In this document: one piece after another, positions 1 to 64,000 of the stretch
How positions within the stretch are numbered: the stretch's first letter is position 1
Layout: every line of letters begins with the position of its first letter
Source of the DNA: Catalimonadaceae bacterium JC749
GTDB taxonomy: Bacteria; Bacteroidota; Bacteroidia; Cytophagales; Cyclobacteriaceae
Assembly (NCBI GenBank): GCA_021730635.1
Contig: JAJNNC010000004.1
Span: 248,001-312,000, forward strand
Length of the DNA stretch: 64,000 nucleotides
Reading direction: 5' to 3'
Notes under the pieces: generated by a model
Database searches by the model: none
Seen by the model: the letters and a program-made list of their open reading frames with translations, nothing else
Told to the model about the DNA's origin: nothing
Position numbers and translations under genes: made by a program

Positions 1-83
1 ATGGTAGCGAAATCGTAGTAAAAAAAGCCAGACCACGCGAAGATCGAGGAGATAACAACAGACGATTCAACAGCAGGTATTAA
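1..83 (+). CDS. C-terminal end of an RRM-type RNA-binding protein (partial)
   Basis: The frame beginning at base 3 is open and ends at TAA 81-83. The last residues read GSEIVVKKARPRE followed by a short Arg/Asn/Asp-rich tail. This is the usual ending of the small single-RRM, cold-shock-type RNA-binding proteins of Bacteroidota: the last beta strand of the RRM (I-V-V-K-K-A) and then a basic, disordered tail. The start and most of the domain lie outside the window, so the assignment rests on about 26 residues. A strong terminator follows within 10 bases. The ATG at base 1 is out of frame and is not a start. Confidence 0.6.
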   Translation, partial: GSEIVVKKARPREDRGDNNRRFNSRY

Positions 84-90
84 TAAACAC

Positions 91-116
91 AAGCGGGAAT
101 TTCCCGCTTTTTTTTT
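91..116 (+). terminator. Rho-independent terminator of the RNA-binding protein gene
   Basis: An inverted repeat (AAGCGGGAA at 91-99, TTCCCGCTT at 101-109) is followed by an uninterrupted T run to 116. It lies 8 bases after the upstream stop codon. Confidence 0.85.
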
Positions 117-177
117 ACCTTCAGCCATTAGAAACAGTATGATAAGCAGGAGAGTATCATGAAATATCATTGATCCT

Positions 178-783
178 ATGATTACCTATCAGATGACATC
201 CTCCCGAGAGGATTTACAGCAAATCCTGGCGTTGCAGAAAAAAAATCTTCCGGACGCCATAGCAGCGGATGAAAAAAGGGATCAAGGTTTTGTCACTGTC
301 CGGCATGATCTGACATTGTTGGAGGCCATGCATGAGCGTTATCCCCACGTGATAGCTAAATCCCAAAATCAGGTGATTGGCTATGCGCTGGTGATGCTGA
401 AATCATTCAGGGAAAGAATTCCCATTCTTATTCCCATGTTTGAAGAAATTGACAGACTCTCTTATGCGGGTAAAGGATTGGCCGAGGCGGCTTATGTAGT
501 GATGGGTCAAATTTGTATTGACAAAGCTTTTCGGGGTCAGGGTGTCTTTGCCGGATTGTATGAGTATATGAAAAAGCAATGTCAGGAAAAGTTTGACTTT
601 GTCATCACAGAAGTAGCCATCAGCAATACCCGTTCGCTGCGGGCACATTCGAAAGTTGGTTTCACCCTGCTAAAAGAATATACGGCTTCGGACGGAGAAA
701 CCTGGCATATCATCGTTTGGGACTGGAGTCCACGTCAGGATTATGATCATGATAGGCGTGTGGCAGATCCTGTGGCTTTGTAA
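178..783 (+). CDS. GNAT-family N-acetyltransferase
   Basis: This 201-residue protein has the GNAT fold pattern. The acetyl-CoA pyrophosphate loop appears as FRGQGVFAGLYEYM (about residues 121-134, the R/Q-x-x-G-x-G/A motif), preceded by a hydrophobic strand VVMGQICID. A later strand ends in N-T-R-S-L-R-A-H-S-K-V-GF, the typical GNAT motif-B helix where bulky residues precede GF. It should move an acetyl group from acetyl-CoA to an amine; the substrate cannot be read from sequence. It is a single gene between a terminator and a convergent gene, with no visible operon partner. The ATG at 159 is out of frame and stops at once, so 178 is the start. Confidence 0.85.
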   Translation: MITYQMTSSREDLQQILALQKKNLPDAIAADEKRDQGFVTVRHDLTLLEAMHERYPHVIAKSQNQVIGYALVMLKSFRERIPILIPMFEEIDRLSYAGKGLAEAAYVVMGQICIDKAFRGQGVFAGLYEYMKKQCQEKFDFVITEVAISNTRSLRAHSKVGFTLLKEYTASDGETWHIIVWDWSPRQDYDHDRRVADPVAL

Positions 784-801
784 ACAAGGGGAAGGCTGTT
801 C

Positions 802-1908
802 CTAGACCCTGATAAAAACCTTGTGCTTATACAGCCAGTAACAAAGATACCAGTCGATGGCTAAGGCAGCTAGGGAAGCTGTGAAGAGTTTGGCGACTTC
901 ACTCGCCTGAAACCAGCTCAAAACCCCATGGGAGAAAATGGCTGCGAAATCGTTGATCCATTGATAGCCTATGGTTTGCGTAAAAAGGTAAATAAAGATA
1001 GAGTTCATGCCCACTACACTGAAAAAGAAAACACCTCTTCTGTTTCCTTTTACATCTACCCACCAATAAAACAAAGCCAATACCAGCAGACACCATCCTC
1101 CCGTGACAATAACAAAAGAAGTAGTGGCAATTCTTTTGATGATGGGGGTGATGCCCAGCCAGTCCAGCCCGTAGCCCAGGAGCAATCCTGTCAGACCGGC
1201 GATGACAAGCAGCTTGATTTTATCTTGTTCTGTTCGTTTGCCTATTAACACTTTACCGGCTACCACACCCCAGATCGTATGAGCGGCAGTAGGTAACCAG
1301 TTGATAAAAACCCAACCTCCGTTGTTGAGTTTGCCCATGGTGACCAAGTCCATCCAGGAGCCAAAATTTTTTCCTTGTACAAAAGGCTGCTCAAATCCGT
1401 CAATATTGAGAAAACGATAGAAAATTTCTGTCAGTACCAGCAGACCAAAAGAAACTATGATCTGTATGCGTAAGGGCTGTTTGAAAAGAAAAAAGGCGAT
1501 CAGGATGGTGAAAGCCAGCTGCGTCAGCACATTCCAGAGTTCCCAGACCAGCTGGTGGCTATATACACAATGCAAAAACACTCCTAGGAAGAAAAGAATG
1601 ATACAACGGCGGATCATATGACGGGTGGCAGACGACCAGTCACCGGGATTTTGTATTCTGTTTTGCAGGGAAAAAACCATGGCTACGCCCACGATAAACA
1701 TGAAGAAAGGCTGTACCAGATCCCAAAAACGAAGGCCGTTCCAGGGATGGTGATGAAATTGTGTGGCAATGGCATGACCCGGGCTACCTTCCCGGGTATG
1801 TTCCTGGAGCAGATGATAAAATTCAGTGGTCTCTGCTACCAACAGAAACATGGTAAGACCCCGGAACAGGTCCAACGAAAGCAGCCGGGTTGATGTCTTG
1901 TTAATCAT
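802..1908 (-). CDS. Membrane acyltransferase-like protein (DUF5009 / HGSNAT-NagX type)
   Basis: This 368-residue polytopic membrane protein has about ten hydrophobic segments. It opens with R-L-L-S-L-D-L-F-R-G-L-T-M-F, the signature start of the heparan-alpha-glucosaminide N-acetyltransferase-like (YeiB/NagX, DUF5009) family. Conserved features include the HPW segment near residue 54, F-W-D-L-V-Q-P-F-F-M-F-I-V-G in the second membrane helix, and N-W-L-P-T-A-A-H-T-I-W-G around residues 205-215. Family members transfer acyl groups across the inner membrane, often to amino sugars, but the substrate here is unknown. It converges on the acetyltransferase gene with only 18 bases between the stops. 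No terminator hairpin is visible there. Confidence 0.8.
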   Translation of the reverse strand: MINKTSTRLLSLDLFRGLTMFLLVAETTEFYHLLQEHTREGSPGHAIATQFHHHPWNGLRFWDLVQPFFMFIVGVAMVFSLQNRIQNPGDWSSATRHMIRRCIILFFLGVFLHCVYSHQLVWELWNVLTQLAFTILIAFFLFKQPLRIQIIVSFGLLVLTEIFYRFLNIDGFEQPFVQGKNFGSWMDLVTMGKLNNGGWVFINWLPTAAHTIWGVVAGKVLIGKRTEQDKIKLLVIAGLTGLLLGYGLDWLGITPIIKRIATTSFVIVTGGWCLLVLALFYWWVDVKGNRRGVFFFSVVGMNSIFIYLFTQTIGYQWINDFAAIFSHGVLSWFQASEVAKLFTASLAALAIDWYLCYWLYKHKVFIRV

Positions 1909-2147
1909 GAAACAAGGGGTTGAGAGGAATAGGGCTACAAGCCAGATTGTAGCGAATATAAATATAATTTGAGCTTTTTAAAATCAGCCATAGGTCGTAT
2001 TCTTCCGTATAATGGCACATGTGCAGATACGCAGGTGACAAAAGCAACGCACTGAAAAAAAACAAATAACAACCTTCTTGAGGAATTGAGTGTTAAAATA
2101 ATGCGTACAAACCCCTTATCATTCTGTTGGCAGCACGCCAGGCAGGC

Positions 2148-2178
2148 TTGTAAATCGGTAAATTAATTGATAATTTTG
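2148..2178 (+). promoter_or_regulatory. Bacteroidota-type promoter of ilvE
   Basis: TTG at 2148-2150 and TAATTTTG at 2171-2178 are separated by 20 bases, matching the -33/-7 consensus (TTG, TAnnTTTG) of the Bacteroidota primary sigma factor. It would give a leader of roughly 10 bases before the ATG at 2196. Confidence 0.65.
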
Positions 2179-2195
2179 GAGACTTTTTTAAAAAA

Positions 2196-3266
2196 ATGGC
2201 CATGATACAAACTGTTGACATCAACATAAAAACCACGCAGCAGACGCGCCTTGCTGAAGTTGACTTCAATAATATTGCTTTTGGTAAACACTATTCTGAT
2301 CACATGTTCATCGCAGATTATCTGGAGGGGCAATGGACCGATTTCAGGATTGTGCCCTATGATTACCTTCGGATGAGCCCTGCCAATGCCACCTTGCATT
2401 ATGGTCAGACCATTTTCGAAGGTTTGAAAGCCTACAAAGGGAGCCAGGGGGGTGCCCTGATCTTCCGGCCTGACATGAATGCCAAGCGCTTCAACAGATC
2501 AGCCGTTCGTATGTGCATGCCTGAGATACCGGAAGAAGTTTTTTTATCCGGCCTGACCGAACTGGTTAAACTGGATGCTCAGTGGATCCCTGACCGGCCC
2601 GGCACTTCTTTATATATCCGTCCTTTTATGTATGCTGCTGATGAGTACATTGGGGTCAGACCTTCTGATACTTATCGTTTCATGATCTTTACCAGTCCGG
2701 TAGGAGGTTATTACGCCAAGCCGGTAAGGGTAAAAATTGAAATGAAATTTGTCAGGGCTTCAGAGGGTGGCATTGGCGCAGCCAAGACGGCAGGCAATTA
2801 CGCCGCCTCATTGTATCCGGCCAGGCTGGCTGCCCAACAGGGCTACGACCAACTGATCTGGACCGACAGTAAAAACCACACCTTTATTGAAGAAGCCGGT
2901 ACCATGAATATCATGCTGGTGATCAACAACGTGCTGGTGACGCCGCCTACCAGTGGCACCATTCTGGAAGGCATCACCCGCGATAGCATCCTGACCCTAG
3001 CCCGGGATTGGGGCGTAAAAGTGGAAGAAAGGAAAGTAAGTGTGGATGAAATTCTGGAAGCGATTCAGTCGGGCACTTTACAGGAAGCTTTCGGGGCCGG
3101 TACCGCCGCAACGGTAGCCCACATCCAGGCCATTGGCTACCAGGGTACCGATTACGAATTACCACCCGTTGAAGGACGAAAACTTTCCCTTAAAATCCTG
3201 AAAGAGCTGGAAGACATTAAACATGGAAGAGCAGAGGATAAGTTTGGGTGGATAGTCAGCGTCTGA
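2196..3266 (+). CDS. ilvE: Branched-chain amino acid aminotransferase
   Basis: A fold-type IV PLP aminotransferase of 356 residues, the normal length for the class II BCAT family. It catalyses reversible transamination between glutamate and the keto acids of leucine, isoleucine and valine in the cytosol. The catalytic lysine is Lys197 in IGAAKTAGNYA. The early motif A-T-L-H-Y-G-Q-T-I-F-E-G-L-K-A-Y and the cofactor-phosphate segment F-I-E-E-A-G-T-M-N-I are both present, as is the late G-T-A-A-T-V. The ATG at 2196 fits the promoter just upstream. It stands alone before prfB, with a weak hairpin (about 3298-3317) between them. Family assignment is firm; the substrate range is assumed from the family. 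Confidence 0.95.
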   Translation: MAMIQTVDINIKTTQQTRLAEVDFNNIAFGKHYSDHMFIADYLEGQWTDFRIVPYDYLRMSPANATLHYGQTIFEGLKAYKGSQGGALIFRPDMNAKRFNRSAVRMCMPEIPEEVFLSGLTELVKLDAQWIPDRPGTSLYIRPFMYAADEYIGVRPSDTYRFMIFTSPVGGYYAKPVRVKIEMKFVRASEGGIGAAKTAGNYAASLYPARLAAQQGYDQLIWTDSKNHTFIEEAGTMNIMLVINNVLVTPPTSGTILEGITRDSILTLARDWGVKVEERKVSVDEILEAIQSGTLQEAFGAGTAATVAHIQAIGYQGTDYELPPVEGRKLSLKILKELEDIKHGRAEDKFGWIVSV

Positions 3267-3355
3267 GAAAAGCTAAATTGTTAGTTACATACAATAATGA
3301 CCAGCCCTGGTTGGTCACCTTTCTGATTTGTACAAGTTTTAATAATCACATTCCC

Positions 3356-4433
3356 ATGACAAAAGATCAATTGAAAGATCTGAAGGCCAGATTAGAGGCC
3401 TTGAGGAGGTATCTTTGACTACGATAAAAAAGTAGAAGAGACCAAAGAAGAAGAAGCGCTTACCACTCAGCCTGACTTCTGGCAAGATTCAGAGCAGGCA
3501 GAGAAGGTGATGAAGAGTATTCAGAGTAAAAAAGGCTGGACCAACCAGTTTGAAAAAGCCCTGACCGCTTATGAAGACCTCGAAACCTTATATGAGTTTT
3601 ATGAGATGGACGAGGTCAGTGAGCAGGATATCAAAAAAGAATACCAGAAGGCCTTGGAGCCTATAGAAGCGCTGGAGTTCAAAAAAATGCTTAGCGGGGA
3701 AGAAGACCAACTGAGTGCCGTGTTAGAAATTAACTCAGGAGCCGGCGGAACGGAAAGCCAGGATTGGGCGGAAATGCTCATGCGTATGTATATCATGTGG
3801 GCAGAAAAAAGTGGGTACTCCGTCAAACAGATTGATTATCAGCCGGGAGATACCGCCGGATTGAAATCAGTTTCTCTGGAAATTGACGGGGAATTTGCCT
3901 TTGGTTATCTGAAGTCTGAAAACGGGGTACACCGCCTGGTCAGAATTTCACCCTTCAATGCCAATGGTAAAAGACAAACCTCTTTTGCTTCCGTGTTCGC
4001 GTATCCTGTGATAGATGACACCATCAATATTGAGATTAACCCGGCAGATATCACCTGGGAAACATATCGTTCCGGTGGGGCAGGCGGTCAGAATGTTAAT
4101 AAAGTAGAAACGGCAGTCCGGTTACGGCATGCGCCTTCCGGGATTATTGTGGAATGTCAGCAGGAGCGATCCCAGTTGCAGAACAAAGAGAAAGCGATGC
4201 AACTGCTAAAATCCAGGCTCTACCAGTTGGAAATTGAAAAACGCAATAAAGAGCGTGATGCCATTGAGAGTACGAAAGACAGAATTGACTTTGGCTCTCA
4301 GATCCGGAATTATGTGCTGCATCCCTACAAGCTGATCAAAGATACCCGCACGGGTGTGGAAAGAACCGATGTGCAAACGGTATTGGATGGCGATCTGGAC
4401 GATTTTATCAAAGCCTATCTGATGGCTCAATAA
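3356..4433 (+). CDS. prfB: Peptide chain release factor 2 (programmed +1 frameshift)
   Basis: RF2 reads UGA and UAA stop codons. The gene is in two frames: codons 3356-3415 (20 residues, M-T-K-D-Q-L-K...) end at an in-frame TGA at 3416-3418. Skipping one base (T3416) continues as GAC-TAC-GAT from 3417 to the stop at 4433, giving 358 residues in total. The slip site is CTT TGA C, preceded by AGGAGG at 3404-3409. The peptidyl-hydrolysis motif GGQ is present in [12 protein letters not shown] (coding around 4070-4110). The RF2-type SPF-like recognition tripeptide appears in V-R-I-S-P-F. A caller that ignores recoding would begin this gene at the internal ATG 3507 and lose about 50 residues. Confidence 0.97.
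3401..3419 (+). promoter_or_regulatory. prfB +1 frameshift site with internal Shine-Dalgarno
   Basis: The order is TTG AGG AGG TAT CTT TGA C. The AGGAGG lies at the same distance from the CTT slip codon as in the E. coli prfB site. RF2 shortage pauses ribosomes at TGA and favours slippage, so RF2 autoregulates its own synthesis. This is a textbook recoding element, read directly from the bases. Confidence 0.95.
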
Positions 4434-4438
4434 AATAA

Positions 4439-4467
4439 GAAAGCGTAGGAAATCTTCCTACGCTTTC
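4439..4467. terminator. Bidirectional terminator between prfB and the DJ-1 family gene
   Basis: A perfect 13-base-pair inverted repeat (GAAAGCGTAGGAA at 4439-4451, its complement at 4455-4467) with a 3-base loop sits between two convergent genes. There is no long T run on either side, so it may act partly as an mRNA-end stabiliser. Confidence 0.7.
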
Positions 4468-4511
4468 TCAACACATTTGCCGTGGGTCGCGCTTACTGTA
4501 CACCGCTAGTC

Positions 4512-5069
4512 TCACACATGAGCGGATTCACCCACCTTGGCAAATTCATCAATAATTTTTTTGTTGAAAGCAGGGATATCATCCGGCTTTCTACTGGTAA
4601 CCAATCCCTGGTCTACCACTACTTCTTCATCCACCCAATGGGCACCCGCATTGCGGAGGTCTGTCTTGATGGAATGGTAGGACGTCATTTTCCTGCCTTT
4701 GACCATACCGGTTTCTATCAGAGTCCAGGGACCATGACAGATGGCTCCGATAGGTTTACCTAGATCAACAAATGACTTCACAAAACGGACTGCCTTTTCA
4801 TTCACTCTCAAAAAGTCAGGATTGAGTTGTCCGCCCGGTAACACCAAACCATCATAATCCTCAGCAGAAGCCTCGTTCAGCAGGACATCCACTTCAAACT
4901 CATCGCCCCAGTTGGTTTCATCCCATGCTTTCACTTTATCTTTCTCAGGAGAAACGATATGCGTAGTAGCGCCCGCCTCTTCCAAGGCTTGTTTCGGCTT
5001 GGTTAATTCTACCTGTTCAAAACCGTTCGCTACTAAAATGGCTATCTTCTTTCCTTCTAATCTCTTCAT
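4512..5069 (-). CDS. DJ-1/PfpI family protein (YhbO/PfpI-like)
   Basis: A 185-residue class I glutamine-amidotransferase-like protein. The nucleophile elbow is GAICHGPW with Cys111, and the preceding D-Y-D-G-L-V-L-P-G-G carries the conserved strand. The acidic residue that tunes the cysteine (E in G-F-E-Q-V-E near residue 18) is present. PfpI/YhbO/DJ-1 members are reported as stress proteins with deglycase, chaperone or peptidase activity; which applies here cannot be decided. It is a single gene, convergent with prfB and divergent from the MFS gene. Confidence 0.88.
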   Translation of the reverse strand: MKRLEGKKIAILVANGFEQVELTKPKQALEEAGATTHIVSPEKDKVKAWDETNWGDEFEVDVLLNEASAEDYDGLVLPGGQLNPDFLRVNEKAVRFVKSFVDLGKPIGAICHGPWTLIETGMVKGRKMTSYHSIKTDLRNAGAHWVDEEVVVDQGLVTSRKPDDIPAFNKKIIDEFAKVGESAHV

Positions 5070-5240
5070 AATACAAAAAATTTTAGTTTATAGAATATTC
5101 CTAACATAAAAAATGAGTTACTATTCATTCTATACTGTATTAACTTTTATTCATCCATTGTGTTCTCCGGTTACCGGTAAAATTTATTCTTATAAAATAT
5201 TTACTTTTGCCCTGCTCACCAATAGTATTATCATTTATTC

Positions 5241-6416
5241 ATGGCTTACAAACAAAGCTTTTATACACTGCAATTCGGTCTTCTCTGTCTTAGCTCTTTC
5301 CTGTTCTTTTCCAGCTTTAACATGATTATTCCGGAGTTGCCTTCTTATCTGGAAAGTCTGGGAGGGGGCGACTACAAGGGATTTATCATTGCTTTGTTTA
5401 CACTGACCGCTGGAATTTCCCGGCCTTTCAGCGGCAAACTGGCAGATACGATTGGCCGAATTCCGGTCATGATTTTTGGAGCCGTTGTCTGTTTCGCCTG
5501 TGGCTTTCTTTATCCACTGGCACAAACCGTATTCCTGTTTTTACTGGTTCGTTTTTTTCATGGCTTCTCTACCGGTTTTAAACCGACCGGCACTTCGGCC
5601 TATGTGGCAGATGTGGTACCTGCTGCCCGCCGAGGAGAAGCCATGGGCTTTCTCGGACTATGCGGCAGCCTGGGCATGGCCAGTGGTCCGGCCCTGGGAA
5701 GCACGCTGGCCCAGGCTACTTCTCTGCATGCCATGTTTTATACTTCTTCAGTACTCGCCATTCTGTCTATTCTCATCTTGTTCAGAATGAAGGAAACGCT
5801 AATTGACCGGCAATCTTTTCGTCTGTCGTTGCTGAAGCTGGATCGTTCGGAAATACTAGAGCCTGCGGTGATCCGGCCTTGTATTGTGCTTTTGCTGACA
5901 ACGTTTTCCTATGGAATTGTGCTGACGATTACGCCGGATGTGAGCGACCACCTGGGGGTAGCCAACCGGGGATTGTTTTTTACTTATTTTACACTGGCAT
6001 CCGTGGCGGTTCGTTTTTTTGCCGGCAAGGCTTCCGATAAATATGGGAGAGAACCTGTCTTGAAAGTGGCTGCATGCATTCTGATTATCAGCATGGCATT
6101 GCTAGCCACAGTTCAGGATGCTCCTTTGTTTCTATGGGCGGGAGTAGTGTATGGATTATTTGTAGGAATCAATACACCCACCATCTTTGCCTGGACCATT
6201 GATCTGAGCCCCGAAAAACACAGAGGCAGGGGGTTGGCTACCATGTACATCGCACTGGAAGCTGGTATTGGCTTAGGCGCTTTCCTGTCGGGATGGATTT
6301 ATGATAATAATACAGACCGGTTTTTCTGGGTCTTTGGGTTAGGAGGGATATTGGGAATCGCTGCACTGGTCTTTCTTCAATGGGGAAGCAAAGCAAACCG
6401 GTATAAAGCGGCATAA
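5241..6416 (+). CDS. MFS transporter
   Basis: This 391-residue protein has twelve predicted membrane helices. The MFS motif A appears in both halves, as G-K-L-A-D-T-I-G-R near residue 65 and G-K-A-S-D-K-Y-G-R-E near residue 260, showing the internal duplication of the superfamily. The first half carries G-x-x-x-G-x-x-x-G-P-x-x-G (LCGSLGMASGPALG) of the drug-efflux type motif C, which suggests a proton-driven exporter. The substrate is unknown. It is a single gene closed by a hairpin terminator. Confidence 0.88.
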   Translation: MAYKQSFYTLQFGLLCLSSFLFFSSFNMIIPELPSYLESLGGGDYKGFIIALFTLTAGISRPFSGKLADTIGRIPVMIFGAVVCFACGFLYPLAQTVFLFLLVRFFHGFSTGFKPTGTSAYVADVVPAARRGEAMGFLGLCGSLGMASGPALGSTLAQATSLHAMFYTSSVLAILSILILFRMKETLIDRQSFRLSLLKLDRSEILEPAVIRPCIVLLLTTFSYGIVLTITPDVSDHLGVANRGLFFTYFTLASVAVRFFAGKASDKYGREPVLKVAACILIISMALLATVQDAPLFLWAGVVYGLFVGINTPTIFAWTIDLSPEKHRGRGLATMYIALEAGIGLGAFLSGWIYDNNTDRFFWVFGLGGILGIAALVFLQWGSKANRYKAA

Positions 6417-6442
6417 AAAAAGCCGCTGGTGAGCGGCTTTTA
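6415..6442. terminator. Bidirectional terminator between the MFS and PorT-like genes
   Basis: AAAAGCCGCT (6418-6427) pairs with AGCGGCTTTT (6432-6441), flanked by A and T runs. It lies between convergent stop codons. Confidence 0.85.
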
Positions 6443-6446
6443 AGGG

Positions 6447-7064
6447 TTATTGGAATAATTTATACCCTAGCGTCAGAATGAAAAGCCTGTTTCTTAAATC
6501 TGTTTCAAAGGTTTCACCGGCTACAGTTATTTCATTGCCCAGCGCACTCAGATTATTTTCATACCGTAAATCCAGCACCAGTCGGCTGATATCGAAACCC
6601 AATCCAATCTGATATCCCACGGTAGCCTTGTTATAATTTTCACTGATTTGTCTCACCGTTCCTTTACTTCGGGCATCATTTTCCAAGAGCAAACTAAAGG
6701 TAGGGCCCGCATTGATGCGGAAGATATCGCCCACTTTAAGCCCTAACATCACGGGTACATCTAACTTATTATAAGTAATTTCCTGTACGGCATCCACGGT
6801 GGTGGAGCCTGGGTTTTCAATGGTAATGCTTCCTTTCGTAGACGTGAATAAAGCTTCCGGTTGTATGTAAAATCCTAAAAAAGAAAACCTGGCAAAGAGC
6901 CCTGCATGGAAACCTACCGAGGAGTCACCCGAACTGATACGATCTACGCCCTCAACAGTGATCGTGGAGTGGCTGATACCTACTTTTGGTCCTACAGAGA
7001 CCATTTGCGCAAAAGTACAGGTACTTACTGCGAGCATAAAAGACAATACAATAGCTTTCCTCAT
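6447..7064 (-). CDS. Small outer-membrane beta-barrel protein (PorT/OMP_b-brl family)
   Basis: A 205-residue protein with a clear signal peptide (M-R-K-A-I-V-L-S-F-M-L-A-V-S-T-C-T-F-A-Q), then alternating amphipathic strands with glycine/aromatic turns. It ends in an aromatic-rich final strand, F-I-L-T-L-G-Y-K-L-F. This matches the generic PorT-like eight-stranded barrel family common in Bacteroidota. It is not necessarily the T9SS component PorT itself. The longer frame to 7112 would put 16 extra residues before the signal peptide, so the ATG at 7062-7064 is preferred. It is separated by 49 bases from the giant gene upstream and probably shares its transcript. Confidence 0.8.
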   Translation of the reverse strand: MRKAIVLSFMLAVSTCTFAQMVSVGPKVGISHSTITVEGVDRISSGDSSVGFHAGLFARFSFLGFYIQPEALFTSTKGSITIENPGSTTVDAVQEITYNKLDVPVMLGLKVGDIFRINAGPTFSLLLENDARSKGTVRQISENYNKATVGYQIGLGFDISRLVLDLRYENNLSALGNEITVAGETFETDLRNRLFILTLGYKLFQ

Positions 7065-7113
7065 AATGTGATTATTGGTTGAAAAAATAGATAAACACTG
7101 GTTAAGGTACATG

Positions 7114-10100
7114 TCAAAAATCGTACCCTAAAGTGAGATAGAAACGAGGTTTATCCGCTACTTTATTGTCTTCTATCGGATAAGCTAAATCAAATTTTAA
7201 ATAATACCCCAAGAGTACTGTCCTGACACCGGCTCCATAGCTTTGCAGCCATGGATTTTTAAAGTTTTGAATCTCTGCTCTGAAAGGTCCTCCTTCGTCA
7301 ATAATTTCCGTATTCAGACTGTTTTTCTCATTAAAAGGACTGGCTCCTGTCCAGGAAGAACCAATATCATAAAAACCGATGAATTCCAGGTTTCTGAAAA
7401 AATTGGAACTGATGGGTCCCCGGTAAAAATACCGGATAATGGGGAAGCGTAACTCAGCCGTGAAGGTCAGTACATCTGTTCCGTTGAATTTGTTATAATC
7501 GAACCCTCTCATATCTACAAACTCCAGAAACAGTATATCACTGTTGTCTTCATTTCGATTGATGGTCAACGGATCATCCACTTCGGAGGTATTCGTCTTG
7601 TTGAAGAGCCAGTTATTCATCCCTCCCAACAGATAGCGCTGAGGATGGGTCCCAAAGAAGTTTCCATAAAACACACGGGTGGCCAGGGTGAGTTCTCTAT
7701 GTATTTTCAGGTAATGCCTGACATCTACTTCCAGATTGGAAAAGCTTCGTTGCGGATCATTGACCCCCTGATAATGGGTGACATAAGCACTGGCCCGGGT
7801 GCCTTCATATTTATTGAGACCACTCACCAGGGTATTGTCATATACCAGCCCTGCCTTCAGACCGCCATAGTAGAAGGTGCTTTCTCCCGCTGCCACGGGG
7901 GTCGCACCAAAAGTGCCCAAGTCTATATAGTGTGTATTGGCAACGAAGGGAGTGACTTCCAATCGGGTGGATACGTTGAAAGGAAGTGAAGCGCCCACCT
8001 GTAAACGGTTCATTGTATATTTCTGCACATTTCTGTCGTCGGATTCCTCGAAGATACCCTCCCGTTCATAACGGAAACTGAAATCCACTCTTTTTTTTAG
8101 ATACTCATATTCCGCAAAAACACTGGCACTTCGCAAATCTGTGAATTGGACCAGGCCCCCATGAAAACGATGATCTTCCAGCATGTCGTTCATCTGAACT
8201 TCCATATGGAAGCCAAAATTACGGATAGGGTCTACCACCAGAGAGGTCACCACATTGTCTGCACTAAAGCGGGTCTGGTAATTATAGGGACCTTCAATGC
8301 GGGTTTCCCGCTGTAGTTTCCGGTAACGGGCCAGAAATGAGTTGTTGGCATTATTGTCTTCGGGCAGGTCTTCCTCAAACTGGTAATCATCCGTAGAAAC
8401 ATCCTCAGCTTCTTGCGTATTAAAAACGTAATTTTCCGTATCAATCATCCCTTCTTCCAAAGGTTCCGAGTCCTCAAACTGATAATCTTCAGTATCAATG
8501 ACATTGTCGGCCAGCGAATCTACTGGTAAAGCATCGGGCAAGGTATCCATGGGCAGTACCTGGTTCGGGATACTATCGGTAACAATCGCTAAGCTGTCCG
8601 TTTCAGTAGGGGAAAGACGCATGGTAGAATCGCTTGCTGTTGTTTGAGGCGAAGTCCCCCTGGATTTAGCGAGCCGGTCGGAAACAATGCGTGCCTGAAT
8701 GGCTTCCTGCCTTTGCGTTTTCGGAGTGAAAATATTCTGCGAGAAATCAAAGTTTTCTTCCAGGTATAAATAATCATCTTTGTCAGAGAGCATGGTATAA
8801 GACATCGTCTTGTTGCCGAAATGAATATCATAATCCTGGATACTGATGGCAAAGTTGGTGACCTGGTTGAACAGACTATCCTGTAGGTCATACAGGTATA
8901 GATTATAAATACCCTGTTGATCACTCAGGTAAAAAATGTGGTTCTCATCCCGGGGGATGGGTTTGATATCTTTACTGATGGTGTTGGTAACCCGGGACAG
9001 CAGAGAATCTTCGCTGTCCATATCCAGTACAAAAATATTGAAGTTGTCTCCAATATCCTGACCTAATTCTACCTCTCTGGCCTTTTTGTCCTCATAGTAG
9101 AGCGAATCATCCGGACGGTTGCTGGAGAAGACAATCTTATTGGTTTCGGGAATGAATCTGGGGTTCAGGTCGTCATAAATATCATTGGTCAGCCGGTTCA
9201 GCGAATTCCGGTTGGGATTGTAGACAAACAAATCGTTCTGACCGTTGAAGTCGGCACTCATCACCGCCAGGCGGCCGTTTTGGTTAAAAGTAAAGGATTT
9301 CACCTGATTCACCCGCCGGAGCTCGACTTCCCTTTTGCCCCGGCCTGCCACATCATACAGCCAAAGGTAGCTCTGTCCCCGCAGATAACTGATTACCCCC
9401 AGTACCTGATTACTGCTCCAACTCAGCAAAGGAACTTCCAGGTCTATGTCCTGATTGATCACTTTGTATCCCCCCACATGTACCGTCTTGGTTTTTCCCC
9501 TTTTAATGTCTCTTACCTTTACCTTAAACCTTCCTTTGTAATTTTCAGAGTAAGCCAGGTATTTGCCATCCGGACTCAGGGCAACATCTTTGTACTGAAA
9601 ATCCTTGCGATTGCGCCGGCGTACTCTGTTATCTTCATTGGGAAATACATAGGCTTCATTGGTTTGGACCGACATTTCATTGTAATACGCCTGCCACTGC
9701 CGCATAAACAGTTTAAAGGGAATCCCTAACGTATTAACAATGCTGCTTTCCTCATTTCTGATGATTCTGGTCAGGTTAAGAATGTTGGAAATGCTGCTTC
9801 TTCCATAGCGTGTAGCAATAAAGTTCCAGACAGACTGACCGGCAATGGCCGCCTCTTCTTCGTTCAGACGGGAGAGTTTTACATTCTTCTTCTCATGGAA
9901 CAAATCCCGTATGAAGTCATCCATTTCTATGTTCCAGCCTTCGGCGATATAGCGGGCGGCCCCTTCTATAAACCAGTCGGGAAGGTTCAGTAAATAGGCA
10001 CTCTGAAACATATCCGTCAGACTGCCCCCAAACATCATGTCGTTGATCAGCATTCCGGCAATCCGGAGCACCAGTTCATTTTTGTAATCCAGCATGTTTC

Positions 10101-10482
10101 CCGGATAGGCAATTTCTACCTGAGATTTGACAAAATTGGTTTGTCCACTCACCGTAAAGAGTCTTTCATTAACGCCCACATTGCTTTGCTGAAGATCTTT
10201 AACAGAGTTATAAAGGAATATTTTTGTTTTGGAATAGGGCGCATAACCGATCATGTCGGTGATACGTTCGAACTCTTTTTCCAGGTATTTGGCAGCAATG
10301 AGGGCATTATCCTGTCCCCCTTCGTAAAAATAGATATCGAAATTATCCGAACTGTAAAACTGCCAGTTAAAGTTTTTGTATTGAACCCTGTTTTTTCCAT
10401 ACTGATCCTTGGAAATCTGGGCCATGCTACCCACACCTGTTACAAGTAGCACAAAGAAGATAAAAATGGTTCTTAAGTACAT
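7114..10482 (-). CDS. Giant envelope protein: pseudo-peptidase MA domain, WD40-like propeller, C-terminal barrel
   Basis: This 1122-residue protein has a signal peptide ending S-M-A-Q (residue 21). Residues about 35-270 match a peptidase-MA-like domain, but the zinc motif HExxH is replaced by NELVL (135-139), while the third-ligand glutamate (E173 in W-F-I-E-G-A-A) remains. Residues about 290-600 form TolB/WD40-like propeller blades, with repeats such as A-L-S-P-D-G-K-Y-L-A-Y and K-I-V-F-S-S-N-R-P-D-D. A low-complexity acidic linker carries three Y-x-F-E/N repeats. The C-terminal 350 residues resemble a BamA/Omp85-type surface-antigen barrel ending in Y-L-T-L-G-Y-D-F. It probably sits in the outer membrane; its function is unknown. 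A relative with an intact zinc motif lies at 55932-59009. It abuts the FAD oxidoreductase gene with no gap. Confidence 0.8.
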   Translation of the reverse strand: MYLRTIFIFFVLLVTGVGSMAQISKDQYGKNRVQYKNFNWQFYSSDNFDIYFYEGGQDNALIAAKYLEKEFERITDMIGYAPYSKTKIFLYNSVKDLQQSNVGVNERLFTVSGQTNFVKSQVEIAYPGNMLDYKNELVLRIAGMLINDMMFGGSLTDMFQSAYLLNLPDWFIEGAARYIAEGWNIEMDDFIRDLFHEKKNVKLSRLNEEEAAIAGQSVWNFIATRYGRSSISNILNLTRIIRNEESSIVNTLGIPFKLFMRQWQAYYNEMSVQTNEAYVFPNEDNRVRRRNRKDFQYKDVALSPDGKYLAYSENYKGRFKVKVRDIKRGKTKTVHVGGYKVINQDIDLEVPLLSWSSNQVLGVISYLRGQSYLWLYDVAGRGKREVELRRVNQVKSFTFNQNGRLAVMSADFNGQNDLFVYNPNRNSLNRLTNDIYDDLNPRFIPETNKIVFSSNRPDDSLYYEDKKAREVELGQDIGDNFNIFVLDMDSEDSLLSRVTNTISKDIKPIPRDENHIFYLSDQQGIYNLYLYDLQDSLFNQVTNFAISIQDYDIHFGNKTMSYTMLSDKDDYLYLEENFDFSQNIFTPKTQRQEAIQARIVSDRLAKSRGTSPQTTASDSTMRLSPTETDSLAIVTDSIPNQVLPMDTLPDALPVDSLADNVIDTEDYQFEDSEPLEEGMIDTENYVFNTQEAEDVSTDDYQFEEDLPEDNNANNSFLARYRKLQRETRIEGPYNYQTRFSADNVVTSLVVDPIRNFGFHMEVQMNDMLEDHRFHGGLVQFTDLRSASVFAEYEYLKKRVDFSFRYEREGIFEESDDRNVQKYTMNRLQVGASLPFNVSTRLEVTPFVANTHYIDLGTFGATPVAAGESTFYYGGLKAGLVYDNTLVSGLNKYEGTRASAYVTHYQGVNDPQRSFSNLEVDVRHYLKIHRELTLATRVFYGNFFGTHPQRYLLGGMNNWLFNKTNTSEVDDPLTINRNEDNSDILFLEFVDMRGFDYNKFNGTDVLTFTAELRFPIIRYFYRGPISSNFFRNLEFIGFYDIGSSWTGASPFNEKNSLNTEIIDEGGPFRAEIQNFKNPWLQSYGAGVRTVLLGYYLKFDLAYPIEDNKVADKPRFYLTLGYDF

Positions 10483-11544
10483 CTATGCAATAACTCTGTT
10501 GTATAACTGAAAATAACGACTGATATTCACCTCCTCATCCAGGGCTTTCCCCTGCAACAAATGGTCAGCCAATTGACTGGCAAAATAAGGCGCTAAAGAA
10601 ACCCCTTTAGTGCCTAAACCATTAAAGATGCCCATAGGTTTATAGGCAGGGTGTATTCCTACAAAGGGGCGTCTGTCTGGCGTTGCTGGCCGGATTCCAG
10701 CCACCTGACCTACCAATTCAAATTTAGATTTTAGCAATATATTAAGTTTTTCCAAAAGATACGTACGGGCTTTCGCTGTAATTTCCTGGCTCAAATCGTG
10801 GTGGTCATACGTAGCACCTACTTTACAAAACTGAGGGGTAGGCAATACAAAAACACCACGGTTATAAATCACTTCAATCGGTTTCTCCAGCGCAATATAG
10901 AGTAGCTCCCCCTTAACCGGTCTGAAAGGCAGCCAACCAAAAAAATGATGACGAGCGCTGGCCGTCCCATCACAAAAGATCACTTTGCGTGCCTTCCACT
11001 CCTGATACCTGACCGCTTCGCCTTCTATCTGCAGCTGCTGAGGGTCGAAAAGGGTTTCCCTATAACTATTCATTGCTTGCAGCCAATGCCTGATGCCTTG
11101 GATAAATACAGGAAGATCTACAAACCCGGATTGTTTTAATAATATTCCTCCGTAAGGGTCATGTATATCTTCCCCAAACATGCTTTCTTTCGCTACATGA
11201 TGAACGAAAGGAGCAAAGTGATTATTGCTCGATTTGCCCATCCAGTCATTTTGTTCTTCCACATCCTGAAAAGGGCGGTAAATAGGTTGAGGATACAGAA
11301 AGGAATAGCCGGTTTCTTTTTCTGCCTGTGCGTAAAAATTTTCCAGAAAGGGAAAGAGATGATCGGCTTTCCAGGTTTTGACCATTTTTCGGCCCGTCAC
11401 GGGATTATACAGTCCGGCAGCCACCTGTGAGGCCCCGTTGCCTTTGGCATGATCCAGCACGATCCCCTTGCATCCCCTGCGAATCAGGGTAAAAGCCAGC
11501 ACCGACCCTGCCAACCCTTGTCCTACAATGATAAAATCCAACAT
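10483..11544 (-). CDS. FAD-dependent oxidoreductase (DAO family)
   Basis: This 353-residue flavoprotein starts with the dinucleotide-binding motif F-I-I-V-G-Q-G-L-A-G-S (G-x-G-x-x-G), followed by the acidic end of the second strand (I-V-L-D-H). A second FAD contact, G-I-R-P-A-T-P-D-R-R-P-F-V-G, and the late G-L-G-T-K-G-V-S-L-A-P are typical of glycine oxidase/D-amino-acid oxidase relatives and of the MnmC C-terminal domain. It probably oxidises an amine or amino acid, substrate unknown. Its stop codon directly abuts the start of the giant envelope gene (10482), implying co-transcription. Confidence 0.82.
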   Translation of the reverse strand: MLDFIIVGQGLAGSVLAFTLIRRGCKGIVLDHAKGNGASQVAAGLYNPVTGRKMVKTWKADHLFPFLENFYAQAEKETGYSFLYPQPIYRPFQDVEEQNDWMGKSSNNHFAPFVHHVAKESMFGEDIHDPYGGILLKQSGFVDLPVFIQGIRHWLQAMNSYRETLFDPQQLQIEGEAVRYQEWKARKVIFCDGTASARHHFFGWLPFRPVKGELLYIALEKPIEVIYNRGVFVLPTPQFCKVGATYDHHDLSQEITAKARTYLLEKLNILLKSKFELVGQVAGIRPATPDRRPFVGIHPAYKPMGIFNGLGTKGVSLAPYFASQLADHLLQGKALDEEVNISRYFQLYNRVIA

Positions 11545-11677
11545 GGTTTCACGTGCCAGAAGTTTGCGAATTAAAAAATATACTACATTTTTGCTGATAC
11601 TTCATACATGTGAGTAAAAAAAACAATTTTCTGTCAATTGTTTTATAATTAATGACATAATAAACCAAACCTTCCAT

Positions 11678-12385
11678 TTGTTGACGAAACTAAGGTATAT
11701 ACCAAACGGGCTGACACTGGCTAATCTGTTGAGCGGCTGTGTGGGTGTGGTGGCTGTAGCCAAAGGGGAACTGGCTATAGGTTCCTATTGTATCTGGATT
11801 GCCGCCTTGTTTGATTTTTTCGATGGACTGACAGCACGTGCCCTACGGGCTTATTCTTCCATCGGTGGAGAGCTGGATTCGCTGGCTGATATGGTCAGCT
11901 TTGGGTTTTTACCTTCTTTTATCATGTTTGTGCTGCTAGAAACCTCATTGCCTGAAGAGATGGCCTGGCTGTCTTACGCAGCTTTTCTTATTGCTGTCTG
12001 TTCTGCCCTCCGGCTGGCTATCTTTAATGTGGATACACGACAGACCCAAAGTTTCATCGGTTTACCTACTCCTGCCAGTGCCCTGCTGATCAGCGCTCTG
12101 CCGTTGAGCACCCGGAATTTTGTGATTGAGCTGATCAACATTCCCACGTTTCTCATCGTCCTGACGATGCTGGATGCCTACATCATGGTCTCTAACATCA
12201 AGCTGATGGCCTTCAAATTTGATAACTTCACCTGGAAAAAAAATAAGTTGAAATATATCTTTATTGCCCTATCCCTGGTATTGGTCTTCGTTTTAAATAC
12301 CCTGGCCATTCCCGTGGTTATCATTTTATATGTGATCCTGTCGATCATTCAGAATTCTTTGGCAAAAAGTGGAGGAAAGCCTTAA
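11678..12385 (+). CDS. pssA: CDP-diacylglycerol--serine O-phosphatidyltransferase
   Basis: A membrane enzyme of 235 residues that joins CDP-diacylglycerol and serine to give phosphatidylserine, the precursor of phosphatidylethanolamine. The CDP-alcohol phosphotransferase signature D-G-x-x-A-R-x8-G-x3-D-x3-D is complete: DGLTAR, then eight residues, then G-G-E-L-D-S-L-A-D (about residues 49-71). Around seven hydrophobic segments follow. No ATG is available in frame upstream; the start is TTG at 11678, giving M-L-T-K-L-R-Y-I-P-N-G, which aligns with family N termini. Confidence 0.93.
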   Translation: MLTKLRYIPNGLTLANLLSGCVGVVAVAKGELAIGSYCIWIAALFDFFDGLTARALRAYSSIGGELDSLADMVSFGFLPSFIMFVLLETSLPEEMAWLSYAAFLIAVCSALRLAIFNVDTRQTQSFIGLPTPASALLISALPLSTRNFVIELINIPTFLIVLTMLDAYIMVSNIKLMAFKFDNFTWKKNKLKYIFIALSLVLVFVLNTLAIPVVIILYVILSIIQNSLAKSGGKP

Positions 12386-12402
12386 AGATTCATCATTTTC
12401 TC

Positions 12403-12410
12403 TATTTTTG
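12403..12410 (+). promoter_or_regulatory. Possible -7 element upstream of purS
   Basis: TATTTTTG fits TAnnTTTG and lies 30 bases before the ATG at 12440. No clear TTG is seen at -33, so this is tentative. Confidence 0.35.
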
Positions 12411-12439
12411 CACTTCAATCATCCAAAAGCGGTCAAACT

Positions 12440-12694
12440 ATGATGTACCTTGCAAAAATCAATATCATGCCGAAAAAAGAAATTCTGGACCCCCAGGGGA
12501 AAGCCGTTAAATTAGGTTTGGGTAATCTAGGGCTCAGAAATATTGAGGACGTGCGTATTGGCAAACATATCACCATGCAGGTGCAGGCAGCAACGTATGA
12601 GGAGGCCTCAGAGGAAGTGGAGCTGGCCTGCCAGAAACTGTTGGCTAACCTGATTATGGAAAGCTATGACTTTGAAATTGAGGAAGTGAAATAA
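12440..12694 (+). CDS. purS: Phosphoribosylformylglycinamidine synthase subunit PurS
   Basis: An 84-residue protein, the usual length of PurS. This is the small subunit that holds PurL and PurQ together in step four of purine synthesis and channels ammonia. The family pattern is visible: a first strand A-K-I-N-I-M-P, then the helix-leading segment I-L-D-P-Q-G-K-A-V-K-x-x-L-x-x-L-G, then V-R-I-G-K-H-I and an acidic C-terminal strand. No purL or purQ neighbours it in this window. The ATG codons at 12440 and 12443 are both possible starts. Confidence 0.92.
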   Translation: MMYLAKINIMPKKEILDPQGKAVKLGLGNLGLRNIEDVRIGKHITMQVQAATYEEASEEVELACQKLLANLIMESYDFEIEEVK

Positions 12695-12848
12695 GAAGCA
12701 ATGCCTGACAAGCTGTACGCTGATCCAGCCGGTGCTTTTGTCAGGTAACTTAATTTCTGGAAAAGATACATTCCCTTATTTGCTAACAATAATTACAGCC
12801 TTTCTTCGTACCAATAGTAATTTTTGCCGGATTCGGGTGCCAAGCACT

Positions 12849-15800
12849 ATGAATGATAAGCTGAAACATAAAGTTGCGGTTGTGATGGCTGTTTGGTTGC
12901 ATGTTCTGTCATGGGGGTATGTGGCAGCCCAGGACAGTGCTGTGTTGGCTTCAGGCACCTGGTATCAAATAGCCGTTACACAGCCAGGAATTTATCAGAT
13001 CACTGGGAAAGACCTCAAGGATCAGGGCATTCCTTTGTCACAGGTAAACCCGGAGCAAATTCAGCTCTATGGAAAAGGAGGAGGGATGCTTCCACAGAGC
13101 CTGGGCTCCGCACGTATGATAGACCCTCCTGAAAATGCCATCCAGGTCGTAGGCGGTGAAGATGGCCGGTTTGATGAAACAGACTATATTTTGTTCTATG
13201 GTCAATCACCGGACAAATTGCAATACCAGCTGGAAGAAGACCAATACCAGTTGAAATATGAAAAAAATCTATACAGCGATACGGTTTATTATTTTCTCAC
13301 TTTCGACCGGCAGCAGGGAAAGCGCATAGCCACCCGAGAAAGTGTGCCAGGTCAGTTTTCTCTTATCAATACTTTTGAAGATTACGCTGCGTATGAGGCC
13401 GATCTTGTGAACCTGCTCGGAGGCTCAGGCCGTGAATGGTATGGAGAAACGCTCAACGCCGGTGAAAATATCACGCTTACCTTTCAGGTTCCTGGCATTG
13501 CCGACAATACGAAGTTGCAACTATTTGCTGATGTGCTAGGAAAATCGGTAGCCTCTTCCACTGTGGATGTGTCTTTGAATGGTTTTAGCCTGGGAACCCT
13601 CCCGGTAGAACCCATCGTGGAAGGTACTTATAATGAAAAAGGAAAGGGAGCTTCTGCGTTGTTCGAAACAAATACGGCTCAGATCAGTGGGAATGATTTG
13701 TCCGTAAATTTAGTATACCAGGCTCAAAGAGGCAGTGCCCATCTCAACAAAGTCTGGCTCAGTTATAGCAGAAAACTTCAACTGTATGAGCAACAGACAT
13801 TTTTCAGAAGTTTAGGAAGCACAGCAGAACCAAATGTTACTTTTCAGTTGGTCACCCCAACCTCCCAGGTGCAGGTGTGGGACCTCACGAATCCCCAAAA
13901 TCCGGTGGCGCAAGGGTTTGGCATCCAGGGAGAAACCCTTTCCTTCAGCGTCCATACAGACCACCAGTTGAAAGAATTTGTGGTTTTTGATACCCGGACG
14001 TTGCCGAAACCACTCTGGAAAGGAACCGTACCTTCGCAAGATATTAAAGCAGGGGAAATACCCCATCTGCTGATTGTCAGCTTTCCGGGCTTTGTGGCCG
14101 AGGCCGAACGCTTAGCCCAGTTCAGGCAGCAGCATGATCACTTAACCACCAAAGTGGTCACGACAACGCAGATTTACAATGAATTTTCTTCAGGGGCCCA
14201 GGATATTACGGCCATCCGGAATTATGTCAAATACCTCTATGACCAAAATCCCGGACAGTTAAAATACCTGTTGCTCTTTGGCAAGTCTTCTTATGATTAT
14301 AAGAACAGGGTATCGAACAATACCAATTTTGTGCCGACCTACGAGTCCAGAAACGCAACCCATCCGATTTACAGTTATGCTTCAGACGATTATTATGGTT
14401 TCATGGAAGAGGGAGAAGGGGTGTGGGAAGAGAGCTTTGCCGGTGACCATACGCTGGACATCGGGGTGGGCCGTTTGCCTGTGAAATCAGGGCAGGAAGC
14501 CAAGGCCGTCGTAGACAAACTGATTCGCTACAGCACCGATCCCTCCAACTATGGTGCGTGGAGAAATGAAGTGCTCTTTGTTGCCGATGATGGGGATGGC
14601 GACAAACATCAACAGGATGCCGAACGGCTTGCTGTCGGGATCGATACAGCCTATGATGCCTTTAATGTCAGAAAAGTTTACCTGGATGTTTTTCCCCAGG
14701 AGTCGATGCCCCAGGGGGAAATAGCGCCAAAAGCCAATGAGGCCATTCAGGATGGCGTGAAAAAAGGAGCGCTGATCGTGAATTATACCGGGCATGGCAA
14801 TGAAAGGAAATGGGCGCATGAAACTATCTTGAATACGGAGATGATCCAGCAATGGACCAATCAAAACAAACTGCCATTTTTTGTCACAGCTACCTGTGAA
14901 TTTGGCCGACAGGATGACCCGAATGTGTTTTCCGGCGCAGAACAATTGGTTTTACATCCGCAAGGAGGGGCTATTGGCATGGTCACGACGGCCCGCCCTG
15001 TCTTTTCTAACTCAAATTTTTTGCTGAACGAAGCCTTTTACCAACATGTGTTTCAACAAAGAGAGGGTCAGCCCCTGACTTTGGGTGAAATATTTCAGTA
15101 CACAAAAAATGATGGCTTAAATGGAAGAGTGAACCGGAATTTCTCCTTGTTGGCAGATCCCTCTATGCGATTAGCCTACCCTCAGGAAGAAATTGTCATC
15201 GATAGTATGTGGCATAAAGGGGCTCACGGCCAGTTTCTACCAACAGATACCCTAAAAGCCATGTCGTTGATCAAAATGAAAGGCAGAGTTACCAGGGCTA
15301 AGGCTGGAGAAACGTTGCAGGATTTTAACGGTACCTTATACCTGATGTTGTATGATAAACCGGTAACGATAAAAACAAGAGGAAATGAAGGGACGACCAT
15401 GCAATTTGAGGAAAGAAAAAGCGTTATCCACAGAGGTAAAGCCAGTATTGTGCAAGGTAATTTTGAAATAGAACTGATCATACCCAAAAATATAGACTAC
15501 CAATACGGACAGGGAAAGATTAGCGCCTACGCGATCGAAGAGGGAACCGCAGGAAGAGATGCGCACGGTGCCAGTATTCGTTACCAGATAGGCGGGAGCA
15601 GTGAATACCCCTTGACAGATGAGATTCCACCGGATATACAGCTGTATATGGATGATACTACCTTTATAGAGGGTGGGTACACCAGTCCGAACACCACCTT
15701 GATCGCTTATCTGCAGGATGAAAGTGGTATTAATATCAGCGATCGGGGGCTTGGACAAAATATCACTGCTGTGCTCTACCAGGAGCAGGAAGAAAGCCAG

Positions 15801-16283
15801 CGTTGGGTCCTGAATGACTTCTTCGTATCGGAAAAGGATGATTTTCAGCGAGGTGTCCTTACCTATCCAATTGAAAATCTGCCTGAAGGCGCTTACCACT
15901 TAACACTACAGGTATGGGACAACGCCAATAATCAACGGGAGCAAACGCTCCGGTTTCATGTGGGTGACCGGCTGGAGATAGCCAGTTTCTACAATGTGCC
16001 TAATCCCTTTCAGGAGCAAACTTCTTTTACCATTGACCATAATAGAGCGGGCGATGATTTGAAGGTAGCGATAAGAATTTTAAATTTGCAGGGGCAAAAT
16101 GTGAGTGGTTTTGAAAAAAATTACCTGAATGCTCCTACCAGCATCAAGGATATGATTTGGGATGGCACAGATGCTGAAGGAATCCGGGTAAGACCGGGTA
16201 TGTATCTGGCTTTGTTGAAGATAGAATCATTATCTGGGGGTGAACAAAAAGAAAAAGTTCAAAAAATAATTATTTTAAATTGA
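12849..16283 (+). CDS. porU: Type IX secretion system sortase PorU (C25 peptidase)
   Basis: A 1144-residue gingipain-like cysteine peptidase. PorU sits on the cell surface, removes the C-terminal sorting domain of T9SS cargo and transfers the cargo to a lipopolysaccharide anchor. The catalytic dyad is His649 in N-Y-T-G-H-G-N-E and Cys683 in T-A-T-C-E-F-G. A signal peptide (V-V-M-A-V-W-L-H-V-L-S-W-G-Y-V-A-A-Q) follows the ATG at 12849. Its own C-terminal domain (Y-N-V-P-N-P-F ... G-M-Y-L-A-L-L-K-I) is of the T9SS sorting type, as in other PorU proteins where it is retained. An upstream GTG at 12732 would place 39 odd residues before the signal peptide and is rejected. porV follows after 28 bases. 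Confidence 0.93.
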   Translation: MNDKLKHKVAVVMAVWLHVLSWGYVAAQDSAVLASGTWYQIAVTQPGIYQITGKDLKDQGIPLSQVNPEQIQLYGKGGGMLPQSLGSARMIDPPENAIQVVGGEDGRFDETDYILFYGQSPDKLQYQLEEDQYQLKYEKNLYSDTVYYFLTFDRQQGKRIATRESVPGQFSLINTFEDYAAYEADLVNLLGGSGREWYGETLNAGENITLTFQVPGIADNTKLQLFADVLGKSVASSTVDVSLNGFSLGTLPVEPIVEGTYNEKGKGASALFETNTAQISGNDLSVNLVYQAQRGSAHLNKVWLSYSRKLQLYEQQTFFRSLGSTAEPNVTFQLVTPTSQVQVWDLTNPQNPVAQGFGIQGETLSFSVHTDHQLKEFVVFDTRTLPKPLWKGTVPSQDIKAGEIPHLLIVSFPGFVAEAERLAQFRQQHDHLTTKVVTTTQIYNEFSSGAQDITAIRNYVKYLYDQNPGQLKYLLLFGKSSYDYKNRVSNNTNFVPTYESRNATHPIYSYASDDYYGFMEEGEGVWEESFAGDHTLDIGVGRLPVKSGQEAKAVVDKLIRYSTDPSNYGAWRNEVLFVADDGDGDKHQQDAERLAVGIDTAYDAFNVRKVYLDVFPQESMPQGEIAPKANEAIQDGVKKGALIVNYTGHGNERKWAHETILNTEMIQQWTNQNKLPFFVTATCEFGRQDDPNVFSGAEQLVLHPQGGAIGMVTTARPVFSNSNFLLNEAFYQHVFQQREGQPLTLGEIFQYTKNDGLNGRVNRNFSLLADPSMRLAYPQEEIVIDSMWHKGAHGQFLPTDTLKAMSLIKMKGRVTRAKAGETLQDFNGTLYLMLYDKPVTIKTRGNEGTTMQFEERKSVIHRGKASIVQGNFEIELIIPKNIDYQYGQGKISAYAIEEGTAGRDAHGASIRYQIGGSSEYPLTDEIPPDIQLYMDDTTFIEGGYTSPNTTLIAYLQDESGINISDRGLGQNITAVLYQEQEESQRWVLNDFFVSEKDDFQRGVLTYPIENLPEGAYHLTLQVWDNANNQREQTLRFHVGDRLEIASFYNVPNPFQEQTSFTIDHNRAGDDLKVAIRILNLQGQNVSGFEKNYLNAPTSIKDMIWDGTDAEGIRVRPGMYLALLKIESLSGGEQKEKVQKIIILN

Positions 16284-16311
16284 TTATCTTTATATCAGTA
16301 AACCTGTTTCC

Positions 16312-17511
16312 ATGCGAAATACCATCCAAACATTAGTGATCACTATTGTAAGCTGTTTGAGCGTATCAGCGGCTTTTGCTCAGACTAATCCTCAGAACCC
16401 CATCGTGATTGGAGGAGTGAATGCCGACTCTGCGCTGCGAAGAGTTATTACCACAGGGGTTCCGTTTCTAGCCATCTCACCGGATGCCCGTGCAGGCGCG
16501 ATGGGAGATGTAGGGGTCGCTACCTCTCCGGATGCCAATGCTACCCACTGGAATCCGGCCAAACTGGCTTTCCTGGAACACGACCTGGGCTTTGCAGCTT
16601 CCTATACGCCCTGGCTTTCCAAAGTGGTCAACGATATGTCCATCTCTTATATCAGCGGGTATAAAAAAATCAATCAGGAACAGGCCTTAGCGATTTCCAT
16701 GCGCTATTTTGATCTGGGTGATATTCAGCTGACCGACCGGCAGGGTAACCTGCTCAATCTGGTGAGCCCCCGGGAATTTTCGCTGGCCGGTACTTTTGCC
16801 ATGCAGTTGGGAGAAAACCTCAGTGCCGGTCTCACCGGTCGGTTTATCCATTCCAACCTCTTGGCAGGAGCCAGCAGCGGCAGTAGTGGGGGAGATGCCA
16901 AGCCCGGGATCAGCGGAGCGGCCGATATAGCGGTCTATTATACCAAAGATGCGGTCGTCAATGGCAAAGAGGCCAACATTTCTTTTGGCGCTAACATTTC
17001 CAACATAGGGGCGAAAATTACTTATCTGGATGAAGAAACGGCTGACTTTCTGCCGACCAACTTAAGAATAGGCTCAGCTTACACCACCAGCCTCGATCCA
17101 TTTAACAAACTGACGGTCGCCCTGGATTTCAATAAGCTGCTGGTACCCACACCCAACCCTGGCGATACTACCGACATAGGTCTGCTGGCCGGTATGTTCC
17201 GTTCTTTTTCCGATGCACCGGGTGGATTACAGGAAGAACTGCAGGAGGTGATGATCTCCCTGGGGTTAGAATACTGGTACAACAACCTTTTCGCAGTGAG
17301 AGGAGGGTATTTTTATGAAAATCAGTACAAGGGGAACCGGAAATATTTCACCGCTGGCTTAGGGCTGCGTTACCAGGTTTTCGGGGTAGACTTTGCCTAC
17401 CTGTTTGCCCAGGGGCAGAACAATCCCCTGCAGGAAACCCTGCGGGTAGCCTTGCATTTTAACTTTAATACCGAAAGACAAGAATCTATCAGAGATACAC
17501 AGGAGAATTAA
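16312..17511 (+). CDS. porV: Type IX secretion system outer-membrane protein PorV (LptO)
   Basis: This 399-residue FadL-like beta-barrel is the T9SS shuttle that carries cargo from the SprA/Sov translocon to PorU at the outer membrane. It has a signal peptide ending S-A-A-F-A-Q. The strongly conserved PorV N-terminal block follows: F-L-A-I-S-P-D-A-R-A-G-A-M-G-D-V-G-V-A-T and D-A-N-A-T-H-W-N-P-A-K-L-A-F. The barrel ends R-V-A-L-H-F-N-F and a short polar tail. Its position directly after porU supports the assignment; the two genes are often adjacent. Confidence 0.94.
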   Translation: MRNTIQTLVITIVSCLSVSAAFAQTNPQNPIVIGGVNADSALRRVITTGVPFLAISPDARAGAMGDVGVATSPDANATHWNPAKLAFLEHDLGFAASYTPWLSKVVNDMSISYISGYKKINQEQALAISMRYFDLGDIQLTDRQGNLLNLVSPREFSLAGTFAMQLGENLSAGLTGRFIHSNLLAGASSGSSGGDAKPGISGAADIAVYYTKDAVVNGKEANISFGANISNIGAKITYLDEETADFLPTNLRIGSAYTTSLDPFNKLTVALDFNKLLVPTPNPGDTTDIGLLAGMFRSFSDAPGGLQEELQEVMISLGLEYWYNNLFAVRGGYFYENQYKGNRKYFTAGLGLRYQVFGVDFAYLFAQGQNNPLQETLRVALHFNFNTERQESIRDTQEN

Positions 17512-17524
17512 CAAATTTTGATCT

Positions 17525-18268
17525 ATGGCTGGACATAGCAAATGGGCTAACATTAAAAGAAGAAAAGGAGCCCAGGATGCCAGGCGAGCTAAGATTTTTA
17601 CCAAACTCATCAAAGAAATAACCGTCTCTGCCAGAGAAGGAGGCGCTGATCCGGAAGGAAATCCACGACTACGCCTGGCCATACAGAATGCCAAGGGGGC
17701 CAATATGCCCAAAGATACCATTGAGCGGGCTATTCATAAAGGGACCGGGGGCGATGGAGAAGATTACTCAGAATTAACTTATGAAGGCTATGCGCCGCAT
17801 GGGGTGGCTGTTTTTGTGGAGTGTACCACCGATAACCTGAACCGTACCGTCTCCAGTGTCCGCTCTATCTTCAATAAATATGGCGGAAGTCTGGGAAAGA
17901 ATGGATCGGTAGAGTTTTTATTTGACCGGAAAGGTGTTTTCCAGTTTCCCTTCCCCGAAGAGGTGGATGAAGAGGAATTTACCTTAGAACTCATCGATGC
18001 GGGTGCCGAAGAGGTAGAATTTCACGAAGGATATGCCCAGGTCACTTGCGCCATGGAAGATTTTGGCTCCCTGCAACAGCAACTTGATGCCATGGAGATA
18101 GCAGTAGAAAATGCAGAGCTACAACGAATTCCTACCACCACCGTCAGCTTAGATGATGAAGAAGTGGTCAGCGTCATGAAGCTGATTGAAGCACTGGAAG
18201 ATGACGATGATGTGTCCAAGGTCTATCACAATCTGGAAATCAGCGACGAGCAAATGGAGTTGATCTGA
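17525..18268 (+). CDS. yebC: YebC/PmpR-family regulator (TACO1-like)
   Basis: A 247-residue cytosolic protein with the diagnostic start M-A-G-H-S-K-W-A-N-I-K-R-R-K and the pattern A-R-E-G-G-A-D-P-E-G-N-P-R-L-R. It also carries P-K-D-T-I-E-R-A-I-H-K-G-T-G. Family members were long called transcription regulators; more recent work on YebC/TACO1 points to translation of proline-rich stretches. It begins 13 bases after porV and may share its transcript. Confidence 0.95.
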   Translation: MAGHSKWANIKRRKGAQDARRAKIFTKLIKEITVSAREGGADPEGNPRLRLAIQNAKGANMPKDTIERAIHKGTGGDGEDYSELTYEGYAPHGVAVFVECTTDNLNRTVSSVRSIFNKYGGSLGKNGSVEFLFDRKGVFQFPFPEEVDEEEFTLELIDAGAEEVEFHEGYAQVTCAMEDFGSLQQQLDAMEIAVENAELQRIPTTTVSLDDEEVVSVMKLIEALEDDDDVSKVYHNLEISDEQMELI

Positions 18269-18299
18269 AGGGTACCTTCTCTCAGCCGACCGTATGGTA

Positions 18300-19883
18300 T
18301 TAACGCACTACCAGTTTGGGTTCTACCAAAATCGTTTCTTCACGGTCTACTTTTACCTGTCCCGGTGCCAGATCTTTAGACTTTCGCACATATTTTCGGG
18401 GCGTAACGATGACAGGACAAAGGCTGTCCGTTTTTCGTTTGGAATAGTAAGCGGCCAGCTGGGCTGCTTTTTCTATGACCTGTTTGGAGAAGCGGACGCC
18501 CGATTGGTATTTGATGATTACGTGTGATCCGGCCACATCCTTGGCATGCAACCACAAGTCTTCTTTGTAAGTATGCTGACGAAGTAAGGTATCATTGCTT
18601 TTTGCATTTTTTCCTACCATCACGGTAAAACCTTCTATGAGAAACTGCCGGTAAGGCAACTCCTGGGCAGGCGACGTTTTCACCTCTTCTAAACCTTCCT
18701 CTTTGACATATTGCCGGAGCTCTTTAAGTTGTTGGTTCGACTGTAAAAAGGCAAGGTGACGTTGAATGTCGGATAACTGTTGCTGTTTCTGTAGCAGGTT
18801 TTCTTCCAGTTTTTTTATTTCTAATTTCTGATTCTTGGCTTTTCGATAATAGACTTCCGCATTTTTCTGCGGACTTAACTCTTTTTTTAATTTGATGAAG
18901 ATAGGCTGGTTATGGTAGAAATCAAAAAGTTCGACCTGGGTAGCCCGGGCAGGAACCTGGTGAAGGTTGGCCATCAGGATGTTGGCGATTTCTTCCAGAG
19001 AAGAGCCATCCTGTAAGTCCTTCAGTTTTTGACGGGTCTTTGCCAGATAATTTTCTGCCTGCTCCCGCTCCTTTTCCAATACCCTGGTCCATTCATTTTT
19101 TTCCAGAGACAGAAAGAATTGCCGGGTATATTCAGCAAAAAAATGATTGATAGCCTGTATGGGATCCTCGAATTGAGCTTTCACCTGTCCTATCGGAATA
19201 AGTGACAAATGGAGCTGGGAGGCATATAGAATGATAAAATAAACAGGGGGCGTTTCCCATTGCTTTAACAAAGACTGCATCATCTCCCATTTTTCAGGGA
19301 GGGGAAGGGCATCATAATAGTGCATCCGTAAGTATTCTTTGCCCAGGGGACCCAGGGTAGGGTACAATAGTGCTACCTTTCCCTGCTGCTCGAGGAAGTG
19401 CTGGTAGGAAAAGTCCAGAGGCCTGTCTAAAGCACTGATATCCAGGGTTTCATCATTTTTCAGGTTATTCCGGAAAAGCTCTAGCGGTTTTTCGTTTTCA
19501 AACAACACTACATTGGATCGGTTGCCATGCATTTTGAATAACAGCCCATAGGAAGCGTCTGAAGGGCCTTCTTCAAACAGTAGTGCAAAACTTCTCTCAT
19601 TTAAAAACTGTCTGACGCCCTTTACTTTTTTTCCAAGGATTGACTTAAACAAATCCACGCTGTTTTTCTTGGTTCGCTTATAATCCCCAGGAAATTGTAA
19701 ACAGCAGAACCGGGCATCCAGCAAGGCTTTGAGGTAAAACTCTTCCTCAGGCTGTTGAGTATTGAAAAATCCTAACACCAGCTCGTCTTTGTTCTGGCTA
19801 AAACTAGCTGCCAGCGTCCATCCGGTAAGCATTGCCTCCAGCTTTTTACTGACTTGTCTTAAAAAATAATAATTGTTATGCAA
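18300..19883 (-). CDS. rqcH: NFACT-family ribosome quality control protein (RqcH-like)
   Basis: A protein of about 527 residues with the NFACT layout: an N-terminal NFACT-N domain, a central coiled coil (about residues 260-400, rich in E/K/Q/L heptads), and a C-terminal NFACT-R domain containing D-L-W-L-H-A-K-D-V-A-G-S-H-V-I-I-K. RqcH binds stalled 50S subunits and directs alanine tailing. The most family-like start is TTG at 19881-19883, giving M-H-N-N-Y-Y-F-L-R-Q. An ATG at 19910 would add nine residues overlapping the miaA stop. It lies just downstream of miaA on the same strand. Confidence 0.85.
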   Translation of the reverse strand: MHNNYYFLRQVSKKLEAMLTGWTLAASFSQNKDELVLGFFNTQQPEEEFYLKALLDARFCCLQFPGDYKRTKKNSVDLFKSILGKKVKGVRQFLNERSFALLFEEGPSDASYGLLFKMHGNRSNVVLFENEKPLELFRNNLKNDETLDISALDRPLDFSYQHFLEQQGKVALLYPTLGPLGKEYLRMHYYDALPLPEKWEMMQSLLKQWETPPVYFIILYASQLHLSLIPIGQVKAQFEDPIQAINHFFAEYTRQFFLSLEKNEWTRVLEKEREQAENYLAKTRQKLKDLQDGSSLEEIANILMANLHQVPARATQVELFDFYHNQPIFIKLKKELSPQKNAEVYYRKAKNQKLEIKKLEENLLQKQQQLSDIQRHLAFLQSNQQLKELRQYVKEEGLEEVKTSPAQELPYRQFLIEGFTVMVGKNAKSNDTLLRQHTYKEDLWLHAKDVAGSHVIIKYQSGVRFSKQVIEKAAQLAAYYSKRKTDSLCPVIVTPRKYVRKSKDLAPGQVKVDREETILVEPKLVVR

Positions 19884-19887
19884 AATT

Positions 19888-20823
19888 TTACGAATTGAGA
19901 CATTGATCAATATACTTGATGATGGCAGACAATACCTGTTTTTCAGATGGGTCTGTCAAATCAAACCACTGAAGGTGAGGGTCTTTTCTAAACCAGGTCA
20001 TCTGCCGTTTGGCATAGCGGCGGCTGTTTCTCTTGATCAGCCGGATGGCTTCCTGCCTGTCATACTGATGCTCGAAATAGGGAAACCACTCCTGATACCC
20101 TACGGTTTGTAAAGCATTCAGCTGCCGGTATGGATAGAGTAAGCGGGCTTCTTCCTCCAAACCCTTGGCCAGCATATGGTCTACCCTTTGATTGATGCGG
20201 TCATACAAGGCTTCCCGCTTTCTTTGCAATCCTATTTTGATCACTTGAAAGTATCTTTTTTCTGTAGCTTTTTGACGAAATGCGGAGTAGGGCAGACCTG
20301 TAGCTTCATACACTTCTAAAGCCCTCAGTACCCTTCTGGGATTGTTTAAGTCTGCTGTGGCAAAGTATTCAGGGTCAACCTGTTGTAATATTGCTGTTAG
20401 GTATTCTATTCCTTTTTCCTGCCATTTTTTGTTCCACTTTTCTCTGATTTCCGGTGAAATATCCGGCATCTCATCAATGCCTTCGCACAATGTTTTCAGG
20501 TAGAGTCCAGAGCCACCGGTCGCCAGGGCTATGTTATGGTGGGTAAAGATGTCTTCCAGTGCTGCCAGGGCGTCTATTTCAAATTGTTTCACATCATAAG
20601 GGGTATGAATGGATAAAAAATCCACCAGATGATGCTTCACTGCCTGAAGTTCATGCGCCGAGGGTTTGGCTGTTCCCACTTGGGTTTCCTGATAAAACTG
20701 CCTGGCATCTGTAGAAATGATTTCCGTATGATAGTGTTTGGCCAGGGCTATGGCCAGGTTGGTTTTTCCTACAGCGGTAGGGCCGGCCATTACGATCAGG
20801 GTCTTTTTCTCCGGATGCTCCAT
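19888..20823 (-). CDS. miaA: tRNA dimethylallyltransferase
   Basis: This 311-residue enzyme adds a dimethylallyl group to A37 of tRNAs reading codons that begin with U. The P-loop is M-A-G-P-T-A-V-G-K-T-N (residues 12-22), followed by S-T-D-A-R-Q-F-Y, in which the catalytic aspartate of the family sits. G-G-S-G-L-Y-L-K and N-P-R-R-V-L-R-A-L-E-V-Y are both conserved. Length is normal. It diverges from the hybrid kinase gene across 72 bases and runs into rqcH. Confidence 0.95.
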   Translation of the reverse strand: MEHPEKKTLIVMAGPTAVGKTNLAIALAKHYHTEIISTDARQFYQETQVGTAKPSAHELQAVKHHLVDFLSIHTPYDVKQFEIDALAALEDIFTHHNIALATGGSGLYLKTLCEGIDEMPDISPEIREKWNKKWQEKGIEYLTAILQQVDPEYFATADLNNPRRVLRALEVYEATGLPYSAFRQKATEKRYFQVIKIGLQRKREALYDRINQRVDHMLAKGLEEEARLLYPYRQLNALQTVGYQEWFPYFEHQYDRQEAIRLIKRNSRRYAKRQMTWFRKDPHLQWFDLTDPSEKQVLSAIIKYIDQCLNS

Positions 20824-20895
20824 AACTTAGCTTACCATACACTTTTGTTTTGTGAAGCGTTATTGTATAAATTGACGCTAAATTGAAGCAAAGCT

Positions 20896-23800
20896 ATGGA
20901 TTTACAGCATAAAAGCCGGGAGGAGTTGATGAAAATAATAGAAAAAATGCGGAAAACTTCGCATGAACCGGGCGTGGCTTTGCCCCATCCGTCTTCAGAA
21001 AAAGTAGGGCTTATCTTTGCGAAAGTGCGGCTATCAGAGCTGCATCAGTTTTCCTGGGAACACCTTCATGTAGAGGATTATAATCAGGTCATTGCCCAGT
21101 TGTTTGAGTTACAGGGGGCACATTCACTGTCGCTGGAAGATAGGATCAGTGGAGAAGAAAAAAATCAGTGGCTGCTTCATATCAAACATTTGCTAACATC
21201 TGAAGAGAAGTCCCTCAGCTTTACCGGACATTATGGGAGCCTCAACGGTATGCAGCTGACGACCCAAACCACTGTGGATAAAATAGGGCGGCCACAGGAG
21301 GCTGTTCAGCGGATATGCCTCCAGATAGTGCCTGTTTACCCCTGGGTAGCTGCTCCCGATCATCATTTGGAAAATGCGCTGATTCATTCAAATCTGTTGG
21401 CTGTGACAACCGATCATCAGGGAAAAATCACCTTCTGTAATACAGCTTTTCTAGATCTGACAGAATCCGAAGCACAGGAGCTGTTGGGAGAGAACCTTTT
21501 CGAGGAGTTGATGCCGGTAAGAGGGGAGAAAATGGACATGAAGAAGTTTCTGCATCTGACAGCTGAGAGAGGATTTACCGAAAATATCAAACGAACTATC
21601 AAAACCCGCTTGGGAAAAACGGTCGACCTGAACCTGATCAGTATTATCCTGCACAACGAAGGACAACATCTGAAAGGAATGACCATTCTGGCGGAAGATA
21701 TCACAGAACAGAAAAAAGTAAGGAAACGGTTACATGAGACCAATCTGCAATTGTCAGAACTCTTTAATAATGCTTACGACCTCATTCAGATATTTCAGGA
21801 AAATGGAAATCTCTTGTTCGTGAACAAAGCCTGGAGGGAAACTTTAGGCTATCAGGAAACGGAAATTAAGCTCCTGAATTTTTTTGAGCTCATCCATCCA
21901 CAATACCAGGCGCCTACCAGAAGCTTGTTGCAAAGGGTCAGGGAAGAAGGAAGAAACAGTAAATTCAGAACGGTACTGGTCGCCAAAGATGGAGATGCCG
22001 TTTATGTCTCAGGCAGTATCTCCTGGAAATCAGGCAGTGAAAGACCGGCAGAATACCGGGTGATCTTCCACGATATCAGCGAACAGGTGAAGGCAGAAAG
22101 GTTGCAGCGCCTGTACAATAGTATTACCAGCCTCACCATGCAAAGTTCTGACCTGGACCAGCTGTATTTTAACATCCATCGGGAGCTCAAAAAAGTGATG
22201 GATGCCAACAATTTTTACATTGCCCTAGCCGACGAATTCAAGGGTATAACCTTTCCTTATTTTATTGAAAGCCATGGGAAGTATTTTAACCATGAACAGG
22301 ATTATGAATCGGAAAAAGATCTGGTAGATTATGTCATTGCCAGCAACAAAGCTCATTTTTTACAGGAAGAAGATCTGCTGGATTTAGTGACTGCCACTGT
22401 CATTCGCCCAAGGGCTGTTATTCCTCAAATTTGGTTGGGGGTTCCCTTAACGGTCAACAAAAGAGTGATCGGACTGATTGCCGTGCTGAATTTCGAGAAA
22501 AGAACTGCCCTCTGTGAAAGAGATCTTGATATGCTGGATTTTGTGTCGGGACAGGTGGCGCTGGCCATAGAAAGAAAGCGCAACGAGGAAAAACTGAACG
22601 AACAAACCAGCCGGTTGAATGCTATTTTTGAAAGTTCTTCTCACCTGATCTGGTCAGTTGATCAACAGTACCGCTTTACATCCTTCAACCAGAATTTTGT
22701 GCGGGTAATGCAGAGCCACTACCAGATGGCACCTGCCTTAGGGGATGTTTATCATGAAGACAATCACAGAGTTACGAATGATTATCTAAAGCATTTTATT
22801 GATAAATATAAAAGGGCTTTCGAAGGCCGGTCCTCCCAGTTTGAGATTGAGTTTCAACTGGCTCCTGAGTATAAAATATGGAAACAGGTTTTCATCAACC
22901 CTGTGTTGCGGGGCGACGGCAGTATCCATGAAGTGTCTGGAATTGCCCATGATATTACCCAACGAAAAAAATCGGAGCTGGCCTTGTTGGAGAGCGAGGA
23001 GAAATTCCGGAATATATTCGAATCTTTCCAGGATATCTACTTTCGTTGCAACATAGATGGCACCATCACCATGATCAGTCCTTCTGTGAAAGAACTGACA
23101 GACTTTGAGACCTCAGATGTCATAGGGAAAAATATCACCAATTATTATCTCTACGACAGCCGCACGAAAAACCTGATCCGGAAGCTGGTCAAAAATACGA
23201 GTGTCAGGAATTTTGAAGCTTCTGTGATTAAAGCCAATGGTGAACTGCTGCAGTGTATCTGCAACGTACGGCTGATCGAACACCCCGACCGTTCGCCCGA
23301 AATTGAAGGGGTGGCCAGGGATATCACCGAGTTGAAAAAGGCCAACCAGGCGCTTCAAAAAGCCAAAGACCTGGCAGAAAAGTCCCTAAAGGTGAAAGAA
23401 GCTTTTTTAGCCAATATGAGCCATGAGATCCGGACACCCATGAATGGTATTATCAGTATGATAGACGTGCTGGCGGAAACGGATTTAAGTCCTCAGCAAA
23501 CGGATTATGTAGAGACTATCAAGACCTCTTCGGAAACCCTGTTGAGTATTTTGAATGACATACTGGATTTGTCCAAAATTGAAGCCGGCAAGATGAAGCT
23601 TTATCCTGCCCCCGCGAGTCTGGAGCAGGTGCTAAAAAAATTGTATGGATTATTCTCTCAGAAAGCGGTGACGAAAAGCATTCGTTTTACCTATGCACTG
23701 TCCGATAATCTGCCACCCTATTTATTGCTGGATGAAGTACGGTTGTTACAGGTATTGTCAAACCTGACAGCCAACGCATTGAAGTTTACCCCTGAAAAAG

Positions 23801-24921
23801 GATGGGTACAAATAAAGGTGGAGGATGTGACAGACCCACAGTCTCTGCAAAAATACAGGGCTGAACATACCATTAGGATAGAAATTTCTGATTCTGGCAT
23901 TGGCATTTCACAGGAAGATCAGAAGACTTTATTTGAAAAATTCAACCAGGCCGACAGTTCTTCTACCAAAAAATATGAAGGAACGGGCTTGGGCTTATCC
24001 ATCGCCAAACAACTGGTACACCTGATGCAGGGGGGTATCGGGGTCACCTCCCACATCGGGCAGGGGAGCAAGTTTTGGTTTACCCTGAAAGCCAAAGCGA
24101 CCAGCACACCGCCAGCTCAAACCACAGATCCCTTGCTGGAAACTTTATATTTAACCTCTTCCCCTAAGATCCTGCTGGTAGACGATAATGCCATCAACCG
24201 GAAGGTAACCGGAGAAATCCTGACCAATGCCGGCTGTAAGGTTACCTTGGCAGAAAGCGGGCAGGAGGCCCTCCGGCTGATACAACAACAGACCTATGAC
24301 CTGGTGTTTATGGATATACAGATGCCGGAAATGGACGGTATTGATACCACAAAAGCCATGAAAGCCCTCAAGTTGCCGGTACAACCTCCTATCATAGCCA
24401 TGACCGCCTACTCCATGCAGGGGGATCGTGAGAAATTCCTGAAAGCAGGGCTGGATGACTACATTTCCAAACCCATCCGTGCTAAAACATTGATTCAGAA
24501 AGTGGCTGAAATCACTCAGGGGAAAATTTCTAATTTTGATAAACCTAAAACTCAAAATGAAAAGGGTTTAAGGGTGATCAACCTGGAAATATTAAAAGAA
24601 TTGGAAAAGTTTGGAGGCCCGGCCATCGTGGATGCCTCCCTTTCTGACTTTGAAATTGAGGCTGAAGAGTTGATCGAAACAGCCCTGGAATCATTGAAAA
24701 AAAGTGATTTTGCTGATATTTTGAGTAAATTGCATACCTTAAAAGGAAATGCAAGTACCCTGGGTGTGGAGAAAGTAGCCTATCGTGCCAAAAGCATTGA
24801 AGCTGACATGCGACAAAATAAAACAGATACATTGGCACAGGATTTACTATCTTTAAAGCAGGATTTTTTAGAGTTTAAAAAGCATGTAAACAGCACACTA
24901 AACCCCAATCACAATGTCTGA
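20896..24921 (+). CDS. Hybrid sensor histidine kinase with four PAS, GAF, receiver and Hpt domains
   Basis: A 1341-residue protein with no convincing membrane helix, so probably a cytosolic sensor. Domains in order: an unassigned N-terminal region (1-170), PAS (about 175-285), PAS (285-405), GAF (405-560), PAS (575-695), PAS (700-820), HisKA with phospho-acceptor His843 in M-S-H-E-I-R-T-P-M-N-G, HATPase (with D-S-G-I-G-I and G-T-G-L-G-L-S-I), a receiver domain with Asp1140 in V-F-M-D-I-Q-M-P-E-M-D-G, and an Hpt domain with His1280 in L-H-T-L-K-G. This is a complete internal phosphorelay. The next gene, a response regulator, overlaps its end by 8 bases and is the likely output. Confidence 0.92.
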   Translation: MDLQHKSREELMKIIEKMRKTSHEPGVALPHPSSEKVGLIFAKVRLSELHQFSWEHLHVEDYNQVIAQLFELQGAHSLSLEDRISGEEKNQWLLHIKHLLTSEEKSLSFTGHYGSLNGMQLTTQTTVDKIGRPQEAVQRICLQIVPVYPWVAAPDHHLENALIHSNLLAVTTDHQGKITFCNTAFLDLTESEAQELLGENLFEELMPVRGEKMDMKKFLHLTAERGFTENIKRTIKTRLGKTVDLNLISIILHNEGQHLKGMTILAEDITEQKKVRKRLHETNLQLSELFNNAYDLIQIFQENGNLLFVNKAWRETLGYQETEIKLLNFFELIHPQYQAPTRSLLQRVREEGRNSKFRTVLVAKDGDAVYVSGSISWKSGSERPAEYRVIFHDISEQVKAERLQRLYNSITSLTMQSSDLDQLYFNIHRELKKVMDANNFYIALADEFKGITFPYFIESHGKYFNHEQDYESEKDLVDYVIASNKAHFLQEEDLLDLVTATVIRPRAVIPQIWLGVPLTVNKRVIGLIAVLNFEKRTALCERDLDMLDFVSGQVALAIERKRNEEKLNEQTSRLNAIFESSSHLIWSVDQQYRFTSFNQNFVRVMQSHYQMAPALGDVYHEDNHRVTNDYLKHFIDKYKRAFEGRSSQFEIEFQLAPEYKIWKQVFINPVLRGDGSIHEVSGIAHDITQRKKSELALLESEEKFRNIFESFQDIYFRCNIDGTITMISPSVKELTDFETSDVIGKNITNYYLYDSRTKNLIRKLVKNTSVRNFEASVIKANGELLQCICNVRLIEHPDRSPEIEGVARDITELKKANQALQKAKDLAEKSLKVKEAFLANMSHEIRTPMNGIISMIDVLAETDLSPQQTDYVETIKTSSETLLSILNDILDLSKIEAGKMKLYPAPASLEQVLKKLYGLFSQKAVTKSIRFTYALSDNLPPYLLLDEVRLLQVLSNLTANALKFTPEKGWVQIKVEDVTDPQSLQKYRAEHTIRIEISDSGIGISQEDQKTLFEKFNQADSSSTKKYEGTGLGLSIAKQLVHLMQGGIGVTSHIGQGSKFWFTLKAKATSTPPAQTTDPLLETLYLTSSPKILLVDDNAINRKVTGEILTNAGCKVTLAESGQEALRLIQQQTYDLVFMDIQMPEMDGIDTTKAMKALKLPVQPPIIAMTAYSMQGDREKFLKAGLDDYISKPIRAKTLIQKVAEITQGKISNFDKPKTQNEKGLRVINLEILKELEKFGGPAIVDASLSDFEIEAEELIETALESLKKSDFADILSKLHTLKGNASTLGVEKVAYRAKSIEADMRQNKTDTLAQDLLSLKQDFLEFKKHVNSTLNPNHNV

Positions 24922-25288
24922 TAGAAAAAAAGTGTTAGTCGCTGAAGACAGTTCCGTCATTCAGAACCTGACGAAAAGGATTTTACAGTTCCAAAATTAT
25001 GAAATTACCTCTGTACGTGACGGCCAGCAGGTCATAGACGCCCTGCAAAAGGAAAATTATGATGTGATCCTCATGGACATCAATATGCCTAAAATGAATG
25101 GCATGGAGTGTAGTCGTGCTATCCGAAGTTTGGATGATAAGGAGAAATCCAGGATTCCTATTATTGCTATTTCTGGCAACGCTATGAACTACTCAGAAGA
25201 GGATTTTAAAAATGCCGGCATCAACGAATTCATTCAGAAACCTATCGATTTTGACCAGTTGGTAGAGACTGTGCAGCGGTATACCTGA
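24914..25288 (+). CDS. Single-domain response regulator
   Basis: This 124-residue CheY-like receiver has no output domain. It shows the acidic pocket (A-E-D-S near residue 12), phospho-acceptor Asp55 in V-I-L-M-D-I-N-M-P-K-M-N-G, the conserved S/T (A-I-S-G-N-A) and Lys in I-Q-K-P-I-D. Its ATG lies inside the last codons of the hybrid kinase (8-base overlap), so the two are translationally coupled. The partner that reads its phosphorylated state is not evident in the operon. Confidence 0.92.
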   Translation: MSDRKKVLVAEDSSVIQNLTKRILQFQNYEITSVRDGQQVIDALQKENYDVILMDINMPKMNGMECSRAIRSLDDKEKSRIPIIAISGNAMNYSEEDFKNAGINEFIQKPIDFDQLVETVQRYT

Positions 25289-25295
25289 AGCAAGC

Positions 25296-25568
25296 ATGAT
25301 AAAATATACAAAGCAGTATCTGAACAGGCTGGAAGAGTTGGTCACAGAAACGGAATATAGCCTCAGATACGAAAAAGGAAATTTTAAATCCGGCTATTGT
25401 ATTTTGAAGGATACCAGAATTGTGTTGGTTAATAAGTTTTATACCCTGGAAGGTAAAATCAATTCTCTGATCGATATCATTAAAGTGATCGATGTGGATC
25501 CCGATCGACTGAGCGAAAAAAACAAAAAACTTTTTCTGGAAATTATAGAAACTTCTTCTACAGTTTGA
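25296..25568 (+). CDS. Conserved small protein of unknown function
   Basis: A 90-residue soluble protein that I do not recognise as a named family. It has a predicted N-terminal helix (Y-L-N-R-L-E-E-L), then strands around G-Y-C-I-L-K-D-T-R-I-V-L-V-N-K and a C-terminal helical part. I read the segment K-D-T-R-I-V-L-V-N-K-F as a beta hairpin. It starts 7 bases after the response regulator and its stop overlaps the next start by four bases (TTGA), so it belongs to the same operon. The coding frame is well supported by this coupling. Confidence 0.75.
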   Translation: MIKYTKQYLNRLEELVTETEYSLRYEKGNFKSGYCILKDTRIVLVNKFYTLEGKINSLIDIIKVIDVDPDRLSEKNKKLFLEIIETSSTV

Positions 25569-26326
25569 AGGTAACATTTTTAGGAACCGGCACTTCGCAA
25601 GGTGTACCTGTGATCGGGTGCACCTGTGAAGTTTGTACTTCCCTCGATTTTCGTGATAAAAGGTTGAGAACTTCGGTGCACCTGAGCCTCGATGACAAAA
25701 GTATTATCATTGATTCCGGGCCCGATTTTCGTCAACAAGTGCTGACCAATCATATTGTTCAGCTCGATGCGCTGGTGTTTACGCATCAGCATAAAGACCA
25801 TGTGGCTGGTATGGATGAGATTCGAGGTTACAATTACCTGCTCAACAAACCCATACCAGTCTATGCCCGCGATACAGTGGTAGAACAATTGCAGCAGGAG
25901 TTTCCCTATGTGTTCAGCAAAGAAAAATACCCAGGCATACCCCAGATCGAGTTGCATCTGATAGAAAACAAACCCTTCTATATTGATACCCTGCAGGTCA
26001 TACCGATAGAAGTGATGCATTACAAGCTGCCCGTATTTGGTTTTCGTATTAAAGATTTTACCTATATCACGGATGCTAACTATATCAGTGAGGAAGAAAA
26101 GCTTAAGTTAAGAGGTAGTAAAGTGCTAGTAATTAATGCATTACAACATCATGAGCATATTTCACACTTTACGTTGGATGAGGCTTTGACCATCATTGAG
26201 GAAGTAAGGCCGGAAAGAGCCTATCTCACCCACCTGAGTCATAGAATGGGATTGCACAGGGAAATTTCTAACATACTACCCGTTCCGGTAGAACTGGCCT
26301 ACGACGGGCTGAGCATTGAAATATGA
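25565..26326 (+). CDS. MBL-fold metallo-hydrolase (PhnP-like)
   Basis: This 253-residue protein starts K-V-T-F-L-G-T-G-T-S-Q-G-V-P. The beta-lactamase-fold metal motif is F-T-H-Q-H-K-D-H-V-A-G (H-x-H-x-D-H), and later ligands appear in T-D-A-N-Y and L-T-H-L-S-H-R-M-G. A C-x-C-x-x-C cluster near residue 20 (G-C-T-C-E-V-C) is typical of the PhnP/phosphodiesterase subgroup. It probably hydrolyses a phosphodiester, substrate unknown. The start is TTG at 25565 overlapping the previous stop codon. Confidence 0.88.
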   Translation: MKVTFLGTGTSQGVPVIGCTCEVCTSLDFRDKRLRTSVHLSLDDKSIIIDSGPDFRQQVLTNHIVQLDALVFTHQHKDHVAGMDEIRGYNYLLNKPIPVYARDTVVEQLQQEFPYVFSKEKYPGIPQIELHLIENKPFYIDTLQVIPIEVMHYKLPVFGFRIKDFTYITDANYISEEEKLKLRGSKVLVINALQHHEHISHFTLDEALTIIEEVRPERAYLTHLSHRMGLHREISNILPVPVELAYDGLSIEI

Positions 26327-26524
26327 CTGGGGTAGTGCCTATGGTGGGTTTGTGCATCAAAATTTCTGTGGAGAAAATAGCGTGATTTTTAATTGAATTT
26401 TTTACTTCCTATATCACTTCACATTTGCCTGATAAAGTACTCGATGTCAGGATATTAAAGAATATTAACACCTCTGTGGGCTAAAAGCTGAACTAAATCA
26501 TAAGGAGAACGTTAGTGCATAATG

Positions 26525-26543
26525 TATACTTAAAATAAGTATA
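26525..26543. promoter_or_regulatory. Perfect dyad upstream of parE (possible operator)
   Basis: TATACTTA, three A bases, then TAAGTATA form a perfect 8+8 inverted repeat about 40 bases upstream of the -33 element. It is A/T-rich, so chance is possible. No nearby regulator gene is an obvious partner. Confidence 0.35.
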
Positions 26544-26582
26544 TTTTCCAAAATTTGTGCTTGAAAAAAGTATGTGTTCTTT

Positions 26583-26611
26583 TTGTAAATAAAGAATAAA
26601 TACTAATTTTG
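26583..26611 (+). promoter_or_regulatory. Bacteroidota-type promoter of the topoisomerase IV operon
   Basis: TTG at 26583-26585 and TAATTTTG at 26604-26611 are 18 bases apart. Transcription would start near 26618, which rules out the upstream start at 26609 and supports the ATG at 26663. Confidence 0.6.
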
Positions 26612-26662
26612 GGGCTGAAAACGGGATTTTTTACCTGTAACACGTGTTTTGTAATAACAATT

Positions 26663-28522
26663 ATGGGAACAGAAAATATCACCTACAACGAAGACAGCAT
26701 TCGCTCCTTAGACTGGCGTGAGCACATCAGGATGAGGCCCGGTATGTATATTGGTAAATTAGGAGACGGCTCCTCAGCGGATGATGGTATCTATGTGTTG
26801 GTCAAAGAAGTGATCGATAACTCCATTGATGAACATGTGATGGGTTACGGCAAGACCATAGATGTGGATATTTCCGATCATAAGGTGGAGATCAGGGATT
26901 ATGGAAGAGGCATACCCCTGGGGAAGGTGGTAGACTGCGTTTCTAAAATCAATACCGGTGGAAAATATGATTCCAAAGCTTTTCAGAAATCAGTAGGCTT
27001 GAATGGGGTAGGGACCAAAGCGGTGAATGCCTTGTCCAGTTACTTTAAGGTACAGTCATTCCGGGAAGGGAAAACCAAGCTGGTAGAATTTGAGCGGGGT
27101 ATCCTGCAAAAAGATGCAAGGCTTGCGAAAAGCAATGAAAGAGAAGGTACGTTTATCGTATTTGAGCCGGATAATACCGTTTTTAAGAATTTTCATTTTC
27201 GCCCTCAGTTTCTGGAAAACCAGATCTGGAATTATGCTTTCCTGAATGCCGGACTGACCATCAAATTCAACGGGCAAAAATACCACTCCGAGCATGGCCT
27301 CAAGGACTTACTGTCGAACAAAACCTCAGAAGATACCTTGCGGTATCCTATCATTCATTTGAGGGGAGAAGATATTGAAATTGCCATGTCACATACCAAC
27401 CAGTACGGAGAGGAGTACTATTCTTTTGTGAATGGGCAGTTTACCACCCAGGGCGGCACACACCTGGCCGCTTTCCGCGAAGCGGTTGTCAAGACCCTCC
27501 GGGATTATTATAAGAAAGATTTTGATGCCTCCGATATTCGGGCTTCTATTGTGGCTGCCATCTCGGTAAGAGTGCAGGAGCCAGTCTTTGAGTCACAGAC
27601 CAAAACCAAGTTGGGTTCACAAAATGTGGCTCCGGACGGCCCCACCATGCGTACCTTCGTGAATGATTTTGTGAAAAAGCATCTGGACGATTACCTGCAC
27701 CGTAACCCACAGGCGGCTGATGCGCTCCAAAAAAGAATTTTACAGTCGGAGAGAGAACGGAAAGAGATTGCCGGTATCAAAAAGCTGGCTAACGAAAGGG
27801 CCAAGAAAGCCAACCTCCACAATAAAAAGCTGCGGGATTGTCGTTTTCATTATGATGACAAGAAAGGGGAAAGGGTGGACGATACCATGATCTTTATCAC
27901 AGAAGGTGATTCGGCCAGTGGTTCTATTACCAAATCCCGGGATGTAGGCATTCAGGCGGTATTCAGTTTGCGGGGGAAACCTTTAAACTGCTTCTCACTC
28001 ACCAAAAAAGTGGTGTATGAAAACGAAGAGTTTAACCTCTTGCAGCATGCCCTCAATATTGAAGATGGCCTGGACGGGCTCCGTTATCGTAAAATCATTA
28101 TTGCGACAGATGCCGATGTAGATGGTATGCATATTCGTTTGCTGATGATGACTTTCTTTTTGCAGTTCTTTCCGGATCTGGTGCGCAACGGGCATGTGTT
28201 TATTCTGGAAACCCCTTTGTTCAGGGTCCGGAATAAAAAAGAAACGATCTATTGCTACAACGAAGAAGAGAAGCAAAAAGCCATCAAGCGGCTGGGGAGT
28301 AAACCAGAAATTACCCGCTTCAAAGGCTTGGGAGAAATTTCTCCTGAAGAATTCGGAAAGTTTATAGGGGAAGAAATTCGCCTGCAACCGGTCATCATGG
28401 ATGATAAAATGAGTATACAGAAACTGTTGTCGTTTTATATGGGCAAAAATACGGCTGAAAGGCAAAATTTTATTATAGATCGCCTCAGGGTAGAAAAAGA
28501 TTTAGTAGAAGAAAATTTATAA
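26663..28522 (+). CDS. parE: DNA topoisomerase IV subunit B
   Basis: A 619-residue ATPase subunit of the type IIA topoisomerase that decatenates daughter chromosomes. GHKL ATP-binding motifs are [16 protein letters not shown] and [14 protein letters not shown]. The TOPRIM domain has E-G-D-S-A-S-G-S and D-A-D-V-D-G-M-H-I. The length lacks the insert seen in many gyrB genes, and parC lies in the same operon, so ParE is preferred over GyrB. The frame extends to 26609, but the ATG at 26663 (M-G-T-E-N) fits the promoter. Confidence 0.9.
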
Positions 28523-28535
28523 GATTGAAAAGGCC

Positions 28536-29183
28536 ATGTCACTGATTCCTTCGCTTTCCAATCGGGAAAAGATTATTCTTTCTTTTCTGGTGCTGTTGGT
28601 TTTGCTGAACGGCCTGACTATCCTTGTCTCCAGAAATCTTTCCGGATTTTCTTACTCATTTCAGTCCATGCTGGAGGATAGGCTCATTCCTTCTTCAGAT
28701 CTGTCTAAAATCAGGGAAGAATTTTACAAGAACAGGCTTTATCTGGAAGAAATGATTTTCCTGCCTGAGTGGAGGGATTTAAATTTAATGCAGAAAATCC
28801 TGGTCAACAATCAGGAAATCAATCAGATCCTGATGAAATACTCGAAGACGTCCCTGACAAGCATTGAAGCGGCTTCCCTGGAAAAATTCAACCGGCAACT
28901 GGAGGATTACCGCTCCTTAGAGCAGCAGGTTATCAATTTTGTGGAGCACGACAGCCTGGAAAAGGCCCGCCTTCTGTTTCTGGCGCAAAGCATGACGGCC
29001 TTTGAAAATCTGCTGGTGACCATGCGGGATTTAAATAATATTCAGGTGCAGGAGGGAGCCTCCTTGTATCACAAATCAGAAAAAATGGTCAATACCATTC
29101 AAATGATTGCTTATTTCAGTATTGCCTTGGCTTTGATGATCACCGTGAATATGCTGAAAGTATTACGCTTTAGAATCAAGTAA
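28536..29183 (+). CDS. Membrane protein with a four-helix-bundle MCP-type sensor domain, no output domain
   Basis: This 215-residue protein has an N-terminal membrane helix (I-I-L-S-F-L-V-L-L-V-L-L-N-G-L-T, about residues 13-33). About 155 helical residues follow (35-190) with the charge and leucine spacing of the 4HB_MCP ligand-binding bundle. A second membrane helix comes near the end (M-I-A-Y-F-S-I-A-L-A-L-M-I-T-V), then a short basic tail. It lacks any HAMP, kinase or methyl-accepting domain. It is set between parE (13 bases) and parC (12 bases), so it is co-transcribed with topoisomerase IV. The role is unknown; the bundle assignment is by pattern only. Confidence 0.75.
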   Translation: MSLIPSLSNREKIILSFLVLLVLLNGLTILVSRNLSGFSYSFQSMLEDRLIPSSDLSKIREEFYKNRLYLEEMIFLPEWRDLNLMQKILVNNQEINQILMKYSKTSLTSIEAASLEKFNRQLEDYRSLEQQVINFVEHDSLEKARLLFLAQSMTAFENLLVTMRDLNNIQVQEGASLYHKSEKMVNTIQMIAYFSIALALMITVNMLKVLRFRIK

Positions 29184-29195
29184 AAAAAATTGTTG

Positions 29196-31847
29196 ATGGA
29201 TAATAACCCTACAGAAGAACAATCCCAGTTTTATCATGATAATCTGGATGGCATGTACGAGAGCTGGTTTCTCGAGTATGCTTCCTATGTCATCTTAGAA
29301 AGGGCCGTACCTGCCCTGGAAGACGGCTTGAAGCCGGTACAACGCCGGATTCTGCATGCCATGAAAGAGATGGAAGACGGCCGTTATAACAAAGTCGCGA
29401 ATATTATCGGACAGACCATGCAATATCACCCCCACGGTGATGCTTCCATTGCGGAAGCTATTGTCGGGTTGGGGCAAAAAGATCTTCTGATAGACACGCA
29501 GGGTAACTGGGGTGACATTAATACGGGCGATGGTGCAGCGGCTCCCCGATATATTGAGGCACGCCTTTCTAAATTCGCGCTGGATGTGGTCTTTAACCCA
29601 CAAACTACCCACTGGCAGCTGTCATATGATGGCAGGAAGAAAGAACCGGTTGCTTTTCCTGTAAAATTTCCTCTCCTGCTGGCACAGGGGGTAGAAGGGA
29701 TTGCCGTCGGTCTTTCTACCCGTATTCTTCCTCACAATTTTTGTGAGTTGATACAGGGTTGCATCGATACGCTGCGAAACAAAAAAGTAGCGGTTTACCC
29801 TGATTTTCCTACCGGAGGAATGATTGATATTTCCGATTACAATGGAGGAGAAAGAGGGGGGAAAGTGCGTGTCCGGGCTACCATCGAGGAGTTAGACAAA
29901 AAATCATTGGTGATTCGCGATGTGCCCTATGGGGTCACAACCAACAGCCTGATCGATTCTATTATCAAGGCTAATGACAAAGGGAAGATTAAAATCAAAA
30001 GGGTGGTGGATAATACAGCCAAAGATGTTGAGATTATCGTGTATCTGGCACCCAATCAATCTCCCGAGATCACCAAAGATGCCCTTTACAAATTCACGGA
30101 GTGTGAGGTATCCATTTCTCCCAATGCCTGCGTAATTGTATCGGACAAGCCGCAATTCATGAATGTCAATGATTTGCTAAGGGCCAGCACTGAACAGACG
30201 GTAGATTTGCTGACCCGGGAGCTGGAAATCAAAAAACATGAATTGCTGGAGAAAATACTGTTTTCTTCCCTGGAAAAGATATTCATAGAAAACCGCATCT
30301 ACCGGGATATTGAAGAGGCAGAAACCTGGGAAGATGTCATCCGCCGCATCGATAAAGGATTGAAACCCTTTAAAAAAGATTTTTACAGGGCCATCACGGA
30401 AGATGATATCGTGCGTCTGACAGAAATTAAAATCAAACGCATTTCCAAATATGACGGCTTCAAGGCCGACGAACTGCTCAAAAGACTGCAGGAAGAACTG
30501 AAGCAAACAGAGCACGATTTGCTGCATATCAAAGATTATGCAATTCGCTATTACAAAGGTTTGCTGGAAAAATACGGGAAAGGGAAGGAGCGGAAAACAC
30601 AAATCAGGACCTTCGATACCATTCATGCCAGCATTGTGGCTGCCAATAATGAGAAATTGTATGTCAACCGGAAAGATGGGTTCATAGGCTATGGCCTGAA
30701 AAAAGACGAGTTCGTCACCGAATGCTCCGATATTGATGATATTATCGTGTTCCGTCAGGATGGAAAATGCCTGGTGACCCGCATTGCCGAAAAAGTATTT
30801 GTAGGAAAGGATATTCTTCATGTTGACGTATTCCGGAAAAATGACGAAAGGAGGGTCTATAATCTGGTGTATCTGGATGGCAAAACGGGCCGCTCCATGG
30901 CAAAAAGATTCCAGGTTCTGGCGGTTACCCGGGACAAGGAATATGATCTGACTAAGGGGGATTCCGGCTCAAAAATATTGTATTTCACAGCCAATCCGAA
31001 TGCAGAGGCTGAGACCATCACGGTATATCTGTCAGGCAGAGCCAAAGCCAAGAAAAAGGAATTTGACTTTGATTTTGCCACCCTGGATATCAAGGGAAGA
31101 AATTCGCAGGGCAATATCCTGACCCGGTATCCGGTTCGCAAGATTCAGAAAACAGCTGAAGGAGAATCGACATTGGGCGGATTGGATATCTGGTATGATG
31201 AAGTGGTGGGTACCCTCAATACCGACAAAAGGGGCAGGTACCTGGGCACTTTTGAGGGAGATGATAAGTTACTGGCCATCTACAAGGAGGGTAGTTATGA
31301 ACTGAAGGGATATGACCTACTCAACAAATTTGATCCGGCCGATACCCTGGTGGTAGAGAAGTTTCATCCGGAGCGGCCTATCAGCGCTGTGTATTATGAT
31401 GGTAATGCCAAGCAGTATAACGTGAAACGATTTCTGATTGAGACTACTTCTCTGGATAAAAAGTTTAATTTCATCACAGAAGCCAGAAGTTCCCGGTTGT
31501 TACTGGTTACTACCCAGGATCATCCGCAAATTGAGTTAACTTTCCGAAGGGAGGGCAGCAAAAAACATGAGAAAGAGTTTTTTGATCTCGATGTACTGGT
31601 AGATATAAAAGGTTGGAAAGCCCTGGGAAACCGTTTGAGTAAACATGTTGTCAAAGAGGTGTTGTTGATAGGACATCCTTCTCAGGAACCGGTAAAGCAG
31701 GAAAAGAAGAAGGTGAAACCAGAAAAAACGCAACCTAAGTCGCCTTCGCAGGAAGTGAGCGAAGTAGGGGATGAGATCATCTGGGACTTTAGCCATAATG
31801 GAAAAGGGGCTGTTAAATCCAAAAAACAAATGAAGCTGTTTAAATAA
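29196..31847 (+). CDS. parC: DNA topoisomerase IV subunit A
   Basis: An 883-residue DNA-cleaving subunit. The catalytic tyrosine is Tyr119 in A-A-P-R-Y-I-E-A-R-L, and the winged-helix segment includes L-K-P-V-Q-R-R-I-L-H-A-M. A coiled region around residues 360-460 is followed by beta-pinwheel repeats. I see no GyrA-box (Q-R-R-G-G-K-G type) in the C-terminal domain, which fits ParC rather than GyrA. The tail (about 830-883) is lysine-rich and low in complexity. The preferred start is the ATG at 29196; a TTG six bases earlier is also open. Confidence 0.9.
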   Translation: MDNNPTEEQSQFYHDNLDGMYESWFLEYASYVILERAVPALEDGLKPVQRRILHAMKEMEDGRYNKVANIIGQTMQYHPHGDASIAEAIVGLGQKDLLIDTQGNWGDINTGDGAAAPRYIEARLSKFALDVVFNPQTTHWQLSYDGRKKEPVAFPVKFPLLLAQGVEGIAVGLSTRILPHNFCELIQGCIDTLRNKKVAVYPDFPTGGMIDISDYNGGERGGKVRVRATIEELDKKSLVIRDVPYGVTTNSLIDSIIKANDKGKIKIKRVVDNTAKDVEIIVYLAPNQSPEITKDALYKFTECEVSISPNACVIVSDKPQFMNVNDLLRASTEQTVDLLTRELEIKKHELLEKILFSSLEKIFIENRIYRDIEEAETWEDVIRRIDKGLKPFKKDFYRAITEDDIVRLTEIKIKRISKYDGFKADELLKRLQEELKQTEHDLLHIKDYAIRYYKGLLEKYGKGKERKTQIRTFDTIHASIVAANNEKLYVNRKDGFIGYGLKKDEFVTECSDIDDIIVFRQDGKCLVTRIAEKVFVGKDILHVDVFRKNDERRVYNLVYLDGKTGRSMAKRFQVLAVTRDKEYDLTKGDSGSKILYFTANPNAEAETITVYLSGRAKAKKKEFDFDFATLDIKGRNSQGNILTRYPVRKIQKTAEGESTLGGLDIWYDEVVGTLNTDKRGRYLGTFEGDDKLLAIYKEGSYELKGYDLLNKFDPADTLVVEKFHPERPISAVYYDGNAKQYNVKRFLIETTSLDKKFNFITEARSSRLLLVTTQDHPQIELTFRREGSKKHEKEFFDLDVLVDIKGWKALGNRLSKHVVKEVLLIGHPSQEPVKQEKKKVKPEKTQPKSPSQEVSEVGDEIIWDFSHNGKGAVKSKKQMKLFK

Positions 31848-32252
31848 ACAGCTCTTCATCATGTCAGTGATAGCCTTGGTCATAAACGGACCAGGGCTTT
31901 TTGTTTTTGTTCCCTGGTGAAGCCCTTCTTCCTCCTTATTTTTTTGCCTTTCCTCAGATGAATAATACCCTCTCCTGCGCCCCTGTTCTATAGGGAATGG
32001 AAGAGGATGTTGGATAGAAGTAAGCAGGTGTTCAACCTCCAACCTCTATGGAACATTATGCGCAGGTAGAGGGATAAGTTCTTTGTAGCAGGTAAAACGA
32101 TCTGATGATGGGCTTGTCAAAGAGTCGGTTTGAATACTCAAAAAATCTTTAAGTGGATTTTTCATGATCCTTTCCAGAATACCTCCGTAAAAAGCCTGCT
32201 TTCAAACTATGGTAGATAATTTGTAAATTTACTATAGCCATGATCTTTTACT
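31848..32252. other. Intergenic region between parC and the TIR operon
   Basis: No supported gene. An inverted repeat overlaps the parC stop (AGCTGTTTA/TAAACAGCT, about 31834-31853), and a 7-base-pair stem with a long loop (ACCAGGG 31890-31896, CCCTGGT 31912-31918) follows. Neither has a T tail. A possible promoter for the TIR operon lies in the A/T-rich 32210-32240 stretch (TAAATTTA), but no clear -33 is seen. Confidence 0.5.
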
Positions 32253-33491
32253 ATGACAAGCAGGAAAAGGAAAGGATTTATCTCATATGCACATCAGGAT
32301 GAAGTTTATAGTAATTTATTAATCAGAGGGCTGAAAGCTCAATTAAAACATTCTCCCATTATAGACTCTCATCTTTGGACAGATCATTTGATCCCATTGG
32401 GAAGCCATTGGCATCAGGTGATACAAAAGGAAGTAAAAGAATGTGATTTTGCCATTTTGCTGGTCAGTGCCCATTTTTTTGAATCAGAGTATATAGGAGC
32501 ACATGAAATGGCTCAGTTCCTTCAAAGAAATGAAGAAAATGGATTTATATTCTTTCCCATCTATCTGAATTACTGTCGGTTTGATCAATGGCCCGCCCTG
32601 GCAGAGAAACAAATGTTTATGGGAAAGGGAGAAGCGTATGGTCTCCCTGCCAAAGAAGTCATCACCTATGCGGATCTGGTTAGTTTCACTTCAGCGGGTG
32701 TACCCATTCCCAATGCCTTCAGAGAAAAATACCATATGGATTTGGCGGAAAAGTTGGAAACCGCCTTATCACCTCCTCTGGCCAGGGAGGAAACAAAAGG
32801 GCAGGAGTTGACAACATCAAAAAAGAAAGAGGAGGCCCTGAAAAAGAGCTTTTTTCAGCTTTTTGAAAGTAAACGATGGCTATCTACAAATAAAATCATG
32901 CTGCTGGGAGGGTTGGGTATCCTGACCGCTTGCCTTTATATCTTCCTGGGACATGGGTTGCTATTTACCCATAAACCCGGGGAGTTTCCGCTCACCATCT
33001 ACATCCACGGCCCGGCTGGTGTTAGTGATATACTGGATTATGGGGAGGTCAGCGTCCGCCTGGGACAATACCGACTGGCCAAAGAAGAGGTGGATGACCG
33101 TGGTCAGGTTCATTTTGAAGGCATCCCTACTACTTATCTTAACGACTCTGTGCAATTAGAACTTTTATCCAGGCCATATACTATCCTGGAGCAGAGCGCC
33201 TATACTCCGCAGGAAAGTAAGCGGATCACCTTCGTGGTACAACCCACCCACCTACAGCTGCGGGGAACCGTGCTGAACCAGGGACAGCGTATTGCAGGCG
33301 CTATTGTAGATTTTGATAGTGGTACAGCCCTTGACACCACAGATAGTCGGGGCAACTTTCACCTGACGCTTCCAAAAGGGGAAGGTGATTTTGCTGACGT
33401 AAGCATCACCTATCAGGGTAAAGAAAGGTTCCGCAGGAGGGTTACCTTGAGTGAAAAACAACTACTAACATTAACACTGGATCCTATATGA
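32253..33491 (+). CDS. TIR-domain membrane protein with extracytoplasmic beta-sandwich
   Basis: A 412-residue protein. Residues 5-150 form a bacterial TIR domain: G-F-I-S-Y-A-H-Q-D (first strand and loop), L-W-T-D (residues 41-44), and D-F-A-I-L-L-V-S. The helix S-E-Y-I-G-A-H-E-M (78-86) places Glu85 where TIR NADases have their catalytic glutamate. A charged linker leads to one membrane helix (about 213-235: I-M-L-L-G-G-L-G-I-L-T-A-C-L-Y-I-F-L-G). Residues 245-412 look like one or two Ig-like/carboxypeptidase-regulatory folds (L-R-G-T-V-L-N-Q-G-Q-R-I-A-G-A ... D-S-R-G-N-F). TIR is predicted in the cytosol and the sandwich in the periplasm. Its stop overlaps the next start by four bases (ATGA). 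Confidence 0.85.
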   Translation: MTSRKRKGFISYAHQDEVYSNLLIRGLKAQLKHSPIIDSHLWTDHLIPLGSHWHQVIQKEVKECDFAILLVSAHFFESEYIGAHEMAQFLQRNEENGFIFFPIYLNYCRFDQWPALAEKQMFMGKGEAYGLPAKEVITYADLVSFTSAGVPIPNAFREKYHMDLAEKLETALSPPLAREETKGQELTTSKKKEEALKKSFFQLFESKRWLSTNKIMLLGGLGILTACLYIFLGHGLLFTHKPGEFPLTIYIHGPAGVSDILDYGEVSVRLGQYRLAKEEVDDRGQVHFEGIPTTYLNDSVQLELLSRPYTILEQSAYTPQESKRITFVVQPTHLQLRGTVLNQGQRIAGAIVDFDSGTALDTTDSRGNFHLTLPKGEGDFADVSITYQGKERFRRRVTLSEKQLLTLTLDPI

Positions 33492-34495
33492 AAACAATAG
33501 TAATATTGATATGGGTCTTTGGGTGCTATGGGCTTTTTGCCCAGGACAATACCTTTCAGATCAGCATACAGATCATAGATCAGGAAACCAAAAAAGGGGT
33601 CGCTGACGTAGGGATGAGTCTGCTCAACCTAGGCGCAGGTACCACAGACAAAGACGGGATGGTGCGAATACCGATTCCACAAGGGACAGAAACCGTAGAA
33701 TTACAAATTGCTAAGGGCTTTGAGATTGTAAATCCTCCCGGCCCGAGGTTGCCCGTACCAGGGAGTACCAATGCGATCTTACAATTTTGGGTAAAAACGG
33801 TCTTTCTAGAAGATATGAAGACAAAAATAGACAGATTGTTAACGGAAAAACGGGAGCTGGAAGGATTAACGGAAAGCCTGAAAACGGAAAATGACCTGCT
33901 TCTGGAGAAGAATAAACACTTAACTTCAGCCCAAACCTCTCTTCAGGATTCTATTCGTCAAATCACGCTTCGAATAGATTCCCTGCAACATAAATTACAG
34001 ACGGTCGGGCGAGAAATTACTGTATATAAACTGGCTATATTCGACAGAATATCAAGGAATTATCACCAGTTTCTCAATGCAATGCTTGATATGGAGATGT
34101 CTTTACGAAATGTTTCCCAGGCTTTCATTCAGGAAGCAGCCCTGCGCCAATTCAACCGACAGGTTGAAAACTTGAATCAGGCCAGAAATGGTATGCATGA
34201 AAACCACCTCTCTTACATAGAAGCAGTAGAAAAATACTGGGACAAGAATACTTCTCTCACATTAAAGAGCCTTTATGACCAGGCATTGCTCAATACGTAT
34301 GGGAAAGTCATCCTGCCATTAAATGAGAAACTGATTGCACGATTGAATGAGGCCTGGAATGGTCATAAACCCAGAATCCTGGTGCAGCGGAAGGCTGTAA
34401 AGAGTACTGAAAAAGCTTTGGTGGGACTTCACCAGGAGTTGGAAGACTTGCAGTTAATTGCCAACGAATTGATGGTCTTACTAAAGGAAACATGA
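33488..34495 (+). CDS. Secreted coiled-coil protein of the TIR operon
   Basis: This 335-residue protein has a signal peptide (residues 1-18, ending G-L-F-A-Q). Next is a carboxypeptidase-regulatory-like beta-sandwich (about 22-105, with K-K-G-V-A-D-V-G-M-S and T-T-D-K-D-G-M-V). A coiled coil follows (about 108-170: T-E-K-R-E-L-E-G-L, E-N-D-L-L-L-E-K-N), then a long helical region to the end. It is probably periplasmic and elongated. It overlaps its neighbours by ATGA on both sides, so all three proteins are made from one message in a fixed ratio. I do not recognise a named family for the helical part. Confidence 0.78.
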   Translation: MKTIVILIWVFGCYGLFAQDNTFQISIQIIDQETKKGVADVGMSLLNLGAGTTDKDGMVRIPIPQGTETVELQIAKGFEIVNPPGPRLPVPGSTNAILQFWVKTVFLEDMKTKIDRLLTEKRELEGLTESLKTENDLLLEKNKHLTSAQTSLQDSIRQITLRIDSLQHKLQTVGREITVYKLAIFDRISRNYHQFLNAMLDMEMSLRNVSQAFIQEAALRQFNRQVENLNQARNGMHENHLSYIEAVEKYWDKNTSLTLKSLYDQALLNTYGKVILPLNEKLIARLNEAWNGHKPRILVQRKAVKSTEKALVGLHQELEDLQLIANELMVLLKET

Positions 34496-35838
34496 AGACG
34501 CCAACCATAGCCTGGGGTCGTCCTCTTCTGCTTATCTCCATGGCTTGCCTTGTTTGGGTGGGGAGTTGTAAAGAGGATAAAACAGACCCTGATCCTATAC
34601 CTGGCTTTACAATCCAGAATGATGGCTGCGAAGCGCCCTGCACAGTAAGTTTCTTCAATACCTCTATGCATGCCACTGCCTTTCAGTGGAACTTCGGTGA
34701 TGGCCAAACTTCCAGTGAAAGGAATCCTGAGCATGCATATACGGCTGCGGGAGCCTATACTGTCGTCCTGACGGCGACATCCCCGGCAGGAGTCAGTGCC
34801 AATACCAGTCAGGAAGTAAACATTCGAGCACCTGGAGCCCCTTTGGCTAGTTTTGAAGCTGACCCAACGGAATGCTTAACCCCTTGCACAGTGACGTTCA
34901 CAAACAACTCACAGGGAGAAATTGATGCCTATGCATGGGATTTTGGGGATGGCACTTTTTCTCAGGAGAAAAATCCACCAGCGCATGTCTACCCAAATCA
35001 GGGAGAATACATTGTGACCTTGACCGTGACCGGTCCGGGAGGAGAACACAGCGATAGTGATCCTGTCTTAGTGAGTACGCCTATCTCCCTGGAAGGAATC
35101 TTTCCCAATAGCAACCCCATAGGAGGGCCTGTGCTCATCCTTGGCGAAGGCTTTACGGAGGACACTGAAATATTTTTTAATAATGTGAAAGCCAATATAG
35201 AAGAACAGGCTGATACTTATCTTACTACCAAAGTACCCCAAGGGATTGGGTTGGGTACGAAGACGGTAAGGGTAGAAAAAGGGATTGAGTCTCAAGAGAT
35301 AGCCTTTGATGTGCTGTCGACTTTTCCGGTCGATCTTCCCATCAGCCCTCCATCTATCGTCATTCCCGCTACAGGTCTATTGATCCCTATCAACTATACG
35401 CTTGAAAGCATAGACAGGATCAGGGTGATGAATGTGTATGACCCGACCCATCGGATAGATCTGATTCTCAGGGTAGATGATATCTATGTGGGAGATACGG
35501 TTTCCAATGAAAAGATAGCCATTCAGGGCACCACATATACTTCCCCGGTAACGTTTGAAGGAGCAGCCTATTTTAGTCTCAGCAACTGTCAGAATCCTGA
35601 AGTACCCTCCATGGAAATCCTGCGGTCAAGTGCTACTCCTGCCGGACATCCCTTCCAGGAGGACCAGCTATCGGGTGCGTTTATCACGATAGGAAATTTT
35701 GAATTCCCTGATAATTTCCCTGAGTCTGTAGAGACTACCCGTAATTTTCTGTTGATGACTTCCACAGTTACCGGCAGGCAATATTTGTTTGTTGTGATTT
35801 GCGCTGATTTTTTCTGTGAAGATGAACTGTGCGGCTAA
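34492..35838 (+). CDS. Surface lipoprotein with two PKD domains and an IPT/TIG-like domain
   Basis: A 448-residue protein with a lipoprotein signal peptide: hydrophobic helix, then lipobox V-G-S-C with Cys27. Two PKD domains follow (about 35-110 and 120-195), each with the hallmark A-W/F-Q-W-N/D-F-G-D-G and ending T-V-x-L-T-A/V. Each is preceded by a C-x3-P-C pair (E-A-P-C, L-T-P-C) likely to form a disulphide. Residues about 200-275 resemble an IPT/TIG fold (G-I-F-P-N-S-N-P-I-G-G-P-V-L-I-L-G-E-G-F). The C-terminal 170 residues are unassigned. PKD domains usually mediate binding outside the cell. It is the third gene of the TIR operon. Confidence 0.82.
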   Translation: MKTPTIAWGRPLLLISMACLVWVGSCKEDKTDPDPIPGFTIQNDGCEAPCTVSFFNTSMHATAFQWNFGDGQTSSERNPEHAYTAAGAYTVVLTATSPAGVSANTSQEVNIRAPGAPLASFEADPTECLTPCTVTFTNNSQGEIDAYAWDFGDGTFSQEKNPPAHVYPNQGEYIVTLTVTGPGGEHSDSDPVLVSTPISLEGIFPNSNPIGGPVLILGEGFTEDTEIFFNNVKANIEEQADTYLTTKVPQGIGLGTKTVRVEKGIESQEIAFDVLSTFPVDLPISPPSIVIPATGLLIPINYTLESIDRIRVMNVYDPTHRIDLILRVDDIYVGDTVSNEKIAIQGTTYTSPVTFEGAAYFSLSNCQNPEVPSMEILRSSATPAGHPFQEDQLSGAFITIGNFEFPDNFPESVETTRNFLLMTSTVTGRQYLFVVICADFFCEDELCG

Positions 35839-35885
35839 AGACGTTAAAGAGAGGTGGGATCATTCCTTCGTTTTTTGACAACTTG

Positions 35886-36917
35886 TTAAGGGGGGATAGC
35901 CCCGGCGGATTGTCTGAGTGATTTCGGAATCCAGTGGTACCGTACACCCAGGCTTATACCATACCAGCTTCTGGCGACCACTTCACTGGAAGCACTCTCA
36001 GAACCATAAGCGACTGGCTGTTGTGCCCAAAGCGTGAGGCCCCACCGAGGTTCTAACTGGGCAAGCAGACCCAGGCCCACTTGTAACTCAAATGATCTTT
36101 TCACAAGCCATTCTTCTCCCCGGGTGTTGTCGTCATAGACGATGGCATAGGACCAGGAGAAAAGCCCATACACTTTGGGATACGCCCTGGCACGAAGGCC
36201 TACTAACTGGGCAGAAGTATAAAAAAATAGAGGAAAACTAAAAGTGTTATTCTGAAAATCGTCATTCTTCAAGAAAACGGAAACATCCGTTTGAACAAAA
36301 GCATAGAGCCATGGGCGAAAACGTTGGTAGAATGTCATCTGCCCCAGCAACTGGGTACGATCTCTTCCATACAGCTGTCGGGTTGTCAAATCTTTGCTCA
36401 ATCCGAATACAGCAGACCCTTGTACGGATAATTCAGGCAGAAAGACAAAAGGCATCCACCGTATTCTGGGCCCTATGGCCGAAATACTACGCTGGCTTTG
36501 GCCACTGCTCTGTTGATTCCCCAACACACGGAGGGGAGAACTGTGGATATCCTCGTCTGTCCGTAAGTGCGTGGCATAAAGGTCTAAGCCAAGGTTAAGT
36601 CTTCGGCCGGCAGGTAACCCATATTGAAGCTGGAGCCTCTGTTCCAGACGGGTCGATTGAAAAAAACTGATCGTCGTATCCGGATTACCAGAGAATGAAG
36701 TTTTGGTGATTCTGATATTCTTTATATCCCTGGTTGTCAGAAAATTAAATAGATTAACTTCCCATTGACGTTCACCAACCAGCATGGCAGACAAAGAAGG
36801 GCTCACGATCATTTCTTGCTCTTTTGTCTCAAGTAGAACGGTTTGTAGGGTAGAATCCGTTTGCGCCATGAGCCAAGCAGGCAGGAAAAGTATAAAAAGC
36901 ATTGGATATTTTGTCAT
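35886..36917 (-). CDS. Predicted outer-membrane beta-barrel protein
   Basis: A 343-residue protein from the ATG at 36915-36917, with a signal peptide M-T-K-Y-P-M-L-F-I-L-F-L-P-A-W-L-M-A-Q. Amphipathic strands alternate with R/D-rich turns across the whole length (for example L-N-L-G-L-D-L-Y-A-T and W-Y-G-I-S-L-G-V-R-Y), as in porin-like barrels. I know no specific family. Its stop faces that of the PKD lipoprotein gene across 47 bases, so it may be a partner on its own promoter. A longer frame to 37001 would add 28 residues before the signal peptide and is rejected. Confidence 0.7.
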   Translation of the reverse strand: MTKYPMLFILFLPAWLMAQTDSTLQTVLLETKEQEMIVSPSLSAMLVGERQWEVNLFNFLTTRDIKNIRITKTSFSGNPDTTISFFQSTRLEQRLQLQYGLPAGRRLNLGLDLYATHLRTDEDIHSSPLRVLGNQQSSGQSQRSISAIGPRIRWMPFVFLPELSVQGSAVFGLSKDLTTRQLYGRDRTQLLGQMTFYQRFRPWLYAFVQTDVSVFLKNDDFQNNTFSFPLFFYTSAQLVGLRARAYPKVYGLFSWSYAIVYDDNTRGEEWLVKRSFELQVGLGLLAQLEPRWGLTLWAQQPVAYGSESASSEVVARSWYGISLGVRYHWIPKSLRQSAGAIPP

Positions 36918-37555
36918 GGTCCATGAGTAATTGAAACTCACTTTGCTTTTAGCGATGGTAAAACGGCATGGTTGGCAAAGTTTGTATTGCTGAGGTGCCA
37001 TAGCCTTTTACCAAATCAGATTATCGTGCTATCGATCGGGAATCTGCTGATAATCAGTATAAGTCTTATAAAATATTACATAAGGTGCCTGGGATGCTGA
37101 GCATACCTCTCAGGAAAATGCAAGAGCGGTTTCTCTATTACAAATTAAGCATAAACCGGGAATAATGCTACGGAAAAGCGAAAGTCTGGCTGTGCCCTTT
37201 ACTAAAAGAGGCTCCTGTCTCATCTCTGAAAGTACAATGAGGCGGGCCCTTATAAGTTTCGGCTTTTAAGATCAATAGGTCAACGATATGGTAAAACCTA
37301 AAGCACCAAAAACCATGATAAGCGAGTCTTTCTCATAATGAGAGGATATTTCTTTTATAGACTAAACAAACGTTTAAATCTGATTTGCGTAAAGTGTAAA
37401 AAAGAGACAAACAACACTTTGGTAGATGATTTGCTAGATAATGTTGTATTTGAATTGTGCCGGATATGGTAAAAATAGTATAAAAAATGTTTGGAATAAT
37501 TATATCCAAATCTTACCTTGTGGAGAATTATTAAAATCTACTTTTTTTATTTTTT
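36918..37555. other. Long intergenic region between divergent genes
   Basis: No credible coding frame. Two short perfect dyads occur (CTGAT-A-ATCAG at 37047-37057; TCTCAT-A-ATGAGA at 37331-37343). The right half is A/T-rich and carries a promoter-like pair at 37518-37546. Nothing else is recognisable. Confidence 0.5.
37518..37546 (+). promoter_or_regulatory. Candidate promoter of the SAF-domain dehydrogenase gene
   Basis: TTG at 37518-37520 and TACTTTTT at 37539-37546 are 18 bases apart; the last base departs from TAnnTTTG. The start point would fall within about 5 bases of the ATG at 37556, giving an almost leaderless message. Confidence 0.4.
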
Positions 37556-38878
37556 ATGATCATTATAGACAAAGCTTTACAATTCAGGGAAGACACTAAT
37601 AATCCCATCAGGGTAGGGATTCTGGGAGCAGGTTATATGGCAATCGGGTTGGTGAACCAGATTGTGCGATACACTCCTGGAATGGAGGTCGTAGCCATTT
37701 GCAACAGAAATCTTGACAAAGCGATTCGTTGTTATAAAAATGCCGGTATTGAGAAGGTAGCCGTCTGTGAAACTCCTTTGAGTCTGGAAGAAAGCATTTA
37801 TAACAAAGGGTATGCTGTCACCAATGATCCGGAAGTCATATGCAGTGCGGAAGGGGTTGATATTCTGGTAGAGGCCACAGGCACCATTGAATACGCCGCT
37901 AAAGTCGTTTTGAAAGCCATTGCGCATAAAAAACATGTTGTACTGCTGAATGCTGAGTTGGATGCTACCTTGGGGCCTATTTTGAAATACTATGCCGACA
38001 AAGAAAATGTCATCCTGAGCGGGAGCGACGGAGATCAGCCTGGTGTGATCATGAACTTGTACCGCTTTGTCAAAAGTATAGGATTCACGCCCCTGGTGTG
38101 TGGCAATATCAAAGGATTCTTAGACGTGTATAAAAATCCTAATGATATGATGGAGTTTGCCAGGAATATGGGGCAGAACGTGAATATGATCACCAATTTT
38201 ACGGATGGTACAAAAATCGCTTTCGAACAGGCATCCGTAGCCAATGCCACCGGCATGAAAGTATCACAGCGGGGAATGAAGGCTTATCATTCTGACAAAC
38301 ACATTGATGATCTGACAAATATCTACAACCTGGAAGAGCTGCAGGCACTTGGCGGAGTTGTAGATTATGTCGTGGGAGCCAAACCAGGACCGGGTATCTA
38401 CGTGTTTGCCACCACCCAGGATCCTATGGCTAAGCATTATTTAAGTTATTTAAAGTTAGGGAAGGGTCCCTTGTATAGCTTCTATACCCCTTATCACCTG
38501 TGTTTTTTCGAAGTGCCCAATTCCATTGCCAGAGTGTTTCATTTTAATGACCCTGTGATGGCCCCTGTCAGCGGCCCGGTCGTAGAAGTGGTCGCTACTG
38601 CCAAAAAAGAGCTGAAGGCAGGCGATACCCTGGATGGTTACGGAGGTTATACAGCCTTTGGGCAGTGTGAGAATGCCCCAGTGTGTTACAGAGAAAAATT
38701 ACTTCCCATCGGTCTGGCAGAGGGAGTGACGCTAAAACAGAACGTCAGTAAAGGGCAGGTCATTACCTTCGAGGATATAGAAATACCCAAAGACAGTTTT
38801 GTGTTTGACCTGTACCAAAAACAGCAGGAAAAATTTATAGACGAATTGGTTGTCAAAGAAAAATTTTCTGCCTTATAA
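37556..38878 (+). CDS. NAD(P)-binding dehydrogenase with C-terminal SAF domain (homoserine-dehydrogenase-like)
   Basis: This 440-residue protein begins with a Rossmann fold: V-G-I-L-G-A-G-Y-M-A-I-G-L (G-x-G-x-x-x-G, about residues 20-32), then V-V-A-I-C-N-R. The middle part, V-E-A-T-G-T-I-E-Y-A and S-G-S-D-G-D-Q-P-G, resembles the homoserine dehydrogenase/oxidoreductase group. The C terminus (about 345-425) has an SAF-type beta-clip, as in sialic acid synthase and altronate dehydratase (V-S-K-G-Q-V-I-T-F-E-D-I-E). Such proteins often sit in surface-sugar clusters, but no other sugar gene is nearby, so the reaction is unknown. A terminator closes the gene. Confidence 0.8.
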   Translation: MIIIDKALQFREDTNNPIRVGILGAGYMAIGLVNQIVRYTPGMEVVAICNRNLDKAIRCYKNAGIEKVAVCETPLSLEESIYNKGYAVTNDPEVICSAEGVDILVEATGTIEYAAKVVLKAIAHKKHVVLLNAELDATLGPILKYYADKENVILSGSDGDQPGVIMNLYRFVKSIGFTPLVCGNIKGFLDVYKNPNDMMEFARNMGQNVNMITNFTDGTKIAFEQASVANATGMKVSQRGMKAYHSDKHIDDLTNIYNLEELQALGGVVDYVVGAKPGPGIYVFATTQDPMAKHYLSYLKLGKGPLYSFYTPYHLCFFEVPNSIARVFHFNDPVMAPVSGPVVEVVATAKKELKAGDTLDGYGGYTAFGQCENAPVCYREKLLPIGLAEGVTLKQNVSKGQVITFEDIEIPKDSFVFDLYQKQQEKFIDELVVKEKFSAL

Positions 38879-38893
38879 AAATACAATCATGAT

Positions 38894-38917
38894 AACCCGG
38901 TTGACCGGGTTTTTTTT
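38894..38917 (+). terminator. Rho-independent terminator
   Basis: AACCCGG, a TTGA loop, CCGGGTT and a run of T bases, 16 bases after the dehydrogenase stop. Confidence 0.9.
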
Positions 38918-39062
38918 GATCACTGCAATGATTTTATCTGGATTTATACTAAAGTGATCGTTGCGTTTGTTTCTTTTTTAAAGAATCTGCATTTGCTGAA
39001 AAGGATGTGGAACCAAAATATACTTTCAACGGGACTTTTTATATCAAATTTTGTATAAAATT

Positions 39063-39091
39063 TTGAGTTTTGATCCCTATATCTATATTTG
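39063..39091 (+). promoter_or_regulatory. Bacteroidota-type promoter of the DksA-like gene
   Basis: TTG at 39063-39065 and TATATTTG at 39084-39091, spacing 18, a full match to TAnnTTTG. Predicted leader of about 24 bases to the ATG at 39122. Confidence 0.6.
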
Positions 39092-39121
39092 CGAACAAAA
39101 ATTCAGGTTAAATTTTAAGAG

Positions 39122-39505
39122 ATGAGCCAAGAAGAAAAAACAAGATATTCTGAGGAAGAGCTTCGGGAATTTGAAGTAATCATAGATGCGAAATTGGAGA
39201 AAGCCAAGGAAGAGCTCGAAAATATCAAAGCCATTCTCAGCCGAAAATACGATAGTGGAACGGATACAACGGTAGGTAATATCAAAATGCTGGAAGATGG
39301 CGCTGATACATTGGAGAAAGAAAGTCTAAGTCAGTTAGCTGCCCGACAACAAAAATTTATCAACCAGCTGGAGAGCGCCAAAGCGCGGATAAAAAATGGC
39401 ACCTATGGTATTTGTGTGGATACCGGTAAACTCATTGCTAAAGAAAGATTGAGAGCTGTTCCCCATACCCGCCATTCCATTGAAGCCAAATTAAAACAAC
39501 AGTAA
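39122..39505 (+). CDS. TraR/DksA-family protein with a degenerate zinc finger
   Basis: A 127-residue protein with the DksA layout: an N-terminal helical hairpin (two long coiled helices, residues 10-90) and a C-terminal globular end. DksA binds RNA polymerase through its secondary channel and, with ppGpp, retunes rRNA and amino-acid promoters. The C-terminal motif reads N-G-T-Y-G-I-C-V-D-T-G-K-L-I-A-K-E-R-L-R-A-V-P. Only one of the four zinc cysteines (C-x-x-C ... C-x-x-C) remains, so zinc binding is doubtful. Similar cysteine-poor forms are, from memory, common in Bacteroidota. scpB follows 39 bases downstream. Confidence 0.85.
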   Translation: MSQEEKTRYSEEELREFEVIIDAKLEKAKEELENIKAILSRKYDSGTDTTVGNIKMLEDGADTLEKESLSQLAARQQKFINQLESAKARIKNGTYGICVDTGKLIAKERLRAVPHTRHSIEAKLKQQ

Positions 39506-39544
39506 AAGCTTCCTGGTTTTAATGACAATAAATACGAAGCTATT

Positions 39545-40141
39545 TTGGAATTTTTACAACATCATATCGAGGCGCTCATATTTTGTGCGTCCAAACCTGT
39601 CAGTATTGCCGAATTGAAAAACTGTCTTTCGGAAATGTTCGATGCGGAAGTTTCTGAAGAAGACATACGAAAGGCTATCGAGAATTTGATGAAGCAATAC
39701 GAAAGTCCTGATTATTCCTTTCAGATTTATGAAATAGCCCGGGGATATCAGTTCCTGACCAAACCTGCCTATCAATCCAGCATCAGTATCTTACTGAAAC
39801 AACAGTCCAAAAAAAGACTTTCTAATGCAGCCCTGGAAACACTGGCTATTATTGCTTATAAACAACCCATTACAAAAGCCACGGTAGAACAAATCCGGGG
39901 AGTAGGCTGTGATTATGCCTTGCAAAAGCTTCTGGAAAAATCATTGATAGAAATTGTGGGAAAAGAGGATAGCATAGGAAAACCGCTGTTGTATGGAACC
40001 ACAGACTTTTTTATGCAGTATTTTGGCATCAAGAGTATGAACGAGCTGCCAACGCCTACAGATTTTGAAAAGCTCCATAATATGATTGGAGAAGAGGCTT
40101 TCGAGGTAGATTCCGACGAAAACAATACTGAAACGGATTAA
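39545..40141 (+). CDS. scpB: Segregation and condensation protein B
   Basis: This 198-residue winged-helix protein is the kleisin-associated subunit of the SMC-ScpA-ScpB condensin. It carries the family start E-F-L-Q-H-H-I-E-A-L-I-F-C-A and the block A-L-E-T-L-A-I-I-A-Y-K-Q-P-I-T-K, followed by V-E-Q-I-R-G-V. The start is TTG at 39545; the only nearby ATG upstream is in another frame. The C-terminal tail is acidic and short. Confidence 0.94.
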   Translation: MEFLQHHIEALIFCASKPVSIAELKNCLSEMFDAEVSEEDIRKAIENLMKQYESPDYSFQIYEIARGYQFLTKPAYQSSISILLKQQSKKRLSNAALETLAIIAYKQPITKATVEQIRGVGCDYALQKLLEKSLIEIVGKEDSIGKPLLYGTTDFFMQYFGIKSMNELPTPTDFEKLHNMIGEEAFEVDSDENNTETD

Positions 40142-40224
40142 CTTTGCCATCTCTGTTAATCAAACAGTCATTCCCTCATTTATCTGAATGAGGCAAACCA
40201 CTTGCATTCTTATAAATTGTAATC

Positions 40225-40947
40225 ATGCTTAAATTAGATATATTAGTCATTGCTGCCCATCCTGACGATGCAGAATTAGGTTGCGGGGGAACCATAGCTT
40301 CTCATGTACGACAGGGAAAAAAAGTAGGGATTGTCGATCTGACAAGGGGCGAATTAGGCACCCGGGGGACACCAGAAATCCGGGCACGGGAAGCGGAAGC
40401 AGCTCAGAAAGTACTGGGGCTTTCGGTAAGAGAAAATCTCGGATTCAGTGATGCTTTTTTTGCCAACGACCGTGCGCATCAACTGGCGCTGATACAGGTG
40501 ATCAGAAAATACCAGCCGGATATCATATTAGCCAACGCCGTTGAAGACCGCCATCCTGATCATGGGAGAGCGGCTGCCCTGGTCAAGGAGTCTTGTTTTT
40601 ATGCCGGACTCAGAAAAATAGAAACCATATATCAGGACAAGCCACAGCAACCCTGGCGTCCGGCCCAGTTGTATCATTTTATTCAAAGCAATTATATCAA
40701 CCCCGACCTGATCGTAGATGTGTCTGACAGTTGGGAGAAAAAAATGGAAGCGATTCGCTGTTTTGAATCACAGTTTGATGGAAACAATAATCCGGAAGAA
40801 CCACAGACCTTCCTGACAACGCCTATCTTCCTACAGTTTGTGGAGGCAAGAGCCAGAGAACTGGGTCATTCCATCGGGGTTACTTATGGGGAGGGTTTTA
40901 CTATTGATAAACCTATCGGTTTACAAAGTTTCTATGATATACATTAA
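40225..40947 (+). CDS. bshB1: Bacillithiol biosynthesis deacetylase BshB1
   Basis: A 240-residue LmbE/PIG-L zinc hydrolase. It removes acetate from N-acetylglucosaminyl malate, the second step towards bacillithiol, the thiol that replaces glutathione here. The zinc motif is A-A-H-P-D-D-A-E-L-G-C-G-G (residues 9-21). The BshB1 hallmark D-L-T-R-G-E-L-G-T-R-G and the distal E-D-R-H-P-D-H-G-R-A-A are all present. bshA and bshC are not in the window. Confidence 0.94.
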   Translation: MLKLDILVIAAHPDDAELGCGGTIASHVRQGKKVGIVDLTRGELGTRGTPEIRAREAEAAQKVLGLSVRENLGFSDAFFANDRAHQLALIQVIRKYQPDIILANAVEDRHPDHGRAAALVKESCFYAGLRKIETIYQDKPQQPWRPAQLYHFIQSNYINPDLIVDVSDSWEKKMEAIRCFESQFDGNNNPEEPQTFLTTPIFLQFVEARARELGHSIGVTYGEGFTIDKPIGLQSFYDIH

Positions 40948-40973
40948 AAAAAGGGCAACTCAGCCCTTTTTTG
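40946..40973. terminator. Bidirectional terminator between bshB1 and tatA
   Basis: AAAAAAGGGC (40947-40956) pairs with GCCCTTTTTT (40963-40972) around a 6-base loop, between convergent genes. Confidence 0.9.
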
Positions 40974-40976
40974 TCC

Positions 40977-41174
40977 TTATTTATCAATCTTAAGGCCGCC
41001 TTCAATTTCATCCTTGATTTCCTTGGTGGCATCCTTAAATTCTCTAATCCCTTTTCCTAAGCCACGGGCTATATCAGGAATTTTATTTGCACCAAAAAAG
41101 ATCAGAACAAAGAGGAGGATGATCATGATTTCCCATCCGCCAATGCCTCCTAAAAACAATAAGACATGATGCAT
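40977..41174 (-). CDS. tatA: Sec-independent protein translocase TatA
   Basis: A 65-residue protein with the TatA plan: one N-terminal membrane helix (W-E-I-M-I-I-L-L-F-V-L-I-F-F-G), the F-G hinge, then the amphipathic helix K-I-P-D-I-A-R-G-L-G-K-G-I-R-E-F-K and a charged tail. TatA oligomers form the pore that exports folded proteins with twin-arginine signals; one candidate substrate is at 47979-49304. TatC is not in the window. Confidence 0.94.
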   Translation of the reverse strand: MHHVLLFLGGIGGWEIMIILLFVLIFFGANKIPDIARGLGKGIREFKDATKEIKDEIEGGLKIDK

Positions 41175-41446
41175 AATGTTGAAATGTTAAAGTTTATGAA
41201 TATTAGTTTCTCAAGGGTACGGGTTTTAATTCTTGCAACAATAAATTGATACAATTCCTTCCTTCTCCTTCCATTATTTGTAAAATAATTAAAGTAAATG
41301 TAACCTATTTCCCGGTAAACTGATCATTTACTAAAAAATATTTCATCAAGCCACCAAAGAGTCCTCTCTCAGCAATGGTACACCGGCTTCTTGGCCCCTG
41401 TTTCAGGGGTTTGAACAGAGAATTATAACACAGAAAGAGTAACGCT

Positions 41447-42886
41447 TCAGAGCTGGTTAAAAGAAGCCTGGTGAAAGTCTATAAGAAAAAGGGATTGGGT
41501 GGCACGGGTAAAAGCAGTATACAACCACCGGAGGGTATCGGAAGAAAGGGGCGTGTTTTTCAGGTAACCGGGATCTATGAAAACGACCGGCCATTGTCCC
41601 CCCTGGGCCTTATGGCAGGTAAGGGCATAGGCAAACTTGATCTGAAGAGCATTGAGGTAAGCATCTTTCCGGATAGATTTTAGCTGTCGCGAACGTTGCG
41701 GAATGAGATGGTAGTCTACCGCTACCGCCTCATACAAACTCTTATTGTCTTCAGAGGAAAGCGTAGGCAGGTGGCTGTGTAGGGTATCGAGCATCACTTT
41801 GCTCTCAAACATCTTTTGCTTGGGATAGTCGGGCAACCGTAGCAGCAGATCGGCAAACCGGAAACCGTAACATGTTTCACTGTTTAATACTTCTACCACC
41901 TCTGCAAATTCTCCGTTAGCCAGGAAGCCCACACGGCTGCTCTTGGGTAATACCCGGTAGTTGTTTCTTACGATCATCACCAGGTCACCGGCCTCAATCT
42001 CAGATTGACGGTGTAGGATCTCTTTTCTGACCAGCTGGTTGTATTGTGTTGCTTCCTGGTTGGAGGGGCAGATGATAAGGGTGTTGTTGAGTCCATACCG
42101 CAGATAGGCATAACTTAACCCTTCCTGTAAACGGGAAGACAGCATGCGGTAGATATCAGGGTATTCCCTGGTATCCAGAGCCAGGGCTGGCTTGCGTTGC
42201 GCTATCTGTTGCCGCAGCCGGGTTGCATTTTCCAATATTCCACTTTCCTGGTGGTGCCGGACAACCTCTGTGAGCTGGTGCTCAAATACCTGCAATGCGT
42301 ATACCATCTGGAGCATTTCTCCACTCAGGGCGAAGCTCAGATCCTGGCCTACCGGTGGTAACTGGGCCGTGTCGCCGATGAAAATAAGCTTGTTTGTAGG
42401 GTGTTCATAGATATACTCAATCAGATCAGTAAGCAGGTTCTCCTGACCCAGATCATTTTCATGACTGATCATAGAAGCTTCATCGACAATATAAACCGTA
42501 TGATGCTGGTAGTTTTTTCTCCGCTTGAACTGAATATTTCCTGAAAAAGGGTTTTGTACCTGCTTGTATATCTGCCGGTGGATAGTGTAGGCCTTTCGTT
42601 TGGTATACTGAGAGATCACTTTTGCAGCTCGACCCGTTGGAGCCAGTAATACAGCACGATACTGTAGTTTCCTTAAAGCTTTGGTTAAGGCTTTGATCAC
42701 CGTCGTCTTTCCCGTACCCGCATACCCCTTCAAAATGAAGACTGATCTTTCCTGATGGTTTGTCTGTAGAAAATGACTCAGCTTTTCAAAAAGGAGCATC
42801 TGGTCTGCAGTAGGGATAAAAGGAAAATTCCTTTGTAATAAAGTGAGCGCATCTTCCGATGGATCCATAGGCATAGTGTAAGGCAC
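41447..42886 (-). CDS. RecD-like ATP-dependent DNA helicase (SF1)
   Basis: This 479-residue superfamily 1 helicase has Walker A L-K-G-Y-A-G-T-G-K-T-T (about residues 51-61) and Walker B V-Y-I-V-D-E-A-S-M. Motif III is G-D-T-A-Q-L-P-P-V-G, motif V-like T-C-H-K-A-Q-G-G-Q-W, and motif VI L-Y-T-A-F-T-R-A. It lacks the long N-terminal extension of RecD2 and stands alone, so it belongs to the short RecD-like/Pif1-like group of Bacteroidota. It unwinds DNA 5' to 3' by family analogy. The start may be the first ATG or M5. Confidence 0.88.
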   Translation of the reverse strand: MPYTMPMDPSEDALTLLQRNFPFIPTADQMLLFEKLSHFLQTNHQERSVFILKGYAGTGKTTVIKALTKALRKLQYRAVLLAPTGRAAKVISQYTKRKAYTIHRQIYKQVQNPFSGNIQFKRRKNYQHHTVYIVDEASMISHENDLGQENLLTDLIEYIYEHPTNKLIFIGDTAQLPPVGQDLSFALSGEMLQMVYALQVFEHQLTEVVRHHQESGILENATRLRQQIAQRKPALALDTREYPDIYRMLSSRLQEGLSYAYLRYGLNNTLIICPSNQEATQYNQLVRKEILHRQSEIEAGDLVMIVRNNYRVLPKSSRVGFLANGEFAEVVEVLNSETCYGFRFADLLLRLPDYPKQKMFESKVMLDTLHSHLPTLSSEDNKSLYEAVAVDYHLIPQRSRQLKSIRKDAYLNALQIKFAYALTCHKAQGGQWPVVFIDPGYLKNTPLSSDTLRWLYTAFTRATQSLFLIDFHQASFNQL

Positions 42887-43094
42887 AAATTTAGGATTAA
42901 AATTGTTTAAATAAAGGAGGAAAAATATTACTTATAAGGGGACTGAGAAGCCCTGGCATTACCTTCTGAAATCATTGAAAAAATATTTTATAAGCTACTG
43001 TAAATCAGTGGATTAAATTTGTTCTTTTTTTAAGATTTCGGCACTTTTTTTAAGGTCACTACGTTTAATAAATGAACACCAAATAACGCTCAAA

Positions 43095-43883
43095 ATGAGT
43101 CAAGAAACGAAAGACACACTCACTAAAAAAGTTATCGAAAGCTACGATATCGCTAATTCTCACGAGACCATGCATCTGGCTCAGGACTTGGCGAGATTTA
43201 TCAAAGAAAATAACTTGTTTCATAATATCCAGGGCAAAGCATATGTCAATGTGGAAGGTTGGCAATACGCCGGTTCGCGTTTAGGCATTGTACCGGTTAT
43301 CGAAGAGCTTAACCATATCAGCCCGAGCGACAATGAAATCAAATACCAGGCAAAAGTAAAGCTCCTCAACCTGAAAACGCAGCAGGAGATAGGGTCTGGT
43401 TATGCCATTTGCAGTAACAAAGAAAACGGCAAAAGGAATTATCAGGAGTTTGCCATCGCTTCTATGGCTCAGACCAGAGCAATTGGGAAGGCATACCGCA
43501 ACATCCTGGCGTGGATCATCCGGGCAGCCGGTTACGAACCTACACCGGCAGAGGAAATGGATTATATGATTGTGAAGGAGGACCTGCCTGCCACCCAGGA
43601 TCGTTCGCCTAAAAAGAAAAGTGAGCGGGCAGCCGAACAAAAAAAAGCCCAACATTCCGTCGTAAGTGAAGAAAAGCAGGCTCAGGCTGAACTAAAATTG
43701 GCCTCAGTGAAACAAAAAACAGAATTACTGTTGTTGTTAAATAACAAGGTCATCACTAACGAGGAAAAAAATAAAATGATTGAAAACATCAACAAGTTAG
43801 ATGTTGAAAGAGCCACTAAAGCGATTGCGAAGCTTAAGAAAGTGATAGAAGAAAGACAAAATGTAGAATCTCACGCAGCATAG
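43095..43883 (+). CDS. Unknown protein resembling phage DNA-annealing accessory proteins
   Basis: A 262-residue soluble protein. The central block E-F-A-I-A-S-M-A-Q-T-R-A-I-G-K-A-Y-R-N followed by A-G-Y-E-P-T-P-A-E-E-M resembles, from memory, a phage and plasmid protein group found beside recombination genes. The N-terminal part includes V-E-G-W-Q-Y-A-G-S-R-L-G-I-V-P. The C-terminal 90 residues are lysine- and glutamate-rich and mostly helical. A role in single-strand annealing is an inference only. It sits between a helicase and a LOG gene with its own leader (TACGTTTA at 43060-43067 is promoter-like), with no phage genes around it, and ends at a strong terminator. Confidence 0.7.
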   Translation: MSQETKDTLTKKVIESYDIANSHETMHLAQDLARFIKENNLFHNIQGKAYVNVEGWQYAGSRLGIVPVIEELNHISPSDNEIKYQAKVKLLNLKTQQEIGSGYAICSNKENGKRNYQEFAIASMAQTRAIGKAYRNILAWIIRAAGYEPTPAEEMDYMIVKEDLPATQDRSPKKKSERAAEQKKAQHSVVSEEKQAQAELKLASVKQKTELLLLLNNKVITNEEKNKMIENINKLDVERATKAIAKLKKVIEERQNVESHAA

Positions 43884-43909
43884 TTTGGTTTGGTTAGTTT
43901 AGTAGAAAG

Positions 43910-43941
43910 CCCCGGGAATAGGTATTTCCGGGGTTTTTTTT
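43910..43941. terminator. Terminator between the annealing-like gene and the LOG gene
   Basis: CCCCGGGAATA (43910-43920) pairs with TATTTCCGGGG (43923-43933) with one G-U wobble, followed by eight T bases. It overlaps the end of the convergent gene. Confidence 0.88.
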
Positions 43942-44521
43942 ATGTTTTCTTCTTATCCAGCCAATGGGGATTCTCTACCTGTCTGTAGGCCTCCATTTGC
44001 TGTAGTAAGTCTGCAGGATCGTTCGAAAAGAGAGCGATGTTGCGGTTGGATTCTTTCAGCATCCCTTCCTGCACCATGCAGTCAAACAGCTGAATCAAAT
44101 GGTCGTAATAGCCATTGACATTCAAAATACCAATGGGTTTGCTGTGCAGTTGCAATTGTGACCAGGTCAGCATCTCCGTCAGCTCTTCCAGGGTTCCGTA
44201 GCCGCCCGGTAAGGTGATCACCCCTTCGGAGAGTTCAGACATTTTTAGTTTGCGCTGATGCATGGATTCTACCATGATCAGTTCAGTAAGGCCCTGATGG
44301 GCGATCTCCGCTGTGGCGAGAAATCTGGGAATAACGCCAATGGCTTTTCCTCCCAGTTGCATGACCGTGTCAGCCACCACACCCATTAAACCTACTCTGC
44401 CCCCTCCATACACCAGCGTCATGTCTCGCTCGACCAATAAAGTCCCTACCGCCTGAGCGGCTTGTTGATAAATAGTAGAATTTCCCAGACTGGAAGCACA
44501 GAAAACGGCAATACTGTTCAT
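43940..44521 (-). CDS. LOG-family protein (TIGR00730, cytokinin-type phosphoribohydrolase)
   Basis: This 193-residue Rossmann-like protein carries the LOG signature P-G-G-Y-G-T-L-E-E near residue 104 and the upstream S-M-H-Q-R-K. Together these form the active site that splits nucleoside 5'-monophosphates into base and ribose phosphate. V-Y-G-G-G-R-V-G-L-M-G is also conserved. The bacterial substrate is uncertain. It diverges from the next gene across only 22 bases. Confidence 0.92.
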   Translation of the reverse strand: MNSIAVFCASSLGNSTIYQQAAQAVGTLLVERDMTLVYGGGRVGLMGVVADTVMQLGGKAIGVIPRFLATAEIAHQGLTELIMVESMHQRKLKMSELSEGVITLPGGYGTLEELTEMLTWSQLQLHSKPIGILNVNGYYDHLIQLFDCMVQEGMLKESNRNIALFSNDPADLLQQMEAYRQVENPHWLDKKKT

Positions 44522-44543
44522 GGTTTTTATTTATTTTAGAAGA

Positions 44544-45011
44544 ATGAAAAAAATAATCATTACGATAGGTTTTGTTAGCAGTATCATGGGCAGTAGTTGG
44601 GCACAAGCTCCTGATGCCGAAATAGATCAGGTCAAAAAGGTGGTCGAGCAGCTTTTTGAGGGAATGCGGCAAGGAGAAGCTCGTTTGCTGCAACCTCTTT
44701 TCCATACCCAGGCTCGTCTGCTGACCGTCCTGGAAAAAGAGGGGGTAGCCTCCCTGGAAGAAACGCCTATCGAGGAATTTATCAAGGCAGCCGGCAAACC
44801 ACACGAAAAAACCTGGGATGAAAGAATTGGTGATCCGGTAGTCCGGATAGATGGGCCCATGGCCACGGTGTGGGCTCCTTATACTTTTTATCTGGGCGAA
44901 ACATTCAGTCATTGCGGTGTCAATTCATTCCTGCTTTACCTAAGCTCAGAGGGGTGGAAAATATTACAAATTACCGATACTCGCAGAAAGGATCATTGTC
45001 CTTCCTTTTAA
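44544..45011 (+). CDS. Exported NTF2-like (SnoaL/DUF4440 type) protein
   Basis: A 155-residue protein with a signal peptide (K-I-I-I-T-I-G-F-V-S-S-I-M-G-S-S-W-A-Q). A cone-shaped NTF2-like domain follows: helix E-I-D-Q-V-K-K-V-V-E-Q-L-F-E-G-M, then strands ending V-W-A-P-Y-T-F-Y-L, and G-W-K-I-L-Q-I-T-D-T-R. This resembles the nuclear transport factor 2 family proteins that are secreted in many Bacteroidota. No catalytic residues can be named. The ATG at 44544 is preferred; the frame extends eight codons further upstream. Confidence 0.8.
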   Translation: MKKIIITIGFVSSIMGSSWAQAPDAEIDQVKKVVEQLFEGMRQGEARLLQPLFHTQARLLTVLEKEGVASLEETPIEEFIKAAGKPHEKTWDERIGDPVVRIDGPMATVWAPYTFYLGETFSHCGVNSFLLYLSSEGWKILQITDTRRKDHCPSF

Positions 45012-45259
45012 ATATCTGTTAAATTTTCAGGGAGTGATGGGCCCGCTCTATTCATTCTGATCCATAGCAATTCCCTTGTACTTAGTTGTTACGCTGTGCA
45101 AAGTGGCTCACTCCATGAGGATCAAGCACCTGAAAAGTATAGTACAGGCCTCAAAAACAAAGTTTTCATAAAAACCTTTAGGTGATGCTTTAAAAAAATG
45201 ACTAATATTACAATCCGCTTCGGCTGAAAAAGTTTTACAACCTAAACCTGTTGAATGTA

Positions 45260-46327
45260 ATGAATCAACCTATCAAAGTATTAGTAGTAGGATGTGGGAA
45301 TATGGGTACATCACATGCCCGTGCTTATCATAAAATGCCGGAATTTGAAATTGTAGGCGTGGTAAGCCGTGGGCCTGAAAGTCGTCAGCGGTTATCCAGA
45401 GAGCTGGGAGGTGTACCGGAATTCGACAATTTTGAGGAAGCGCTGACATCAACACGCCCCGATGCCGTCTCTATCAATACCTATCCGGATACCCATGCAG
45501 CCTATGTCATGCAAAGCCTGAGAGCAGGGGCTCATGTGTTTGTAGAAAAACCACTAGCCAATACGGTGGAAGAATGCCAGGACATTGTCAGAACAGCCCG
45601 GGAAACGGGAAAAAAGCTTCTGATAGGCTATATTGTCAGGGTACACCCGGCCTGGAAGAAATTTATTGAGATTTCTAAAACGCTGGGCAAACCGCTGGTG
45701 ATGCGGATGAATTTGAACCAGCAAAGCAGTGGTGCTACCTGGAAGACCCATTTGAACCTGATGAAGTCTATGTCGCCCATTGTAGATTGTGGGGTTCACT
45801 ATGTGGATGTGATGTGCCTGATGACAGAATCTCAACCCATCCGGGTGAGTGCCATTGGCGCCCGCCTCACCGATGAGGTGGCCCCGGATATGTATAATTA
45901 CGGGCAATTGCAGGTCACCTTTGAAGACGGTTCGGTAGGTTGGTATGAAGCCGGCTGGGGGCCAATGATCAGTGAAACAGCCTTTTTTGTGAAAGATGTG
46001 ATAGGTCCTAAAGGGTGTGTCAGCATCATGGAATCCCAAAGTGCCTCCGACGATGTGGATTCACACAGCAAAACAGGCTCCTTGAAACTTCATTATGCAG
46101 ACCGCAATGCAGAAGGTCATTTTGCCAGACCTGATGAACTCATCAGTACTGCCGACGAACCGGACCACCAGGGTTTATGTGACCTGGAGCAGCAGCTATT
46201 CCTGAGAGCGATACAGGAAGATTTGGATCTGTCACAACATCACCAGGATGCTATCAACAGTTTGCGGGTGGTGTTAGCAGCTGATCAATCGTTCAAAACC
46301 GGTAAAACCGTTGAGATCCGTTACTGA
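45260..46327 (+). CDS. Gfo/Idh/MocA-family oxidoreductase
   Basis: This 355-residue NAD(P)-dependent sugar or inositol dehydrogenase has the Rossmann motif V-V-G-C-G-N-M-G-T-S-H-A and the family Lys in V-F-V-E-K-P-L-A-N (about residue 99). D-C-G-V-H-Y-V-D supplies the usual catalytic histidine region. It starts at the ATG at 45260 (a TTG nine bases earlier is also open). The DUF2141 gene follows after 5 bases. Substrate unknown. Confidence 0.88.
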   Translation: MNQPIKVLVVGCGNMGTSHARAYHKMPEFEIVGVVSRGPESRQRLSRELGGVPEFDNFEEALTSTRPDAVSINTYPDTHAAYVMQSLRAGAHVFVEKPLANTVEECQDIVRTARETGKKLLIGYIVRVHPAWKKFIEISKTLGKPLVMRMNLNQQSSGATWKTHLNLMKSMSPIVDCGVHYVDVMCLMTESQPIRVSAIGARLTDEVAPDMYNYGQLQVTFEDGSVGWYEAGWGPMISETAFFVKDVIGPKGCVSIMESQSASDDVDSHSKTGSLKLHYADRNAEGHFARPDELISTADEPDHQGLCDLEQQLFLRAIQEDLDLSQHHQDAINSLRVVLAADQSFKTGKTVEIRY

Positions 46328-46332
46328 GTTTT

Positions 46333-46761
46333 ATGCAGGTATCATTGGGTATAGGTCTTATCGCACTAACACTGCTGAGTGCCCCTGCCAAAAGGGAAAT
46401 TCAGCATCGTAGTCTGGAAATTGTGATACAAAGTGAGGCAGGGAAAGAAGGAAACCTGGAAATAGCCCTGTTCAACCAAAAGGAAAATTTCCTGGAAAAA
46501 CCTTTTAAGACCTTACAGGTCCCGGTGAATGGAGCGGAAAACAAGGCTGTTTTTCAGCAACTTCCTTCCGGATGGTATGCTGTGGCCGTATATCTGGATG
46601 AAAATGATAATCGTAAGCTGGATAAAAATCTGTTGGGTATTCCCAAAGAAGAGTATGGCTTTTCCAATAATGCCAAAGGAAGCATGGGGCCTCCTTCCTT
46701 TGAAGCTGCCCGGTTTGAAGTGACAAAAGAGGCGCAAACCATTCAGATTCAAATCGATTGA
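46333..46761 (+). CDS. DUF2141 exported protein
   Basis: A 142-residue protein with a short signal peptide (V-S-L-G-I-G-L-I-A-L-T-L-L-S-A) and one beta-sandwich. The DUF2141 hallmark is clear: W-Y-A-V-A-V-Y-L-D-E-N-D-N-R-K-L-D, then N-L-L-G-I-P-K-E-E-Y-G-F-S-N-N and A-R-F-E-V. Function is unknown; the family is secreted and often acidic. It follows the oxidoreductase gene after 5 bases and is probably co-transcribed. Confidence 0.88.
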   Translation: MQVSLGIGLIALTLLSAPAKREIQHRSLEIVIQSEAGKEGNLEIALFNQKENFLEKPFKTLQVPVNGAENKAVFQQLPSGWYAVAVYLDENDNRKLDKNLLGIPKEEYGFSNNAKGSMGPPSFEAARFEVTKEAQTIQIQID

Positions 46762-46854
46762 TGGGGATTTGTGCTAAATCATTAGAAACATAGTAGAATA
46801 TTTAATACATTTATCGTTACCCTTCCTGCAAATTTTTAAACTTTACTGAAGTTC

Positions 46855-47952
46855 ATGAACATGAAGCATTTTCCTGGTGTACATTTTTTAAAACTATCAG
46901 GATTTCGTCAAAGGTTTTTATTTAAAATCAGTCCTTTCAACAAGCTGCTGACCCTTCTTTGCGTCCTTTTTCTTCTTTTGCAGAGCTATACCCCCAAGAT
47001 CAAGCATTTTAACGCAAATCAGGAAGGCTTTGAGGCTTATCAGGATAATATTCCTGGCACAGAGGTGGCTTTTGAGATGGTTCCCATTCCGGGAGGCAGC
47101 TTTATGATGGGAAGTCCGGAGAGTGAAGCCTCTCATCAGGAAGATGAAAGCCCCCAGGTTGAAATTACCGTGGATTCTTTCTGGATGAGTAAATTCGAAG
47201 TGACCTGGGATATGTACGAAGTATTTGCGTTCCAGGATCTGGAAAAGCGTTTAGCCCAGGAAACCGGTGGCTTGGAAGCGGCCAATATTCCCAGTGTAGA
47301 TGCGGTATCCAGGCCTACGCCTCCGTATCTGGATATGAGTTTCGGGATGGGAAAATATGGCTATCCCGCCATTTGTATGACCCAGTATGCCGCCATCACA
47401 TTTTGTAAATGGCTTACAGCCAAGACCGGTGAATTTTATCGGTTACCCACAGAAGCGGAGTGGGAATATGCCTGCCGTGCCGGTACGACGACCGCTTACT
47501 CTTTTGGGGATGATCCTGCCATGCTGGATGAATATGCCTGGCATTATGGCAACACCAATGGGGGCTATGAAAAAGTAGGCACCAAAAAACCAAATCCCTG
47601 GGGATTATACGACATGCACGGCAACATTGCCGAATGGACGATGGATCAATATGATCCTGCGATATATGCCAATTTGAAAGGAGAGGCAGCCATCAACCCC
47701 TGGAACAAGCCGGTTACATTGTATCCTCGTACGGCCCGGGGTGGTTCTTACAATGATGACCCCGAAATGTTACGTTCGGCAGCCCGTATGCCTTCTTCTC
47801 CTCAGTGGAAGCAGCAGGACCCGCAAATTCCCAAAAGCCGTTGGTGGCATACGGATGCCCGCTGGGTAGGCATTCGCCTGATAAGACCTAAAACAAAACC
47901 ATCTCAGGCAGAGATGGAAAAATATTGGCTGGAGCCTATAGAAGATTTATAA
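46855..47952 (+). CDS. SUMF1/formylglycine-generating-enzyme-like protein
   Basis: A 365-residue exported protein: an N-terminal basic stretch and hydrophobic helix ([13 protein letters not shown]) lead to the FGE-sulfatase fold. Family motifs include [39 protein letters not shown] and R-G-G-S-Y-N-D-D. The last block lacks the two cysteines that activate oxygen in true formylglycine-generating enzymes, so sulfatase activation is unlikely. It may be a C-type-lectin-like binding protein. The next gene starts 26 bases after its stop. Confidence 0.85.
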
Positions 47953-47978
47953 TCATTTTTCATCAAGACTTTTCTATC

Positions 47979-49304
47979 ATGAAAACACCTAACAATCTAA
48001 AGAACATGGATCGCCGTCAGTTTGTAAAAAATTCCGTAGCGGTTACGGCCGGGGGCATCTTTCTCAGTCAACTGCCCGTAGGAGCCAGTGCCTATGTTGC
48101 GGGTAAAGAAACACTTAAAGTAGCGGTGATTGGTTGTGGCGGTCGGGGTACCGGGGCGGCCGACCAGGCTCTTAGTGTCAAACAGGATGTGAAACTAGTA
48201 GCCATGGCCGATGCTTTCAGAGATAGAATCGATGAAAGTTATAACAATTTGATGAAGAAGCATGGTAACTCAGGTCGTATGGAGGTGCCTGAAGATCATA
48301 AGTTTGTAGGTTTTGATGCTTACAAGGATGCCATTGCCCTGGCCGATGTGGTGATCCTGACAACCCCTCCCGGATTTCGTCCTATCCATTTTGAAGAGGC
48401 AGTCAATGCAGGCAAACATATTTTCATGGAAAAGCCGGTAGCCACCGATGCGCCTGGCATTCGGAAAGTGCTGGAAGTGGCCGAAAAAGCCAAACAGAAA
48501 AAACTCAATGTAGTGGTGGGCTTACAGCGCCATTACCAAACCAGCTATATTGAGTTGATGAAAAGAATCCATGCCGGTGAAATTGGCGATATAGTGGGTG
48601 GACAGGTGTATTGGAACAGCAGTGGCGTTTGGGTAGAACCTCGCAAACCGGATCAGACGGAAATGGAATATCAGATGCGTAACTGGTATTATTTCAACTG
48701 GTTGTGTGGTGATCACATTGTAGAACAGCATATTCACAACATTGACGTAGCCAACTGGGTGAAACAAAGTTATCCGGTGATGGCGCAGGGCATGGGCGGC
48801 CGGGAAGTGAGAGACGGTTCGGAATTCGGTGAAATCTTTGACCATCATTTTGTAGAGTTTCATTATGAGGATGGCACCATGATCAACAGCCAGTGCCGTC
48901 ATATTGAAGGTTGTATGAATAAAGTGTCGGAGTCTTTTGTCGGAACCAAAGGAAGAGCGACTACCGATGGCGTGACCCAGTTGACAGACCTGAAAGGAAA
49001 ATCTCTCTGGCGATACCGCGAAAAGAACGAACCCAACCCATATCAGGTAGAACATGATCGCCTATTTGAATCTATCGTGAATGGCGAAGTCATCAATGAT
49101 GCTGAACTGGGGGCGAAGAGTACCATGACAGCGATTATGGGAAGGATGGCTACTTATTCCGGCAAAGAGGTTACCTGGGAGGAAGCCCTAAATTCTGAAA
49201 TCAGCCTGATGCCTACTACCTTTGCCTGGGATGCCACACCACCCATTGTACCGGTGGAGGGTAAATATCCCATACCGGTTCCCGGTAAAACCAAAGTGAT
49301 TTAA
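47979..49304 (+). CDS. Tat-exported Gfo/Idh/MocA-family oxidoreductase
   Basis: A 441-residue dehydrogenase preceded by a twin-arginine signal: M-D-R-R-Q-F-V-K-N-S then a weakly hydrophobic stretch ending S-A-Y-V-A. The Rossmann motif is V-I-G-C-G-G-R-G-T-G and the family Lys lies in F-M-E-K-P-V-A. It also has I-V-E-Q-H-I-H-N-I-D-V, the catalytic histidine region. Secreted family members act on glycans in the periplasm with a tightly bound cofactor. The ATG at 47979 is preferred; M10 (48006) also begins directly at the twin-arginine motif. It pairs with the SUMF1-like gene and ends at a terminator. Confidence 0.88.
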   Translation: MKTPNNLKNMDRRQFVKNSVAVTAGGIFLSQLPVGASAYVAGKETLKVAVIGCGGRGTGAADQALSVKQDVKLVAMADAFRDRIDESYNNLMKKHGNSGRMEVPEDHKFVGFDAYKDAIALADVVILTTPPGFRPIHFEEAVNAGKHIFMEKPVATDAPGIRKVLEVAEKAKQKKLNVVVGLQRHYQTSYIELMKRIHAGEIGDIVGGQVYWNSSGVWVEPRKPDQTEMEYQMRNWYYFNWLCGDHIVEQHIHNIDVANWVKQSYPVMAQGMGGREVRDGSEFGEIFDHHFVEFHYEDGTMINSQCRHIEGCMNKVSESFVGTKGRATTDGVTQLTDLKGKSLWRYREKNEPNPYQVEHDRLFESIVNGEVINDAELGAKSTMTAIMGRMATYSGKEVTWEEALNSEISLMPTTFAWDATPPIVPVEGKYPIPVPGKTKVI

Positions 49305-49325
49305 AAAAATCAAATACATCATAGA

Positions 49326-49350
49326 AAGGCCGGTTACTCCGGCTTTTTTT
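49326..49350 (+). terminator. Rho-independent terminator of the Tat oxidoreductase operon
   Basis: A stem of AAGGCCGG with CCGGCTT (one G-U pair) and a TTACT loop, followed by a T run. Confidence 0.85.
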
Positions 49351-49521
49351 ATAGGTTTTCTCTATGGCTGGCTGATTAGAAAACACCTAAAATGTATCAC
49401 TCTTACATGATTATTTCCTAACGGACATAGCATCCACCTGTCATCTTTGTATTTTTCCCTGTTTTGAGCATTAAGGCATCGGTTTAGCACCAGATACGCC
49501 CATGTTTTCCTTCTAAAAGAT

Positions 49522-49647
49522 CTACTTGATACGTGTTTTGTGTGTCTTTTTGCGGGGTAATATCTACCTGACACGTATTAAGTGCGTTCTTTTGTATGTA
49601 AAGGCCTATTTGACACGTGTTTTGTTCGTTTTATGGTATGAAATGGA
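49522..49647. repeat. Three imperfect 42-bp tandem repeats
   Basis: Units start at 49522, 49564 and 49606, exactly 42 bases apart. Each begins CTA(C/T)(C/T)TGA(C/T)ACGT and continues T/G-rich. The match is strongest over the first 20 bases. There are no spacers, so this is not a CRISPR array. Confidence 0.6.
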
Positions 49648-49796
49648 GAGGCAGACACGAGTTGCCTTCATCTTTTCATATTAAAACTCTATTTTACAGA
49701 TGGTTTTCTCAATTACTCTCCAAGGGGGCAGCTTTAGTTGAGCATATTAGCCAGAAAGGGCTGATAGACAGTGTGTTAAAATACCAGAACGCTTAA
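49638..49796 (+). CDS. Short open frame, possible gene relic
   Basis: A 52-codon frame beginning at ATG 49638 and ending TAA 49794-49796. It reads M-K-W-R-G-R-H-E-L-P-S-S-F-H and ends D-S-V-L-K-Y-Q-N-A. The composition is protein-like, with an amphipathic middle, but I recognise no family and no start signal. It overlaps the last repeat unit by 10 bases. It may be the C-terminal remnant of a lost gene. Confidence 0.2.
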   Translation: MKWRGRHELPSSFHIKTLFYRWFSQLLSKGAALVEHISQKGLIDSVLKYQNA

Positions 49797-49818
49797 CATA
49801 ACAGCGCAAAAGAGGGGA

Positions 49819-50138
49819 TTATATATTCTCAATTTCTTTCTTCAACTTGGGTAAATATCTTTTCAGAATTGTCCAGACGATAGCATTGTCAATTTTATCA
49901 TAAGCATGAACTAAGCGATTTCTGAAGGCAACTATTTGCTTATCATTTTCAATCAGAATTTCAGGTTCAGCTTTTCGGAATTTATTCAGTGCTTCACCAA
50001 TAATTGCCAATTGCCTCTCAGTGGCACTTTGCGTTTTTGGGTCAGCTTTGTATGCACTAAAATCAGGTGTATCTTGAATGAATTTTTCAATCAATGCAAT
50101 AAAATATCAGATAAGTACTTTTTGCCTCTTTCCGTCAT
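49819..50138 (-). pseudogene. HepT-like HEPN toxin (DUF86), frame broken near the N terminus
   Basis: The intact part (91 residues, 49819-50094) carries the HEPN RNase motif R-N-R-L-V-H-A-Y (R-x4-H), preceded by I-I-G-E-A-L-N-K-F and D-P-K-T-Q-S-A. The family N terminus is found in another frame: ATG at 50136-50138 reads M-T-E-R-G-K-K-Y-L-S-D-I-L-L, then hits TGA at 50091-50093. One base (and probably two codons) is missing at about 50095-50100. The intact frame alone could restart only at TTG 50094 and would lack helix 1. It lies directly behind its MNT partner. A sequencing error is the main alternative to true decay. Confidence 0.7.
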
Positions 50139-50442
50139 AAATTGATATTTTAGTAGCCTCAATATGTTTTTTCAGAATGGGGTTTTGAATAGAAGCCTCT
50201 GTTAACAGATCTACCTTTCTATGAAAAAATTCTTCAAACTTGTCCCAAAGTGACATTAATTTCTCTCCGCGTTCAATAGGGTCTTCCTCATCAATGTCTA
50301 CCAGAAGATCTATATCGCTTGTTTGTTCATTAAACTGCTCTGTCACTGATGAGCCGAAGGCATACAGGGATTTCACCTTATGTGTCTGACATAAAATTAA
50401 AAAGGCATGAATGTGGTCATGAATTACTTCTTGCAGTTTCAT
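50107..50442 (-). CDS. MNT-family nucleotidyltransferase (antitoxin of an MNT/HepT pair)
   Basis: A 111-residue minimal nucleotidyltransferase with the active-site motif Y-A-F-G-S-S-V-T-E-Q and S-D-I-D-L-L-V-D-I (G-S-x-D-x-D pattern). MNT proteins neutralise HepT by adding AMP groups to a tyrosine of the toxin. The HEPN motif here ends R-N-R-L-V-H-A-Y, so the target tyrosine of the family is present. It precedes and overlaps hepT by 32 bases. A toxin with a damaged frame would leave this antitoxin without a job. Confidence 0.85.
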   Translation of the reverse strand: MKLQEVIHDHIHAFLILCQTHKVKSLYAFGSSVTEQFNEQTSDIDLLVDIDEEDPIERGEKLMSLWDKFEEFFHRKVDLLTEASIQNPILKKHIEATKISIYDGKRQKVLI

Positions 50443-50848
50443 GATCCAAGATAATCATTTTTTGAAAATAGCAGTTTTTAACTTTGTTGAGGTTACAACC
50501 AGAACTTTTATTTTATAAAGTTAGGGGATAGTTAATTATCATTATGGCACGGTGCCGAGTTCGCCTGAGGGGAGAAATCCAACTGCTTTATAGATCCTTT
50601 ATTTACGGCGTAGTTATCAGAATTTTTGGGTAAGTTGAACTTATGTCCTAGCTTCTTAAGCAGGTTATGTCTGTGTTTTCTAATGCTTTCTTCTGATTTC
50701 TTTTCTCTTCTATACAAACGATAGGAATGACAATTCTTTAAGGCTAGACGATTTCCCAATTGCTATTTTTTATGATAGAATAAAAAATAGTTAGCGCAAT
50801 TTGTGAAATGAATGCGATAATCAAGTCTATGTTTTGGTCTGTGCTTTT
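50443..50848. other. Gene-poor interval with a possible relic
   Basis: Apart from the doubtful frame at 50532-50759 I see no gene, promoter or terminator. The sequence 50760-50848 is A/T-rich. Confidence 0.45.
50532..50759 (-). pseudogene. Doubtful 75-codon frame, possibly a LuxR-type HTH remnant
   Basis: The middle reads S-E-E-S-I-R-K-H-R-H-N-L-L-K-K-L-G, which resembles the recognition helix and last helix of LuxR-type HTH domains (S-x-x-T-V-x-x-H-x-x-N-x-x-K-K-L). The residues before and after do not continue the fold. No start signal is seen. I regard it as a relic at best. Confidence 0.2.
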
Positions 50849-51322
50849 TCAAGGATTTAATTGCCAAAGCCCATACGTCCAGAGGATGTCATAGCCTAAC
50901 CAGAGCACATAGGGCAATAAAATCCAGGCCGAGGTTCTTTCATACCTGTAAAGGACAAAGAATAAGATACAGACCAGGACGGCAAACGGAAGTATACTCA
51001 CAAAAGCCGCGAAAGTACTTTCCAGACCAAAAAAAAGATAATTCCAAGCTTCATTTCCAGCCATCATCGCCAGAGTGAGTATCAATGCTTTCTTTCTTTG
51101 CTTACTTTGGGGTAAGTTGAATACTCTGTACAGCAGCGTAAAGGTGATCCCATAGTAAAGTCCCCCCACAATGTACCAACCCCACAAAGGAAGAGCATAC
51201 CAGGGTTGATTCAGGTATTGGAACCAGCCTTCCAGGGCATCACCTGTCAACAGACCCCCTATCAAAGCAAAAGACAAGCATAGGGCGAGCGAAAGGAGTA
51301 AGTTCTTGCCTTTTACAGTCAT
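50849..51322 (-). CDS. TspO/MBR-family tryptophan-rich protein
   Basis: A 157-residue protein with five membrane helices and many tryptophans: L-N-Q-P-W-Y-A-L-P-L-W-G-W-Y-I-V-G-G, N-E-A-W-N-Y-L-F-F, and L-P-Y-V-L-W-L-G-Y-D-I-L-W-T-Y. The A/N-x-x-W-N and W-x-x-Y motifs are typical of TspO, the bacterial relative of the mitochondrial translocator protein, which binds porphyrins. It ends W-Q-L-N-P, as family members commonly do. An acetyltransferase and a methyltransferase precede it in the same direction (gap of 6 bases). Confidence 0.88.
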   Translation of the reverse strand: MTVKGKNLLLSLALCLSFALIGGLLTGDALEGWFQYLNQPWYALPLWGWYIVGGLYYGITFTLLYRVFNLPQSKQRKKALILTLAMMAGNEAWNYLFFGLESTFAAFVSILPFAVLVCILFFVLYRYERTSAWILLPYVLWLGYDILWTYGLWQLNP

Positions 51323-51328
51323 CCGGTC

Positions 51329-51829
51329 TTAGAATGCTTTACTCATTCGGAAATTGGTAATTTCAACGCCCTGGAGGATTTTCCTGTTTTCCCTGACTAT
51401 TCTGAATCCCTGTTTCTCAAAAAAGGGTTGGGCTGTTTTACTCACCTCAGCGTATAAATGGGTACTGCCCAGCTGTTGAGCCTTCTTTTCTAAAGCCTGA
51501 TACAGTCTGTCGGCAATGCCTTGCCTGAGATAGCCAGGGTGTACATACAGGAAATCCAGATAGTCAGTATGGGCCAGAGAGCCAAAGCCTACCAATCTAT
51601 CATCCTTTTCAGCCATCAGAAAGTATTGTTGGTCCAGGGCTGCCAGCCAACGTTCCTTCTGTTTAACGGTTTCGACCCATACGCTGATTTGCGCTGGAGA
51701 ATAATCATGCTGGCAGTTTTGCCGGATGCTCTCAATACAAAGCTGCTGGAGATCGGCAAGGTCTTCCAAGCGTGCCTGCCTGAGCTGTAGGCGTGAATCC
51801 TTCGGTGGCATGGGTTCCCTGGCTAGCAT
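51329..51829 (-). CDS. GNAT-family N-acetyltransferase
   Basis: A protein of about 166 residues: the start M-L-A-R-E-P at 51829 is used here, while M-P-P-K-D-S at 51811 is also plausible. The acetyl-CoA site is V-H-P-G-Y-L-R-Q-G-I-A-D-R-L-Y, the R/Q-x-x-G-x-A motif, followed by Y-A-E-V-S-K-T-A-Q-P-F-F-E-K-Q-G-F. Substrate unknown. Its start overlaps the end of the methyltransferase gene by a few bases. Confidence 0.85.
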   Translation of the reverse strand: MLAREPMPPKDSRLQLRQARLEDLADLQQLCIESIRQNCQHDYSPAQISVWVETVKQKERWLAALDQQYFLMAEKDDRLVGFGSLAHTDYLDFLYVHPGYLRQGIADRLYQALEKKAQQLGSTHLYAEVSKTAQPFFEKQGFRIVRENRKILQGVEITNFRMSKAF

Positions 51830-52404
51830 TTTTTGACAGCGATGATGACACCCGTTGACCAATTCATTTTGGTCAGATGTAAATCTTTACGTTGCTCAAG
51901 ATCCTCAATCAATTGGTTTACCTTCTCCTGATGCCCCTCCGGCCAGTTGGGCTGTACCGACATATCGTCAATTACATAGAATCCGCCCACTTTTAGCATA
52001 GTCAATACTGCTGCCAGGTCACTGTATTTTCCAGGCCAGGCATCTGCGAAGATAAGGTCAAAGGGTTCACCACGATAATTGTTGATCCAGGAAGTACCAT
52101 CTTCACAAACAATTTGGACCCTTTGGTCGTGTCCGAAGTATTCCTTTGCGATAGCGGTGAGCTTTGGGTCATTGTCGAGGGTGGTCAGTTTGGAGGCTGA
52201 ATCCATGCCGGCAATCATCCAGGATAGCGACAGTCCGATGCCGGTTCCCAATTCCAGCAAATTGGCTTTGGGTTTGGAAGTAACCAGCGTTTTCAGCAAG
52301 GTTCCGATGTACAGGTCAGAAGACATAGTGAATCCTATCTCTTTGGCTTTGGCCTCCAGGGCTGCGTACATTTCGGGTATATCAGAAATATTGGTGTCTT
52401 TCAT
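51823..52404 (-). CDS. Class I SAM-dependent methyltransferase (O-methyltransferase-like)
   Basis: This 193-residue protein has the SAM-binding motif L-L-E-L-G-T-G-I-G-L-S, then L-T-T-L-D-N-D-P (ribose-binding acidic residue), and F-D-L-I-F-A-D-A-W-P-G-K. Y-V-I-D-D-M holds a metal-type aspartate as in catechol O-methyltransferase relatives. The substrate is unknown. It is the first gene of a run with the acetyltransferase and TspO genes. Confidence 0.86.
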   Translation of the reverse strand: MKDTNISDIPEMYAALEAKAKEIGFTMSSDLYIGTLLKTLVTSKPKANLLELGTGIGLSLSWMIAGMDSASKLTTLDNDPKLTAIAKEYFGHDQRVQIVCEDGTSWINNYRGEPFDLIFADAWPGKYSDLAAVLTMLKVGGFYVIDDMSVQPNWPEGHQEKVNQLIEDLEQRKDLHLTKMNWSTGVIIAVKKC

Positions 52405-52480
52405 CTTGTATATGGGTAGCTATTTTAGCCCGTATTTTAAACATAATCCTTGGTACTATCCAGGAGCAAGGTCAGTATTT

Positions 52481-53134
52481 TTAGGAGCTTTTGCTTTTAT
52501 CCTGCCTGGATTGTATGGAAGATAAGACGGGTAAATGCAAATGAAATTTTACTGCGATGATTCTGATGATAATCACGGTCAGGGCCGCAATCAATTCCGG
52601 CATTGGCGCTACAAGTTCAAATTGATAGCACACAAAATACACGATGCCTCCTGCCACACAGGCCAAAGCATAAATGTCTTTTCGAAAAAGCAAGGGTACT
52701 TCGTTAAGGAAAACATCCCGAAGGACGCCTCCCACCGAACCTGTAATAGTGCCCATGATAATACAGACCCAATAGGATAACCCTGCTTCTACACTTTTAC
52801 TGATACCTACAATGGTGAATAGACCCAGCCCAATGGTATCAAAAAGGAATAAAGTATTACCCCAACGAAACAGTCTATCCTTGAACAAAATAGCGGCTAG
52901 CAAGGCTACGCCTGTAGTCACCAAATAGGTAGCATCCTGCATCCAGAATGGGGTGACATCCAGTAGCAGATCCCGGGTGGTGCCGCCTCCAATCGCAGTG
53001 ACTAATCCGATCACATAGGCGCCAAACCAGTCAATGTTTTTGCCGGAAGCCATTCTTATGCCGCTGATGGCAAAGGCGAAGGTTCCTAATAAGTCTAGCA
53101 CTGTCGTGATATTGAGTCCCCAAAGAATGGTCAT
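52481..53134 (-). CDS. Trimeric intracellular cation (TRIC) channel family protein
   Basis: A 217-residue polytopic protein with seven membrane helices and the internal repeat of the TRIC/UPF0126 (YicG) family. The two glycine-rich stretches are A-I-G-G-G-T-T-R-D-L-L-L and G-S-V-G-G-V-L-R-D-V-F-L, each followed by a proline or charged residue that lines the pore. Prokaryotic members conduct potassium. It has its own leader region and no operon partner. Confidence 0.9.
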   Translation of the reverse strand: MTILWGLNITTVLDLLGTFAFAISGIRMASGKNIDWFGAYVIGLVTAIGGGTTRDLLLDVTPFWMQDATYLVTTGVALLAAILFKDRLFRWGNTLFLFDTIGLGLFTIVGISKSVEAGLSYWVCIIMGTITGSVGGVLRDVFLNEVPLLFRKDIYALACVAGGIVYFVCYQFELVAPMPELIAALTVIIIRIIAVKFHLHLPVLSSIQSRQDKSKSS

Positions 53135-53543
53135 ACACTGTTGGTGGGTTTAAAACGATTGTGTGGATGGGTTCTGGTAAAGAAATTCATTGTGTGATGC
53201 GTCAGCTATGCTTCTGATCCATTTTTTGGCTTAAATCAAGCGGGAGCCGTTCTCAGCGTCTTGCCTGCTTCGCTTGAGCTCATGAATATATATTTTGCTG
53301 TTAAAGTTATCCTGTAGATGGTGCTCACTGGATGTCCATTTCATTATTTCAATTATACGGAATTTGCTATATAAGTGAAAATCCGTTGATCCTGACACAT
53401 CCATAACCTTCAGGGGTAAGAGAGAGGGATAACTTTTTTGAGCCTGCTGTTTCGGTCATCATACCAGCCAAACAAAAACGGTTCGGGAGAGCACCCAAAC
53501 CGTTATGACCTTCAACCAAATGCGGATCTGTTTTTTAGTATTT
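53135..53543. other. Intergenic region between the TRIC and SRPBCC genes
   Basis: No supported gene. A terminator for the SRPBCC gene is at 53473-53504. The rest (53135-53470) shows only a few short imperfect inverted repeats and is presumed to hold the TRIC promoter, which I could not locate. Confidence 0.5.
53473..53504 (-). terminator. Rho-independent terminator of the SRPBCC gene
   Basis: On the minus strand AACGGTTTGGG pairs with CCCGAACCGTT (53477-53487 with 53494-53504, one U-G wobble), followed by TTTT. Confidence 0.8.
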
Positions 53544-53960
53544 TCAGTTTGATTCCGTGTATCTTTTAAAATTGTCAAGAATGGCTTGCCAGCCTTCTCT
53601 TTGCATATCCACTGAGTTTTCTTTTTCTGCGTCAAAGTTGATAATCACTTTGGTTTTTCCGCCAAGATTGTCAAAGGCTACACTGGCTTGTCTTCCGTCC
53701 GTCATCGTATAGATAAATTTTTCTTCCGGAATTACCTCATCATAAATGGCTTCAAAGTCAAATCCCCAACTGCCATCTTTGGCTTCCATTCTTGAATGAT
53801 ATTTGCCGCCTACTCTCATATCATTCTCCGCTTTTGGGCAATGCCACTCATCAGAGGCAGCGTTCCATTGGGTGATATGCTCAGGGTTGGTATAAAAATC
53901 CCACACTTTTTTGGTGTCAGCGGCTATGGTAGTTTGTACTGTGATTTCTGTTGCGTTCAT
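53544..53960 (-). CDS. SRPBCC (AHSA1-type) ligand-binding protein
   Basis: A 138-residue START-like protein. The N-terminal strand I-T-V-Q-T-T-I-A-A-D-T-K-K-V-W-D-F-Y-T-N-P-E-H-I-T-Q-W-N is typical, and it ends in the long C-terminal helix M-Q-R-E-G-W-Q-A-I-L-D-N-F-K-R-Y. The central strand R-V-G-G-K-Y-H-S is conserved. AHSA1-type proteins bind hydrophobic ligands; the ligand is unknown. Being the third gene after ArsR, with a 106-base gap, it may be transcribed with them. Confidence 0.85.
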   Translation of the reverse strand: MNATEITVQTTIAADTKKVWDFYTNPEHITQWNAASDEWHCPKAENDMRVGGKYHSRMEAKDGSWGFDFEAIYDEVIPEEKFIYTMTDGRQASVAFDNLGGKTKVIINFDAEKENSVDMQREGWQAILDNFKRYTESN

Positions 53961-54066
53961 GGTATTTTGTTTAAGTTTTGATTGAAATAATGGATATTGG
54001 ATCTGGCCCTATTCAGCCGTAGACTGATGCATAGCAATCCAGCCTGAAAGGGGTTACCGTCAAAAG

Positions 54067-54570
54067 TTATCGCTTCAGTTTTTGAAGTAAATCATCCAGC
54101 CTTTCCAAAGTGGCAGTGAGCCCTTCCTGCATTCCCATTCCAATGATAGTTTCCAGATCGTTCAATGAGTTGTAGGTGACCACTGTATGTACCAGCGCAT
54201 TTTCTGCAAAATCCTGAAAAGTGACGTTCCAGTTGGCACGGGGCAATTGGGGATTGATCTCACCCTTTTCATCACAAAACGCATCCAAGCCGGTGTAATG
54301 ATCCATGGGACGAATTTTCAGGTAATCCATACGACCCCAATATTCTTTGCCTTCCGGATCAATCATGGCATAGAGCCAATATCCGCCTTCTCTGAAGTCC
54401 ATGGTCTTGGTTCTGGTCGTAAAGGGCTGGGGAGCAAACCACTGGTCCAGCAACTCACTTTTGGTGTAGGCGTCCCAGACAAGTTGGCGGTTTGCCGCAA
54501 ATTCCCTTTTGATAGTGATGGTGTTTTTTTTCTTATCTACAAGGAAGTCGAACTGAAGTTTACTTTTCAT
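54067..54570 (-). CDS. SRPBCC (AHSA1-type) protein
   Basis: A 167-residue START-like protein starting at 54570 (M-K-S-K-L-Q), with [30 protein letters not shown] and M-D-F-R-E-G-G-Y-W. The longer frame to 54615 lies inside the ArsR gene and is not needed. It overlaps arsR by 11 bases, so the two are translated together. ArsR-plus-AHSA1 pairs are common in Bacteroidota; ligand unknown. Confidence 0.87.
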
Positions 54571-54892
54571 CTTTTTTATTTTGAATGGTTTGTAATAGAC
54601 TGTCAAGCTGATCAAAACGGTTTTCCCATATCTTTCTGAACTGTTCTAACCAATGATCAATTTCCTTCATTTTATCAATCTTGAGCCGATAGAAAATCTC
54701 CCGACCCTGTTGATTGGCTTCAATGAGTTCGCATTCATTCAGTATTTGAATGTGTTTAGAAATAGTTGGCCGGGCTGTGTCAAACTTATCGGCTATCGCG
54801 CCGGCTGTCATGGTCTGAGAGGCAAGCAGTACCAGGATGGACCTCCGGGTAGGGTCTGCAATCGCCTGAAAAATATCCCTTCTTAATTTCAT
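54560..54892 (-). CDS. ArsR-family transcriptional repressor
   Basis: A 110-residue winged-helix protein: [19 protein letters not shown] is the family start, and the recognition helix is [18 protein letters not shown] wing follows ([13 protein letters not shown]). There is no cysteine metal site, so the inducer is not an obvious metal and may be a ligand of the SRPBCC partner. It overlaps the SRPBCC gene downstream. Two operator copies lie at its own promoter. Confidence 0.93.
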
Positions 54893-54893
54893 T

Positions 54894-54941
54894 ATGAAGC
54901 CATTTGACTACAAATATATATGAAGTCATTTGGCTACGCAA
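54894..54941 (-). promoter_or_regulatory. ArsR promoter with two direct-repeat operators
   Basis: Two 18-base copies, ATGAAGCCATTTGACTAC (54894-54911) and ATGAAGTCATTTGGCTAC (54920-54937), are 26 bases apart. On the minus strand TTG (54939-54941) and TATATTTG (54911-54918) are 20 bases apart. One copy covers the spacer and the other the start site. The core AGYCAAATGRCT is itself a near-palindrome, as expected for a dimer. Confidence 0.7.
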
Positions 54942-55050
54942 TTTTTCTTAAGATTTTTTTAGATAAATATTTTGGTTTTTCAGCATGTCTTTTTGGAGTG
55001 TGTATGTGAACAGGTGTTAGTGCTTTACCCAGCTATGCACCGTGGGGTTA

Positions 55051-55605
55051 CTATTGATCAGTTTGTTGTATGGGTTGGTAGCGCAGCAGCACAACGCCTG
55101 AGCTGAATGACCGTTGATCTACCAATTTGAAGTGACTAAGCTCTATTTTATCAAACCAACTTTCTCCTTTTCCAAATACAAAGGGGAAAACCATGAGCTG
55201 TATTTCATCCACGAGGTTCGCATCAAGCAGCGTGCGGGTTAGCGATCCTACCCCATATTGCAGCAGCCCTTTGCCTGATCCTTCTTTTAATTTTCGGATT
55301 TCTTCGATCACATTCCCTTTGATCAGCTTTGCGTTCCAGTCGAGCGGTTCCTCAAGGGTTTTAGAAGCAACAAATTTGGGCATACTATTAATTCTATCAG
55401 CCACTTTTCCTTTTTGAGCAGGCCAATGCGCATTAAATCCTTCATACGTAATACGTCCCATTACTAATGCTTCAGGTATAAAGAGCAGATCTTCTAAATA
55501 TTTCGAAACGTCATCACTGTGATATTTGAATATCTCACCCCATAGCTCAGGATGATTCATAATCCCGTCCAGGGATACTTCGGCTTCAACGATTAGTTTT
55601 TTCAT
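55051..55605 (-). CDS. Dihydrofolate reductase family protein (RibD C-terminal type)
   Basis: A 184-residue protein with the DHFR/RibD-C fold: K-L-I-V-E-A-E-V-S-L-D-G at the start, L-V-M-G-R-I-T-Y-E-G-F and a strand pair with L-L-Q-Y-G-V-G-S-L-T-R-T-L. It ends with L-V-D-E-I-Q-L-M-V-F-P-F-V-F-G-K-G. Close family members are reductases of unknown substrate, not the folate enzyme. It is a single gene. Confidence 0.88.
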   Translation of the reverse strand: MKKLIVEAEVSLDGIMNHPELWGEIFKYHSDDVSKYLEDLLFIPEALVMGRITYEGFNAHWPAQKGKVADRINSMPKFVASKTLEEPLDWNAKLIKGNVIEEIRKLKEGSGKGLLQYGVGSLTRTLLDANLVDEIQLMVFPFVFGKGESWFDKIELSHFKLVDQRSFSSGVVLLRYQPIQQTDQ

Positions 55606-55931
55606 GATTGTTCTGTTTTTGATTCCTGTGATTTTGTGAACAAATTAATTTCTAAGGTTAAGGGCACCACACCCGATTTCTTTTGCTTTTGTTGGCAAAA
55701 AATTCTTTAAAAAAATTCAGGGTAGCAGCCATTTATTTTCTCTTAGAATATTGATTCAAAGATAGGGTTGTTTTACCTGTGGTAAGTGGTGTAAAAACGG
55801 CAAAGTGGGAGGGCATTTGCGTCAATCGCTTATGGAATAGTTAGCTAACCCATAAAAAAGGCCTGCTGAAAACAGCAAGCCTTTTGACATGGACATCAAA
55901 AAAAAGATAATAAAAAGGTTTACCAACCGGG
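55606..55931. other. Intergenic region with terminator of the giant metallopeptidase gene
   Basis: Contains the terminator 55854-55885 and a copy of the last codons of the giant gene (55920-55931). The stretch 55606-55850 has no supported gene. Confidence 0.5.
55854..55885 (-). terminator. Rho-independent terminator of the giant metallopeptidase gene
   Basis: AAAAGGCCTGCTG (55856-55868) pairs with CAGCAAGCCTTTT (55873-55885) around AAAA, with one mismatch. On the minus strand it is followed by six T bases. Confidence 0.85.
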
Positions 55932-58900
55932 TTACCAACCGGGTGTAAAATTAAGCCCGAAAGATCCTCCATTAAGTTTTCCATCAATGATGGGAAAAGC
56001 ATAATAAGGTTCCAGCACCAGTTGTCCGAATAAGTTAATGCGAGTAGAAATGCCGGTGCTGAATACCGGTTCTCTTCCTTCAGTGAACGTAAGTTCACCC
56101 CCCTCATTCCTTTCAAAAGGTAGGGTGGTATTATAAGCCAGACCACCATCCACAAACAGGTTTAACTCTGTGAAAAGCAGATTGGACTTGATAAATGACA
56201 GTTTTTCCGGTCCGGTGAAAGGGATTCTCAATTCCAGGTTACCCAGTAAAATACTATTTCCTGAGAGTTGGTTGATCACGCCCCCATCCTCGCCAATATT
56301 CTCATTTAACGAACGGGATTCATAGCCCCTGATAAAGTACGGATAGCCTAAGTACATAGGATACAGCCTTTCATTACCGGCATCTTTTCCATACCGTCCG
56401 TAATGCATGAGCCGCATACCTACGCTGAAAGGTTTGATGAAGAAGTATTTACGGTAGTCGGCCAGCACGGAATAAAAATCCAGCGCACCAAAGTAACGCT
56501 GTACTTCAAATCGATACCGTCCGCCTGCCATTGGAGAGGCAATGCCAAAATAAGAATTGTCGCCTACAAAAGCGGCATTGACCTGATGCAGGTTGTAACT
56601 GTCGGGCGCTTCCAGTTTTTCCCGGCTCTGACCAATACGATTATATCCGTAGTAGTAGTTATTATAGCGGTCGCGACGGAAACTGTACCTACCCATAGCC
56701 CCTCCGAATTCAAACCTTTTGGTGGTAGAGAGCGGTAGAAAGGCAAATACAGAAGCTTGTTCTTCAAAAATCCGCTGCATAAACAGAGATACATTGGTGA
56801 CCGGTACTTCATCCCCATCAATATTCAGGGTATCGGCTTCATAGCCCATCCAGGCATAACGGTAGGGAATATGGGAAAGGGCTACGCCCCAGCCGAGTTT
56901 ATTTTTCTGGTTGATGTAGGCAAACTGACCGCCAAAGTCATAAATTTCTCCATTCAACGCCAGTCCGCCATAGAGCTGGTTATTGCCCAGAATGTCGCTG
57001 AAGATCATGTTCACGCCCCCTGCCAAGCCTGTGCCATACCGGCTGGTGGCTACACCCAAACCGGTGTTGCTGATATAATCCAGTTTGAATTTAGGTTGAT
57101 AAGGAACCCGTGAAACGGAGTCCATCGATACGGCATCCACCTCCTCGAAGGCCTGTAAATTGTAGTTGACGACCCTGGGTTTTGCGCCTGCCTGAACGGG
57201 TGGAAGGGTGGCTGCTGTGAAATCTACAGCTTGTCCATCTACTTCTTTGGCTTGAAAATCATCAGGGTAGGCGGCATACAGTTCATAGCCATTTTTTCTG
57301 TAGTAAGAGTACAGAATCTTCCCCTCCTGGGCTGCCACAGAAATGGCAGGAGAAAATTTAGTAATACCACTGATACCCGTGTAGTAATCGGTCAGCTGTA
57401 ATACCTGATTACTGGCCAGGTCATAGCGGTATAGATTCCGGAAACCATCCCTGTCGGAAAGAAAGTAAAAGGCTTTACCATCCGGCGCAAACACAGGGTT
57501 CAGATTGTTGGCTCCGGGAAATACATCGATGATCTCGACCCGACCGCTGCTGGTTTCCATGATCCCAATCTGGTAAGAAGGAATCACAGAGTTTTCATTG
57601 TTGGGTGTTCGATCGGTGGCGAAGAGCAGGTATTGTCCGTCCGGTGACCAGGAAGGTTTAAGTTCAGCGAATAAATCGTTGGTCAGTTGCCGTACTTTTT
57701 TGGATTTCAGGTCATAGGCATACAAATCCGGCTGCCCTTCTACCAGCCCTGACACCACGATGGTATTGCCATCCGGTGACCAGATGGGGTTACTAAAGGA
57801 AGCTACCCCAGGAATTTCAAACTCTTCTAGTTTTTGTGGGCGAGCCACATCGACGATGGCCAGGTTGTTTTTTCCTTTGGCATACACCACAAAGGCAAAT
57901 TTATCGCCATAGGGTGCCCAGGAACCCACCGATTCCAGAAAATCAAAGTGATCTATCTGGCTGTTTCTGACGGTACTGCTCAGCTTTCTGATTACTTTTC
58001 CGGTATTGGCGTCTGCTAAAAACAAATCCAGGGAAAAAATATTTTTCTCAGAGAGATAGGTAAAATATTTTCCATCAGGACTCACGGCAGGTGAAACGTT
58101 CATTTTGTCGCCACTTTCCAGCGTCACCAGGCTTTTACCCGCCAGTGGCTGGTCTTTTTTGCCTTCATAGGGCGCAAAATGCTTTTGGAGTGCCTGATGC
58201 CACAGACTGGAAAGTGAATCGGCTGAGATATGTAAAACAGTGTCTATGGCAGCTTCATACCCCCATTTAGCAGTCTCTGTGAAGAGAGGTTTAATGGCTT
58301 CATCGCCCCAGACTCCCGTCACATAAGACCAGAAAGCCTGACCGTAGCGGTATGGAAAATATTTATACATTTTTTTAGTCATATCCTCCAGCGTAGGCAA
58401 GTCATCCTCCTGTATGGCATCCCGCATCCACATCGCTGTGTGGGCATCTACATTGCCAATAGACATGTATTCAGCCAGTCCTTCCACCATCCATAGCGGC
58501 AGGTTACGGATAGAATTCAGGGTGGTAGAATCGCCAGTCCGTACCAGGTTGTACTGAAAAGCATGGACCAGCTCATGACCCAGCACGTGGTTGGTCTGCG
58601 CCATCGTTTCGGTCAGGGGCAGCACCACTCTGTTTTTCAAACCTTCGGTAACACCACCGGTTCCCGGGCTGATGATCCCACTGATGGCATTGGTTTGCTG
58701 AAAATCGGCATGGTTGTTATAGAGTATCAGCGGGTTTTTGAATTTTATGGTATCCCGCAATACATACTGATGAATCTGATACCAGCGTTCAGCACTTTTC
58801 ACCAACTGTTGGATCAGGGTGTCATTTTCCAGGTAATGGTAGAATTCAAAATGAGGAGTTTTTTCAACCTTGAAATCAAAACTCCTGTAACGTGGCTTGT

Positions 58901-59009
58901 TACGCCCAAAATACTGGGCCTGGGCCTGATGCCCTTCCAGCAGCAATCCCCCCAGAAACACCAGGAGGGCCATGATGCCACGTTGTACTAGGTATATATG
59001 TAGTTTCAT
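55932..59009 (-). CDS. Peptidase-MA metallopeptidase with WD40-like propeller and C-terminal barrel
   Basis: A 1025-residue envelope protein; the ATG at 59007-59009 leads to a signal peptide ending H-Q-A-Q-A-Q. The zinc motif is intact: H145-E-L-V-H149 with Glu176 in W-M-V-E-G-L-A-E. Propeller blades follow (about 290-590), for example A-V-S-P-D-G-K-Y-F-T-Y-L and P-I-W-S-P-D-G-N-T-I. The C-terminal 370 residues resemble a BamA-type surface-antigen barrel. Its relative at 7114-10482 has lost the zinc motif. It is a likely surface or periplasm-facing protease, substrate unknown. The last residues are F-T-P-G-W, and a 12-base copy of these codons with a second stop follows. Confidence 0.85.
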   Translation of the reverse strand: MKLHIYLVQRGIMALLVFLGGLLLEGHQAQAQYFGRNKPRYRSFDFKVEKTPHFEFYHYLENDTLIQQLVKSAERWYQIHQYVLRDTIKFKNPLILYNNHADFQQTNAISGIISPGTGGVTEGLKNRVVLPLTETMAQTNHVLGHELVHAFQYNLVRTGDSTTLNSIRNLPLWMVEGLAEYMSIGNVDAHTAMWMRDAIQEDDLPTLEDMTKKMYKYFPYRYGQAFWSYVTGVWGDEAIKPLFTETAKWGYEAAIDTVLHISADSLSSLWHQALQKHFAPYEGKKDQPLAGKSLVTLESGDKMNVSPAVSPDGKYFTYLSEKNIFSLDLFLADANTGKVIRKLSSTVRNSQIDHFDFLESVGSWAPYGDKFAFVVYAKGKNNLAIVDVARPQKLEEFEIPGVASFSNPIWSPDGNTIVVSGLVEGQPDLYAYDLKSKKVRQLTNDLFAELKPSWSPDGQYLLFATDRTPNNENSVIPSYQIGIMETSSGRVEIIDVFPGANNLNPVFAPDGKAFYFLSDRDGFRNLYRYDLASNQVLQLTDYYTGISGITKFSPAISVAAQEGKILYSYYRKNGYELYAAYPDDFQAKEVDGQAVDFTAATLPPVQAGAKPRVVNYNLQAFEEVDAVSMDSVSRVPYQPKFKLDYISNTGLGVATSRYGTGLAGGVNMIFSDILGNNQLYGGLALNGEIYDFGGQFAYINQKNKLGWGVALSHIPYRYAWMGYEADTLNIDGDEVPVTNVSLFMQRIFEEQASVFAFLPLSTTKRFEFGGAMGRYSFRRDRYNNYYYGYNRIGQSREKLEAPDSYNLHQVNAAFVGDNSYFGIASPMAGGRYRFEVQRYFGALDFYSVLADYRKYFFIKPFSVGMRLMHYGRYGKDAGNERLYPMYLGYPYFIRGYESRSLNENIGEDGGVINQLSGNSILLGNLELRIPFTGPEKLSFIKSNLLFTELNLFVDGGLAYNTTLPFERNEGGELTFTEGREPVFSTGISTRINLFGQLVLEPYYAFPIIDGKLNGGSFGLNFTPGW

Positions 59010-59416
59010 TATCGTAAAATTTAATGTAAAGACACATGATATCAATGGTTCGTTGTAAAGGGTAAACGTAGCTTTTGAAAAATATTGTATCTTCCAAAAA
59101 ACTCCATATTTTACAATAATGTCTTTATGATTGTATTGATAAAAACGAAGGAATAGTAGGAAAAGATGCTTTTACAAGGGGCCCTGATGTTATTTTTTTT
59201 CTCTCGCTTATACCACTGTCAACCACTCTCTTTGAATGTTCATAAAAGCGATTGTATGAATAGGTCAGTCAGTAACGGTCTGGGTATAGGATATGAGTCT
59301 GCCAAAGAAAAAAAGGATAAAACGCATAAATTCATTTTTTACTTTTACAGTTGCCATATATCATAAAAAAAAGTATTATATTTTTGTTATATTCACCTTA
59401 CTACACCTAACGGAAG
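59010..59416. other. Divergent intergenic region
   Basis: Lies between the metallopeptidase and MBL-rhodanese genes. It is A/T-rich, with a candidate -7 element at 59379-59386 for the rightward gene. I could not place a leftward promoter with confidence (TACGTTTA occurs on the minus strand near 59070). No gene. Confidence 0.45.
59379..59386 (+). promoter_or_regulatory. Candidate -7 element of the MBL-rhodanese gene
   Basis: TATTTTTG fits TAnnTTTG and lies 30 bases before the ATG at 59417. No well-spaced TTG is found. Confidence 0.35.
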
Positions 59417-60799
59417 ATGTTTGTTCAACAATTGTATACGGGCTGTTTAGCAGAGGCTGCTTACTATGTAGAGTCACACAGAGAAGCAGTTATCATTGAT
59501 CCTTTAAGAGACATTGCTCCTTATCTAAAGCTATTAGAAGAAAGAAAAACTACCCTCAAATATATTTTTGAGACCCATTTTCATGCTGACTTTGTGTCCG
59601 GTCACCTGGATCTGGCGAGGGCTACCGGGGCTACCATTGTTTTTGGCCCTAAAGCCAGGCCGGCCTATACGGCCTATGTGGCTATGCACAAAGAAATGTT
59701 TCATGTAGGGGAGGCCCGGATCAAAGTGCTCCATACACCAGGACATACCTTGGAGTCTTCCTGCTATCTGCTCATCGATGAGGAAGGAAGAGATCATGCC
59801 ATATTTACGGGCGACACTTTGTTTAATGGGGATGTAGGTCGACCTGATCTGGCTGTCAAAAGTGACCTGACCCAGGAAGAACTGGCCGGTTATCTGTATG
59901 AATCCATTCAAAGGCTAAAAGCCCTGGACGATAATGTGCTGATGTATCCGGCTCATGGCGCAGGTTCTCAATGTGGCAAAAATATGAGAAGCGAGACATT
60001 CAGCACCATGGGAGAACAAAAACGATACAATATTGCCTTACATCCCTGGACTCGGGAAGAATTTATTACCCTGGTGACAGACGGATTGGAAGAACCACCT
60101 GCCTATTTTCCCGAAAATGTGAGGATCAATCAAACCGGTTACGAGGATATACAAAAGATTTTACACAAAAACCTGTCACCCCTTTCCCTTTCGGATTTTA
60201 TGCTGGCGGTAGAAAAAGGAGCCGTGATCCTGGATACCCGCCATCCTGACACTTTCGGAGAAGGCTTTATCCCTGGTTCCCTGAATGTTGGGTTGAATGG
60301 TCAATATGCTGTCTGGGTAGGCACTTTGCTAACCATCCATCAGCCTCTGGTGCTTCTCACAGAAGCAGGAAAAGAAGAAGAATCGGTGACCAGACTGGCA
60401 AGGGTTGGGTTCGAAAATGTGTTAGGCTATCTGAAAGGAGGCTTAAACACCTGGCAAAAGGCAGGGAAAACACTGGAAACTATAGAGACCATTCATGCGG
60501 TTCAGATTCCTTCTCATCTGCAGCAGGGGTATACCTTGTTGGATGTCCGGAAAAAAAAGGAATATGAGCAGGGGCATGTAGGGGGTACCTTGCTGATCCC
60601 CCTGCACCAACTTGCCCACAAGCTCAGTGAGCTGGAACAGGAAAAAAAATATATAGTGCACTGTGCCGGTGGATACCGTTCTATGATCGCAGCTTCTATC
60701 ATGAAAAGACATGGTTTTCACCATATCAAAAATATACAGGGAGGATTCCAGTCCATCAAAGAAACCCTCACCGTCCCGTTAACCTCAGGTGAGTGCTAG
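59417..60799 (+). CDS. MBL-fold persulfide-dioxygenase-like protein with two rhodanese domains
   Basis: This 460-residue protein begins with an ETHE1-like metallo-hydrolase domain (1-240): F-E-T-H-F-H-A-D-F-V-S-G-H, T-P-G-H-T-L-E-S and G-D-T-L-F-N-G-D-V-G-R-P-D-L. Two rhodanese domains follow. The first (about 260-355, V-I-L-D-T-R-H-P) has no cysteine in its catalytic loop. The second (about 370-455, L-L-D-V-R-K) has Cys in V-H-C-A-G-G-Y-R-S. Such proteins oxidise glutathione- or other low-molecular-weight persulfides; bacillithiol would be the likely carrier here, as BshB1 is encoded nearby. The porin gene follows after 52 bases. Confidence 0.9.
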   Translation: MFVQQLYTGCLAEAAYYVESHREAVIIDPLRDIAPYLKLLEERKTTLKYIFETHFHADFVSGHLDLARATGATIVFGPKARPAYTAYVAMHKEMFHVGEARIKVLHTPGHTLESSCYLLIDEEGRDHAIFTGDTLFNGDVGRPDLAVKSDLTQEELAGYLYESIQRLKALDDNVLMYPAHGAGSQCGKNMRSETFSTMGEQKRYNIALHPWTREEFITLVTDGLEEPPAYFPENVRINQTGYEDIQKILHKNLSPLSLSDFMLAVEKGAVILDTRHPDTFGEGFIPGSLNVGLNGQYAVWVGTLLTIHQPLVLLTEAGKEEESVTRLARVGFENVLGYLKGGLNTWQKAGKTLETIETIHAVQIPSHLQQGYTLLDVRKKKEYEQGHVGGTLLIPLHQLAHKLSELEQEKKYIVHCAGGYRSMIAASIMKRHGFHHIKNIQGGFQSIKETLTVPLTSGEC

Positions 60800-60851
60800 T
60801 CGATGCTAACCCTATTGTTGTCCTTTCCTGTGACCTTTTTACAGTCTGCTC

Positions 60852-62210
60852 TTGATTAAAAATATTGCTGCGCTTCTGATATTATCATGTCTTTCAGGGA
60901 AAGCTGCGCTTGCCCAGGGTGTTTCTCCTGCCATCGATAGCGCTCAATTTCATTCACAATGGGAAGGGCATGTGCGTAGCATATTGATGGCCACCGACAA
61001 CACTGCTTCCCTTCCCGATTACCATATCTGGGGGGTGGGGGGAAAGCTCAAATATAATCTTACATTCCGCCAGAAATGGCGTTTCAGCACAGCCTATTAT
61101 GGAGGTCTCCGCTTGCTGGGTAATGGGCATTTGCACGATACCCTGGGAAGAACCAGCCGGTATGAAAGAGGTTTGGTAGACGTTGTTCACCCTGCCAGGT
61201 CCTGGATTCATCTTTTAGGAGAAGCTTATCTTTCGTATCAGGGCAAACAACTGCTGGCAAAGTTGGGAAGAATGACCATTGAAACGCCAATTATTAATCC
61301 GCAGGATAGCCGGTTGATCCCTACGCTGGTACAGGGCATCTGGCTGGAATATGTGTTGCATCATAAATTTCTGATAAAAACCGGTTTTCTGAACCGTATC
61401 GCGCCCAGGTCAACACCCCAGTATTATTCTGTGGGAAGATCTATTGGCAGTATCTCCTTGGGAAAAACGTTGACGGGAGAACGATCTGACTATCGCAACA
61501 ATGTTCAAACGGCAGGGGTTGGCATACTGGGTCTGCAGGCACAGCCCTTTCCATCCTTGAGCATACATGTGTGGGACTTCTACGTGGAGAATGTTTTTAA
61601 TTCCTTTCACACAGAAGTGGTGGCTACTTTCAGAAAGGAAAAATGGCAGTATCTCTGGAAGGCACAGCATATATTCCAGACCAAGGTGGGCAATGGGGGA
61701 CATGAAGAACCGATGAAAACCTATTTCTCCAATGAAAAGCCTGTACATGTATTCAGCAGCAGCCTGGGAGCAGGTTATAAAGAAACATGGCTTACCTTAA
61801 ATTTCGCCCGTATTGGCGACGGAGGCAGGTTTTTGTATCCACGGGAATGGGGTGTCGACAATATCTATACCCGCCTTACCCGGGAAAGAAACGAAGGGTC
61901 TTCGGACACCTATGAGTTCTCTATGAGGCTGGAAAGTAAAATCATGCAGGGTTGGGCAACAGGCCTGAGAGGCTACGCTGCCTATGGATATTATGACCGT
62001 CCGGACATTTTTATGGCCAGAAAAAACAAGTATGAAATCCCTTCCTACCAACAGTTGGTCTTTGTCCTGCAATATTCATTTATGTCTTCTCTGGAAGTAG
62101 AATTGCTTTATACCCGGAAGATGAATTTGCAGGATAAGATGGCCGAAATTGACAAACTCAACAAAGTGGACATGAACCACTGGGGCGTTACTTTGGAATA
62201 TGTATTTTGA
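60852..62210 (+). CDS. OprD-like outer-membrane porin
   Basis: A 452-residue protein with a signal peptide (N-I-A-A-L-L-I-L-S-C-L-S-G-K-A-A-L-A-Q). The amphipathic strands resemble those of OprD porins: L-G-R-M-T-I-E-T-P-I-I-N-P-Q-D-S-R-L-I-P-T-L is a hallmark of the family, and it ends with a final barrel strand G-V-T-L-E-Y-V-F. It should admit small solutes. The start is TTG at 60852; an overlapping ATG frame stops at once. It may be co-transcribed with the MBL-rhodanese gene. Its stop directly abuts the pyrF stop. Confidence 0.8.
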   Translation: MIKNIAALLILSCLSGKAALAQGVSPAIDSAQFHSQWEGHVRSILMATDNTASLPDYHIWGVGGKLKYNLTFRQKWRFSTAYYGGLRLLGNGHLHDTLGRTSRYERGLVDVVHPARSWIHLLGEAYLSYQGKQLLAKLGRMTIETPIINPQDSRLIPTLVQGIWLEYVLHHKFLIKTGFLNRIAPRSTPQYYSVGRSIGSISLGKTLTGERSDYRNNVQTAGVGILGLQAQPFPSLSIHVWDFYVENVFNSFHTEVVATFRKEKWQYLWKAQHIFQTKVGNGGHEEPMKTYFSNEKPVHVFSSSLGAGYKETWLTLNFARIGDGGRFLYPREWGVDNIYTRLTRERNEGSSDTYEFSMRLESKIMQGWATGLRGYAAYGYYDRPDIFMARKNKYEIPSYQQLVFVLQYSFMSSLEVELLYTRKMNLQDKMAEIDKLNKVDMNHWGVTLEYVF

Positions 62211-63032
62211 TTACAGGTAGCGATCCAGGAGTATTTGCATCTCCTGTTGCATCTGAAGGGCTGCTTTTCTGGCTTCCTTGGCAAAGTCTCGTCCGTTACC
62301 GGCATACAGAATACTGCGAGAGGCATTGACCAGCAAGCCGCATTTTGCATTCATGCCATAATGAGCCACTGCCTGCAAGCTGCCTCCCTGAGCCCCAACG
62401 CCGGGAACCAGTAAAAAATGGTCGGGAATGAGCTGGCGGATCTCCTGTAGTTTTTCCGCCTGGGTAGCGCCCACCACGTACATCATCTGATCGGGTCCTG
62501 CCCACGCTTGACTAGTCCGTATCACTTTTTGAAACAAAGGCTCCGGGTTATCTCCTGCTACCAGGCATTGCTGAAAGTCGTCGCTGCCCGTGTTGGAAGT
62601 CAAAGCCAGCAAAATGACCCATTTGTTGGGAAACGCCAGAAAGGGTGTCACAGAGTCCCTTCCCATATAAGGTGCTACGGTAATCGCATCAAAAGACATC
62701 TGTTCAAAATAAGCCCTGGCATAGAGGGTAGCGGTATTTCCGATATCGCCACGCTTGGCATCAGCAATGGTGAATAACGTTTTGGGGAGGTAGGAAAGGG
62801 TTTGCTGCAGGCTTTCCATTCCTTTCGGGCCGAGAGCTTCATAAAAGGCCAGGTTGGGTTTATAGGCGATACAAAGATCGTGTGTAGCGTCAATGATTTG
62901 CTGATTAAAGGCAAAGACAGGATCTTTTTCATGCCGTAAATGAGAAGGTATTTTCGAAAGATCTGTGTCCAGACCTACACATAAAAAAGAAGCTTTCTGT
63001 TGTATCTGACCGAAAAGCGCGGCAATGTCCAT
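62211..63032 (-). CDS. pyrF: Orotidine 5'-phosphate decarboxylase
   Basis: A 273-residue (type 2) decarboxylase that makes UMP from OMP in the last step of pyrimidine synthesis. The active-site Asp/Lys array is [11 protein letters not shown] (about residue 91-101). A second conserved block is [10 protein letters not shown], and G-V-G-A-Q-G-G binds the phosphate. Length is normal for the type 2 family. It is convergent with the porin gene with no gap. Confidence 0.95.
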
Positions 63033-63144
63033 ATGAGAAAAATTTGCTGATAATTTTACCGCTAGTTTACAGTATTTCTCCAGAACTTTCAGCCTTGCCG
63101 ATAGTTATACTATAAATTTTTTAAGAAATACCATTTTTTCAACG

Positions 63145-63324
63145 ATGGCTGAAATTAAAATTGAACGTAAAAAACGAAATCGCTGGCCACTAGTGCTGTT
63201 GCTGATCTTGCTGATCATTGTGGTGGCCTGGCTGGTTTATGAATTCACAGCAGCTCCGGGAGATGCACCTGTGGAGCAAATTCTGGAGGTATTGATGCCT
63301 ACCTTCTATCAGTTATTTTGGTAG
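63145..63324 (+). CDS. Small single-pass membrane protein
   Basis: This 59-residue frame begins at ATG 63145 and ends TAG 63322-63324. It has a basic N terminus (M-A-E-I-K-I-E-R-K-K-R-N-R-W), one membrane helix (P-L-V-L-L-L-I-L-L-I-I-V-V-A-W-L-V), then an acidic/hydrophobic tail ending Y-Q-L-F-W. The pattern suggests a real small inner-membrane protein. The PRC-barrel gene follows 50 bases later, so the two may share a transcript. No family is known to me. Confidence 0.6.
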   Translation: MAEIKIERKKRNRWPLVLLLILLIIVVAWLVYEFTAAPGDAPVEQILEVLMPTFYQLFW

Positions 63325-63373
63325 AGGTCTTTCAGAGCGCCTGCTCTATTTTTTCACCTAAAAGAACACAAGC

Positions 63374-64000
63374 ATGGCACAGGAAATTGAAAAAAAATTA
63401 TTCCGTTTAAAAGAGTTAAAGGAGTTTAAAGTCGCCAAAGATGAACCCGATATCCGGGGGTGGGGTGTTACGGGTCAGGATGGTGCCCTGGTAGGTACCG
63501 TTGATGAGCTAATCATCGATCCGGACCTGTTGAAAGTAAGATATCTTCAGGTAAAGCTGGATAAATCGCTGGCAATCTCTAAAGGAGATCGATTTATCCT
63601 GGTTCCGATTGGAAGGGCCAGACTGGTACTGCATGAAAAAAAAGTAAGTATTCAGAACCTGGATCGGAACAATATCCGTTTCTATCCCATTTACCGGGGA
63701 GAGCCCATCACCCGGGAATACGAGTATGGTCTTCGGGAAGCGTTACAGGAAGATGCTTTGGAAAACCGACAGGTATATGAGAACCAGAATCGCTTTGGTG
63801 ACGAATATGAAACGGTGAGAGATCGTTTTGGTCATGAACAGGAGAGTGATGATCCTGTGGTGAAAATGCGTGCCGAGCGGGATATTGCCAAAGCCGAAAG
63901 GGATATTCTGAAAGCGGAGAACGAGGTATTGAAAATGCAGCTTAAAAACATCAGAAAAGTACTCAGGGAAGATTTTTATAGCCATGAGCATTTTGACGAC
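63374..64000 (+). CDS. PRC-barrel domain protein (truncated by the window end)
   Basis: The frame is open for 209 codons from ATG 63374 to the last base. The first part carries a PRC-barrel-like core: I-R-G-W-G-V-T-G-Q-D-G-A-L-V-G-T-V-D-E-L-I-I-D and L-V-P-I-G-R-A-R-L. A long charged helix follows (A-E-R-D-I-A-K-A-E-R-D-I-L-K-A-E), probably coiled coil. PRC barrels appear in RimM-like and stress-associated proteins; the role here is unclear. The C terminus is outside the window. Confidence 0.75.
   Translation, partial: MAQEIEKKLFRLKELKEFKVAKDEPDIRGWGVTGQDGALVGTVDELIIDPDLLKVRYLQVKLDKSLAISKGDRFILVPIGRARLVLHEKKVSIQNLDRNNIRFYPIYRGEPITREYEYGLREALQEDALENRQVYENQNRFGDEYETVRDRFGHEQESDDPVVKMRAERDIAKAERDILKAENEVLKMQLKNIRKVLREDFYSHEHFDD

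Follow-up and report, generated by a model that had tools for sequence, protein, structure and literature searches.

Why should a TIR domain be encoded together with proteins of the periplasm and the outer membrane? The question is raised by a group of genes in the window, as we call the whole 64,000-nucleotide stretch of contig JAJNNC010000004.1 of Catalimonadaceae bacterium JC749 that was analysed here. An earlier note, made from the sequence alone, had read these genes as a trans-envelope system in which a surface event is relayed inward to switch on NAD cleavage. Our analysis strongly supports the idea of a set of genes whose products span the envelope, with the TIR domain as an addition to an older cassette and the relay to NAD cleavage as a proposal.

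The four genes and their products

The ORF list places a TIR-membrane protein (32253..33491, 412 aa) and a coil protein (33488..34495, 335 aa) on the forward strand, followed by a lipoprotein (34492..35838, 448 aa), and the three genes overlap by 4 bases at their junctions, as had been described. The convergent outer-membrane barrel gene is likewise present on the reverse strand (35886..36917, with an ATG at 36917 in an ORF that is open to 37001). Its product, a putative barrel by reading, has no Pfam match above cut-off and no solved-structure match, and is homologous in profile searches to barrels of four other loci (L022, L097, L098 and L102). Because each of these five barrels, when left out in turn, was retrieved by the remaining ones as the top match of its locus, we count the barrel gene as a member of the set, which is thus larger than the three genes originally proposed. 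Profiles built without the window found the inner-membrane protein at 6.5e-32, the coil protein at 7.8e-35 and the barrel at 2.6e-11, each as the sole match at E<=1 among the 180 window ORFs.

The TIR-membrane protein carries a Pfam TIR_2 domain at residues 9-121 (32277..32615; 44.2 bits, cut-off 28) and, as had been claimed, a single membrane helix, found by hydropathy scan as the only hydrophobic segment (residues 215-233; 32895..32951). Beyond it lies the periplasmic part that family profiles recognize in a TIR-less cassette family (32970..33476), with two sandwich-like domains at about residues 240-333 and 335-408. The TIR head of the earlier description thus stands, while its periplasmic sandwich rests on a CarboxypepD_reg match below cut-off (23.8 bits vs 32.3) and is best called a predicted fold.

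The coil protein combines an N-terminal signal, identified by reading, with a sandwich-like domain, a coiled coil and a conserved C-terminal helical domain with an invariant Trp251, for which we coined the label YW domain. Pfam matches to this protein are all sub-threshold; a profile made without the window gave the YW domain 57.1 bits, whereas none of 200 shuffles exceeded 4.9 bits.

The lipoprotein has the lipobox ending in C27 that had been noted (by reading), two PKD domains and a TIG/IPT domain, of which PKD_4 (two stretches) and TIG exceed the Pfam cut-offs, and a C-terminal part lacking any Pfam match. The best-tested signal for surface export is C-X-K-(D/E)2 (PMC5080379), whereas in the window lipoprotein K-E-D begins at +2, and surface exposure is for this reason plausible only.

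A conserved cassette and its TIR-less relatives

The inner-membrane protein with its two periplasmic sandwich-like domains, the coil protein and the lipoprotein appear to form the core of a conserved cassette, which occurs in Bacteroidota and Ignavibacteriota; a name or description of the four-gene set was not found in the open-licence papers searched. In a scan of 84,980 species, the coil gene lies directly 3' of the inner-membrane gene in 14 of 15 named loci, at a spacing, given our choice of start codons, of -8 to +7 bp, and in all 14 of these cassettes the product of the third gene begins, by reading, like a lipoprotein. The recurrence of this order, together with the barrel in four further loci, bears out the trans-envelope set. 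The window conforms: its coil gene, with the YW domain, immediately follows the inner-membrane gene with a 4-base overlap, and its third gene, again overlapping by 4 bases, encodes a lipoprotein, albeit of the PKD/TIG rather than the small type. Algoriphagus antarcticus (L102) repeats the layout of inner-membrane protein, coil protein, TIG lipoprotein and convergent barrel without the TIR domain, and its barrel was found at 1.1e-26 by a profile that excluded it; in L022, from a genome of the same family, all four genes are on one strand.

The family is not uniform. Most members have three transmembrane helices, a trait that goes with an RSxARYSG...LxLxGP stretch; the window protein has one helix and lacks the stretch, which lies outside the shared periplasmic region; L022 departs from this trait too. 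The inner-membrane profile recognizes no family member at five of 21 coil loci (L087, L088, L089, L097 and L098), and we do not count as homologous a short membrane protein 5' of the coil gene in L087 and L088 that this profile fails to recognize. Homology of the lipoprotein C-termini among loci was abandoned, as the alignment was too poor. A tree was built from 20 of the 21 YW domains; the window sits there on a long branch with no support, and we name no nearest relative from it. A Fisher test on counts of 3 of 5 and 0 of 15 was set aside, as these counts disagree with the final table and take two loci from a single genome to be independent.

To judge from sequence, the window's gene set is more than a chance association. 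It had been suggested that TIR homologues consistently separated from the partner genes would speak against the system, and on this the outcome is mixed: no second full-length homologue of the TIR-membrane protein was found in 98 genomes at E<=1e-5, and among 19 TIR-less relatives of its membrane half the coil gene adjoins in 15 and is not adjacent in four (L021, L109, L122 and L123). The missing second TIR-headed copy and these four exceptions are what could be said for a TIR-membrane gene that merely happens to lie beside unrelated genes, but the 15 adjacent pairs, the 4-base overlaps at the window junctions and a gene order that already counts against chance make such a coincidence very improbable.

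Several searches delimit the family. The full-length coil profile A1 gave matches in 94 of 395 and 224 of 390 genomes, with five candidates scored per genome; most of the matches listed were, by their positions, to the N-terminal carboxypeptidase-regulatory-like part only, in long ORFs of TonB-receptor size, and were rejected. Those covering the C-terminal half were retained (the own genome, G444, G218, G152 and G343; the own genome, G002 and G651), while a few short matches elsewhere, e.g. in G200, G342 and G476, were left out. As the scoring of five candidates may have lost true coil matches, a C-terminal profile, A3, was then run on the 395 class genomes; its weak and partial matches in G071 and G478 were dropped. 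The same applies to five weak matches (L014-L018; E 2.5e-4 to 8.8e-4), four of which resemble TonB receptors on reading, and to a partial match in a 3715-aa frame of G110 (1.7e-5). Exact 8-residue patterns of the coil protein gave 42 matches and no relatives across 84,980 species. Among viral sequences, the TIR protein gave three pattern matches and no relatives and the TIR alignment 82 pattern matches with one distant TIR; eight plasmid records hold TIR domains and none holds the coil protein.

A Pfam scan of all 20 inner-membrane family members found a TIR domain in the window protein only, and none of the 14 named cassettes has a recognized cytosolic domain on its inner-membrane protein. 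These two observations make it probable that the ancestral job of the cassette was something other than NAD cleavage. Since relatives of the membrane-periplasmic half lack it, the TIR domain is a later addition to an older cassette, most copies of which are devoid of a cytosolic domain, and a defence role should not be taken for granted for the cassette as such.

It may instead be envelope machinery with a structural or transport task, such as lipoprotein placement, outer-membrane tethering or uptake, with the TIR domain as a regulatory or scaffolding head that does not cleave NAD. We regard this as a serious possibility, if clearly below an even chance. Thirteen of the 15 named loci consist of inner-membrane, coil and small-lipoprotein genes, and their membrane protein carries no effector; by reading they lie mostly among ordinary genes, with neighbours partly common between genera (e.g. 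L105 and L111), and in G130 the inner-membrane protein is paired with a different barrel-like protein. Against it speak the retention of E85 and the surrounding TIR motifs in the window protein, and the association of related parts with EAD11, caspase and trypsin domains in G1089. There, at L098, coil protein, lipoprotein and convergent barrel adjoin an EAD11 protein with a transmembrane segment, while at L097 a trypsin-YW protein, barrel and TIG lipoprotein adjoin a caspase protein with a transmembrane segment (both segments by reading), and an nSTAND1-WD40 gene lies upstream.

The TIR head and known immune systems

Glu85 (codon 32505-32507) had been placed at the NADase position, and correctly so: it is invariant in seven aligned TIRs, and in profile alignments its column matches the conserved Glu of the solved TIRs 7xoz, 7uxr and 7uwg. 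The profile also matches the AbTIR chain 8g83, the E85 alignment itself covering the former three. The catalytic Glu is E85 in ThsB and E208 in AbTir (PMC10022894), and by position the window residue is a candidate for the same role, which would make the domain an NADase.

The closest TIR that we found, at 42% identity, is that of a Roc-COR-TIR protein encoded in the same genome (six others are at 29-33%), and the TIR head is probably of the kind found in such proteins. Its GC3 (residues 1-195) is 0.395 vs 0.484 for the remainder of the gene and lies below the minimum of 0.426 reached by the 67 comparable segments from the other genes of the window. The TIR part of the Roc-COR-TIR gene is low as well (0.408 vs 0.478 for the Roc-COR part). 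Low GC3 may therefore characterize this type of TIR and is no proof of recent fusion.

Bacterial TIR NADases such as ThsB, AbTir, TIR-APAZ/SPARTA and TIR-STING are cytosolic or paired with cytosolic sensors. TIR-based systems of bacteria reportedly sense phage capsids (PMC12578639). The window TIR shares with them TIR_2, the catalytic Glu column and matches to solved TIRs, and differs in being membrane-anchored with periplasmic and outer-membrane partners. It could still work in the manner of Thoeris: an effector encoded elsewhere in the genome would respond to cyclic ADP-ribose made by the TIR, and the envelope parts would serve as sensor. The best PADLOC match of the TIR protein is indeed ThsB1/ThsB (48 bits, 2.3e-13; ThsB1 model positions 5-107 of 319), but the Pfam ThsB_TIR score of 20.5 bits stays below the cut-off of 21.2 and no ThsA model matched among ten neighbouring ORFs, so that we hold this version to be improbable.

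Other systems offer partial likenesses. Kiwa (KwaA/KwaB) couples a membrane sensor of phage attachment to a cytosolic effector, and is similar in that linkage but different in its domains; the four window proteins have no Kwa match in PADLOC. Animal Toll-like receptors join extracellular sensing across the membrane to a cytosolic TIR, yet do so with one protein and one membrane where the window set has four proteins and two membranes, and with no leucine-rich repeat matched by Pfam in the window proteins the parallel is one of analogy only. The ZorAB complex of Zorya sits in the inner membrane, reaches into the periplasm and is coupled to a response in the cytosol (PMC11890865), which is the likeness to the window set; it differs in resembling ion-driven rotary motors and binding peptidoglycan. 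The window set includes outer-membrane parts, and its four proteins have no ZorA/ZorB match in PADLOC at E<=1. The NTP-dependent conflict systems of multicellular bacteria, centred on vWA or GTPase proteins and with TIR and caspase-like domains among their effectors, resemble the G1089 relatives through EAD11, caspase, trypsin and nSTAND1-WD40; the window has TIR only, and the systems described in the portion of PMC7159879 available to us lack the outer-membrane set.

In G001, a 95% complete genome from the same genus, neither the TIR protein nor the coil protein has a match and the flanking genes differ on either side, which marks the cassette as accessory. In the window the 5' neighbours of the cassette are topoisomerase IV subunits, and PADLOC found no known defence island among ten neighbouring ORFs, where the only matches were of a RecD-like helicase to PDC-M16A (378 bits) and weak ones in a 1341-aa protein (best 7.8e-5). 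At E<=0.001 there was no PADLOC match for the coil proteins, the barrel or the TIR-less membrane proteins examined; the window's coil protein gave one weak match, to LmuB (E 0.098).

A candidate relay from the cell surface

We favour, with a confidence that approaches but does not reach an even chance, the explanation that the four genes encode an envelope-spanning sensor built on an older cassette, in which a gained TIR domain answers a surface event by NAD cleavage or a cyclic signal. The Ig-like lipoprotein at the surface or outer membrane, the outer-membrane barrel and the periplasmic coil protein would assemble with an inner-membrane protein that turns its sandwiches towards the coil. An older cassette, usually ending at the inner membrane, would form the core, and a TIR domain, probably of the Roc-COR-TIR kind, would have been fused to its cytosolic side in the window lineage. 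The binding of a ligand at the surface, or damage there, for which phage adsorption and envelope injury are the best candidates, would be signalled via the periplasmic parts and cluster the inner-membrane proteins, allowing the TIR domains to assemble and either break down NAD+ or produce a cyclic ADP-ribose signal, with growth stop or cell death as the outcome.

A bolder and rather unlikely extension is that the set represents a class of trans-envelope immune receptor not yet described in bacteria, functionally like a Toll-like receptor across two membranes, which relays from outer to inner membrane with death-type outputs that vary by lineage (the TIR domain in the window, and EAD11, caspase and trypsin in G1089).

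To our knowledge, the TIR sensors described so far act inside the cell. The cassette offers a concrete candidate for a four-protein complex, and its relatives that lack the TIR domain, that of Algoriphagus antarcticus for one, supply a natural control. If a surface-to-cytosol relay of this kind does exist in diderm bacteria, an event at the outer membrane alone could cause NAD loss before DNA entry.

Gene set, order and genomic setting

Three genes on the plus strand encode the TIR-headed inner-membrane (IM) protein (32253-33491), the periplasmic coil protein (33488-34495) and the lipoprotein (34492-35838), and the earlier claim that they overlap by four bases at their junctions was borne out together with all three ORFs. 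The ORF of a convergent barrel gene on the minus strand (35886-36917, open to 37001) was also confirmed. Pfam places a TIR_2 domain in the first product (44.2 bits against a cut-off of 28), which also carries one TM segment (residues 215-233) and a pair of sandwich-like domains; the second of these resembles CarboxypepD_reg below threshold (23.8 versus 32.3 bits). The TIR domain is probably cytosolic, since it lies ahead of a lysine-rich stretch and of the only TM segment. The lipoprotein contains two PKD domains and a TIG domain, all above cut-off, while the coil and barrel proteins match no Pfam family above cut-off; the fourth protein presumably adopts a barrel fold. Signal peptide and lipobox were assigned by reading of the sequence, the lipobox of the third product ending at Cys27, and its C-KED resembles the Capnocytophaga K-(D/E)2 export signal, for which the excerpt of PMC5080379 gives the best position one residue further on.

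The cassette is accessory, and the blocks on its two sides are apart from each other in G001, a genome of the same genus. G001 gave no match to the TIR or coil protein, and its topoisomerase IV genes and downstream block are on different contigs with other neighbours. In G001 (L130) the two topoisomerase IV genes are neighbours, their ORFs 61 bp apart, and those of the window are separated by a 4HB_MCP_1 sensory-module gene (28536-29183). Among 10 neighbours, PADLOC reported a RecD-like helicase and weak matches in one 1341-aa protein; the helicase (41447-42886) matches PDC-M16A strongly (378 bits) and is probably an ordinary one. The kilobase with the lowest GC in the window (0.36) holds a small nucleotidyltransferase gene (50107-50442; Polbeta and NTase-conflict above cut-off).

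A cassette family with and without the TIR domain

Searching 98 relatives with the coil protein yielded one further genome, G002, which encodes a TIR-less IM protein, coil, barrel and TIG lipoprotein, all on one strand. A search of 395 genomes of the phylum with the TIR protein's membrane and periplasmic part returned clear further relatives in G444, G218 and G136; five weak matches were dropped. An alignment of four IM proteins, scanned against 84,980 species, gave 28 pattern matches and 15 relatives, all with record titles and including loci of G444, G218 and G953. Genome samples overlap between searches, and fractions hold per search.

The coil gene directly follows in 14 of these 15 named loci; the exception is L109 from a Phycisphaerae genome, where the following protein is related at its N-terminus but carries TPRs. 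In all 14 the third gene has, as judged by reading, a lipoprotein N-terminus; 13 of these lipoproteins are small and one is of the TIG type. A profile of the 13 small lipoproteins finds the third genes of L087 (2.7e-21) and L088 (1e-21), neither of which was used in building it. Three further IM relatives, L021 (G136), L122 (G130) and L123 (G069), have no coil gene adjoining the IM gene, and the coil gene is thus adjacent in 15/19 IM relatives, excluding the window. The L021 protein (6742-8769) carries a long HEAT-like head (23.5 bits, below the 27.7 cut-off) and is not followed by a coil gene; at L122 (4802-7152), the TIR-less IM protein precedes a 496-aa barrel-like protein of another kind, which matches no Pfam family. 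In L101 (4715-8634), a GAF-SpoIIE phosphatase lies just upstream of the cassette and a small membrane protein, two-helix by reading, just downstream.

The layout of the window recurs without the TIR domain in Algoriphagus antarcticus (L102), as IM protein, coil, TIG lipoprotein and convergent barrel, the last recovered at 1.1e-26 by a barrel profile not trained on L102. Barrels were found in five loci, and when each was left out of a profile of the other four it was the top match of its own locus (window, 3.2e-21; the same-family locus L022, 6.9e-9; L097, 1.7e-19; L098, 5.3e-7; L102, 2.2e-27), the best shuffles listed, from 200 each, standing at 0.12 or worse. Window-free profiles run over 180 window ORFs gave one match each for IM protein (6.5e-32), coil (7.8e-35) and barrel (2.6e-11). 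The conserved C-terminal helical domain of the coil protein, which we call the YW domain, occurs in 21 loci (window, L022, the 14 named loci, L087, L088, L089, L097 and L098); the window copy, left out of the profile, scored 57.1 bits against 4.9 for the best of 200 shuffles, and seven other members, each left out likewise, scored 59 to 126 bits against 2.8 to 10.5.

The TIR head and its origin

The TIR domain is an add-on to the IM protein of the cassette. Pfam detects it in 1/20 IM family members, namely the window alone among the window, L022, L021, L122, L123 and the 15 from the 84,980-species scan; that scan requires one short membrane-region motif absent from the window protein itself and would therefore miss TIR-headed relatives of the window type, and the rarity of TIR heads is to that extent less certain. 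GC3 is 0.395 in the TIR head versus 0.484 in the rest of the gene, and all 67 comparable segments from the other genes of the window lie higher (minimum 0.426; mean 0.497, sd 0.038). The nearest TIR relative found is the Roc-COR-TIR protein of the same genome (L002, G000:C1:127395-130931; 41.8% identity, with six others at 29 to 33%), and its TIR part is also low in GC3 (0.408 versus 0.478). Low values in both fit a common source but also a trait of the domain, which counts against a simple reading; the odds were set slightly lower in view of the four relatives lacking a coil gene and of this second TIR with low GC3. No full-length second copy of the TIR protein was found in 98 genomes.

E85 is invariant in an alignment of seven TIRs. 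Solved chains matched by the profile include AbTIR (8g83), 7xoz and 3h16, and its glutamate column aligns with a glutamate of 7xoz, 7uxr and 7uwg. The excerpt of PMC10022894 gives the catalytic glutamate as E85 in ThsB and E208 in AbTir. The window TIR carries the catalytic glutamate, and NADase activity is predicted.

Conflict systems and a possible relay

Several loci lie with conflict-related genes. L098 (7424-11523) combines a coil, a lipoprotein and a convergent barrel with an EAD11 protein that, by reading, has a TM segment; its outer parts are as in the window and its cytosolic domain is different. L097 (6668-14369), of the same genome (G1089), encodes a trypsin-like peptidase-YW fusion, barrel, TIG lipoprotein, an uncharacterised protein and a caspase protein that, by reading, has a TM segment, with an nSTAND1-WD40 gene upstream; neither membrane protein is recognisable as an IM family member. 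L089 encodes a caspase-domain protein and two TIG proteins on the opposite strand, with CHASE2 downstream. In L087 (3185-8461) and L088 (2661-8743), from one genus, the coil/small-lipoprotein cassette is convergent with TPR-S and patatin genes; L088 also contains a DUF4231/SLATT gene. AAA_15 and DEAD helicase genes lie near L022. Against a conflict link, however, the neighbours of the 13 small-lipoprotein cassettes are mostly ordinary genes by reading, and PADLOC matched none of the proteins examined from L101, L102 and L098.

We propose that the four proteins may form a complex through which a signal would run from the surface to the TIR domain, which would cleave NAD, and that this could be of benefit against phage.
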